Source: Cephaloticoccus sp.
GTDB lineage: Bacteria > Verrucomicrobiota > Verrucomicrobiia > Opitutales > Opitutaceae
Assembly (NCBI GenBank): GCA_030833445.1
Contig: JAURHD010000021.1
Location: 1 to 40,147, forward strand
Length of the DNA: 40,147 nt
Direction of reading: 5' to 3'
Shown here: positions 1-40,147 of the stretch, piece after piece
Numbering within the stretch: position 1 is the first letter of the stretch
Layout of the letters: every line of letters begins with the position of its first letter
Notes under the pieces: generated by a model
Seen by the model: the letters and a program-made list of their open reading frames with translations, nothing else
Database searches by the model: none
What the model was told of the DNA's origin: nothing
Program-made: the position numbers and the translations under genes

Positions 1-49
1 ACCTTTCATGGTCTGGGTCCTTTCTGGGGCCCAGACTAACATCAAAGGT
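1..49 (-). promoter_or_regulatory. Leader and start of an edge-truncated gene (M-K-G...)
   Basis: On the minus strand an AAAGGA Shine-Dalgarno-like sequence (positions 23-18) lies 8 nt ahead of an ATG at 9-7 followed by AAA GGT, so a gene probably starts here and continues beyond the window. The same stretch carries nested inverted repeats: GTCTGGG (11-17) pairs with CCCAGAC (30-36), and ACCTTT (1-6) pairs with AAAGGT (44-49). The hairpin would enclose the ribosome site. Met-Lys-Gly would fit another prepilin start, but three codons cannot show that. Confidence 0.3.
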
Positions 50-71
50 GGCTCAAAATAGCGAGGTCAGG

Positions 72-185
72 TCAGGTCTCGGAAGCGTGTCGCCCCACCC
101 CAATCACGATCGCGGACAGAATACCGATGATCGCGATCACCGTGAGGAGCTCAATCAGCGTAAAGCCTTGAGACGTGCGAAGCAT
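72..185 (-). pseudogene. Truncated type IV prepilin / pseudopilin stub
   Basis: The 37-residue product has a short positive leader (MLRTSQ), then G followed by FTLIE, the prepilin peptidase cleavage and N-methylation site with Glu at +5 of the mature protein, and a hydrophobic helix to about residue 30. It stops at TGA (74-72) just after RHASET. Reading on in the same frame gives PDLAILSHL before a second TGA; a DLAILS-like segment is what I would expect in the amphipathic helix of pseudopilins, so this looks like a decayed or deleted longer gene rather than a natural micro-pilin. No good Shine-Dalgarno site precedes it. It lies downstream of acs, separated by a hairpin. The product, if made, could insert in the membrane but would lack the pilin globular domain. 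Confidence 0.6.
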
Positions 186-201
186 GTCCCGAAGAAGCGG
201 A

Positions 202-244
202 AACGCCGGTCCCGCAGCAAATGCAAACTGCGGCGACCGGCGTT
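202..244 (-). terminator. Terminator-like hairpin after acs
   Basis: A near-perfect inverted repeat: AACGCCGGTC (202-211) pairs with GACCGGCGTT (235-244), and CCGCAG (212-217) pairs with CTGCGG (228-233), with a 10-nt loop. On the minus strand it starts 16 nt after the acs stop. The downstream tract is only moderately T-rich (TCCGCTTCTT), so it may be a pause or 3'-end stabiliser rather than a strong intrinsic terminator. Confidence 0.6.
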
Positions 245-260
245 ACAAACTGGAGAAAAC

Positions 261-2210
261 TCAGCCCTCGGATTGCAGACTCGCGACGACGTTGAAGTCT
301 TCGAGCGTCGTGGTGTCACCCTTGATTGCGCCACCAGCGGCGATTTCCTTGAGAATGCGGCGCATGATTTTGCCTGAGCGCGTCTTGGGCAGACCCGCGG
401 CAAAACGCACCTCATCCGGACGGGCGATCGCGCCGATCTCCTTGGCGACATGACCACGCAGGGCCTGCTTGAGTTCCTCCGTGGGCTTTTGGTCAGACTT
501 GAGGGTGACAAAGCAAACGAGGCCCTGTCCCTTGATTTCATCGGGTCGACCCACCACCGCGGCCTCGGCCACGGCGGGATGCGAGACAAGTGCGCTCTCC
601 ACCTCGGCGGTGCCGATGCGGTGACCGGAAACATTGAGCACGTCGTCGATGCGACCGACCACCCAGAGGTAGCCGTCCTTGTCGAAGCGCGCGCCGTCGC
701 CGGCAAAGTAGACGCCTTTGATTTCGCTCCAGTATTGTTTCTTGTAGCGGGAATCGTCGCCCCAAAGCGTGCGCAGCATCGAGGGCCACGGTTGCATGAG
801 GAAGAGACGGCCACCGGAACCCTTCGGCACTTCCTTGCCATTGTCGTCGAGAATCTTGGGCACCACGCCGAAGAACGGACGCGTGCAGGAACCGGGCTTG
901 GTCGGAGTGACGCCGGGCAGCGGTGAAACCATAATGGCGCCGGTCTCGGTCTGCCACCAAGTGTCCACGATCGGGCAACGCTTCTTACCGATCAGGGTGT
1001 GATACCACATCCAAGCCTCGGGATTGATGGGCTCGCCGACGGAACCGAGCAGACGCAGCGACTTGAGGCTGTATTTTTTAACGTAGTCATCGCCCCAGCG
1101 CATGAAGGCGCGGATCGCGGTCGGCGCTGTATAGAAGATGGTGACGCCGTGACGGTCGATGATATCCCAGAAACGATCCGGCGCGGGATGGTTGGGTGCA
1201 CCTTCATACATCATCACGGTGGCACCGCAGGAAAGCGGACCGTAAACAACGTAGCTGTGGCCGGTAATCCAACCGACGTCGGCGGTGCACCAATAGATGT
1301 CGTTCTCCTTGAGATCGAAAATGTATTTCGTGGTAATCGTGGTGCCGAGTAGGTAACCGCCCGAGGTGTGCAGCACGCCCTTCGGTTTGCCGGTCGAGCC
1401 GCTGGTATAGAGAATGAAGAGCGGGTGCTCGCTGCCAAAGGCCTTGGCCTTATGCTCGGCCTTCGCGCCGGTCATCACATCATGCCACCAACGATCCCGT
1501 GGTGCGGTCATGCTCACCTCCGTCGCGGTGCGCTTGAGCACGATGACGTGTTGAACACTGGGTGTGCCCTCGAGGGCGCGATCGACGCTGGCCTTGAGCT
1601 CGACCACCTTGCCGCGGCGCCAGGAACCATCTGCCGTGATCACGAGCTTGGCCTGGCAATCATTAACGCGGTCCTTGATGGCCTCGGAACTGAAGCCGCC
1701 GAAAATTACGGTGTGAATTGCACCGACCCGGGCGCAGGCCAGCATGGCAATCGCCGCCTCGGGCACCATCGGCATGTAAATCGCGACGCGATCACCCTTC
1801 CCCACATCGAGGGAATCGAGGACATTGGCGAATTTGCAGACCTCGCGATGCAGCTGTTTATAAGTGAGCGTGGTGATATCCCCGGGCTCACCTTCGAAAA
1901 TAATCGCAGCCTTGTTTTCCCGGGCGGTGCCCAGATGGCGGTCGAGGCAGTTTTCCGCTACATTTAAAGTTCCGCCAGTAAACCACTTAGCATGAGGCGC
2001 CTTCCAATCCAACACCTTGGAGAACGGTTTGCGCCAGGTTAATAATTCTGTGGCCTGACGGCCCCAGAACTTAGCTGGAGAGTTGACAGATTCCGCATAC
2101 AGTCTCTTGTAAGTGGCTTCACTCCCAAGGTTTGCTTGGGCTTTGAACTCGGCTGAAGGCTTGAATACCCGACTCTCTCGGGAAACGGAAGTTATCGTTT
2201 GATCTGTCAC
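261..2210 (-). CDS. acs: Acetyl-CoA synthetase (AMP-forming)
   Basis: Converts acetate, ATP and CoA to acetyl-CoA, AMP and PPi through an acetyl-AMP intermediate in the cytoplasm. The 649-residue protein has the full length of the family. Visible motifs are the adenylate-forming P-loop [11 protein letters not shown] (268-278), WWQTETG (418-424), the [20 protein letters not shown] hinge region (504-523) and [10 protein letters not shown] (609-618). Lys-614 in the last motif is the catalytic lysine that protein acetyltransferases inactivate in this family. The start is GTG at 2210; no upstream Shine-Dalgarno site is evident. It is divergent from a rho paralogue, with 119 bp between if that gene starts at 2330. 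Identity is secure. Confidence 0.97.
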
Positions 2211-2329
2211 AATTCGTGATGGGTTTTAGGGTTACAAGAAAGGCGAAACGCCGCTCTTTATCCCGCTACGAGTTTCAAGCGTCAAGTGCGGGACGTGTCT
2301 TTAGACTCAAAAGTTTCAGTAATTACTGT

Positions 2330-3556
2330 ATGGAAAAGAAAACCTCGTCTGCATCCGCAGACACTCCCGAAGTGGCAGCCTTAGAGGGTCAGGATAACGC
2401 GAACCCCGCGTCGAATTCTGCGCCGGAACGTGCGCCCGTTGATAATCTCATTCACGTTGAGGGCATCCTCGACATCGACCGCCAGCGCGGTGGCAACGGT
2501 CAACTGCTTGATATGTCCAAGGGCGGCAAGCGCCGGCCCACCGACACGTTTGTGCCGAAGGAATTGATCCGTCGCTTCAAACTGAAAGACGGCAGCGAAA
2601 TCGGCGGCACGGCCTATCCGGCCGAAGGTCGTTTCCCCAACCCGAAGATGAAATTCATCGAGACGGTGGATGGCATTCCGCTCGAGGAACGCCGCAGCAA
2701 ATTCGATTTCACCGCGCTCACCACGGTTTCACCTGAGCAACACTTGAAGGTGGAAATGAAGGATGGTCGCATGACCACCCGCGCCGTGGATCTGTTCTGT
2801 CCGATCGGCAAAGGCACCCGCGGCTTGATCGTCGCCCCGCCCCGCACCGGCAAGACCACCCTGCTCCGCGACATGGCGCTGGGCGTGCTCGAAAACAATC
2901 CCGAGTGCCACGTCATGATTCTACTCGTGGACGAACGTCCCGAGGAAGTGACCGACTTTCGTCGCAGTGTGCCGGCCGAAATCTGGGCCTCGTCCAACGA
3001 CGAACAGATTGAGAGTCACATTCGGGTCGCCGACCAATGCATCGAGCGCGCCAAGCGTCTCGTCGAAGTCGGCCGCGATGTCGTCATCTTTGTCGATTCC
3101 ATCACCCGCTTGTCCCGGGCGCACAACACGCTGCGCAACTCGGGTCGCACCGGATCCGGTGGTCTTGACGTCCGCGCCCTCGAAAAGCCGCGTCAACTCT
3201 TTGCCTCGGCCCGCAAGACGGAAGAAGCCGGCAGCCTGACCATCATTGCCTCCGTGCTCGTCGAAACCGGCAGCCGCATGGACGACGTCATTTTCCAGGA
3301 ATTCAAAGGCACCGGTAACATGGAACTCGTGCTCGACCGCAAGTGCGCCGAGATGCGCCTGTGGCCGGCCATAAATGTCGCCGCCTCCGGCACCCGCCGC
3401 GAAGAACTGCTGATTGACGAGAAAAAACTCGAGGGCATCCACTTCTTTCGCCGCGCATTGGTGCAGCAAAAGATCGAGGACGCCACCGAGACCATGATCA
3501 CCCGGCTGTCCAAGACCAAAACCAACGCCGAGTTTCTTAAACTCATTACGCAATAA
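2330..3556 (+). CDS. rho: Short, divergent transcription termination factor Rho paralogue
   Basis: A 408-residue RecA-type hexameric helicase of the Rho family. It keeps the ATPase core: Walker A APPRTGKT (169-176), DERPEEVTD (201-209), VDSITRLSRAHN, the R-loop region EFKGTGNME and the arginine-finger stretch SGTRREE. The N-terminal three-helix domain is absent; residues 1-38 are low complexity and an OB-fold-like domain follows at about 40-118. The aromatic RNA-binding motif of that domain (GFGFLR in E. coli Rho) reads GNGQLLDM here. A GTG at 2216 would extend the frame by 38 residues but would begin 5 bp from the acs start, so ATG 2330 is preferred. A second, full-size Rho lies at 14980-16806, so this copy is probably specialised; its target is unknown. 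Confidence 0.88.
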   Translation: MEKKTSSASADTPEVAALEGQDNANPASNSAPERAPVDNLIHVEGILDIDRQRGGNGQLLDMSKGGKRRPTDTFVPKELIRRFKLKDGSEIGGTAYPAEGRFPNPKMKFIETVDGIPLEERRSKFDFTALTTVSPEQHLKVEMKDGRMTTRAVDLFCPIGKGTRGLIVAPPRTGKTTLLRDMALGVLENNPECHVMILLVDERPEEVTDFRRSVPAEIWASSNDEQIESHIRVADQCIERAKRLVEVGRDVVIFVDSITRLSRAHNTLRNSGRTGSGGLDVRALEKPRQLFASARKTEEAGSLTIIASVLVETGSRMDDVIFQEFKGTGNMELVLDRKCAEMRLWPAINVAASGTRREELLIDEKKLEGIHFFRRALVQQKIEDATETMITRLSKTKTNAEFLKLITQ

Positions 3557-3565
3557 CTTCATCCT

Positions 3566-3585
3566 TGCCGCGCCCGCTGGCGGCA
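3566..3585 (+). terminator. Weak hairpin after the short rho
   Basis: TGCCGC (3566-3571) pairs with GCGGCA (3580-3585) around an 8-nt loop, 9 nt past the stop. A short T tract (CTTTTCC) follows after about 8 nt. It could end or attenuate the transcript before the next gene. Confidence 0.35.
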
Positions 3586-3643
3586 ACCCAGACTTTTCCT
3601 TCACTCGCGGCATCGCCGCCCACGCCAGCTAAAACTCCCACGA

Positions 3644-5404
3644 ATGCATAGTTTCTCCGAGCAATGTCTCGACATGGCCCGCTCAATGTTGGGCCACAAT
3701 ATTGATTCAATTCAGCCTAACGGCACCGTTCTACCCGTCCCGGGGGAACAATCCCGTCCTGACGAGCCCGGCCACGTGGCTTTTGCGCTCGGAGAATTCT
3801 ACCGCTCAACCGGTGAAACGACCCTGGATGGCCACGACATCATCGATCTGGCCGCCCGCTGCATCACGGCGCAAATGTTTACCGAGCCCGCCGCCGAAAA
3901 CGGCCTCGCCTACGCCGCCCTCGGCCTGCTCGCCTTCGGACCCTCCAAGGACCGCAACCCGGTCTGGGAGCGTTTGGTCGACGAGACCAAGGAGCGCATT
4001 GAAAAGCAGCTCCTGCACCGCAGCGATTACGACAATCACTGGCAGGCGTTCAACATCGCCAAGGCCGTCACCCGTTTCAGCATCGGCCTGTCCAAGAAGG
4101 ACGAGACCTCCCGCCTGATCGAACGCATGGTCGACCGCGTCGGGCAGACGAGTTCCACCGGTTTCTTCGATGACTCGACCTCCGGTATCGGCGGAAACTT
4201 CAACCTTTACGGCGTCATGACCTTTGTGTTCGTGCGCTCCGCCCTGCAATTGCACGCCAACAGCGGCGTGCGTGACCGCAAATTGCCCACGCTGCGCACT
4301 TACGCGGAAAAATACATCAAGATGATGCCCGACCTCGTGCGGGCGGACGGGCTCGGTTGGGCCTTTGGCCGTGCGGCTGGAGCCTACGGTCAGATGCACT
4401 GCATCAGTCTCATCCTGCAAGGCCTGCGTGACGGCTGGATTCCGGACGACCAGAAAGCCAAATATTTCGATATGCTCCGTCGGTTGTTCATGTTCTTTTT
4501 CGAGACCTACCTCGACCAGGAGCACGGTTTTCTCGACCTGCGCGACGACGAACGCACTGCCTACGAAGCGCACACCACGCGGATGGCCAACTTCGACGCG
4601 GCACGTTACCTCTGCCAATGGTCCCGACTGGCCAAGACCGTGCAAATGCCGCCCGGCCAACCCAAGATCGAGGCACCCCGCACCAGCGGCCGTTTCGTTA
4701 TTTTCGACAAGAGCAGCCGCAAGGAGCAGGGCGTATTCCTCTACCGCGACGGCCAGAGCGGCCTCCACGCGCAAATCCCGCTCATCAGTTGCGGCGGACA
4801 CCTGACCAGCGATGCCCTGCCCTTCCCGCATTGCCCCGGCGTCTTCGACTGGCCGAACAATGTCTATCTGCCGATAATGATGCCCGAACTGACCTTCGGG
4901 GACAAAGTAACCATCCCGGCGTTTTACGGTAAAAACTGCGTCACGGGTCTGGGGCTGCGCAACAGCTTCTATTTCCGTTATGAGCAACCTGAGTTAATCA
5001 CCACCAGTGAGGAAATCCTCAAGGGCTTGGGTAGCGTCAAGGTGCAGTGGAATTTCTCCGGCAACCAGATCAGCTGCGAATTCGCCTACACCGTGAAACA
5101 ACAGGTCACCTTGGACAAGTTCCGCTACGTGTTGGCCATCGCGGCCCCCCATTCCCAATATCGCGTGGGTGGCTCCCTTGCCTTGGGCACGGAAGGCCAT
5201 CGTTGCACGGTGCCGAAGGATGATTTCCAAGCCGCGTGGGCCGAAACTGAAGTCGTGACCAACGACCCCACCTACCGAACCAACTACGGCAAGATCCACT
5301 ATATCCAGCATCTGGTGCGCGATCATCCCTTGATCATGCGCCCCGGCCAGATTTACCGCTTGGCGGTTAATTTCGACCCGGATGTAGCCAAGATCGACAG
5401 CTGA
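3644..5404 (+). CDS. Uncharacterised cytoplasmic protein, alpha/alpha-toroid-like plus beta-rich C-terminus
   Basis: A 586-residue protein I do not recognise. Residues 1 to about 330 are rich in amphipathic helices with recurring aromatic and glycine turns (for example NHWQAF, GLGWAFGRAAGAYGQMH), as in (alpha/alpha)-toroid carbohydrate-active enzymes. From about 345 to the end it is beta-rich, the layout of heparinase-type polysaccharide lyases. There is no signal peptide or membrane segment, so it should be cytoplasmic, unlike most lyases. This comparison is by overall architecture only; no catalytic residues can be assigned. It follows the short rho on the same strand (87 bp gap) and ends at a strong terminator. 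ATG 3644 is used; ATG 3674 is also possible. Confidence 0.85.
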   Translation: MHSFSEQCLDMARSMLGHNIDSIQPNGTVLPVPGEQSRPDEPGHVAFALGEFYRSTGETTLDGHDIIDLAARCITAQMFTEPAAENGLAYAALGLLAFGPSKDRNPVWERLVDETKERIEKQLLHRSDYDNHWQAFNIAKAVTRFSIGLSKKDETSRLIERMVDRVGQTSSTGFFDDSTSGIGGNFNLYGVMTFVFVRSALQLHANSGVRDRKLPTLRTYAEKYIKMMPDLVRADGLGWAFGRAAGAYGQMHCISLILQGLRDGWIPDDQKAKYFDMLRRLFMFFFETYLDQEHGFLDLRDDERTAYEAHTTRMANFDAARYLCQWSRLAKTVQMPPGQPKIEAPRTSGRFVIFDKSSRKEQGVFLYRDGQSGLHAQIPLISCGGHLTSDALPFPHCPGVFDWPNNVYLPIMMPELTFGDKVTIPAFYGKNCVTGLGLRNSFYFRYEQPELITTSEEILKGLGSVKVQWNFSGNQISCEFAYTVKQQVTLDKFRYVLAIAAPHSQYRVGGSLALGTEGHRCTVPKDDFQAAWAETEVVTNDPTYRTNYGKIHYIQHLVRDHPLIMRPGQIYRLAVNFDPDVAKIDS

Positions 5405-5436
5405 TAATCCGGGCCACTGCGCCTAACGAATCTAAT

Positions 5437-5470
5437 GCGCCGTCTGGACTTTGTGCCGACGGCGCTTTTT
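5437..5470 (+). terminator. Strong Rho-independent terminator
   Basis: A perfect 8-bp stem, GCGCCGTC (5437-5444) with GACGGCGC (5458-5465), a 13-nt loop and a TTTTT tract (5466-5470) continuing CTTT. It lies 32 nt after the stop of the upstream plus-strand gene and isolates it from hisF. Confidence 0.85.
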
Positions 5471-5486
5471 CTTTCCATTTCCAACC

Positions 5487-6287
5487 ATGCTCAGCCGCCG
5501 CATTATTCCCTGTTTCGATGTCCACAATGGCAAGGTCACCCGCGGGGTCCAGTTTGGCAAAGCCGAGGCCGGTGAACTGACCAATGTCGGTGACCCCGTC
5601 GAAATGGCCAAGGCTTACGATGCACAAGGGGCCGATGAATTGATCTTCCTCGACATCACCGCCTCTAGTGAGGGCCGGGGCATCATGCATGATGTCGTTC
5701 GCTCCACCGCCGAACAGTGCTTCATGCCGCTGACCGTGGGCGGTGGGTTGCGCACCGTGGATGATATACGCGCCATGCTCAATGCGGGGGCCGACAAGGT
5801 ATCCCTCAATACGGCTGCGATCACCAATCCCGAGTTCATTAGAGAAGCCGCGCGCAAGTTTGGCAATCAGTGCATCGTCGTGGCCTTGGATGCGAAACGT
5901 GAGCCCGACGGCAAATCATGGCAGATTTATACCCACGGTGGCCGCAAGGCAACCGGCCTCGACGCCTTAGCTTGGGCCCAGCAAGCAGTCGCGTTGGGCG
6001 CCGGGGAAATCATGCTCAATAGCATCGATCGCGATGGCACCAAGGCGGGTTATGATATCGAACTGACCCGAGCGGTCAGTGATGCCGTCGAAGTGCCGGT
6101 AATCGCCTCGGGTGGGGCCGGTTCACTTGAAGATATAGGAGCAGCCCTCAATGAAGGCCATGCCAGCGCAGTAGTGGTCGCCAGCTTATTTCACTTCGGG
6201 ACCTACACGGTGCCCCAAGCCAAGCAATTTCTGGCGGCCCGCGGGGTGGCCGTCAGACTCCCAGACTCTTACGCGCAAAACCCTTGA
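5487..6287 (+). CDS. hisF: Imidazole glycerol phosphate synthase cyclase subunit HisF
   Basis: The cyclase half of IGP synthase. With ammonia from HisH it converts PRFAR to imidazole glycerol phosphate and AICAR in histidine biosynthesis. The 266-residue (beta/alpha)8 barrel starts [12 protein letters not shown] with the catalytic Asp-11; the second catalytic Asp is in VVALDAKR (Asp-135). Phosphate-binding glycine loops are visible at LTVGGGLRT (82-90) and [12 protein letters not shown] 5487 matches the family N-terminus, and the longer frame upstream lies inside the terminator. The last 35 bp overlap the end of the convergent acyl carrier protein gene, which gives HisF a slightly long tail ([10 protein letters not shown]). 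hisH and the other his genes are not in the window. Confidence 0.97.
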
Positions 6288-6660
6288 TATCACCCAAGGT
6301 TTGGAACTGGCGGAGCTTTTCGTCCGGCAGGGAAATTTCCAATACATCCTCCAGCGTCATCGAGATTTCGATCATGCTGAGGGAATCGAGGCCGAGGTCA
6401 CTGACCAGCTTCAATGAGTCTTCACCGGTGGTCAGGAGTTCACGCTTATCCTTCTCGATGTAACGACCGATCACTCCGTGAATGATCGCCGGCACCTCGA
6501 TGGGATTACGGCTTATGCGATAACGTCTTGCCGCTTCGTGAGTTGCCGGAGGACAACGACGCAACAAATCGCGCAGAACCCGATCCTGTTTTTCAACCTC
6601 TGCAGGTAATAGGACTTTGGGCAGGCTACCCGCGTTCGCGCAATATCCTAGATTACTCAT
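6253..6660 (-). CDS. Acyl carrier protein with N-terminal extension
   Basis: The C-terminal 80 residues are an acyl carrier protein: helix 1, then [11 protein letters not shown] with the phosphopantetheine-attachment Ser-93, then acidic helix 2 ([13 protein letters not shown]). The full product has 135 residues, about 55 more than a stand-alone ACP. The extension contains a basic [18 protein letters not shown] stretch and is not recognised. The ATG at 6660 has no Shine-Dalgarno site, and an internal start giving a normal-sized ACP cannot be excluded. No fatty acid synthesis genes are nearby, so this may be a specialised carrier rather than the housekeeping acpP. Its 3' end overlaps hisF convergently. 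Confidence 0.85.
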
Positions 6661-6756
6661 GTTCAGTTATTAGTAAGACCATTTTATGTGCCAAATCCGC
6701 TACACAGATTGAAACTTTTTTGAAATAGGCCTTTTATTTGGTTCAGCGTCGAGCAC

Positions 6757-7320
6757 TTAGTCACTTTCCTGTTCGGTGACATTACCGCTCTCAACTGCTC
6801 CAACCACGGCCACTTCAGGCTCCTTTGGGACCCCAACCAGGACACTTAGTTGCTCCTGAACAGCCAGAAAAAATGCCGGGTCCAATTCACCTACCCCCAC
6901 CTCGTAGCGCAATTTGCTCTTGGCGTGCTCGTAGATGTTGTTGGCTCCATCGCTGGTGCGACCCTTGGGGCGCAAGATGCGCTTGCGCTCCAGCATCAGG
7001 GCCAGGAATTGGAGCAAGCGGGTATTTTCCGGTGTCGGTTCATTCAGTGGATCGGCCAGGGTGATGAACAAATTCTCCGCCGTGAGCTTGAGAGTGCGAT
7101 CTGGATTCTCGTCCTTCGTCTTGGGCTTATAGGAATGCACCCAGCTACAGATCAACGTTCCATCGCCCGCAAACTCCGCGACCCGGGCTTCCAGCATGTC
7201 GTAACGCAAAATTTCGAGCGAGGCCGAGCGCAGCAACCGGCTCACGACACGGTCACCCTCCACGAAAGCTTCACCTGAAACAAAACAGGTCGGAGCGAGA
7301 GGTTGCAGATTCATATCCAT
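6757..7320 (-). CDS. Conserved hypothetical protein
   Basis: 187 residues with no family recognised. The N-terminus (PTCFVSGEAFVEGDRVVSRLLR, residues 10-31) reads like a small beta-rich domain with one cysteine. A central stretch, TRLLQFLALMLERKRILRPKGR, looks helical and basic, and the last 20 residues are acidic and probably disordered. There is no signal peptide or membrane segment. The gene is divergent from the phosphoesterase at 7376 with only 55 bp between the starts, so they may share a promoter region. Confidence 0.8.
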   Translation of the reverse strand: MDMNLQPLAPTCFVSGEAFVEGDRVVSRLLRSASLEILRYDMLEARVAEFAGDGTLICSWVHSYKPKTKDENPDRTLKLTAENLFITLADPLNEPTPENTRLLQFLALMLERKRILRPKGRTSDGANNIYEHAKSKLRYEVGVGELDPAFFLAVQEQLSVLVGVPKEPEVAVVGAVESGNVTEQESD

Positions 7321-7375
7321 CGGGTTTCTTGTTTACTTCGCCCTCTGGCGGACGCTAGCAAATTCCCACCCATTA

Positions 7376-8035
7376 ATGAACGGACGTATCATCGCCATTG
7401 GTGACATCCATGGCTGCCACCAAGAATTTTCCGATCTTCTCCAATTGCTGAAATTGGAACCGGAAGACCGGCTCATTGTCCTGGGTGATCTCATCAACCG
7501 CGGACCGGACAGCCGCAAGGTCATCGAACTGGCCAAAAAGCACCATGCCTTGGCTTTGCTCGGCAACCATGAACGGAGGCTGATCGCCGCTCGGCGCAAC
7601 GGCACCGAGGGCAAACTGCGTGCGACGGACCGCGACACCTTTGATAAACTACAGCCGGAAGATTGGAGCTTTCTGGAAAGCATGCCGCTGACCCATGAGA
7701 TCAAGGAATTGAACACCGTCTTTGTGCATGGCGGCTTTCTGCCCGACATCCCTTGGAACGAACAAAACGCGGTCATCGTGACCGAGGTGCAGGTGATCGA
7801 TGCCGACGGGCGGCCGTGCAAACGACGCGAAGCTCCGGATGCATTGCCTTGGGCCGATCATTGGACCGGCCCTCCTTTTGTGGTCTACGGCCACACCCCG
7901 CGCGCCGAGGTCTACAAATTGAAATGGTCCATCTGCCTCGATACCGGCTGCGCCATGGGCGGACAGTTATCCGCGTTCATCCTGCCGGAACGCCGCGTGG
8001 TGCAGGTCAAGGCCCGGCGCCGCTATTACCCTTGA
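7376..8035 (+). CDS. Calcineurin-like metallophosphoesterase (ApaH / PPP family)
   Basis: A 219-residue cytoplasmic phosphoesterase with all core motifs of the PPP/ApaH fold: GDIHGC (9-14), GDLINRGPDS (37-46), GNHE (63-66), a metal-binding HGG at about residue 122, and YGHTP near the C-terminus. Members of this group are protein serine/threonine phosphatases or dinucleoside tetraphosphatases; the size and the GDLINRGP form resemble ApaH-like and PrpA-like bacterial enzymes. The substrate cannot be assigned from sequence alone. It is a single gene bounded by a divergent hypothetical gene and an inverted repeat. Confidence 0.92.
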   Translation: MNGRIIAIGDIHGCHQEFSDLLQLLKLEPEDRLIVLGDLINRGPDSRKVIELAKKHHALALLGNHERRLIAARRNGTEGKLRATDRDTFDKLQPEDWSFLESMPLTHEIKELNTVFVHGGFLPDIPWNEQNAVIVTEVQVIDADGRPCKRREAPDALPWADHWTGPPFVVYGHTPRAEVYKLKWSICLDTGCAMGGQLSAFILPERRVVQVKARRRYYP

Positions 8036-8083
8036 GGGATGGAACCTGAGCGGCGCTGTGTTTTACGTGACGTAATCCATCCC
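8036..8083. repeat. Inverted repeat enclosing a 13-bp palindrome
   Basis: GGGATGGA (8036-8043) pairs with TCCATCCC (8076-8083), beginning at the base after the phosphoesterase stop. The enclosed loop holds the perfect palindrome TTACGTGACGTAA (8063-8075). It could be a 3' stabilising hairpin for the upstream gene or a regulator site for the exonuclease gene starting at 8139. Confidence 0.4.
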
Positions 8084-8138
8084 ACGTGTTTCAATTCAGG
8101 CATGCCAACGTGTTCCCGTCCTTCAACTGATTCCCCTC

Positions 8139-9140
8139 ATGGCTGATACCCCCACCCTTCCTGTTCAGGACCTGAAGAAATACACGGAATCGGATCACGG
8201 CCGAACTTTTATCAGCCTGTTGGTGATCAAGCGGCTGACGGCCAAGACGGCCTCCAACGGCAATCCGTTCCTGAGTGTGGAGCTGGGTGACCGCGGTGGA
8301 TCATTTTCGTGCACCATCTTCGGGGACAGTCCGGCATTCGAATTGCTCAAAAGCGCCGGTGAAGGCGGGGTCGTGCATTACGAAGGCAAGGTGGAGTTTT
8401 ATCAGGATCGTTTTTCTCCCCGCACGCTCCGGGTGGCCTTGGTCACCGAGGAGGAATTGGCGGCCCGGCCCGACGCAATTCAAAATCTGGTTGAAGTGGC
8501 GCCCGAGGATGCCGGAGAACTTTGGACCGAATTCAACGGATTCATTGATGGCATCAAACATGACGAACTGCGCATGACCGTGCGGGCGGTGTTTGAAGAA
8601 ATCGGCGAGACCTTCCGCTGGTCCCCGGCCGCCGTGGCCATGCATCACGCCTATCGTCACGGGCTGCTGGAACATACCGTCCACATGGCACGGGCCTGCA
8701 AGGCTCTCCTGCCACATTATCGGGAGGTCGACGCGGATTTGGCCATGGCGGGTATTCTCGTCCATGACACCGGGAAGACTATTGAATACGAAGGCACGCT
8801 CGCCAGTAAGCGCAGCCGTCGCGGAATTTTACAGGGCCACGTGGTCCTGGGTTATCAACTGGTGCGCAAGGCCGGTCTCAAGGCCAAGCTGGATGCGGAC
8901 CGACTGGAGCGACTAGAACACATTGTGCTCAGTCACCAGGGCGAACCGGCTTGGGGTGCGGCCGTATATGCAGCGACGCCGGAGGCCGTGTTCGTTTCCA
9001 TGATCGACAATTTGGATGCCAAGATGGGCATGGTGCAGCGCGCCCTGCGCCAAAGCACGGATGACACCGAGTTTTCCGAACGATTGCCAGGTCTCCAAAC
9101 CAGCCTGCTGACCAAGCCGATGGGTTCGGAAACGACCTAA
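8139..9140 (+). CDS. YhaM-like 3'-5' exoribonuclease (OB fold plus HD domain)
   Basis: 333 residues with the YhaM layout: an N-terminal OB-fold nucleic-acid-binding domain (about 20-105, with GNPFLSVELGDRGGSFSC) followed by an HD phosphohydrolase domain (about 135-310). The metal-site residues are visible in HHAYRHGLLEHT (169-180) and LVHDTGK (207-213). Family members trim RNA or single-stranded DNA from the 3' end in a manganese-dependent way. The stop overlaps the end of the convergent pilC by 4 bp. Together with rnr at 24554 the window holds two 3'-5' exonucleases. The biochemical activity is inferred from the family. Confidence 0.88.
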   Translation: MADTPTLPVQDLKKYTESDHGRTFISLLVIKRLTAKTASNGNPFLSVELGDRGGSFSCTIFGDSPAFELLKSAGEGGVVHYEGKVEFYQDRFSPRTLRVALVTEEELAARPDAIQNLVEVAPEDAGELWTEFNGFIDGIKHDELRMTVRAVFEEIGETFRWSPAAVAMHHAYRHGLLEHTVHMARACKALLPHYREVDADLAMAGILVHDTGKTIEYEGTLASKRSRRGILQGHVVLGYQLVRKAGLKAKLDADRLERLEHIVLSHQGEPAWGAAVYAATPEAVFVSMIDNLDAKMGMVQRALRQSTDDTEFSERLPGLQTSLLTKPMGSETT

Positions 9141-10417
9141 CCCAGACTCTGGATAATCCGGACAATCGGCAGAAACAGCGCGATCACGATCGTGCCCACC
9201 ATGAAAGCCATGACCACAATCATGAGCGGTTCGATCAGCGATGTCAGGGCATTGACGGCGTTATCCACTTCCTCGTCGTAACCATCAGCCACCCGGGTGA
9301 GCATATCCGGCAAGGCCCCGGTTTCCTCGCCCACTTCGATCATGCTTGGCACCATGTCCGGGAATATGTTGGTCGCCCGCAGTGGGCCGGCCACGGTATC
9401 ACCTTCCTTGACCCGATCATGCACGACGGTGATCGCAGCGGCGACGCGAACATTACCACTCGTATCCCGGGTAATACGCAACGCTTCCAGAATGGGCACG
9501 CCGCTGGCCAGCAAAGTGCCCAAGGTGCGCGTAAACCTGGCCACGGCGGATTTCAAAAACAGATCCCCCATTACCGGCATCTTCAGGTGGGCCCCATGGA
9601 CAAACCGCGTGCCGCTTTTGGTGCGGGCGAGCAACTGTCCGAGAAAATAAAGTCCGATGACCAAACCCACGGCAAGGATGGCATGATTCTTAAGGAAATT
9701 ACTCGTTCCGATGACAATCTGGGTGAGCATGGGCAGCGCTTGGCCTTTCAAGGTGGTGGCGAAGATCGATTCGAATTTTGGCACTACAAAAACCATCAGG
9801 GCCGAGACAATCCCCACGGCCACAAGCACAATGATGAGCGGATATGTCATGGCCGATTTTATGCGTCCCCGCACCCGGACGGATTTTTCCATGAATTGGG
9901 CCAGCCGATCTAGGACCACTTCAAGCACTCCACCGGCTTCTCCCGCCTTGACCATGTTGATATAAGGTCGGTCAAAAACCTTGGGATTTTGCTGCAGGCC
10001 TTCCGAGAAGGTGCCGCCGGAACGAATGGTTTCCCCGGGGGACATGATCACGGATTGAAACCGCTGATTTTTTTGCTGGCGGGCCAGAACTTCCAGACTG
10101 CGCAATAGCGGCATGCCAGCCTTGATCAAGGTGCCGAGCTGCCGGGTAAACACCGTCATTTCCTTGGCGCTGGCCACCCGACCGAAACTAAACTGCTTGG
10201 CCGGGGCCTTGCTTTTTGTAGGAACGCGCGTGACCGACCGAACGGGAGCTTTGGGCGGTTTCGTCGTGGCCGAGGACTTGGTCGGTGTCACCTCCAGCGG
10301 TGCCAGACCGCGCGACTTCAATATACCCACCGCGACTTCAAGTGTAGCTCCGTCAATCACCCCCTCGCGTTCCCGGCCGGTGGATTGTTCAATCGCAGTG
10401 TAGCTGAAGCGCGGCAT
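9137..10417 (-). CDS. pilC: Type IV pilus inner-membrane platform protein PilC (GspF family)
   Basis: The polytopic platform protein that couples the pilus ATPases to pilin assembly. The 426 residues show an N-terminal cytoplasmic domain, a proline/lysine-rich linker (about 45-75), and two GspF repeats each beginning with a FTRQLGTLIKAGMP or FTRTLGTLLASGVP motif. Membrane segments lie at about 193-215, 245-265 and 395-420. It is the last gene of the operon, 2 bp after gspE/pilB-1. It is the only intact gene in the window that ends in TAG. It appears intact. Confidence 0.93.
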   Translation of the reverse strand: MPRFSYTAIEQSTGREREGVIDGATLEVAVGILKSRGLAPLEVTPTKSSATTKPPKAPVRSVTRVPTKSKAPAKQFSFGRVASAKEMTVFTRQLGTLIKAGMPLLRSLEVLARQQKNQRFQSVIMSPGETIRSGGTFSEGLQQNPKVFDRPYINMVKAGEAGGVLEVVLDRLAQFMEKSVRVRGRIKSAMTYPLIIVLVAVGIVSALMVFVVPKFESIFATTLKGQALPMLTQIVIGTSNFLKNHAILAVGLVIGLYFLGQLLARTKSGTRFVHGAHLKMPVMGDLFLKSAVARFTRTLGTLLASGVPILEALRITRDTSGNVRVAAAITVVHDRVKEGDTVAGPLRATNIFPDMVPSMIEVGEETGALPDMLTRVADGYDEEVDNAVNALTSLIEPLMIVVMAFMVGTIVIALFLPIVRIIQSLG

Positions 10418-10419
10418 CG

Positions 10420-11802
10420 TCAGGTGTATTTGAGGATTTCCTCCAGCGTGGTTTCACCATCCAAGACGGCCCGTAGTCCGTCGTCCCGCAGCGTGCGCAT
10501 CCCCTGTCGGATGGCGGCCTGGCGCAATTGCAGCGTCGGAGCCTTCGTCAGCACCAATTCACGGATAGGTTCAGTCATGCGCAGCCATTCAAAGATACCG
10601 CGTCGACCGAGAAAGCCGGTTCGATGGCAGCGGGGGCAACCGGTCCCGTAATAAAACGGCCGGCCACCCACGGCTTCGCGCTTGATACCCGTGCCAGCTA
10701 ATAATTCATCATCCGGTTGATAAGCCGTGCGACAATGTGGGCAAACCCGCCGCACCAAACGTTGCGCAAGCACCGCCTCCAATGTGGATGCGATGAGGAA
10801 AGGTTCGACCCCCATATCAATCAGCCGGGTAACCGCCCCCGGCGCATCATTCGTGTGTAAGGTCGAAAGCACCAGATGTCCGGTCAGTGAGGCCTGAATC
10901 GCGACTTGGGCCGTTTCAAGGTCACGCACCTCACCCACCATGATGACATCGGGATCTTGACGTAGAAATGAACGCAATGCCGCCGCAAAGGTCAGTCCGA
11001 TCTGCGGCACAACCGGCACCTGCATGATTCCGTCAATTTCGTATTCCACCGGATCTTCCGCCGTGAGAATCTTGACGTCGGGGGTATTGATTTCGCGCAG
11101 TCCGCTGTAAAGCGACGTGGTCTTACCCGATCCGGTGGGACCGGTGACCACGAAAATTCCATTGGGCCGTCGGATGACTTCGGCAAATTCCCCGGCGATA
11201 TCCTCCGGCAAACCCAATTGCGCGAGATCGAGCTGCACCGCGGATTGATCCAACACCCGCAGCACCACGCTCTCCCCAAACTGAGTGGGCAAAGTAGATA
11301 CACGCAGATCCACTGCACGTCCGGCCAGAGTGATTTTAATGCGCCCGTCCTGGGCAATCCGGCGTTCAGCGATATTCAAATTCGCGAGCACCTTGATCCG
11401 CGATACAATCGGCAGGGCCAATTGCCGAGGCGGTGGCGTCATCTCATAAAGTGCGCCGTCAATCCGGTAGCGAATTTTGAACTCGGTTTCGAACGGCTCG
11501 AAATGGATGTCGGAGGCGTGGTCACGAATGGCTTGGGCGAGCACCAGATTCACAAACCGGATTATCGGGGTTTGGCCGGCCATGGTTTCCAGATCAGTTG
11601 TGCTGATATCGTCCCCTTGGGCGGCAAAATCTTCCGGCTCAATTTCAGTCAGCAATTCATCGAGACTGGCGCGATCTTCCCCGTAGTGAAACAGGATCTG
11701 TGCTTCGATGGCATCGGGATCGGCAACGACCAGACGGATCTCCCGTCCGAGTGAAAAGGTCAGATCGTCGACGATCTGTTGGTTGAATGGATCCACCGCC
11801 AA
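10420..11802 (-). CDS. GspE/PilB copy 1, C-terminal fragment with the ATPase domain
   Basis: A 460-residue open stretch from a TTG (11802). It carries the Walker A motif GPTGSGKTT (221-229), the Asp box [11 protein letters not shown], the Walker B/His-box region [16 protein letters not shown] and [20 protein letters not shown], and a zinc-binding pair CPHC and CPRC. These are the complete catalytic parts of an assembly ATPase (GspE/PilB/MshE group). Residues 1-40 are the tail of the MshEN domain and not a natural N-terminus, which argues that this is the 3' piece of the interrupted gene. Confidence 0.75.
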
Positions 11803-11820
11803 TAGATCGAGGCTTCGCGC

Positions 11821-12114
11821 CTAACTATGGCACGGGATCACTCCGTAGTTGCGGCCCAACTCAGGCTGCAGTTGGGCGGCCAGTTCAGGTGTCACCACTC
11901 CATCAATTGACTGACGGTAAGCCAAACCTAGATGTCCTGCGATTAGCTGCAGAAATTCCGATCGGTCCAGATACCCGGCTTCAAGAATAACATCAGCCAG
12001 TGGCTTGCCGGTGGCTTGATGTTCCGCATAGGCAACCGGCACTATTTCCGCATGCGCGGCATGCTGATCGGCGCCAAGCAACTCGTAAATAGCTTGGCTG
12101 TGGCTTTTGAACAT
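11821..12114 (-). CDS. GspE/PilB copy 1, N-terminal MshEN fragment
   Basis: 97 codons from ATG 12114 to the TAG at 11821. The residues match the start of the MshEN domain: a helical bundle with ATGKPLADVILEAGYLDRSEFLQLIAGHLGL, then VVTPELAAQLQPELGRNYGVIP. Some MshEN domains bind cyclic di-GMP. As a free peptide it has no obvious role. It starts 21 nt after the pilT stop. Confidence 0.65.
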   Translation of the reverse strand: MFKSHSQAIYELLGADQHAAHAEIVPVAYAEHQATGKPLADVILEAGYLDRSEFLQLIAGHLGLAYRQSIDGVVTPELAAQLQPELGRNYGVIPCHS

Positions 12115-12135
12115 CGTGCCGGGCTAACCCAGACC

Positions 12136-13218
12136 TTAAAGCGTTTTCAAGTTAGCTCCGGATGCGATCAGTTTTTCGCGCATGACCACGGGGTCCTGGG
12201 CTTTTTCCACGGCGTCATCGGCCGTGATCAAATCGCGATTAAACAGACTCATCAAATGGGTATCCATTGTGATCATGCCCAATCCCGCCCCGGTTTGAAT
12301 GTCCGAAGGGATGCGGAAAGTTTTGTTCTCACGGATCAGCGAGGCAATCGAGGTCGTCGTGATCATGATTTCGTAAGCGGCAATCCGGCCGCCGCCGACT
12401 TTTTTACAGAGCACTTGCGATATAACCGCTTGGACGGATGAGGCCAATTGGGTGCGGATCATGTCCTTCATGTTGGCCGGAAATGCATCCACTATACGGT
12501 CTATGGTCTTGGCGGCGCTGTTGGTGTGCAGGGTGCCAAAAACCAAGTGACCGGTTTCGGCCGCACTGATGGCCGCCTCGATGGTTTCCAAGTCGCGCAT
12601 TTCACCGACCAGGATGATGTCCGGATCCTGACGCAGGGCGCGTCGGATGGCCTCGGCGAAACTCGGGACGTCCGAGCCGATTTCACGCTGTGTCACCAGG
12701 CAGCGCTTGTGATTATGATAATACTCAATCGGGTCTTCGATGGTGATGATGTGTCCATCGCGGTTCTCGTTGATGTAATTGATGATGGAAGCCAGGGTGG
12801 TCGACTTGCCCGAACCGGTCGGACCCGTAACGAGAATCAGACCACGCGGCCGATAGAGCAGCTCGCGAATCTTGTCCGGTAACCCGATATCGCGAAGACC
12901 GAACATTTTGTTCGGGATTTGCCGCAGCACCATGCCGTAGTTGCCCTTGGCCCGCAGGACGCTCACGCGAAACCGGGCTTTGTCGAGAAAAGCGAAACCG
13001 AAGTCAGCACCGCCGTTAAGCTTGGCGTTTTGCACGTGACTGTCGGGGGTAATGGAGAGCATCAGTCGCTCCGTGTCCGCCGGGGTCAGCGCTTCTCCCT
13101 CAATCGGCACCATACTGCCGCTGATGCGCAATGTGGGAGATTGCTCAACCTGCAGGTGAAGATCCGAGGCATTTTGCTCAACCACAAGGTCAAGCAGGTC
13201 ATTCATTTCATAGCTCAT
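12136..13218 (-). CDS. pilT: Type IV pilus retraction ATPase PilT
   Basis: The hexameric ATPase that depolymerises the pilus, powering twitching and DNA uptake. The 360-residue protein has the usual PilT length, an N-terminal PAS-like domain (1-100), Walker [10 protein letters not shown] (132-140), the Asp box [12 protein letters not shown], Walker [21 protein letters not shown] and the His box [20 protein letters not shown]. It has no tetracysteine motif, which separates it from the two flanking GspE/PilB proteins. It is intact and sits between two damaged ATPase genes, 17 nt after one and 21 nt before the other. Confidence 0.95.
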
Positions 13219-13235
13219 GGCGTATAGATTTTGGG

Positions 13236-13706
13236 TTAACTGGAATCTCCAATGGTTATCGAAACGACTTCTTCCACGGTGGTCAAACCAGCGATGACCT
13301 TGCGAATCCCGTCTTCCCGAAGACTGCGCATGCCTTTTTGGCGCGCGAGCACGCGTAATTTGGCCGCACTGGCACCGGCATGAATCAACTGTCGGACATC
13401 ATCGTCGATGATCAAGAGTTCAAAAATCCCCATGCGACCTCGGTAACCGGTGGCATGGCAGCTCAGGCAGCCCCGCCCCCGTCGGAAAGTCCCTGCCTGG
13501 GCTTCGGCGGATGTAATATTCAACTGGCGTAATTCATTTTCGCTGGGGATATGCGGTTCGGAGCAATGCTCACAAATTTTGCGCACCAGCCGCTGGGCCA
13601 TAACTCCACGCAATGCAGTCGAAACCAGAAATGGTTTTACGCCAATATCCACCAAGCGGGTGACCGCGCCGGGGGCATCGTTGGTGTGCAAGGTGGAGAA
13701 CACCAT
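13236..13706 (-). CDS. GspE/PilB copy 2, C-terminal piece after the frameshift
   Basis: 156 codons opening in the His box ([21 protein letters not shown]) and continuing through the zinc pair CEHC and CLSC to the C-terminal helices. The apparent ATG at 13706 is created at the indel site and is not a natural start. It ends 17 nt before pilT. Confidence 0.65.
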
Positions 13707-14955
13707 TGTGGCCAGTCAGGGACGCATGAATGGCAATTTCGGCCGTTTCCAAATCACGAATCTCACCCACCATCACAATATTGGGGGCCTGCCGCAAAAT
13801 GGCTCGCAGGGCGGCGGCGAAGGTCATGCCCAACTCGGCCCGCACCGGCACTTGGTTTATGCCGCTCATTTGATATTCCACGGGATCCTCCACCGTGATG
13901 ATCTTGCGATCTGGCTGGTTGATCGCGTGCAGGCAGCTGTAGAGCGTCGTCGTCTTGCCTGATCCGGTCGGGCCGGTCACCAGCAAAATCCCATCTGGTT
14001 GCCCGACCAAGCGTTCAAACACCGCCCGGTCATCCGCGAGAAAACCCAGTTCACTCAGGCCAAATTTAAGACTCTCTTGGTCCAGAATACGCATCACGAT
14101 ACCCTCCCCGTGCGAACTGGGCAGCGATGAGACGCGCAGGTCCAGGGTGCGGCCATCCGCATTAATCTGAATGCGGCCATCCTGCGGCAGGCGCTTTTCC
14201 GCGATACTGATGCCGGCCATGATTTTGAGGCGTGAGATAATCGCGGCTTGGAGGCGTTTCGGAGGAGTCTCGCCCGGAATCAATACGCCATCGATCCGGT
14301 AACGCACCCGGAAATACCGCTCCATGGGCTCCAAGTGAATATCGGAAGCGCGCAGCTGCACGGCCTTGGTGATAATCGTATGAACGAGCTTTATGATCGG
14401 CGCATCCGAATCGCTCGATTCCTCATGGTTCCCGGTGAGTGCCGCCGATGGAGTGGAATCAGCCTTTGATGCCGCCTCCAGAATATCCGTGATGGTTGTA
14501 TCCGGCCGAACATAGCAGCGATCAATGGCGAGGAGAATACTCTCCGCGCTGGCGAGTCGGGGAACGATGGAAATCTGGAGAAGGTGCGCCAGCGTATCGA
14601 CCCCGTCCGTCGATAGCGGATCGGCCAAGGCCACCTCCAGCGAATCGCCCCGCCGGGCCAAGGGCAGCAATTGATAGTGGACCGCCTGACTGCGGGTGAT
14701 CAGGCCGAGCACATCCTCCGGGATATCCAGGTGATCAACATCAACGGTGGTCATGCCGAATTGATCGGCCAGTCGAACCATCAAGTCGGCGGTATCGAGC
14801 TTACCTTGCTTGACCAAATAATCGTAAACGCTGGTGGCCTCACCGGCATGATCAGCCAGTCCGGCCTCCGCTTCAGCTAGGTCCGCTTCAAAAATAATAC
14901 GGTCCGACAATGCCAGCTGCAGAAGCTGATCGTCTGCATGGGCATTGGCGGGCAT
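13570..14955 (-). CDS. GspE/PilB copy 2, N-terminal piece up to the frameshift
   Basis: 461 codons from ATG 14955. Residues 1-150 form an MshEN-like domain. A spacer rich in Ser/Asp follows, then the N2 domain with [25 protein letters not shown], Walker [10 protein letters not shown], the Asp box [10 protein letters not shown] and [27 protein letters not shown]. Note APN where other family members mostly have DPD in the Walker B segment. After TGH the frame is out of register and the last 45 or so residues are not family-like. Confidence 0.75.
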
Positions 14956-14979
14956 GATCGTTGCCTGAAAGATACTGGG

Positions 14980-16806
14980 TTACCGCAGGCTGAGCAGGAA
15001 CTCAGCGTTGGATTTGGTCTTCTTCAACCGTGTGATCAGCATCTCCATTGATTCGATCGGACCGAGACCCTGCATCGCACGACGCAGGCCATAGATCTTC
15101 TGTAGTTCCTCCGGATGGTAGATAAGCTCTTCCTTCCGGGTGCCGGAACGGTCGATATTGATCGCCGGAAAAATGCGGCGTTCAACCAAGCCGCGATCCA
15201 AATGGAGTTCCATGTTACCGGTGCCCTTGAACTCCTCGAAGATAATCTCGTCCATCCGACTGCCCGTATCCACCAGAGCAGTGCCAATGATCGTCAGACT
15301 GCCGGCGCCTTCAATATTTCGAGCCGCCCCAAAAAAGCGCTTGGGCTTTTGCAGGGCGTTGGATTCCAGACCGCCGGACATCGTTTTGCCCTGATTGCCG
15401 GTCAAAGCATTATAGGCCCGGGCCAGACGCGTGATCGAGTCGAGGAGGATGACGACATGCTTGCCCTGCTCCACCAAACGTCGCGCTTTTTCCCCGACCA
15501 TTTCCGCGCAATGCACGTGGTTTTCGGGCGATTCATCAAAGGTTGACGATACCACTTCACCCTTGGTGTGGCGTTTGAAATCCGTCACCTCTTCTGGACG
15601 TTCGTCAATCAGCAGCAGGATCAACGTGTAATCGGGGAAGTTTTCCGAAACGGAGTTCGCGATATTCTGCAGCAGGATGGTTTTACCCGTGCGCGGCGGA
15701 GCCACAATCAACCCGCGTTGGCCAAAACCGATCGGCGTCAGGATATCCACCGCCCGCATGGAAACATCCTTTTGCACGTCAGGCGCCTCCAACAAAATTC
15801 GTTGGAGCGGATAGTAAGGCACCAATTCCTCAAATGGAGTGATCTTGGAGATTTCATCCGGGAGCATACCCATGACTTTCTCGATGCGCACCACCGCCGG
15901 GCAACGCTCCTCACCTTCGGGCACCCGGATCAAAACCTCCACCTCATGCCCGCGCTTCAAACCGTAACGTTTGATCAGGCTTTCCGGCAAATAAGGATCC
16001 TCAGGATACAGCCGGTAGTTCACGTGTTGGTGCACGATGAATGCGCCTTCGGCATTGATATCAATGTAACCCCGGTCATGTAACGGGCGCTTGGATTCGG
16101 TAACCGCGGCAAAGATACGCAGAATCAGCTGCACTCGGTTGGGGGCGCCCTCGAAAGTGGCCCCGTGTTGACGGGCAAATGCAGTCAGATCAGCCAGATT
16201 CTTGGCGTAGATTTCATCGAGAAACAGGGGCGACTCCGCGCCGGATGAAATTTCCGCGGCCAAGGCATCCAAGGCCGCAAGGTCTTCAAAAGCGGCTGGA
16301 TTGGGTAGATCGCCGGAAATCCGGGGAGCCGGCGCCGGGCCCGGTTGCACCGGATGGAGCGGAGCATTGTTGCCATTGGGCTGCCAAGTGCCTTGGCGTC
16401 CACCACGTTTGCGTTTGTTTCTCTTCCAGGAGCCACGGCCATAGTCCTGTTGGCCTCCGCCGCCTTGATGGCGGTCGCCGCGGTTGCCCTGATCGCGCGA
16501 TTGTTCACTTTGCTCAGCCCGAGAATCATCATTCGAATGCTCACTCGAGCGATTGTCATGTTCATCATGGGAACTCCCTGACGATGCTTCACTTTGGTTC
16601 GACTCCGCAGGAAATTCCATGCGGGGTGGTTCTTGCTGGACCGGCGCTTCAGATCTGGTCTCTGGCGGAACATTCTCGGGCGCCGACTCCTTGGCGGGAG
16701 CTTTCGCCTTGCTTACACGCGGTTTGGCCGAGCGAGTGCGCACACGAGTTGGCTTCTTGGCGGAATCCGCCGATGTCTGTTCTTCTTTGCTGGGAGGGTT
16801 TTCCAT
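14980..16806 (-). CDS. rho: Transcription termination factor Rho (full-size, with disordered insert)
   Basis: A 608-residue Rho, the likely main termination factor. Residues 1-165 are low complexity: Lys/Ala/Pro-rich, then Ser/Glu/Asp-rich, then Gly/Arg/Asn-rich with a basic cluster ([13 protein letters not shown]). An N-terminal helical domain spans about 190-235, and the OB-fold domain (about 242-318) keeps an aromatic in [11 protein letters not shown]. The motor has Walker A APPRTGKT (369-376), [21 protein letters not shown], a KTMSGG Q-loop, [12 protein letters not shown] and SGTRKEE. Similar disordered regions in Bacteroides Rho drive condensate formation. It lies between coaE and the pilus ATPases, in the same direction. 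Confidence 0.95.
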
Positions 16807-16847
16807 TACTTAAAGTGAGGTTGGGCTGGGGAAATAGGTTGGAGGCA

Positions 16848-17432
16848 TCAAACTGGCTTGGGCAGGTCGGCAATCATCGCATTCACCTGTTTTTGCAGGA
16901 AATCGATCGATCCGTCGTTCCAGAGGACAATATCGGAATGCGCTGTTTTGGTTGCCAGGGGCAGTTGCTTGGAAATTCGTTGCTCGGCGAGCGGTCGCGG
17001 AATCCCTCGCTGCTCCAGCCGGGCGAGTTGCAGGTCTGGAGATGACGCCACGCATACAATGAAATCAAACCAATTTTCCAACTGTTTCTCAAATAACAAG
17101 GGCACCTCGATGACCCAATTTGCTTCAGGTGCCGAGCGAAGGGCCTGTCGCCAAAGCTCAAATACCCTTGGATGGGTCAGTTCTTCCAACCATTCCCTAT
17201 CTTGATCGTTGGCAAATACCTGTGCGGCCAGATGCCCCCGATCGATCAGTCCATTCGCGTTGATCACCTTCGGGCCAAAGCGATCGCGCAAGGCAGTGAT
17301 CACCTCCGGATTTGTCAGCACCTGCTCCCTGATTAACGCATCGGAATCGAGCAGTTGAAAACCGGATCGGTGCAACATTTTCACCACGGTTGATTTTCCA
17401 CAACCCATCCCACCTGTTATACCTAGTGTCAT
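16848..17432 (-). CDS. coaE: Dephospho-CoA kinase
   Basis: Phosphorylates the 3'-hydroxyl of dephospho-CoA, the last step of CoA synthesis. The 194-residue P-loop kinase begins MTLGITGGMGCGKST with Walker A at residues 7-14, followed by DSDALIRE (substrate site), HPRVFELW and VIEVPLLFEK. ATG 17432 places the P-loop at the usual distance; the frame is open upstream to 17480 without a better start. It heads the minus-strand run into rho (41 nt gap) and is divergent from an HD-domain gene. Length and motifs are standard. Confidence 0.95.
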   Translation of the reverse strand: MTLGITGGMGCGKSTVVKMLHRSGFQLLDSDALIREQVLTNPEVITALRDRFGPKVINANGLIDRGHLAAQVFANDQDREWLEELTHPRVFELWRQALRSAPEANWVIEVPLLFEKQLENWFDFIVCVASSPDLQLARLEQRGIPRPLAEQRISKQLPLATKTAHSDIVLWNDGSIDFLQKQVNAMIADLPKPV

Positions 17433-17536
17433 TGAGTATTTCACCCTAGTTTGAGCTTGGCTAGTATCGCGTGAGAACACTTACTAGTATCAGGCGAAAC
17501 ACAACTCAGCTCAATCGCACGCCTATCAACACTATT

Positions 17537-18391
17537 ATGCCCTCTTCTGTCGATACCAAGAATGCGGCTGGCGTCGCGAACTACGTAAAGGACCGCTTTC
17601 AATCGATGTTTCCTGGCGAAGCACCCGAGTTGCTGAATCCGCTGTTCACCGATATCTCCAACCTGTTCATGGGCGGACATCCAGACTATCAGAAAAACGA
17701 CCTGGGCTATCACGATTTTGAGCACACCCTGCAAGCTACGGTCTGCATGACCCAACTCTTGGAAGGTCGTCATCTAGCTGGTGCTGAACCGCACTTGAAT
17801 GCGCGCCAGACGGAACTCGCCATTGCCAGTGCCTTGCTGCACGACACGGGCTACCTCAAACAAAAATCAGACCTGACCGGCACCGGGGCCAAGTATACTT
17901 TCATCCACGTTCTGCGCAGTTGTGCCTTTGCGGCCAGCTACCTGCCAACACTCGGAGTCAGTGAGTATGAAATTGAAGGGGTTCTGGGGGCGATACGTTG
18001 CACCGGACCTACCAGCAAGATATCCGAGCTTCATTTTCACGACACCTTGGAACGGACCATCGGTTGTGCGCTATCCACCGCCGATTACCTGGGTCAGATG
18101 GCTGCTGCTGATTATCCGGATGAATTGGATATTCTCTATGGAGAATTTATCGAGTCGTATGAATTCTTCCGGACCAAGCCAGAGAAACGCATGTTCAAAA
18201 CCGCTGAGGATATGAAGTCCAAAACCCCGGATTTCTGGCGCAAAATCGTGCTACCCAAACTGGAGAATGATTTTCGAGCCGTATATCGTTTCCTGGCCTC
18301 ACCCTATCCTCATGGGCCTAATCGCTATATTGAAGCGGTTGAAGCCAATATATCCAAGATAGAGCAAAGCCTGGCTCGCGTTTCAGCCTGA
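17537..18391 (+). CDS. HD-domain phosphohydrolase
   Basis: 284 residues from ATG 17537. The HD metal-binding signature is complete: LGYHDFEHTLQ (56-65) with the first His pair, then SALLHDTGYL (98-107) with the HD dyad, and a later FHDTLERTIGCALSTADYLGQM. This arrangement resembles cyclic-nucleotide phosphodiesterase-type HD domains, but no sensor or partner domain is attached and the substrate is unknown. An upstream in-frame start at 17471 would add 22 residues that are basic and not family-like. It reads into comM 19 bp downstream. Confidence 0.85.
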   Translation: MPSSVDTKNAAGVANYVKDRFQSMFPGEAPELLNPLFTDISNLFMGGHPDYQKNDLGYHDFEHTLQATVCMTQLLEGRHLAGAEPHLNARQTELAIASALLHDTGYLKQKSDLTGTGAKYTFIHVLRSCAFAASYLPTLGVSEYEIEGVLGAIRCTGPTSKISELHFHDTLERTIGCALSTADYLGQMAAADYPDELDILYGEFIESYEFFRTKPEKRMFKTAEDMKSKTPDFWRKIVLPKLENDFRAVYRFLASPYPHGPNRYIEAVEANISKIEQSLARVSA

Positions 18392-18410
18392 AATTGGTAG
18401 TGAAGTAGCC

Positions 18411-18629
18411 ATGCTGGCTACAATCGATTCGGCTGCCCTCCAAGGCATCACGGCGGAGCCGGTGCAGATTGAGGTGAATGCCGGTGACCCACGACTGGTT
18501 CTGGTCGGTCTGCCTGATGCGGCCGTCAAGGAGTCGGAGGACCGGGTGCATTCGGCACTCAGTAACAGTGGATTTGCCATGCCCCGAACCCGGATGACAA
18601 TTAATTTGGCCCCCGCTGATATTCGCTAG
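18411..18629 (+). CDS. ComM N-terminal fragment
   Basis: 72 codons from ATG 18411 covering the first part of the Lon/S5-like domain (SAALQGITAEPVQIEVNAGD and LVLVGLPDAAVKESEDRV). It ends at TAG. It starts 19 bp after the HD-domain gene. Confidence 0.6.
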   Translation: MLATIDSAALQGITAEPVQIEVNAGDPRLVLVGLPDAAVKESEDRVHSALSNSGFAMPRTRMTINLAPADIR

Positions 18630-18665
18630 GAAGGCCCACTCTACGATCTGCCCATCGCGCTCGGC

Positions 18666-19937
18666 GTGCTCATGGCCACGGAACAACTAAAGCCATTGCG
18701 TCGACCCGCTGACTATTTGATTGCAGGTGAATTGGGCCTATCTGGTATGACCCGACCAGTCAAAGGTGCCCTGGCGATGGGACGACTCGCCAAAAAACTC
18801 GGGAAAGTCGGATTGCTATTGCCGCCACGTTCCGCCGGTGAGGCCGCCTTGGTCGAAGGGCTTGTGGTGCATGCCGTCGAATCCCTCGATGCCGCCCATC
18901 GATTTCTAAATGGGGAAATCCAACTACCAGCGGTTAAACCGGATACTTCCTCGACCGAGGAAACCGATATTTCGGTCGGTGACTTTTCTGAAATCAAGGG
19001 TCAGCACGCCTTGCGACGCGCGGTGGAGGTCGCCGTTGCCGGCAACCACAAACTGCTGATGATCGGTCCTCCCGGCGCCGGTAAATCGATGATCGCCAAA
19101 CGAATTCCCTCGATCATGCCGGCCCCTGAAACCGAGGAGCAATTGGAGATCCTCAGTATCCACTCTGCCGCTGGACGCACCATCCGGGGCGAACGTGCCT
19201 GGGGCGTGCGGCCCTTCCGCAGTCCCCATCACACCATATCCGATGTCGGCTTGTTGGGAGGCGGAACCATTCCAGGTCCGGGAGAAATTTCACTCGCCCA
19301 CAACGGCGTTCTCTTTCTCGACGAATTACCCGAATTCAAGCGATCTGCTTTGGAAGTGCTTCGCCAACCCCTCGAGGATGGTGAGGTCTCGATCTCCCGC
19401 AGTGCCGGGAAAATCACCCTCCCCTGCGCCTTCATGTTGGTCGCGGCAATGAACCCATGCCCGTGTGGCTATTTGGGTGACAGTAAACACGAATGCCGTT
19501 GTTCCCCAACTCAGATCCAGCGCTATCGTTCCCGGGTCAGCGGTCCCCTGCTGGATCGCATCGATCTTCATATCGACGCGCCGGCCCTTTCCATTGCGGA
19601 ACTCCGTTCGGCCAAGCCCGGTGAATCCTCGGCCCTGCTGAGATCGCGAATTGATGCAGCCAAGGCCCGCCAATTGTCCCGCTTTGCCAGTGCCACCATC
19701 ACTTCCAATGCGCGGATGACCCACGCGCATATCCGGCAGCACTGCCAGCTCGATTCCACCCAAGGCGATTTGCTGCAACAGGCCATGGAGCAATTGTCCC
19801 TCTCGGCCCGGGCCTACGATCGCATATTGAAGGTGTCCCGCACCATTGCCGACCTGGCCGGTTCGGAACGGATCGAGTCCCCTCACCTGCTCGAAGCGAT
19901 TCAATACCGCAGTCTCGATCGCAAGTTGTTCTATTAA
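18666..19937 (+). CDS. ComM C-terminal fragment with AAA+ core
   Basis: 423 codons if started at the internal ATG 18666. It holds the Walker A motif [10 protein letters not shown], the [19 protein letters not shown] segment, Walker [12 protein letters not shown], a cysteine cluster ([18 protein letters not shown]) and the Mg-chelatase-like C-terminal helices ending in [13 protein letters not shown]. All catalytic parts are present, so this piece might be stable, but it lacks the end of the N-terminal domain. Confidence 0.72.
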
Positions 19938-20012
19938 GCGGTTAGGCGCGCTTCTGAAATCCCGCGCTTGACGAGCGCGCGCAAACTTCAACTGTCTTCC
20001 CTCCCTAGCTTT

Positions 20013-20084
20013 GCCCTCATCGTCTAGCGGTTAGGACAGGTCCCTCTCACGGACCAGACCGGGGTTCGATTCCCCGTGAGGGTA
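20013..20084 (+). tRNA. tRNA-Glu (anticodon CTC)
   Basis: A complete cloverleaf: acceptor GCCCTCA (20013-20019) with TGAGGGT (20077-20083), anticodon stem GGTCC/GGACC (20039-20043, 20051-20055) with loop CTCTCAC giving anticodon CTC, and T arm CGGGG/CCCCG with TTCGATT. The D arm (GTCTAGCGGTTAGGAC) is typical of tRNA-Glu. The first acceptor pair is G:U rather than G:C. The CCA end is not encoded. It reads GAG codons. Confidence 0.95.
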
Positions 20085-20110
20085 GCTGGATCCGCAGGAG
20101 GAAACCGGAC

Positions 20111-20140
20111 ACAAAAAAGCCCGCCGAGGTAGCGGGCTTT
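20111..20140 (-). terminator. Terminator of ndk
   Basis: On the minus strand AAAGCCCGC pairs with GCGGGCTTT (20140-20116) around a 7-nt loop, followed by further T residues (TTTGT). It begins 24 nt after the ndk stop. The reverse orientation also has a short T tract, so it may stop transcription from the tRNA gene as well. Confidence 0.8.
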
Positions 20141-20164
20141 GATCAGTTCGGCAATGACCGAAGC

Positions 20165-20581
20165 TTAGGCAAAGAGCTCTTCAGCTTTGAAAAAACGTGC
20201 CAATTCAATCTTGGCGTTCTCGTCACTGTCCGAGGCATGAACGACGTTTTTCATCATTTCGGTGCCGAAGTCACCGCGGATCGTGCCCTTGGCGGCCTTG
20301 CGGGAATCGGTCGGCCCCAGCAGATCGCGGACTTGCTGCACGATGTTATCGCCTTGGAGGGCCATCATGATCACGGGACGTGAGCTCATGAACTCCTCAA
20401 TTTCCGGATAAAACGGCTTGTCGGCGACGTGAGCATAATGCTCGCGCAGCAAAGCGAAGGTGAGGCGGGTCATTTTGCATCCGATCACGGAAAAGCCGGC
20501 GCTTTCGAATCGGCTAAGCACGTTGCCAACGTGCTTTTGCTCCATGCAATCGGGTTTAAAGATTACGAACGTTTTCTGCAT
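20165..20581 (-). CDS. ndk: Nucleoside diphosphate kinase
   Basis: Transfers the gamma-phosphate between nucleoside tri- and diphosphates through a phosphohistidine, balancing NTP and dNTP pools. The 138-residue protein has the normal length, the N-terminal FVIFKPD (5-11) and the active-site NVVHASDS with His-115, plus the nucleotide-binding KGTIRGDFG (98-106). It has its own terminator and a plausible promoter just upstream, so it is probably a single transcription unit. Confidence 0.96.
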   Translation of the reverse strand: MQKTFVIFKPDCMEQKHVGNVLSRFESAGFSVIGCKMTRLTFALLREHYAHVADKPFYPEIEEFMSSRPVIMMALQGDNIVQQVRDLLGPTDSRKAAKGTIRGDFGTEMMKNVVHASDSDENAKIELARFFKAEELFA

Positions 20582-20632
20582 AAAGTGTTCACCCTAGGGT
20601 TCAGAGGCACTTTGGAAAGCCTATTTCTTTAG

Positions 20633-20660
20633 CCTATAGGTCCCCACTTATGGGACTCAA
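20633..20660 (-). promoter_or_regulatory. Possible sigma-70 promoter for ndk
   Basis: On the minus strand TTGAGT (20660-20655) and TATAGG (20638-20633) are separated by 16 bp and lie about 52 bp upstream of the ndk ATG. Each hexamer matches the consensus at four of six positions. The -35 overlaps the stop codon of the upstream gene. Confidence 0.35.
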
Positions 20661-21565
20661 CGAGTCAATAAATGACGAAAGGTCTGATCCAAGTCCGCAT
20701 GCCTAAATTGATAACCCAACTCCGTCAATTTGGCCGGCATCACCCGACTGCTGGCGAGGACCGTCTCGTTGGCCATCTGTCCGAATATCAGCCGCAATAT
20801 AGCTGCCGGCACCGGAAAGAAATAGGGACGGTGCAACACCTGCGCCAGAAGTCTGGTAAATTCTGCATTTCTCACCGGATTTGGGGCGACCACGTTGATC
20901 GGTCCACGCACCCGTTTTTCCGTAAGCGCCATTTGCACAATCGCCAGCAAATCATCCAATGCGACCCAGCTCATCCATTGACGTCCGTCACCGAGTCGCC
21001 CACCCAGACCAAGTTTGAACACCGGGAGAATTTTACTTAGCACGCCACCGGTCGGGCTCAGCACCAGTCCAAATCGCAAGGCCACGGTTCTCAATCCCAT
21101 GGTTTCAGCCTCGAATAGCTTCCCTTCCCAATCGCGACATACTTCCGAGAGAAAACCGGTCCCACTGCTGCTTTCTTCGGTCAAGATTTCATCTCCTCTT
21201 TCGCCATACACTCCGGTCGCCGCAGCACTGATAACAACCTCCGGCTTGTGTTCCAATTCGCTCATTGCCCGCAGTAAGGTGCGAGCCGATTCAATTCGAC
21301 TATCCCGGATCAAGGCGCGGCGCTGCTGGGTCCAACGCCCCCCGGCTACATTGGCCCCGGCCAAATGAATGACAGCAGTGATGCCCTTGAGTTGGGCCGC
21401 ATCTAATTTTCCAGCCGCGGGATCCCATTCAATTTCATTGGCGTTTTGCACCGGTCGTCGGACGAGGGTGTGCACCTCATGACCCATTGCACGCAAAGAT
21501 GGCACCAACGCACCTCCAAGCATTCCGGATGCGCCGGATACAAGGATTCGGTGTTTAGGCGTCAC
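20657..21565 (-). CDS. SDR39U1-type NAD(P)-dependent epimerase (TIGR01777 family)
   Basis: An extended short-chain dehydrogenase of 302 residues. The N-terminal Rossmann motif GASGMLGGAL is followed by VIHLAGANVAGGRWTQQRR, which is typical of the YfcH/SDR39U1 family, then SAAATGVYGERGDEILTE and a C-terminal domain. Physiological substrates of this family are poorly known. The GTG start at 21565 overlaps the photolyase end by 11 bp and has GAGGAG 12 nt upstream, indicating translational coupling; the frame stays open further upstream inside the photolyase gene, but the N-terminal extension there is not family-like. Confidence 0.88.
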   Translation of the reverse strand: MTPKHRILVSGASGMLGGALVPSLRAMGHEVHTLVRRPVQNANEIEWDPAAGKLDAAQLKGITAVIHLAGANVAGGRWTQQRRALIRDSRIESARTLLRAMSELEHKPEVVISAAATGVYGERGDEILTEESSSGTGFLSEVCRDWEGKLFEAETMGLRTVALRFGLVLSPTGGVLSKILPVFKLGLGGRLGDGRQWMSWVALDDLLAIVQMALTEKRVRGPINVVAPNPVRNAEFTRLLAQVLHRPYFFPVPAAILRLIFGQMANETVLASSRVMPAKLTELGYQFRHADLDQTFRHLLTR

Positions 21566-23027
21566 GTTCAATCGCTGCTCCTCGTAATTGTTTGAATGCG
21601 GCCAAGGCTTCAGCTCGGGCTGCCGCATGATCCACCATCGGCTGTGGATAGTTGTCTCCTAATCGGACACCGGCTGTGTCTAAGACTTCATTTGGCGCGT
21701 TCCAAGGTTGGTGAATCCACTTGGCTGGCATTCGACTCAGTTCTGGCACCCAGTGCCGCACATAATCACCATTGGCATCGAAGCGTTCACCTTGGGTAAC
21801 CGGGGCAAAAATTCTGAAATACGGCGCGGCATCGGCTCCGCAACCAGCCGACCACTGCCAGCCCAGGGTGTTGTTGGCCAGATCGGCATCCACCAAGGTA
21901 TCCCAAAACCAATCCGCACCCTGCTGCCACGGCAGGCGGAGATGTTTCACCAGAAACGACGCCACAATCATACGCACGCGGTTGTGCATCCACCCGGTTT
22001 GCCAAAGCTGCCGCATCCCAGCATCCACGATCGGATAGCCCGTGCGACCACGTTGCCAGGATTGTAGTTTCTCCCCTTTCGGATCTTTGGCCCACGGGAA
22101 TTTCGCAAAGTCGCTTCGCAGTGGTTCCTCGGGAGTATGGGGAAAATAATAAAGCAGATGATGCGCAAATTCGCGCCACCCCACTTCACTCAAAAATACC
22201 TTGGCTCCGGCACTGGCCGGGAACACGCCGCTGGACTTGGACTTTTCGCGCAAGGCCTGCCAGATTTGACGCGGTCCAATTTCCCCAAAATGCAACCAAG
22301 GGGATAAGCGCGAAGTGCCGTCGTATTCCGGGATATTCCGTTCCTTGTCATAACTATCCACTGAGTCACTGAGAAATTTCCGCATGCGCGCTTGCGCTCC
22401 GGCCTCCCCGGGTTGCCAGTGGGTCGCGAAGTCATCCGCCCAATTCAAGCGCGGCAATAAGCCAAGCTCGTCAATTTTCAGAGAGGCCGGCCAAGTCTTT
22501 GGTGCACATATATTGGCTGCCGTAATTTTCGTCGCTGGTTCAACTGGCAGGGTCAGGCAATGACGCCAATACGGCGTGAAGACTTGGAATGGTCCACCTG
22601 ACTTATTCTTTATCGTTTGGGGCTCGAACAGCAGGGCGCTGTTAAAACTGCGAACATCACATCCAGATTCACTCAAGGTGCGTTTCAACGCTCGATCCCG
22701 GGTAATGCTGGCTGGTTCATAGCATCGATTCCAAAATACAGCCTCCGCCTTCAAATCGTGTTGCAGTTGATCCAACACAGGAGCCGCATCTCCGGATTTG
22801 ATCACCAGACGTGATCCTCTTTCCCTCAACGATTCATCCAACTTGACCAAGGAGTGATGCAACCACCACCGCGAAGCTGCCCCGGCCGACCACGGACCTC
22901 CGGCGGACTCATCGTGGATATAAACCGGGATCACCGGGCCGCCCCACTCATTCGCTGCCAACAACGCGGGATTGTCCTGCAAGCGCAGGTCACGGCGAAA
23001 CCACAGAATTACCGGTGCGGCTGGCAT
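21555..23027 (-). CDS. phrB: Deoxyribodipyrimidine photolyase (cryptochrome/photolyase family)
   Basis: A flavoprotein that uses blue light to repair pyrimidine dimers. The 490 residues show the N-terminal antenna domain (ILWFRRDLRLQDNPAL, 7-22) and the FAD-binding helical domain with WREFAHHLLYYFPH, WQRGRTGYPIVDAGMRQL, GWMHNRVRMIVASFL and TLGWQWSAGCGADAAPYFRIF. These suit a class I CPD photolyase. ATG 23027 lies 4 bp after the glgA stop, so glgA, this gene and the epimerase look like one operon; the longer frame upstream lies inside glgA. A cryptochrome role cannot be excluded by motifs alone. Confidence 0.94.
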   Translation of the reverse strand: MPAAPVILWFRRDLRLQDNPALLAANEWGGPVIPVYIHDESAGGPWSAGAASRWWLHHSLVKLDESLRERGSRLVIKSGDAAPVLDQLQHDLKAEAVFWNRCYEPASITRDRALKRTLSESGCDVRSFNSALLFEPQTIKNKSGGPFQVFTPYWRHCLTLPVEPATKITAANICAPKTWPASLKIDELGLLPRLNWADDFATHWQPGEAGAQARMRKFLSDSVDSYDKERNIPEYDGTSRLSPWLHFGEIGPRQIWQALREKSKSSGVFPASAGAKVFLSEVGWREFAHHLLYYFPHTPEEPLRSDFAKFPWAKDPKGEKLQSWQRGRTGYPIVDAGMRQLWQTGWMHNRVRMIVASFLVKHLRLPWQQGADWFWDTLVDADLANNTLGWQWSAGCGADAAPYFRIFAPVTQGERFDANGDYVRHWVPELSRMPAKWIHQPWNAPNEVLDTAGVRLGDNYPQPMVDHAAARAEALAAFKQLRGAAIERDA

Positions 23028-23031
23028 CTGC

Positions 23032-24474
23032 TTAGAGTGAATCCTGATACAGTTGCTCGTAAGCCGCCGCGGCCGTGGTCCAACTGAAATTCTTTTCCAT
23101 CCCGCGTTTCTGCACTGCCGAATAGCGCTTGGCATCCGCATGCAGCACGAGCGCTCGTTGCAAGGCTTCGCCCAATCCCTCGGCCGTAGCCGGGAAAGTC
23201 AGACCGGTGCCGCGTAGTGCATCGCGATCCGCATCGTTCACCGTATCCACCAATCCTCCAACTTCGCTGGTCAGTGGTATGGTGCCATAGGCCTGCGAAT
23301 ACATCTGATTCAGCCCGCAGGGTTCAAACAGTGAAGGCATGATAAAGAAATCCGCGCCCGCCTCAATCAGATGACTGGCGCTTTCATCCAGTTTTAGACT
23401 GATGGCGATTCGATCCGGCGCGCGGGCGGCTAGTTCCTTCAACGCCACTTCATAACGTTGCTCTCCCGTGCCGAGAACGATCAACCGGCACTCGTGCTTG
23501 AGGAAAAAGTCCTCGTTGGCCAGCAACAGGTCGATGCCCTTTTGTTCCGCCAATCGGCAGACCATGCCAAACACCGGCCCCTTGAATTTCGGATCAAGTC
23601 CCTGTGCTTTCAACAGGGCACTCCGGCACACTGCCTTGCCTTTCATATCTCCCGCCGAATAGCGCGCGGGTAGCAATGGATCAATCGAGGGATTCCAAAC
23701 TGCGTCATCAATGCCATTGAGCAGACCAACGATATCGTCCGTGCGGGTTTGCACCACACCATCCAGGCCGCAGCCGAATTCAGCCGTTTGGATTTCCTCG
23801 GCATAACGTGGACTGACCGTGGTCATGCGATCGGCAAATAAAATGCCCCCCTTCATCAGGTTGATCTGGTTGTAATACTCCAGGCCATCGATGTTGTTCA
23901 GCTCCTCGGGCAGGTTGGTGCGTTGAAACGCCCGCGCCGGGAACAGACCTTGAAAGGCGATATTGTGAATGGTGAAGACCGTCTTGATGGCCAGGGACTG
24001 GCCATGGCGGCGCTCAGCCATCCGCAGAAGCAACGGCACCAATGCCGCCTGCCAGTCATGGGCATGCACCACATCCGCCTGAATCTCGGTCAGCCGCAGG
24101 GTGTCCACCACCCCTTTGGCAAAAAAGATAAACCGGTCGGCATTATCCTCATAATCCCTTTCCCCATTTCCATAAGGGTGGCTGCGGTCGAAAAACTCAT
24201 CGCGGCAAATCAAATAGACCTTCAGATTAGGTCGTGGAGCGAACATCCGCACGTGGCCGGACATGAATTCATCACCCATTTCGATCTTGAGTCGCAGGAT
24301 ACGTTCGGACTCAACCGCATCAGCATGTTCTCGGGCAATCCGGTAACCAGGAATGAATACCGCCACCTCATGATCAGCGTTGGCCAGCGCCGTCGCCAGC
24401 GCGGCCACGGCATCCGCCAAGCCACCCGTTTTCACGTAAGGGAACAATTCACTGGCCACATGGACGATTTTCAT
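23032..24474 (-). CDS. glgA: Glycogen synthase (ADP-glucose type)
   Basis: A GT5 glycosyltransferase that elongates alpha-1,4-glucan from ADP-glucose. The 480-residue protein has the ADP-glucose-binding KTGGLAD (15-21) at the N-terminus, VHAHDWQAALVP, the TIHNIAFQG segment and the C-terminal PSLFEPCGLNQMYSQAYGTIPL catalytic loop. Length and motifs are normal. It is the first gene of a tight minus-strand run with the photolyase and epimerase, and is divergent from rnr across 79 bp that must contain both promoters. Confidence 0.96.
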   Translation of the reverse strand: MKIVHVASELFPYVKTGGLADAVAALATALANADHEVAVFIPGYRIAREHADAVESERILRLKIEMGDEFMSGHVRMFAPRPNLKVYLICRDEFFDRSHPYGNGERDYEDNADRFIFFAKGVVDTLRLTEIQADVVHAHDWQAALVPLLLRMAERRHGQSLAIKTVFTIHNIAFQGLFPARAFQRTNLPEELNNIDGLEYYNQINLMKGGILFADRMTTVSPRYAEEIQTAEFGCGLDGVVQTRTDDIVGLLNGIDDAVWNPSIDPLLPARYSAGDMKGKAVCRSALLKAQGLDPKFKGPVFGMVCRLAEQKGIDLLLANEDFFLKHECRLIVLGTGEQRYEVALKELAARAPDRIAISLKLDESASHLIEAGADFFIMPSLFEPCGLNQMYSQAYGTIPLTSEVGGLVDTVNDADRDALRGTGLTFPATAEGLGEALQRALVLHADAKRYSAVQKRGMEKNFSWTTAAAAYEQLYQDSL

Positions 24475-24553
24475 CGCGCCAGCTCTACCAACCGAGTTTG
24501 ATCAATCCAATCCCAAAGCGTGGCCCGCGCGCCCGCCTTCTGAATATCATATT

Positions 24554-26803
24554 ATGAATCTAAGTGACCGTCTTCTCGCCATCTTGCGTGAAGCCAAGCA
24601 ACGCCCTGTTAGCGAATCCGAACTGTTCAAGCAGTTGGATCTGCGCAAACATCAAAAAAAATCTTTATCCCACGAGGTAGGCCGCCTGCTGAAATCAAAA
24701 CAGGTCGAGCGCACCCGCGGCGGGCTGTTAAAACTTCCCGGGGCAGCCAAATCAGCCAAGGAAATCACCGGGCAGATCCGTTTTCGGGCCGGTGGCACTG
24801 CCTTTGTCATCCTCGACGAAGTTCACGCCAACCAACCTGAGCAACCCGCCATTCAAATCAGCCCGGATGCCACCGGGGTGGCCCTGAATGGGGATCGCGT
24901 GGTGGTTCGCATCCTTCATGGGGTGCGCACCCGCCGTCCCGGAGAGAAAGCCGGCCGCATTGAGAAAGTCTTGGCACGCGCCAAGGACACCATCGTGGGC
25001 AATCTGCGCAAGTCCGGCCGAAACTGGATCGTGGTGCCCGATGATCCGCGTTTCGTGCACGAAGTCCTGGTCAAGAACCCGGAACATGAAAAATTGAAGC
25101 CCGTGCCATCGGGCGGCGACAAGGTCGTCGTCAAATTGAACGAATGGCGGTCCACCCGTGATCCACTGACTGGCACAATTACTGACCGGCTTGGCCGCAC
25201 CCATGAACCACGGGCCGAGATGCTGGGTATTTTTGAAAAATACGGTCTCGATCCTAAATTCCCTTCCGCCGTCGAACAAGAGGTCGCCAAGATTCCCGAC
25301 AAGGTGCAACCGCGCGAGATCGTGGGGCGTTTGGATTATCGCGAGGTGCCGACTTTTACCATCGATCCGGACGATGCCAAGGACTTCGACGATGCTCTTT
25401 CAGTTGAACAGTTGGAGCACGGCGAGGTGCGTATCGGCATACATATTGCCGATGTATCAGCCTACGTAAAACCCGGCACTGCTTTGGACCGAGAAGCTCA
25501 ACGGCGCGGCAATTCCACCTACCTCGTGGGCACCGTGATTCCGATGTTACCCGAGAAACTGTCGAATGGTTTGTGCTCGCTGGTTGAGGCCGAGATCCGA
25601 CTGACCAAAGCCGTCTTTCTAACTTTTGGTAAGAATGGCCGCATTCGCGACAAATCCTACGGCAATACCGTCATCCGCAGCAGCAAGCGACTCACCTATA
25701 AACAGGCTTATGCACTGCTCTTCACCGATGATCTGGCCAAGATCCGCGCCCTGCCCCTCCCGCCCAAGCATCAGACTGGATCCACGGGCCGGGCTTTGAG
25801 CGGTTTATCCGACAAAGAACTGCATAATCTGCAGACTTGGGTGCGGCAGCTTTGGTCTCTCGCCGCTCAACTACGCGAAGCTCGGATGGCCAAGGGCAGT
25901 CTGGATTTGGATATGCCGGAGACAAAAATCTATGTGGATGAAAAGGGCTATGCTGATCGGTTGGAGAAGCTCGAACACGACGAGAGTCACCAATTGATTG
26001 AAGAGTTCATGCTCGCGGCCAATGAAGCCGTCGCTCACATCACCCGCGTCCATCGCCTGCCATCATTATACCGGGTTCATGACGATCCCGATGAGGAAAA
26101 GTTAAACGAACTGCGTCAGTTGCTCGGGACTCACGGCATCCAAGTCGGCGATCTCTCCGTCCGCGAGGAAGTGGTCAAGTTGCTGCGCATACTACGCGAT
26201 CACCCGCAGGGCTATACGCTCCGCACCCAGTTGCTCAGGAGTCTGCGAAAGGCCTGCTACCGCGCATCACCGGATGGGCATTACGGCCTCCACAAGCGCG
26301 ACTACACCCATTTCACCTCTCCTATCCGACGGTATGCCGACTTGGTGGTGCATCGGGTGTTCGATAGCTACCTGATCAAACATGCCGGCTATCCCGCTCA
26401 TCCGGAAAAAAATGCGGGCTACAATGCCGCCCGGGTCGAAAGTCTCGGCGAGCATCTCACTTTGACCGAGGTCAACAGTCAGGAAGCCGAGCGCGATTCA
26501 GTGAAGATCAAGCTGCTTGAATTCTTTGAGCGCGAATCGGAACGCAAACCGCGCAAGCCTTTTGCCGCCGTCATAACCGATGTTCGGGCCAATGGATTTT
26601 TTATCGAACTGATCGAATCCATGACATTCGGGCTGGTGCCCAGCAGCACGCTCAAGGGCGATCACTACATGCTCAGCCCGGATGGGACCGCTTTGGTGGG
26701 ACGCAAACGCAAGCAGCGCTACGCCCTGAACGACCGGATCGAGGTGGTCGTTGAACGGGTCGATCGCTTCAAGCGATTGATCGATTTCGCGGTTCACGAG
26801 TGA
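24554..26803 (+). CDS. rnr: Ribonuclease R (RNase II family)
   Basis: A processive 3'-5' exoribonuclease that degrades structured RNA. The 749 residues show an N-terminal winged-helix region (1-60), cold-shock domains (about 70-210), the RNB catalytic domain with the metal-binding DPDDAKDFDDAL (271-282), the HFTSPIRRYADLVVHR motif, and a C-terminal S1 domain (about 665-745). The basic tail of the E. coli enzyme is absent. ATG 24554 gives a family-like N-terminus. It is divergent from glgA. Confidence 0.95.
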   Translation: MNLSDRLLAILREAKQRPVSESELFKQLDLRKHQKKSLSHEVGRLLKSKQVERTRGGLLKLPGAAKSAKEITGQIRFRAGGTAFVILDEVHANQPEQPAIQISPDATGVALNGDRVVVRILHGVRTRRPGEKAGRIEKVLARAKDTIVGNLRKSGRNWIVVPDDPRFVHEVLVKNPEHEKLKPVPSGGDKVVVKLNEWRSTRDPLTGTITDRLGRTHEPRAEMLGIFEKYGLDPKFPSAVEQEVAKIPDKVQPREIVGRLDYREVPTFTIDPDDAKDFDDALSVEQLEHGEVRIGIHIADVSAYVKPGTALDREAQRRGNSTYLVGTVIPMLPEKLSNGLCSLVEAEIRLTKAVFLTFGKNGRIRDKSYGNTVIRSSKRLTYKQAYALLFTDDLAKIRALPLPPKHQTGSTGRALSGLSDKELHNLQTWVRQLWSLAAQLREARMAKGSLDLDMPETKIYVDEKGYADRLEKLEHDESHQLIEEFMLAANEAVAHITRVHRLPSLYRVHDDPDEEKLNELRQLLGTHGIQVGDLSVREEVVKLLRILRDHPQGYTLRTQLLRSLRKACYRASPDGHYGLHKRDYTHFTSPIRRYADLVVHRVFDSYLIKHAGYPAHPEKNAGYNAARVESLGEHLTLTEVNSQEAERDSVKIKLLEFFERESERKPRKPFAAVITDVRANGFFIELIESMTFGLVPSSTLKGDHYMLSPDGTALVGRKRKQRYALNDRIEVVVERVDRFKRLIDFAVHE

Positions 26804-26863
26804 TCACGGTAAAAATCATCGTCCCGCTTTGCCATTCGTCAAATTGTTCCGCACAGTGCGGGT

Positions 26864-27391
26864 ATGGATCACTATAACTTTGCCCAGACTTTTCGCCAAC
26901 TATACGACAAGGCTGTAACGCTCTACGCCAAGGGCCAGCGCGGTGCGGAATCGTATTTCAATGCGGAGGAACTCGCATTTCTCGCCAGCAACGGGATCAC
27001 TGCCCAGTATCTCTACGATTACGCCGAGGATAAAAATAACTATGACGATCCCAGTTACGACATTGCCCTGGGCATCGAACTGATCCGGCGCGATTATTTC
27101 CTCAATGCCCAACTCGGTGTGTCCAGCGGCAAGATTGCCGATGCCGATACCTGGCCGGATAAAACTGCTGCGGTAAAAGGCATCGAGTGGTTGCCCCGCA
27201 TTCTGCCCAAGGTCCGCGCCAAACTGCGGGGTGAACTTCCCGCATCCATGATGTATTGCTGCGGAGGTGACCGCCGCTTCTTCAAGACCAACAATATTCA
27301 CCCCGTGGAGTTTTTGAACCTGGCTTGGCGGCATATTGATGATGACAACGCCATCATCGACTGGGTGGCGGCACGAGCCTCCCAAAAGTAA
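26864..27391 (+). CDS. DUF5069-like protein
   Basis: 175 residues, cytoplasmic. The C-terminal half (LPRILPKVRAKLRGELPASMMYCCGGDRRFFKTNNIHPVEF split over 128-168, ending IIDWVAAR) resembles by eye the DUF5069 pattern: KARAKL, then a Cys and an Asp-Arg-Phe-Phe stretch, and a terminal W-V helix. The N-terminal 100 residues are helical and include ELAFLASNGITAQYLYDYAED. The function of DUF5069 is unknown. It lies 60 bp after rnr in the same direction and meets polB tail to tail with an 18-bp gap. Confidence 0.7.
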   Translation: MDHYNFAQTFRQLYDKAVTLYAKGQRGAESYFNAEELAFLASNGITAQYLYDYAEDKNNYDDPSYDIALGIELIRRDYFLNAQLGVSSGKIADADTWPDKTAAVKGIEWLPRILPKVRAKLRGELPASMMYCCGGDRRFFKTNNIHPVEFLNLAWRHIDDDNAIIDWVAARASQK

Positions 27392-27409
27392 CGCGCTCGG
27401 GACCTTGCC

Positions 27410-29587
27410 TTAGAGTAACTCGCCCTGCACTCCACCCTCCGGCTTGATGTCGAGAAAGGTGGCATAGCGTTCCTGCCAATCGTCCAGTTTCTTCAGATAA
27501 TACTTGGGGTCGTAGGGTGCATGCGCGCGATCAAACTCCTGCAAGGGACGGGCCCGCTGCCAGTCACTCGTCTGGCCTTTCTCGCGGGGCAAAATGTAAT
27601 AACTCACCCGGTCGCCCATGCGCGGACGGGGATTCAGCTTCAAGGCGACCTCCGCCGAGGCCCGGCGGGGTTTGCCACCCGCAGCCATGTTCTGCTCATA
27701 GGCATCTGGATTTTGACTGAGGATTTCACTTTTCGCCAATTCCGTTAACGGCATATCCAGAGCAGCAATTTTTTCCCTATAATCCAGCAATAGGGTTTCC
27801 GTCGGTTCGGCGGTCACACCCAACAGATATTGAATGAGGCGATCTGATAATTTTTTCAGGTAAGGTTCGATACCGCGCGAACGCAGCGCACTGCCTTTGA
27901 GGGTGATTTTCTTGCCGTCGTAGAGCGCATAGTTCTTCGCCTTGTAGCAAAACATCGAAGCATAACTGCCGTCGTATTCGAGTTCGATGCCGGGTGGCAA
28001 AACGCCCGACATCTTGGCCAGCAACTTGTCCGGCTCATCAAAGTAATCGGATGATGACAGATAAATTCCATCGGTATCGGCCTCGAGCACCGTGCATCCC
28101 AAGCGGTCGAATTCATCGATCAGCTTTTGCAACAATTCACGCCCCAGTCGGGTAACTTCCGCCGCAAGATCACCGTCGCCAAAGCGAGCGCCACTGAAAC
28201 CAAGATAGCCGTAGAATGAATTGATGAGGATTTTAAATGTTGTCTGGCGGGCGGTATATTCCGCGCGGAGGGATTCACTCTCGGCCGTGCGCGCGAGAGT
28301 TTTATACTTCAGTCGGTATTCTCGCAGTTTTTTCAGCATCGGGATAAACACACCCAACGAATCATTCTTGGGATTTCGACCGATGTGCATGAGTAGACTC
28401 GGATAAAGAGAGGCCACGTCAAAATGGAGGACCTGCTTGAAAACCCCCTCCTGGAAACTCTTGGTGTAGCCTCCCTCAAACGCAGATATCTCCGGCGGCA
28501 TCGGGCAGCTCTGCCGGGCATGATAGTATTCCTCAAGAAACAGCAGATCGACCTTGGTTGATGTTCCCCGCAGGGTCGCTTCCTGCAGGGTCAGCGGAAA
28601 GGCCCGCGCCTGCTCGAAATAGGTTGGCAGCAACAGGCTCCCCACCCCTTCGGTCTCGCGTAAATCATCCCCCAAATAGGCAAGAAACCGATTCCGCTCC
28701 TCCCGGTAGCACTGCGCGATCTGGTTGCCAGCAATATAAGTGCGTTCCGCGCTATCCTCGTCCGTGATGCCAAAATACACAGCCACGTCCTTGAGTCCGT
28801 AGGAACTGAGCTCACGGGTCGTGATGTCGTAAATCTGCACCAGCAGATAGGTGTCGATCACGGCCCGACCCGGCAGGTCACAACGCGGAAAATCCACCCA
28901 GCGCTCAGCTACCTTGAGTCGGCTGTTGCGAAAGGTGGCGTTCTGCCCAAACCGGCCCCACGCACAGGGCACCTTGTGGCGACGGCAGCGCAACCGCAGA
29001 AAATCCAAATCGAATTTGAAGATATTGTGCCCCTCGATGACGTCGGGATCGAGTTCGTCCAATGCGGCGTTGAGTTCCACTAACAATTGCTTCTCCGCCG
29101 CGTCAGTTTCCTCGGCCAGCACCAACATGCGATTTTCGCCGTTCACTCGCAGTCCGATCGCCAACACCCGGTCACCGGGATTACGGGCATCGCTGAATCC
29201 TCCCTTCTCCGACGAAGTCTCGATGTCCAGCTGGCAACGACGCAATTCCCCGAACGTCATATCCGCATACAAGCGCTCCCGCCCCTGCAAGAGACACTGA
29301 CTCTCCCATGGTCGCAGCACATCCACTGCACCGGACTCCCGGGCAAGTTTCACAAATGATTGGAGGCCATCAAGGGTCTCCGCGTGAGCCAGCATATTAA
29401 AGGGACCTGAGCCCTTCAGTTCTTCTATCGCAATTCCACTGACCGCTTCTTCGACCGGACGATTTTGTAACCAGGCAAAGGGCCGATACGCCAAACGGGC
29501 TTCGTGGCGAACCCCACCAGGTTGACGGCGGGTGATGTGGGCTTGGCCAAGATCGTCGACCCAAACGCCACAGATTGAATCACCCAT
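27410..29587 (-). CDS. Family B DNA polymerase with 3'-5' exonuclease domain
   Basis: A 725-residue DNA polymerase of family B (archaeal/Pol II type). The exonuclease motifs are present: Exo I LDIET (120-124), Exo II EGHNIFKFD (185-193) and a Yx3D Exo III (YLGDD, 304-308). The polymerase motifs are HFDVASLYPS (motif A, 388-397), FKILINSFYGYLGF (motif B, 451-464) and EADTDG (motif C, 502-507). All catalytic acids are there, so it should be active. ATG 29587 has GAAGG at 8 nt; a TTG at 29602 would add five residues. It follows a small membrane protein gene by 11 bp. Likely roles are repair or lesion bypass; this is inference from Pol II. Confidence 0.9.
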   Translation of the reverse strand: MGDSICGVWVDDLGQAHITRRQPGGVRHEARLAYRPFAWLQNRPVEEAVSGIAIEELKGSGPFNMLAHAETLDGLQSFVKLARESGAVDVLRPWESQCLLQGRERLYADMTFGELRRCQLDIETSSEKGGFSDARNPGDRVLAIGLRVNGENRMLVLAEETDAAEKQLLVELNAALDELDPDVIEGHNIFKFDLDFLRLRCRRHKVPCAWGRFGQNATFRNSRLKVAERWVDFPRCDLPGRAVIDTYLLVQIYDITTRELSSYGLKDVAVYFGITDEDSAERTYIAGNQIAQCYREERNRFLAYLGDDLRETEGVGSLLLPTYFEQARAFPLTLQEATLRGTSTKVDLLFLEEYYHARQSCPMPPEISAFEGGYTKSFQEGVFKQVLHFDVASLYPSLLMHIGRNPKNDSLGVFIPMLKKLREYRLKYKTLARTAESESLRAEYTARQTTFKILINSFYGYLGFSGARFGDGDLAAEVTRLGRELLQKLIDEFDRLGCTVLEADTDGIYLSSSDYFDEPDKLLAKMSGVLPPGIELEYDGSYASMFCYKAKNYALYDGKKITLKGSALRSRGIEPYLKKLSDRLIQYLLGVTAEPTETLLLDYREKIAALDMPLTELAKSEILSQNPDAYEQNMAAGGKPRRASAEVALKLNPRPRMGDRVSYYILPREKGQTSDWQRARPLQEFDRAHAPYDPKYYLKKLDDWQERYATFLDIKPEGGVQGELL

Positions 29588-29598
29588 GGCCGCAACCT

Positions 29599-29946
29599 TC
29601 AAAATGGCTTAAGGTAAACCATCACGAGTGCCGCCGCACTCAATACGATCGTCAGGATAATCCACAGCGAAGCTCGTTCGCGTTTACGATAGGCCAAGCC
29701 GGTAAAGGCCGACAAGCCGAGCCAACAGACCAGTTTCACGATGGCCCAGCCACCCGAGAAATCATACTGCACCTTCCACATGCGCATGCCGGTGAGAAAC
29801 ACCAGCAACGTGGCAATCCCGCTCCACATCAGTGTTTTTTTGCGCGTTTCCGGTGATCCGGCGCACGCATAGAATGTCGAACCAATCAGCCCGATAGCCG
29901 CCAAAACATGAATGATATGGAGCGCGTTTAGTTCTGAAGTATTCAT
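29599..29946 (-). CDS. Small four-helix membrane protein
   Basis: 115 residues with four predicted membrane helices (about 9-29, 39-57, 66-85, 93-112) and short basic loops (SPETRKK, AYRKRERAS). Histidines near the first helix (NALHIIHVLA) recall small haem- or quinone-associated membrane proteins, but no haem pair can be shown. It has no Shine-Dalgarno site; its ATG lies 11 nt after the 3' end of the 6S RNA on the same strand, so it may be translated from a 6S read-through transcript. polB follows closely. Confidence 0.8.
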   Translation of the reverse strand: MNTSELNALHIIHVLAAIGLIGSTFYACAGSPETRKKTLMWSGIATLLVFLTGMRMWKVQYDFSGGWAIVKLVCWLGLSAFTGLAYRKRERASLWIILTIVLSAAALVMVYLKPF

Positions 29947-29957
29947 GGAAAATTAAA

Positions 29958-30143
29958 TTAACACCCCGCCTGTGCCGTGCGCCCAAAGGCTCTGGTCCTT
30001 TTTATGTTAAGGTGGGCACCTCCTCCACAGCGTTTGCTTTCCGATTTACGGCCTAGCAGCTTCCGCGGCGGTCTTGGCTCCCGTATATTATCAAAGGCGA
30101 AGAGCTGTTTAATGAAAGCGCCTCGAACACTGCAGGGTGTTAA
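29958..30143 (-). ncRNA. ssrS: 6S RNA
   Basis: A 186-nt stretch without an open frame folds as a 6S RNA. The ends form a 12-bp closing stem: TTAACACCCTGC (30143-30132) pairs with GCGGGGTGTTAA (29969-29958) with one G:U. Next, GTG and GCGC pair with CAC and GCGC around a small internal loop holding TGTTCG-type sequence, as in many 6S RNAs. A large central bubble follows, and the 3' side of it has a short hairpin, GCCCACCTT with AAGG. 6S RNA binds the sigma-70 holoenzyme as a promoter mimic in stationary phase. A well-placed promoter lies at 30149-30176. Assignment is by eye; a covariance model would decide. Confidence 0.8.
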
Positions 30144-30148
30144 CGTTT

Positions 30149-30176
30149 AAGGTAGGTTGCCGGCCCGTGCCGTCAA
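30149..30176 (-). promoter_or_regulatory. Promoter of the 6S RNA
   Basis: On the minus strand TTGACG (30176-30171) and TACCTT (30154-30149) are 16 bp apart, and the inferred 5' end of the RNA at 30143 is 5 nt beyond the -10 element. The -35 matches consensus at five of six positions. Confidence 0.6.
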
Positions 30177-30189
30177 ATGCGAATCACGC

Positions 30190-30645
30190 TTAGGGCGAAC
30201 TCTGCTCCAAGTGCTGGATAATGAGTTCCTGCATGGTGGCCAAAAATAGATAACAGACAAAGGTCTTGCGGGTTGCCTCCGGCAGCTCCTCGATGTCGAC
30301 GTTGCCGCTTTCCATGGACTCTTCATCGATGGTCTGCAGGTGATTGGAACGTAGCGCCAGGCGCACGGCCGCACAGGCCCGAATCACGTGGTCCGTATTG
30401 TCCTCATCCAGCACAATCGCACCTTCCCGGAAGAACTCCTCGTTAAATAAGTCCAACAGGGTCTTGAGATCCGCATTTTGGGACTCAAGCAAGTCATCCT
30501 GCCATGCATCCCGCAACTCCACGTCGAGCTGCTCTAGTTGCTGGGGTGCGGCCAATTCAGTTCTCAACCCCTCAGCCAGTTCGCGAATAACATCCAATAG
30601 AGGCGCCACCACCGTAACACTTAATCTGACCTCAATGCGTTTCAT
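30190..30645 (-). CDS. Helical conserved protein coupled to clpS
   Basis: 151 residues, cytoplasmic, almost entirely helical and acidic; no family recognised. Notable stretches are VVAPLLDVIRELAEGLRTEL near the start and KTFVCYLFLATMQELIIQHLEQ at the end. ATG 30645 overlaps clpS by 14 nt, suggesting translational coupling; a TTG at 30654 is the only other option. Actinobacteria carry an unrelated-looking helical gene (DUF2017) next to clpS, so a partner of ClpS or the ClpAP system is conceivable, but this rests on position only. It is followed by the 6S RNA promoter. Confidence 0.8.
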   Translation of the reverse strand: MKRIEVRLSVTVVAPLLDVIRELAEGLRTELAAPQQLEQLDVELRDAWQDDLLESQNADLKTLLDLFNEEFFREGAIVLDEDNTDHVIRACAAVRLALRSNHLQTIDEESMESGNVDIEELPEATRKTFVCYLFLATMQELIIQHLEQSSP

Positions 30646-30937
30646 CGGGTTCAAGCACGGCGGTCAGATGCCATTGTTGCAGCGTGTGGGCATAGGCCTC
30701 GGCCTTTTCGCGAAGACCGGACCAGACAACGGAACGACCTTGCTCGTGCACTTCCATCATGTGTTTGCGGGCAGTCACTTCGTCAAAACCGAAGACCTTT
30801 TTAAAGACCATCACGACATATGACATGAGATTAACGGGGTCGTTCAGCACTATGACGTGCCAAATACCCTCGAGTTGCAATTCCGTCAGCGTCTCCGCCT
30901 CCGGCGTAGTCTGTGTTTTCGCCCAGACCAAGGTCAT
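30632..30937 (-). CDS. clpS: ATP-dependent Clp protease adaptor ClpS
   Basis: The N-recognin adaptor that delivers N-degron substrates to ClpAP. The 101-residue protein has the core WHVIVLNDPVNLMSYVVMVF (residues 26-45 or so), with the substrate-pocket N-D-x-x-x-x-M spacing, then FGFDEVTARKHMMEVHEQGRS and a C-terminal AEAYAHTLQ helix. ATG 30937 overlaps the proS stop as ATGA, so translation is coupled. The disordered N-terminal tail is short. No clpA or clpC is in the window. Confidence 0.93.
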   Translation of the reverse strand: MTLVWAKTQTTPEAETLTELQLEGIWHVIVLNDPVNLMSYVVMVFKKVFGFDEVTARKHMMEVHEQGRSVVWSGLREKAEAYAHTLQQWHLTAVLEPDETH

Positions 30938-32700
30938 GCCTTTGCCGCCGCTTCCCGCACCGCGGCTGCGATCAATGTTTCCGCCTCCGCGACCGGGATT
31001 TTCTGCACATCCTTGGCCGTGCGCCATTTCATCTCGATGACCCCTTCCTTGAGGCCGCGCCCCCCCACCGTCAAACGCAACGGGATGCCGATGAGATCTG
31101 CGTCTTTGAATTTTACCCCCGGTCGTTCTTCGCGGTCATCGATCAAAACATCCGCCCCAGCCGATTCGGCTGCAGTGGCCAGTTTGCGCGCCATCTCCAT
31201 GGCGGCGGAATCCTGTTGATCAAGACAGGTAACAATCACTTGGAACGGAGCCGTATTCCACGGCCAGATGATGCCGTCGCCATCGTGACTTTGTTCAATG
31301 ATGGCCTGCATAGTCCGACTAATCCCAATGCCATAGCAGCCCATGACCATTAGGTGGGATTGCTTCGCGTCGTCCGTATAGACCGCGTTGAATTTTTCGG
31401 AATATTTGGTGCCGAGCACGAACACGTGTCCGACCTCAATGCCACGACGACTCTTGAGGGGTTGGCCAGAAATCGGACAAGGTTCACCAGCCCGCACGCG
31501 GCGGTAATCACCAAACTTGGTAATGGCGAGATCGCGGGTCACATTCACATTACGCAAATGAAAGCCGTCCCTATTGGCGCCGGTCACACCGTTACCTATG
31601 AGGCGAATGGCCTGATCGGCGAAAACACCTGCCAAAGCGCCCTCGCCTTTGATAGATCCGCGCACCGCGCCCAAGCTGCCGGGCTTCGCGCCCAAAAGAG
31701 GAACGATTTCTTCCAGCGTCGCCGGGCGGACGACGCCAAAACCAAGACTGCCGAGTTTCGCTTCTTCAAGTTCGTCGCTACCGCGTAGGATCACGAGGAA
31801 TGGTTTCCCATCGCCGATATAAACGAGGGTCTTGAATTGGGCATCAGGCGCCACATTGTATGGATCCTTCGACAAGGCGTTGATGGTAGTCACCCCCGGC
31901 GTGGCAAATTCCTCAATGGCTCCACATGGCGCCGCATCGGCCAGGTCCTTTGGCACCAGGCCACTGGTCGCCTTCTCGCGATTCGCGGCATAGCCACTCG
32001 ATTCATCATAGATAATGTCATCATCACCGATTTCCGCCGGCACCATGAATTCGTGTGAATAGTCGCCGCCCATCACACCCGTGTCTGCTTCAACGGGAAT
32101 CGCCAGCACGCCGAGCCGTTTGAAAAAAGCCACATAGGCCGCTTTCATGCACTCGTAGGATTTGATCGCCCCTTGCTCATCCGCATCAAAGGAGTAGGCA
32201 TCCATCATCACAAATTCACGCGCCCGCATCAAACCGTAGCGCGGCCGAATCTCATTTCGGAACTTGGTCGCGATTTGATAGAAATTTTTGGGTAAATCCC
32301 GGTAGCTGTTCAACTCGGCTTTGATCAGCGGAGTAATCACCTCTTCATGGGTGGGCCCGAGCACGAATTCCGGTTCCGAAGACAGCCGTTTGCCATTTCC
32401 AGCCGTATCCGCCCGAAACATAATTTCACGGGTCGCCGCCCAACGCGGACCATTCTGCCAGTTTTCCGCCGGATGCAGGTGCGGCATCCACAATTCGATA
32501 CCACCTGCCCGGTCCATTTCTTCACGGCAGATCTGGGTGATCTTGCGCATGACCCGCTGGCCAAGGGGCATGTAGGTGTAGAGGCCGCCACTGAGTTTGC
32601 GGACAAGACCGGCGCGCACCAACAACTTGTGCGAAGCGATCTCGGCGTCAGCCGGGCTTTCTTTTAAGGTAGGGATAAAATACTGCGACCAGAGTTTCAT
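30934..32700 (-). CDS. proS: Prolyl-tRNA synthetase (bacterial type)
   Basis: A class II synthetase charging tRNA-Pro. The 588 residues show motif 1/2 regions (LPLGQRVMRKI-like YMPLGQRVMRK; RDLPKNFYQIATKFRNEIRPRYGLMRAREF), a central INS editing domain (about 230-390), motif 3 (CYGIGISRTMQAIIEQ) and a C-terminal anticodon-binding domain. The large insertion marks it as the bacterial, not the eukaryote-like, form. ATG 32700 starts MKLWSQYFIPTLKE, as in the family; the frame is open further upstream. It is the first gene of a coupled run with clpS. Confidence 0.95.
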   Translation of the reverse strand: MKLWSQYFIPTLKESPADAEIASHKLLVRAGLVRKLSGGLYTYMPLGQRVMRKITQICREEMDRAGGIELWMPHLHPAENWQNGPRWAATREIMFRADTAGNGKRLSSEPEFVLGPTHEEVITPLIKAELNSYRDLPKNFYQIATKFRNEIRPRYGLMRAREFVMMDAYSFDADEQGAIKSYECMKAAYVAFFKRLGVLAIPVEADTGVMGGDYSHEFMVPAEIGDDDIIYDESSGYAANREKATSGLVPKDLADAAPCGAIEEFATPGVTTINALSKDPYNVAPDAQFKTLVYIGDGKPFLVILRGSDELEEAKLGSLGFGVVRPATLEEIVPLLGAKPGSLGAVRGSIKGEGALAGVFADQAIRLIGNGVTGANRDGFHLRNVNVTRDLAITKFGDYRRVRAGEPCPISGQPLKSRRGIEVGHVFVLGTKYSEKFNAVYTDDAKQSHLMVMGCYGIGISRTMQAIIEQSHDGDGIIWPWNTAPFQVIVTCLDQQDSAAMEMARKLATAAESAGADVLIDDREERPGVKFKDADLIGIPLRLTVGGRGLKEGVIEMKWRTAKDVQKIPVAEAETLIAAAVREAAAKA

Positions 32701-32786
32701 GGAGGTTTGGCAACGAAACACTGCAGAGCGGCTGGAGCAAATTTATTTGCGCATTCCGCCGCCTCGGCATTATTCGGCTCCTTCCT

Positions 32787-33404
32787 ATGCCCAAGCTGCC
32801 CGGACCTCCTCCCGAACCATGGTCCATGAAGTGGATCATCATCGTGATCATCCTCTTCATGGGCGGGTATACCTATTTGACCCTGCATTTTCGCAAGCCC
32901 AACCGTTCCTATGAGCCTTACAACGACCTCAAGAACCGGGGCCAGAATCACAATCTCCTGACTGCCGGTTATCAACGGGTAACCCTGACCGCCGCGGAGC
33001 CCACTAACGAACAGCCGGTCGAGTCCACGGTCGTGGCAACGCCGGCTCCTGGGGGCATTCCCGAGGAGTTAAAGAACAGCCTGTTTGATCAACCCGTCCT
33101 GCCTGAATCCTACGCTAATCTGCATGCTCCCGCATCGATCAACAGTTTGCTACCCTTTCGAGTGATTCTAGACTGCACCTTAGCGGACAACCAACAGCAA
33201 TTCGTCTCCGCCTATCTTTACGTTAAAAATGACCGGATATATATTGTGCCGGAATTTGAAAAACTTGCCGGCGAGCTGCAAAGCCGCACCAGAAGTGCAC
33301 ACGTGCAACTGTTGCTTCCCGGCGGGGTAATCAAGTCCGGCCATTACCAAGTAGTGCTCGTAGGCCGGGCGTCGTCATTGGGTTGGCCCTTGCAAGTGAA
33401 TTGA
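32787..33404 (+). CDS. Membrane-anchored protein of unknown function
   Basis: 205 residues with one N-terminal transmembrane helix (about 16-33, WIIIVIILFMGGYTYLTL), then a proline/threonine-rich linker and a beta-rich C-terminal domain (about 120-205). The short proline-rich head should be cytoplasmic and the rest periplasmic. No family was recognised. It is divergent from proS and 39 bp ahead of argA in the same direction. Confidence 0.75.
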   Translation: MPKLPGPPPEPWSMKWIIIVIILFMGGYTYLTLHFRKPNRSYEPYNDLKNRGQNHNLLTAGYQRVTLTAAEPTNEQPVESTVVATPAPGGIPEELKNSLFDQPVLPESYANLHAPASINSLLPFRVILDCTLADNQQQFVSAYLYVKNDRIYIVPEFEKLAGELQSRTRSAHVQLLLPGGVIKSGHYQVVLVGRASSLGWPLQVN

Positions 33405-33443
33405 CGCGCGGCGTTCGATCCACGAGAAACAGCACCCACTGCA

Positions 33444-34784
33444 ATGACAAACGGCACGAGCCAGCCACCTCCCGCTGCGGCCAACCCGGCCATGGTGACC
33501 ACCATCAAGCCCACGGACCTCCGTGGGATTCTGCAGTATGTGCCCCGTTTTCAGGGCCAGATTTTTATCATCGCCCTCGATGGTTCCATCGTAGCGGATG
33601 AGAACTTCAGCAACTTGCTGGTTGATATCGCCGTGTTGCGCAGTCTCGGCATCAAGGTCGTGCTCGTGCACGGCATCGGGCGGCAAATTCAGGAGCTTTC
33701 CGAGTTAAGACAGATTCCGATCAGTGATGTCTACGGCTCGGGCGTTACCGATGCGGCCACGCTCGATCTGGCCATCCGGGCTTCCTCCCGGGTTTCCCAT
33801 CTGATCCTCGAAGGCTTGGCGCAGAACAATCTGAAGGGGGTTATCACCAACTCCGTGCGTGCGTTGCCGATGGGGATTCTCAAGGGCGTGGATCAGCAAC
33901 TCACCGGCAAGGTGGAGCGGATCGACAAGGAATTCATCCTCAGCTTGATCAAGGATCAGGTCATCCCCGTGATGGCGCCGTTGGCCTTTGGGCCGGATGG
34001 ACGCTCCCTGCGGGTAAACTCAGATCTGCTCGCCGCTGAATTGGCCGAGGCCTTGCAGGCTACCAAGATCATCTATCTCACCCCTCAACCCGGTTTGTTG
34101 ATCAACGACCAACTACGGCCGCAGATTTCGGTGACGGTCCTGCGGAAACAATTGACCGATGCACCAGATCAAATCGCTGAACTCTGTCGTTCCAAAGCGC
34201 TCAACGCCGTCCGGGCCATTGATACCGGCACCCCGCGGGTGCACATCGTGGATGGCCGGCTGTTTGACAGCCTGTTGAATGAAATCTTCTCCAACGAAGG
34301 GGTCGGCACACTCATCTACGGCAACGACTACCAGCAGATCCGCAAGGCTACGCGGCGTGATGTGCGGTTCATCTACAGCCTCACGCGGGCGGCGGTAAAG
34401 CGCGAGGAACTCATTCAACGCACCCAAGTCGCGATCGAAAAGAACATCGATCAATACTATGTCTTTGAGATCGATGAGAACATCATCGCGTGTGTGACCC
34501 TCATACTTTATCCCGGCAAATCACTCGCCGAGATCGGATCCCTTTACGTTCTGCCCTTTTATCACAACCGCGGGATTGGCAAAAAGATGGTCGAATACGC
34601 CGGCATGATGGCCAAGGAACGCGGGGCTACGAACATCGTCGCCTTGTCCACGCAAAGCTTTGGTTTTTTCAGTAACGTTTGTGGTTTCACCGAGGCGGAT
34701 AAATCCATCCTGCCCGAAACGCGGCTCAAGCTTTACGAGGACAGCGGGCGCAATGCCAAGGTGCTGACCAAGGCTCTCACCTGA
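33444..34784 (+). CDS. argA: Amino-acid N-acetyltransferase (N-acetylglutamate synthase)
   Basis: Makes N-acetylglutamate, the first step of arginine synthesis. The 446 residues hold an amino-acid-kinase-like domain (about 20-285; VVLVHGIGRQIQ in place of the usual HGGGPQI) and a GNAT domain (about 300-446) with the acetyl-CoA loop YHNRGIGKKMV. This two-domain form is ArgA rather than a single-domain synthase. In this family the kinase-like domain usually binds arginine as feedback inhibitor. ATG 33492 (MVTTIKPTD) is an alternative start. The next gene follows by 11 bp. Confidence 0.93.
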   Translation: MTNGTSQPPPAAANPAMVTTIKPTDLRGILQYVPRFQGQIFIIALDGSIVADENFSNLLVDIAVLRSLGIKVVLVHGIGRQIQELSELRQIPISDVYGSGVTDAATLDLAIRASSRVSHLILEGLAQNNLKGVITNSVRALPMGILKGVDQQLTGKVERIDKEFILSLIKDQVIPVMAPLAFGPDGRSLRVNSDLLAAELAEALQATKIIYLTPQPGLLINDQLRPQISVTVLRKQLTDAPDQIAELCRSKALNAVRAIDTGTPRVHIVDGRLFDSLLNEIFSNEGVGTLIYGNDYQQIRKATRRDVRFIYSLTRAAVKREELIQRTQVAIEKNIDQYYVFEIDENIIACVTLILYPGKSLAEIGSLYVLPFYHNRGIGKKMVEYAGMMAKERGATNIVALSTQSFGFFSNVCGFTEADKSILPETRLKLYEDSGRNAKVLTKALT

Positions 34785-34795
34785 GCCCTAGTGTC

Positions 34796-35572
34796 ATGGG
34801 CAAGACCCTTCGAGTAGGCTGCGCACAATACACCGCCCAAAACGGTGATATCGGCGCCAATCTGGCGACCATCACCCAACTGGCGGCGACGGCGGCCAAA
34901 GATGGTGTCGAATTACTGGTTCTGCCGGAATTGGCCGTCTCCGGTTATGTGCGACCTGAACTAGTTCCAGGTCTCGCTCAACCGATACCCGGTTCTATCA
35001 GCCAAGCGATGGCTGCCCTCGCCCGGGACCACAATCTCGCCGTCGCGTTCGGTATCGCCGTGCGCGAGGCAGGCGGCCAATTGCGCAATACGATGCTGTT
35101 GCTCGACTCCGACGGACAGGAACTCCTGCGCTATCATAAGGTGCATCTGTGGGATAATGAGAAATCCTGGGCTACACCCGGCGACCATTTTTCCGTGGCG
35201 AAGTTTGGTGATCTCACCCTCGGCCAGTGGATCTGTTACGACAACCGCTTCCCCGAAGCTGCGCGCAGTCTCGCCAAATCCGGCGCTCAACTTGGACTTG
35301 TCTGTGCGGCTTGGCTGGGGCCGGCAGAGGAATGGGAACTCTCGTTGCGCTCGCGCGCCATGGACAACGGCATCTTTGTGGCAGGTTCCGTGCACCTCGG
35401 CCCAAGCTTCCATGGCGTGGCCATGATTGCCGATCCGCACGGAAACATTATCACCCGGGGTGAAGTCGGCCAAAATCAGATTGTTAGCGCTGACATTGAT
35501 CCGGATGCCATCGCCCGCTTCCATCAACGCATCCCACTGCTCCAGCACCTGCGGCCGGATAGTTATAAATAA
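34796..35572 (+). CDS. Carbon-nitrogen hydrolase (nitrilase superfamily amidase)
   Basis: 258 residues with the nitrilase-fold catalytic triad: Glu-45 in LPELAVSG, Lys-115 in YHKVHLW and Cys-147 in WICYDNRFPE. Such enzymes hydrolyse amide C-N bonds in the cytoplasm. Family members of this size include omega-amidase and N-carbamoylputrescine-type enzymes; no specific substrate can be given. It lies 11 bp after argA, so a role in arginine or nitrogen metabolism is possible. Its stop is 2 bp from the end of the convergent transporter gene. Confidence 0.9.
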   Translation: MGKTLRVGCAQYTAQNGDIGANLATITQLAATAAKDGVELLVLPELAVSGYVRPELVPGLAQPIPGSISQAMAALARDHNLAVAFGIAVREAGGQLRNTMLLLDSDGQELLRYHKVHLWDNEKSWATPGDHFSVAKFGDLTLGQWICYDNRFPEAARSLAKSGAQLGLVCAAWLGPAEEWELSLRSRAMDNGIFVAGSVHLGPSFHGVAMIADPHGNIITRGEVGQNQIVSADIDPDAIARFHQRIPLLQHLRPDSYK

Positions 35573-35574
35573 AA

Positions 35575-36522
35575 TTAGTTGGTGCGGGTCTGCCGCAGTC
35601 GATCAAGGAACACCGCGGCGATGATGACGACGCCGATGATGATTTCCTGAAAATAGGTCGGCCAGCCCATCTGCTGCGAACCGTTGCGCAATGTCGCCAT
35701 AATCAGAGCACCGATCATTGAGCCCAGTATGGTGCCCACGCCACCATTCAAACTGGCTCCGCCAATGATGACTGCCGCAATGATGTCGAGTTCGACGCCG
35801 ATCGCCACCGTGGGATCGCCTTGGCGCAGACGTGACAATTGCATCAGTCCAGCCAAGCCGAAGAAGCAACCCGCGAGCACATAAATGTAGATCTTGTTGC
35901 GCACGGTCGCGACGCCGCAGAGCCGGGCCGTGGCTTCATTCGAACCAATCGCAAAGATATGCCGGCCAAACACTGTTCGTCGCAGCATCACCGCCGTGAG
36001 CACCGCAAGGACCAAGGTGATCCATGCGCCGGTCGGGAGGGTCCAACCGAAAGGGTTGGCCGTGGTCATCCAACCGTTTATGGGAGACGTGTCGTAATTG
36101 ACGGTCTCGTTATTTGCCAGCCACTTGGCGACGCCGCGTGCTATGCCCAGGGTGCCAAGAGTGATGATAAACGGCGTCATTCGCAGTCCGGCGATGGCCG
36201 CCCCATTGAATAATCCGATCAAACCACCTGCTGCGATCACGGCCAACACCACGGCAAAAGTTGGCCAGGCAAGCTGGATCAGGAGTGCACCCACTACGCT
36301 GGTCAATGCGATGACCGAACCCACGCTTAGATCAATGCCACCGCTGATAATGATCAGCGTCATCCCCAAGGCGCCTATCGCCACGATTACCGTCTGCGTG
36401 AGAATAATCTTAAAGTTGGCATAACTCAGAAAGAATTCTCGCACTTCGCCATTAAGCGAAAAAAGTCCGATCACGAGCAGGAGGCCGATAAAAGGGCCGA
36501 ATTGGGCTAATAGCTTTTTCAT
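35575..36522 (-). CDS. rbsC: Sugar ABC transporter permease (RbsC family)
   Basis: 315 residues and about nine to ten hydrophobic segments. The family signature TLIIISGGIDLSVGSVIAL lies near residue 65 and VIIGGASLNGGVGTILGSMIGAL near the C-terminus. It forms the membrane channel of a ribose/xylose-type importer. ATG 36522 begins MKKLLAQFGP; a longer frame runs into rbsA. It is the last gene of rbsB-rbsA-rbsC. The actual sugar is not known. Confidence 0.93.
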   Translation of the reverse strand: MKKLLAQFGPFIGLLLVIGLFSLNGEVREFFLSYANFKIILTQTVIVAIGALGMTLIIISGGIDLSVGSVIALTSVVGALLIQLAWPTFAVVLAVIAAGGLIGLFNGAAIAGLRMTPFIITLGTLGIARGVAKWLANNETVNYDTSPINGWMTTANPFGWTLPTGAWITLVLAVLTAVMLRRTVFGRHIFAIGSNEATARLCGVATVRNKIYIYVLAGCFFGLAGLMQLSRLRQGDPTVAIGVELDIIAAVIIGGASLNGGVGTILGSMIGALIMATLRNGSQQMGWPTYFQEIIIGVVIIAAVFLDRLRQTRTN

Positions 36523-36535
36523 AATGAATACGGTT

Positions 36536-37969
36536 TCAGGCGGCGGCCGTGCCAATAGCCGCACTCATGAGGGTTTGTTCGGTCCAGTCACCCGTAGCAC
36601 GACACTCCACTACGGCACCTCGGCGCATGACGGCGATACGGTCGCACAACCCAAACAGTTCCGGCAGGTAGGAGCTCACCATGATTACGCCACGGCCCTT
36701 GGCGGCCAATTGAACCATGAGTTCATAGATCTGCGCTTTGCTGCCCACGTCGATTCCCCGCGTAGGTTCGTCCAACAGAAAAACATCGGCGGGATACTCC
36801 AGCAGTCGAGCAATGGCCACTTTCTGCTGATTGCCACCGGAGAGTTCACCCACCGCTTGATCAGAATCGCGGGCCTTGATCCCCAGATCTTTGATCCAAA
36901 CTTGCGCCGCATCCGCCGTTTTCCCAGGTGAGAGAATACCCCATCGGGCCATTTGCCGGTATTTGGGCAAGACGATGTTCTCTGATATCGTCAATGGCAG
37001 CATCAGTCCCTCTTCCTTGCGATTTTCACTCAGGTATCCGACCGCCTCCGCCCAACGGAGTGCGGGATTGGTTGCAATCGTTCCGTCGGGATCCAAACCG
37101 AATGCCCGCCGCAGCAACTCGGTTCGACCGGCACCAATCAACCCGCCGATACCTAGAATTTCGCCTGCGTGCACCTGCATGCCGGAGCCAAGGTCGAATT
37201 TCACCTCACCAGTTTGAGCCATGCGTGTCGGATACAAGTCAGTGACTTCTCGTCCGACCATCATGCGCACAATATCATCCTGACTGGCCTGTGCGATATC
37301 CCCACTACCCACGGTCTGACCATCCTTGATCACCGTGTATCGCTGTGCGACCTGCCGAACCTCTTCCAGAAAATGACTGATGTAGATGATGCTGACACCC
37401 TGAGCACTTAACTGCCGGATAATTTCAAACAGACGCTCGGTATCGCGTTGGGTCAAACTGCTGGTCGGTTCATCCATGATCAGGACGCGGGGCTTGGTTA
37501 GCAGCGCGCGCGCGATTTCAATGATCTGCTGTTCAGCAATGGAAAATGACGCCACGGGGCGGTCAATTTCAAGGTATTGATGGGCCAGTCGGGTCAGCAC
37601 TTCACGCGCACGTTTTTTAGCCTCAGGTCGATTCAACCAACCCCAATCCTGCGGTTCATCCCCCATCACGATGTTTTCCCACACACTGAGGTGTGGGGCC
37701 AAACTCAGTTCTTGGTAAATCATCGCCACGCCATGCTTGCGGGCTTCCAGCGTATCAGCCGGTCGGTAGGTCTTGCCTTCCAATTCCATCGTGCCGGCAT
37801 CTGGTGCCAACACTCCGCTCAATACCTTCATCAAGGTGCTCTTGCCGGCTCCATTCTCCCCAATCAGGGCATGCACTTCCCCGCTGGCGACTGAAAGAGA
37901 AACTTCGCGCAGGGCCTGCGTGGCGCCGAAGGCCTTGCTGATGCCCTGCAGTCGAAGTCGGGACTCCAT
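36536..37969 (-). CDS. rbsA: Sugar ABC transporter ATP-binding protein (RbsA family)
   Basis: 477 residues with two ABC domains. The first has Walker A GENGAGKST (37-45), a variant signature FSIAEQQIIEIARAL and Walker B MDEPTSSL. The second has the degenerate P-loop GIGGLIGAGRTE, the signature LSGGNQQKVAIAR and LLDEPTRGIDVG. This pairing of one normal and one degenerate site is usual in RbsA. It is somewhat shorter than the usual 500 or so residues. The ATG is 1 bp after the rbsB stop. Confidence 0.94.
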   Translation of the reverse strand: MESRLRLQGISKAFGATQALREVSLSVASGEVHALIGENGAGKSTLMKVLSGVLAPDAGTMELEGKTYRPADTLEARKHGVAMIYQELSLAPHLSVWENIVMGDEPQDWGWLNRPEAKKRAREVLTRLAHQYLEIDRPVASFSIAEQQIIEIARALLTKPRVLIMDEPTSSLTQRDTERLFEIIRQLSAQGVSIIYISHFLEEVRQVAQRYTVIKDGQTVGSGDIAQASQDDIVRMMVGREVTDLYPTRMAQTGEVKFDLGSGMQVHAGEILGIGGLIGAGRTELLRRAFGLDPDGTIATNPALRWAEAVGYLSENRKEEGLMLPLTISENIVLPKYRQMARWGILSPGKTADAAQVWIKDLGIKARDSDQAVGELSGGNQQKVAIARLLEYPADVFLLDEPTRGIDVGSKAQIYELMVQLAAKGRGVIMVSSYLPELFGLCDRIAVMRRGAVVECRATGDWTEQTLMSAAIGTAAA

Positions 37970-37970
37970 T

Positions 37971-38945
37971 TTAATCCAGATACTTGCTCAACGGCGGCGT
38001 AATCAGATCAATGGTGGCGGGGTCGTTGAGATTCTCCAAGGTCACCAACTCACAACCCGTATCGATATCCTTATCCACGGTCTGGCCCCGCAGACTTGCC
38101 ACGATGGTCTTCACTCCGAGGTAACCCATTTTAAAGGGATTTTGAACGACCAGTCCCTGAAGATCACCTGTTTTCAATGCGGCGAGAGTCTGAGTGCCGG
38201 TATCAAAGCCGACGAACTTCACCTTGCCACCAGCCAAGCCCGCATCACGCAGCGCCAGCAGCATGCCGGTAGCGGACGATTCATTTGGCGCGAATACACC
38301 CGTAACATCCCGACCAAAGCGATTGAGGAGATTCTGTGCTGCGCGGTATGCCGTGTCGCGGGTCGCCCCGGCATGTTGATCGCTGGAAATCACGGTGATC
38401 CCGGGATACTCCTTTTGGATCGTATCAAGAAATCCGGCTTCACGCTGTTCCGTGCTGGTCGATCCCGCGAGCACGCGCAACAAGATCACCTTTCCTTCGC
38501 CGTTAAGCAAAGTGGCCAACCGATGTGCTCCCAAAACACCGCCCTTGTAATTATCGGTGGAAACCGTGCTGATCGGCTTGGTTGAGTTTAGTCCGGAATC
38601 GATGATCACGACCGGTATGCCCACACGCACAGCCGTCTCCGCCGGTGCGACCAGCGCGCGGGCATCCAATGGGGCCAACACGATACCACTCACGCGGCGC
38701 GCAATGAAATTCTCGACCACCTGCACCTGCTGCTCGCGGTCATCTTCACGCAAGGGTCCTTTCCAGATGATCTCGGCATTGATGCCGTCAGCCTGTAATT
38801 CGCGCGAAGCTTTTACGGCGCCGGCATGAATGGATTTCCAAAACTCGTGCGTCGTGCCCTTGGGAATAACCGCAATGCGATAATCTTCAGCACGTGCAAC
38901 CAAGGCAGCAGCCATCAGAACAAACAGTAACAGGGTCTTTTTCAT
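37971..38945 (-). CDS. rbsB: Periplasmic sugar-binding protein (RbsB family)
   Basis: 324 residues with a signal peptide (KK, hydrophobic core, cleavage near ARA-ED at about 19-20). The mature part is a type 1 periplasmic binding protein: YRIAVIPKGTTHEFWKSIHAGA at the start, GIVLAPLDARALVAP, PVVIIDSGLNS, and FAPNESSATGMLLAL. The Lys-Gly-x-x-His-x-Phe-Trp pattern is common in ribose-type and related binding proteins. It is the first gene of the importer operon, 53 bp downstream of a palindromic operator. Confidence 0.94.
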   Translation of the reverse strand: MKKTLLLFVLMAAALVARAEDYRIAVIPKGTTHEFWKSIHAGAVKASRELQADGINAEIIWKGPLREDDREQQVQVVENFIARRVSGIVLAPLDARALVAPAETAVRVGIPVVIIDSGLNSTKPISTVSTDNYKGGVLGAHRLATLLNGEGKVILLRVLAGSTSTEQREAGFLDTIQKEYPGITVISSDQHAGATRDTAYRAAQNLLNRFGRDVTGVFAPNESSATGMLLALRDAGLAGGKVKFVGFDTGTQTLAALKTGDLQGLVVQNPFKMGYLGVKTIVASLRGQTVDKDIDTGCELVTLENLNDPATIDLITPPLSKYLD

Positions 38946-38998
38946 GGGGTAGGAGTAACTAAGAGTCAGCGTTGCGGATTAATCCCCACTTTGTCGAA

Positions 38999-39012
38999 GG
39001 TGAACGTTCACC
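38999..39012. promoter_or_regulatory. LacI-family operator-like palindrome upstream of rbsB
   Basis: The perfect 14-bp palindrome GGTGAACGTTCACC, with the central CG typical of LacI/GalR-family operators. It lies 53 bp upstream of the rbsB start and 23 bp from the end of ridA. It suggests the importer is repressed by a LacI-type regulator, which is not encoded in the window. Confidence 0.6.
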
Positions 39013-39035
39013 CGCAGGGGAAAGAACGAATCCGC

Positions 39036-39497
39036 TCAGGCCTTCAATTCAACCACGACTTGGATCTCGGCCGTGGTGCCTTTGGGCAAACCATTCGTCG
39101 CCACGGCGGCGCGGGCGTGCTTTCCGGCTTCGCCAAAAACCGCCAAAAACAGATTGCTCGCACCGTTGATCACGGCCGGGCTGTCCTCGAAACCATCCAC
39201 AGCATTCACGAAACCGTTGATCATGACGACACGGGCCACTTGGTCGAGCGACCCTACCGCGGCCTTGATATTTGCCAGGGTATTGAGGGCGCAAACTTCG
39301 GCGGCTTTGGCACCGCTTTCGACCGTGTGTTCTCTACCAACCTGCCCCGTATGGGTCATCTTGCCATCGACCATGCAGATGGTGCCGGCGCAATAGAGCA
39401 GATTGCCGGTGCGCACGGTGGGCACATAGCTGCCGGCCGAAGCAGGAGGCGTGGGAAGAGTAAGACCGAGTTCGGCGATTTTTGCTTCAGGATTCAT
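39036..39497 (-). CDS. RidA family protein (YjgF/YER057c)
   Basis: 153 residues of the RidA fold, which hydrolyses reactive enamine/imine intermediates or has related roles. Visible features are NLLYCAGTI, the central ANIKAAVGSLDQVARVVMINGFVN split over about 85-110, and a C-terminal ARAAV...LPKGTTAEIQVV segment with the Arg equivalent to the active-site one in RidA. Length is above the 130 or so of classical RidA because of an N-terminal extension; it belongs to the YjgH/RutC-like longer group. ATG 39497 is chosen. It is followed by the importer operon in the same direction. Confidence 0.9.
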   Translation of the reverse strand: MNPEAKIAELGLTLPTPPASAGSYVPTVRTGNLLYCAGTICMVDGKMTHTGQVGREHTVESGAKAAEVCALNTLANIKAAVGSLDQVARVVMINGFVNAVDGFEDSPAVINGASNLFLAVFGEAGKHARAAVATNGLPKGTTAEIQVVVELKA

Positions 39498-39547
39498 GAA
39501 TTTAAGTGGTGTCGTAATCTTACTGTGACGCAAAGCGGATTTTAAGA

Positions 39548-40147
39548 TTATTGCGGGGGCAAAAATTCCGTTGTCGCCATATCTGCGGCTTGGAGCGGTG
39601 TCTCCAGAATATTGAACTCTCGCAACACTTCGATTTCGCGCTGCAGCCGGGCGAGATCCAGCCGGCCAATCGCTTCTCCACGTTGCGGATAGCCTTCCAC
39701 CAAGGCGTGATCGATCAGGGCCTGACGCGAATAGTCGAGCTGCTCCTGAGACATGTTTTTGTTCTCAGTCAGAATCATCATGTTGGCCGGGGTCGGATCA
39801 CCCGTGAGGTAGTCCTGCCAGCCCTTGATGGATGCAGCCAAAAAAGCCCGCACCAGATCCGGCGAACTGCGGATCAATTCACGTCGGCAGACGATCCCCT
39901 GATACACATCGTAGCCGGCATCGGTCAGCGGCAAGGTGCGCACCACCAGGCCCTTCTGGCGGGCAAAAAATGGTTCGCTGGTAAGAAAGCAACTTTGGAT
40001 GAAATCCTTGTCGCCCAGAAACGTCCCAAGTCCGTAGGTCGTCGGAATCAGACTGAATGTGATTCCATATTTTTTTTGAATGAAAGGAATCCAAGCCATG
40101 CTGACCGGGGCCATGATAGTGCGTCCGTCCAGATCGGCAAAACTGTG
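39548..40147 (-). CDS. ABC transporter substrate-binding protein (NMT1/SsuA type), 5' truncated
   Basis: 199 codons; the start lies beyond the window. It has the NMT1/THI5-like periplasmic binding fold: FADLDGRTIMAPVS at the visible start, GLGTFLGDKDFIQSCFLTSEPFFA, then DVYQGIVCRRELIRSSPDLVRAFLAASIKGWQDYL split over about 95-130. Such proteins bind pyrimidine precursors of thiamine, nitrate, sulfonates or similar ligands; the ligand cannot be told from this part. It is 50 bp ahead of ridA in the same direction. Confidence 0.88.
   Translation of the reverse strand, partial: HSFADLDGRTIMAPVSMAWIPFIQKKYGITFSLIPTTYGLGTFLGDKDFIQSCFLTSEPFFARQKGLVVRTLPLTDAGYDVYQGIVCRRELIRSSPDLVRAFLAASIKGWQDYLTGDPTPANMMILTENKNMSQEQLDYSRQALIDHALVEGYPQRGEAIGRLDLARLQREIEVLREFNILETPLQAADMATTEFLPPQ

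Follow-up and report, generated by a model that had tools for sequence, protein, structure and literature searches.

The minus strand of the stretch analyzed here (the window, 40,147 nt of contig JAURHD010000021.1 from a Cephaloticoccus sp. of the Opitutaceae) carries what, judged by sequence, is a genuine 6S RNA gene, the single copy found in its own genome, with a primary-sigma-type promoter of its own. 6S RNA is a small RNA that holds bacterial RNA polymerase in check. In most of the family, the 6S gene is placed directly before genes for a membrane protein and a B-family DNA polymerase (polB). We consider it likely that 6S RNA is transcribed from its own promoter, ends at its closing stem and an adjoining U-rich tract, and is partially read through into both downstream genes. 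The features of the region are:

29959..30142, minus strand: 6S RNA (ssrS homologue), predicted mature extent (RF00013, fold, and covariation in 31 sequences)
30132..30142, minus strand: closing stem, 5' arm, 11 bp (fold; covariation helix 1)
29959..29969, minus strand: closing stem, 3' arm, 11 bp (fold; covariation)
30171..30176, minus strand: -35 element TTGACG (sequence; family conservation)
30149..30154, minus strand: -10 element TACCTT, family form TANNNT, after a 16-nt spacer (sequence; family conservation)
29947..29958, minus strand: U-rich tract AUUUAAUUUUCC, proposed terminator tail or processing site (T content in family loci)
29599..29946, minus strand: 115-aa four-helix membrane protein of the SirB/DUF1516 kind (Pfam in relatives; structure model)
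27410..29602, minus strand: polB, B-family DNA polymerase, with its first ATG at ORF codon 6 (Pfam DNA_pol_B and DNA_pol_B_exo1)
30190..30654, minus strand: DUF2017 gene, following proS and clpS (Pfam; synteny)

Identity, distribution and promoter of the 6S RNA gene

A first-pass annotation of this DNA had proposed a 186-nt 6S RNA with a 12-bp closing stem, together with a search using the Infernal 6S covariance model. At the place that it named, there is a full-length match to RF00013 (SsrS) on the minus strand, from 30141 to 29959, covering model positions 1 to 187 and scoring 54.9 bits (E = 2.3e-8), above the curated gathering cut-off of 46.4 bits; the only other above-cut-off Rfam match in the 40-kb window is one tRNA. 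The annotation had named, as evidence against itself, the lack of a match here combined with a better 6S gene elsewhere; this does not apply, because the window locus is the sole RF00013 match at E ≤ 0.001 in its own assembly (2.9 Mb, 72 contigs, 97.75% complete). The single-sequence fold of positions 30142 to 29947 has an 11-bp uninterrupted outer closing stem and an open central region, in agreement with the central bubble described earlier, and only 1 of 200 shuffles is equally stable (z = -2.94). The proposed element and its stem are thus upheld, with revised dimensions: the model and the fold predict a length of 183 to 184 nt, and the stem has 11 bp.

Comparison of family members supports the same structure. 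In an alignment of 31 sequences, both-side changes occur in 18 of 45 pairs, compared with 7.9 in shuffles, and none of 500 shuffles reaches this value; 96.5% of cells are paired, a proportion that drops to 35 to 48% when the partner is shifted by one to three columns. The closing stem (covariation helix 1) has both-side changes in 6 of its 9 pairs, and covariation retains the rod expected of 6S RNA, with closing stem, central bubble, and apical stem. Parts of the central bubble, which in 6S RNAs is the template for pRNA synthesis, are conserved in the 6S alignment.

Searching 57 genomes, including that of the window, with RF00013 gave 48 with a match at E ≤ 0.001, 45 of them above the cut-off. 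Within the family, RF00013 alone matched 31 of 37 genomes, and a second 6S model built from those 31 sequences added three more, so that 6S is found in 34 of 37 genomes of this first draw. The three family genomes with no 6S match are G001 (91% complete, with polB cut by a contig end), G019 (67%), and G036 (84%). In a wider draw with stricter filters, 148 of 288 Verrucomicrobiota genomes have a match and 140 do not. From this draw, 103 matches were above the cut-off, of which eight outside the family (G223, G102, G251, G308, G178, G220, G136, and G216) were left out, as were 45 matches below the cut-off.

The family counts given below refer to a first set of 34 loci and a second set from 15 further genomes, 49 in total, of which 48 are assessable for the downstream gene; counts in the 3' flank leave out G034 and G037, where the contig stops at 6S, and the polB count leaves out G034 and G035. 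Figures for other Verrucomicrobiota rest on 82 loci, 40 fetched separately, 25 from the 288-genome draw, and 17 from the 57-genome search. A second member of the genus (G007) has both 6S and the membrane-protein gene in the corresponding position.

That the window match arose by chance, and that the element is not a 6S RNA, is scarcely credible. The score lies only 8.5 bits above the gathering cut-off, but the covariation was reached by none of the shuffles, the promoter is conserved at the 6S 5' end, there is no second match in the genome, and the element recurs in almost all family genomes searched (34 of 37).

The promoter proposed in the first-pass annotation, TTGACG/TACCTT at the 5' end of the RNA, is borne out by its conservation. 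The -10 element sits 7 nt before the first 6S model base, and in 44 of 49 family loci the exact motif TTGACN-N16-TANNNT is found at the 5' end of 6S; elsewhere, there are four such sites in 0.94 Mb on both strands, and the window has a single one, both strands counted, at 6S. A looser test (in place, a -35 element matching at 5 or more of its 6 positions and a -10 element whose second base is A and whose sixth is T) is passed by 32 of 34 first-set loci, where shuffles predict 0.18, and by 14 of 15 in the second set. In the other families of the order the looser test is passed in 4 of 17 loci (0.29 expected), which counts against our preferred explanation. A strict sigma-70 consensus scan of positions 27000 to 31500 lists three promoter-like sites (2.9 in shuffles) and three terminator-like sites (4.8 in shuffles), and the 6S promoter is absent from the list because TACCTT shares only 3 of 6 bases with TATAAT and is poor by the Escherichia coli consensus. 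Given this miss by the strict scan, the assignment of a primary-sigma-type promoter rests on conservation of the motif, and we take the predicted promoter to be real.

Genes flanking 6S

Upstream of 6S, on the same strand, are proS, clpS, and DUF2017, with the 6S promoter just past the DUF2017 stop codon. DUF2017, which in the window is in tandem with clpS (30190 to 31027), is found upstream of 6S, in the same orientation, in 29 of 34 first-set loci. In one locus from another family (G045), the DUF2017-clpS pair is on the opposite strand, just downstream of 6S.

The membrane-protein gene begins with the ATG at 29946, 12 nt after the 6S end rather than the 11 nt counted earlier. The short gap described for the window is therefore confirmed, but its tightness is not fixed among relatives: of 30 loci, 19 have a gap of 8 to 34 nt and the other 11 one of 45 to about 160 nt (two of these 30 proteins, G013 and G020, were left out of the protein alignment since their starts are unclear). 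The window protein has Pfam matches to DUF6962 and DUF1516 only, both under the curated cut-offs, and among 28 such proteins scanned, including that of the window, SirB is matched in 19 and DUF1516 in 10 at E ≤ 0.001. Cephaloticoccus capnophilus has a 65% identical relative of the gene. The structure model has four helices and a mean pLDDT of 95; a PDB search with it gave no match at E ≤ 0.001, and a structural route to function was dropped in spite of the good model. The polB ORF overlaps the 3' end of the membrane-protein gene by 4 nt.

The linkage of 6S to the two genes, which the first-pass annotation had also put forward, is supported by synteny. In 31 of 33 assessable first-set and 12 of 15 second-set loci (43 of 48 overall), 6S has the membrane-protein gene no more than 200 nt behind it on the same strand, and polB starts 800 nt or less from the 6S end in 24 of 32 assessable first-set loci and 12 of 15 in the second set. 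We regard the link to both genes as a sound inference from this gene order, and on the same grounds 6S appears directly before the membrane-protein and DNA polymerase genes in most of the family. The five unlinked loci are G010, G185, and G303, whose loci yielded no membrane protein, together with G018 and G099. G010 has no membrane protein that we could find next to either 6S or polB, with polB on another contig; in G018, the membrane-protein gene and polB are together, on a different contig from 6S; and in G099, the membrane-protein gene is 1.8 kb from 6S. Of 16 assessable loci from the order's other families, none was seen to have the membrane protein beside 6S.

Elsewhere in the phylum a different gene follows 6S. 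In Verrucomicrobiota outside the class of the window, 36 of 51 assessable loci have a same-strand rarA at most 200 nt past 6S, and 26 of these 36 genes are no more than 50 nt from 6S, measured to the start of the aligned part; the identity of rarA was confirmed by Pfam MgsA_C on one locus. In five rarA loci the gap is as small as 1 to 5 nt (example loci outside the class are L101, L155, L160, L108, and L117). No rarA was found behind 6S in 27 loci of the order outside the family, or in three more loci of the class. The phylum thus appears to have two arrangements in which 6S directly precedes a DNA-maintenance gene, either rarA or the membrane-protein gene with polB, although the pattern may be coincidence because other downstream genes occur too.

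The first-pass annotation also noted that the ATG lacks a Shine-Dalgarno site, and took this as a sign of a leader fused to 6S. The site is indeed absent, but we rejected the argument drawn from it, because the absence is general: with GGAG, GAGG, and AGGA as Shine-Dalgarno 4-mers, and uncurated greedy ORF calls as gene starts, none is found at the first ATG of any of 32 window genes, and the observation is uninformative as to a special leader. At any of the first three ATGs, a site is found in 3 of the 32 genes, with 2.9 expected at random places. The counts in family loci are 0 of 18 for the membrane protein, 0 of 20 for DUF2017, 0 of 3 for polB, 2 of 7 for clpS, and 1 of 3 for proS. Translation in this genome may start without a Shine-Dalgarno site. 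A search for 16S genes, to see whether their 3' ends lack an anti-Shine-Dalgarno sequence, found no 16S gene in the genomes queried, and one candidate matches no Rfam family.

The 3' end of 6S and expression of the downstream genes

The U-rich tract AUUUAAUUUUCC directly abuts the closing stem and fills the whole gap to the ATG. At least five T residues occur at positions +2 to +10 after 6S in 31 of 33 first-set loci (the exceptions are G003 and G021) and in 14 of 15 second-set loci, compared with a background of 3.1% of all 9-mers from family loci. Mean T content at these positions is 0.64 for gaps of up to 35 nt (19 loci) and 0.67 for longer ones (11 loci), the gaps being measured to the start codons, and at +14 to +34 it is 0.22 and 0.28, respectively. 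Because the tract is alike at short and long gaps, it belongs to the 6S end and not to the start of the protein gene; this suggests that 6S may end there and leak into the ORF, as opposed to being cut from a long mRNA.

By this measure, the tract is seen in 8 of 16 loci in the other families of the order and 7 of 25 in other Verrucomicrobiota; the counts are lower outside the family because the T run begins inside the model hit there. With a frame of -6 to +14, picked after seeing the +2 to +10 results, a run of at least four T is present in 72 of 81 other Verrucomicrobiota loci, where 6.1 are expected; for the family, the counts are 23 of 33 loci in the first set (1.7 expected) and 11 of 15 in the second (0.8 expected).

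In 6S, a GC-rich stem leads straight into U residues, which is the shape of an intrinsic terminator. The whole RNA would here be the terminator loop, the 3' arm of the closing stem coming about 160 nt after its 5' partner; this spacing would be unusual for an intrinsic terminator, and the U tract alone cannot separate termination from RNase processing. 6S probably ends at the U tract and leaks into the next genes, as with ssrS-ygfA of E. coli.

Of 31 linked loci, 30 showed no hairpin terminator separating 6S from the membrane-protein gene in a scan of the first 130 nt behind 6S. The exception is G021, which has a strong one (-31.1 kcal/mol), and the membrane-protein gene there therefore probably needs a promoter of its own. 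The unlinked loci point in both directions: in G010 a strong hairpin terminator follows 6S by 10 nt, which counts in favor of read-through at linked loci, and in G018 no hairpin terminator was found after 6S, which counts against our preferred explanation. In the other families of the order, the same 130-nt scan gave a hairpin terminator in 4 of 16 assessable loci. As to promoters, no TTGACN-N16-TANNNT motif was found 0 to 200 nt downstream of 6S on the same strand in the 49 family loci. The downstream gene could have a promoter of some other kind, located within 6S or the gap.

We favor the following explanation. Transcription of 6S would start at the TTGAC-N16-TANNNT promoter just upstream, and the 3' end would be set at the closing stem and U-rich tract, perhaps by leaky termination or perhaps by trimming. 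The RNA is predicted to fold into a rod with a central bubble and, as we infer from its family membership, to bind RNA polymerase holoenzyme; 6S RNAs characteristically bind the sigma-70 form and reach high levels in stationary phase. The membrane protein and polB would most likely be expressed in part by read-through from the 6S unit, as a lineage-specific counterpart of ssrS-ygfA. The lack of conservation of gap length counts against this explanation, as do the lower U-tract counts outside the family.

The stem and tract would also suit a closed unit, in which they form an efficient terminator and the membrane-protein gene and polB are transcribed from a weak promoter of their own, situated in the 3' part of 6S or in the gap and yielding a nearly leaderless mRNA; the tandem order would then reflect compact packing. 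This is a possibility that we consider unlikely but worth keeping in view, as several observations are in keeping with it: the U tract stays beside the closing stem whatever the gap to the ORF, the T runs at the 6S end in those 72 of 81 other Verrucomicrobiota loci are found with various neighbors, G021 has its hairpin between 6S and the gene, and, by eye, A/T stretches in the U tract of the window could act as a -10 element. However, the A/T pattern of the gap is, again by eye, not common to relatives, none of the 49 loci has a promoter of the 6S type in the 200 nt that follow, and terminators with so long a loop are not known as a rule.

The first-pass annotation had suggested instead that 6S may be cut from a longer mRNA for the membrane protein and polB, which might tie these genes to stationary phase. 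The tandem linkage that it noted is sound, and a 6S derived mainly from such a precursor, with its maturation and the expression of both genes obligately coupled, would agree with the conserved order, with the gaps of 8 to 34 nt in 19 of 30 loci, and with the scarcity of both hairpin terminators (none found in 30 of 31 linked loci) and 6S-type promoters behind 6S. Cutting of this kind is nonetheless very improbable, as 5 of 48 assessable loci have no linkage, the membrane protein is behind 6S in 0 of 16 assessable loci of the order's other families, the gap varies and reaches about 160 nt, and the U tract suggests that the RNA ends at 6S itself. Obligate cutting is the weaker form of the idea, and an RNA that has its own start and end and leaks onward would appear to fit better.

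More speculatively, the 6S stem and U tract might act throughout the Verrucomicrobiota as a leaky terminator metering the genome-maintenance genes directly behind, with 6S refolding or RNA polymerase occupancy changing the output on entering or leaving stationary phase. The metered genes would be those for the membrane protein and polB in the Opitutaceae, and rarA in other classes. We put this forward as a doubtful extension of the read-through explanation.

Comparison with known 6S loci

Chae et al. (2011) reportedly dealt with Rho-dependent termination, 3' processing of ssrS, and ygfA expression in E. coli. The likeness to this locus, ssrS-ygfA (fau), is that a 6S gene with its own promoter is followed by a protein gene on the same strand, and a pyrimidine-rich stretch is present behind ssrS too. 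The gene itself is different, in that ygfA/fau encodes a 5-formyl-THF cyclo-ligase, whereas the window has the SirB/DUF1516-like gene and polB. The gaps also differ, since the annotated fau start of E. coli MG1655 is 75 nt after ssrS and 19 of 30 family loci have only 8 to 34 nt. We note, by eye, an in-frame ATG in MG1655 (L127, positions 360 to 445) 21 nt after ssrS and 54 nt before the fau start; its use is not known, and the ssrS-fau gap could thus be short too. There is one promoter motif in the window, compared with the two promoters given for E. coli in PMC10406553. Co-transcription of E. coli 6S with the downstream ygfA is described in the relevant part of PMC2848244, and Coxiella burnetii ssrS maps to the 5' UTR of ygfA, as stated in an excerpt of PMC4064990. 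Because of these two cases, a 6S unit standing before a protein gene is already known.

Gram-positive loci offer further parallels, which we take from extracts of a single paper (PMC8414754). In lactic acid bacteria and Bacillus, 6S loci have rarA and uspA as neighbors, and the neighborhood is conserved at the family level. Lactic acid bacteria thus resemble the present case in having a family-level 6S neighborhood, and resemble the Verrucomicrobiota outside the class of the window in that rarA adjoins 6S; however, according to the same extracts (PMC8414754), rarA is upstream of 6S in those bacteria, and a terminator follows 6S in most species. They differ also from the family of the window, in which the downstream genes are those for the membrane protein and polB. 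In Streptococcaceae, 6S is thought, in those extracts, to share a transcript with the next gene, as we suppose here, but that gene is a tRNA (tRNA-Lys) and not a protein gene as in the window (PMC8414754).

A literature search by title and abstract opening, in which subscription papers were mostly out of scope, found no paper on 6S RNA in Verrucomicrobia or under the stem Opitut-; Barrick 2005 and Wehner 2014, the main 6S surveys, were outside the scope of this negative result. The present findings document, for the Opitutaceae, a 6S RNA whose promoter is defined and whose operon position is conserved. If read-through is true, separate lineages would each have 6S at the head of a unit, for DNA polymerase B or for RarA, and why 6S genes stay next to particular protein genes would become a testable question. 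As far as examined, what sets this family apart is its pair of downstream genes, a gap that is often very short, and its promoter motif, and the arrangement is a family-specific version of one known from other bacteria.
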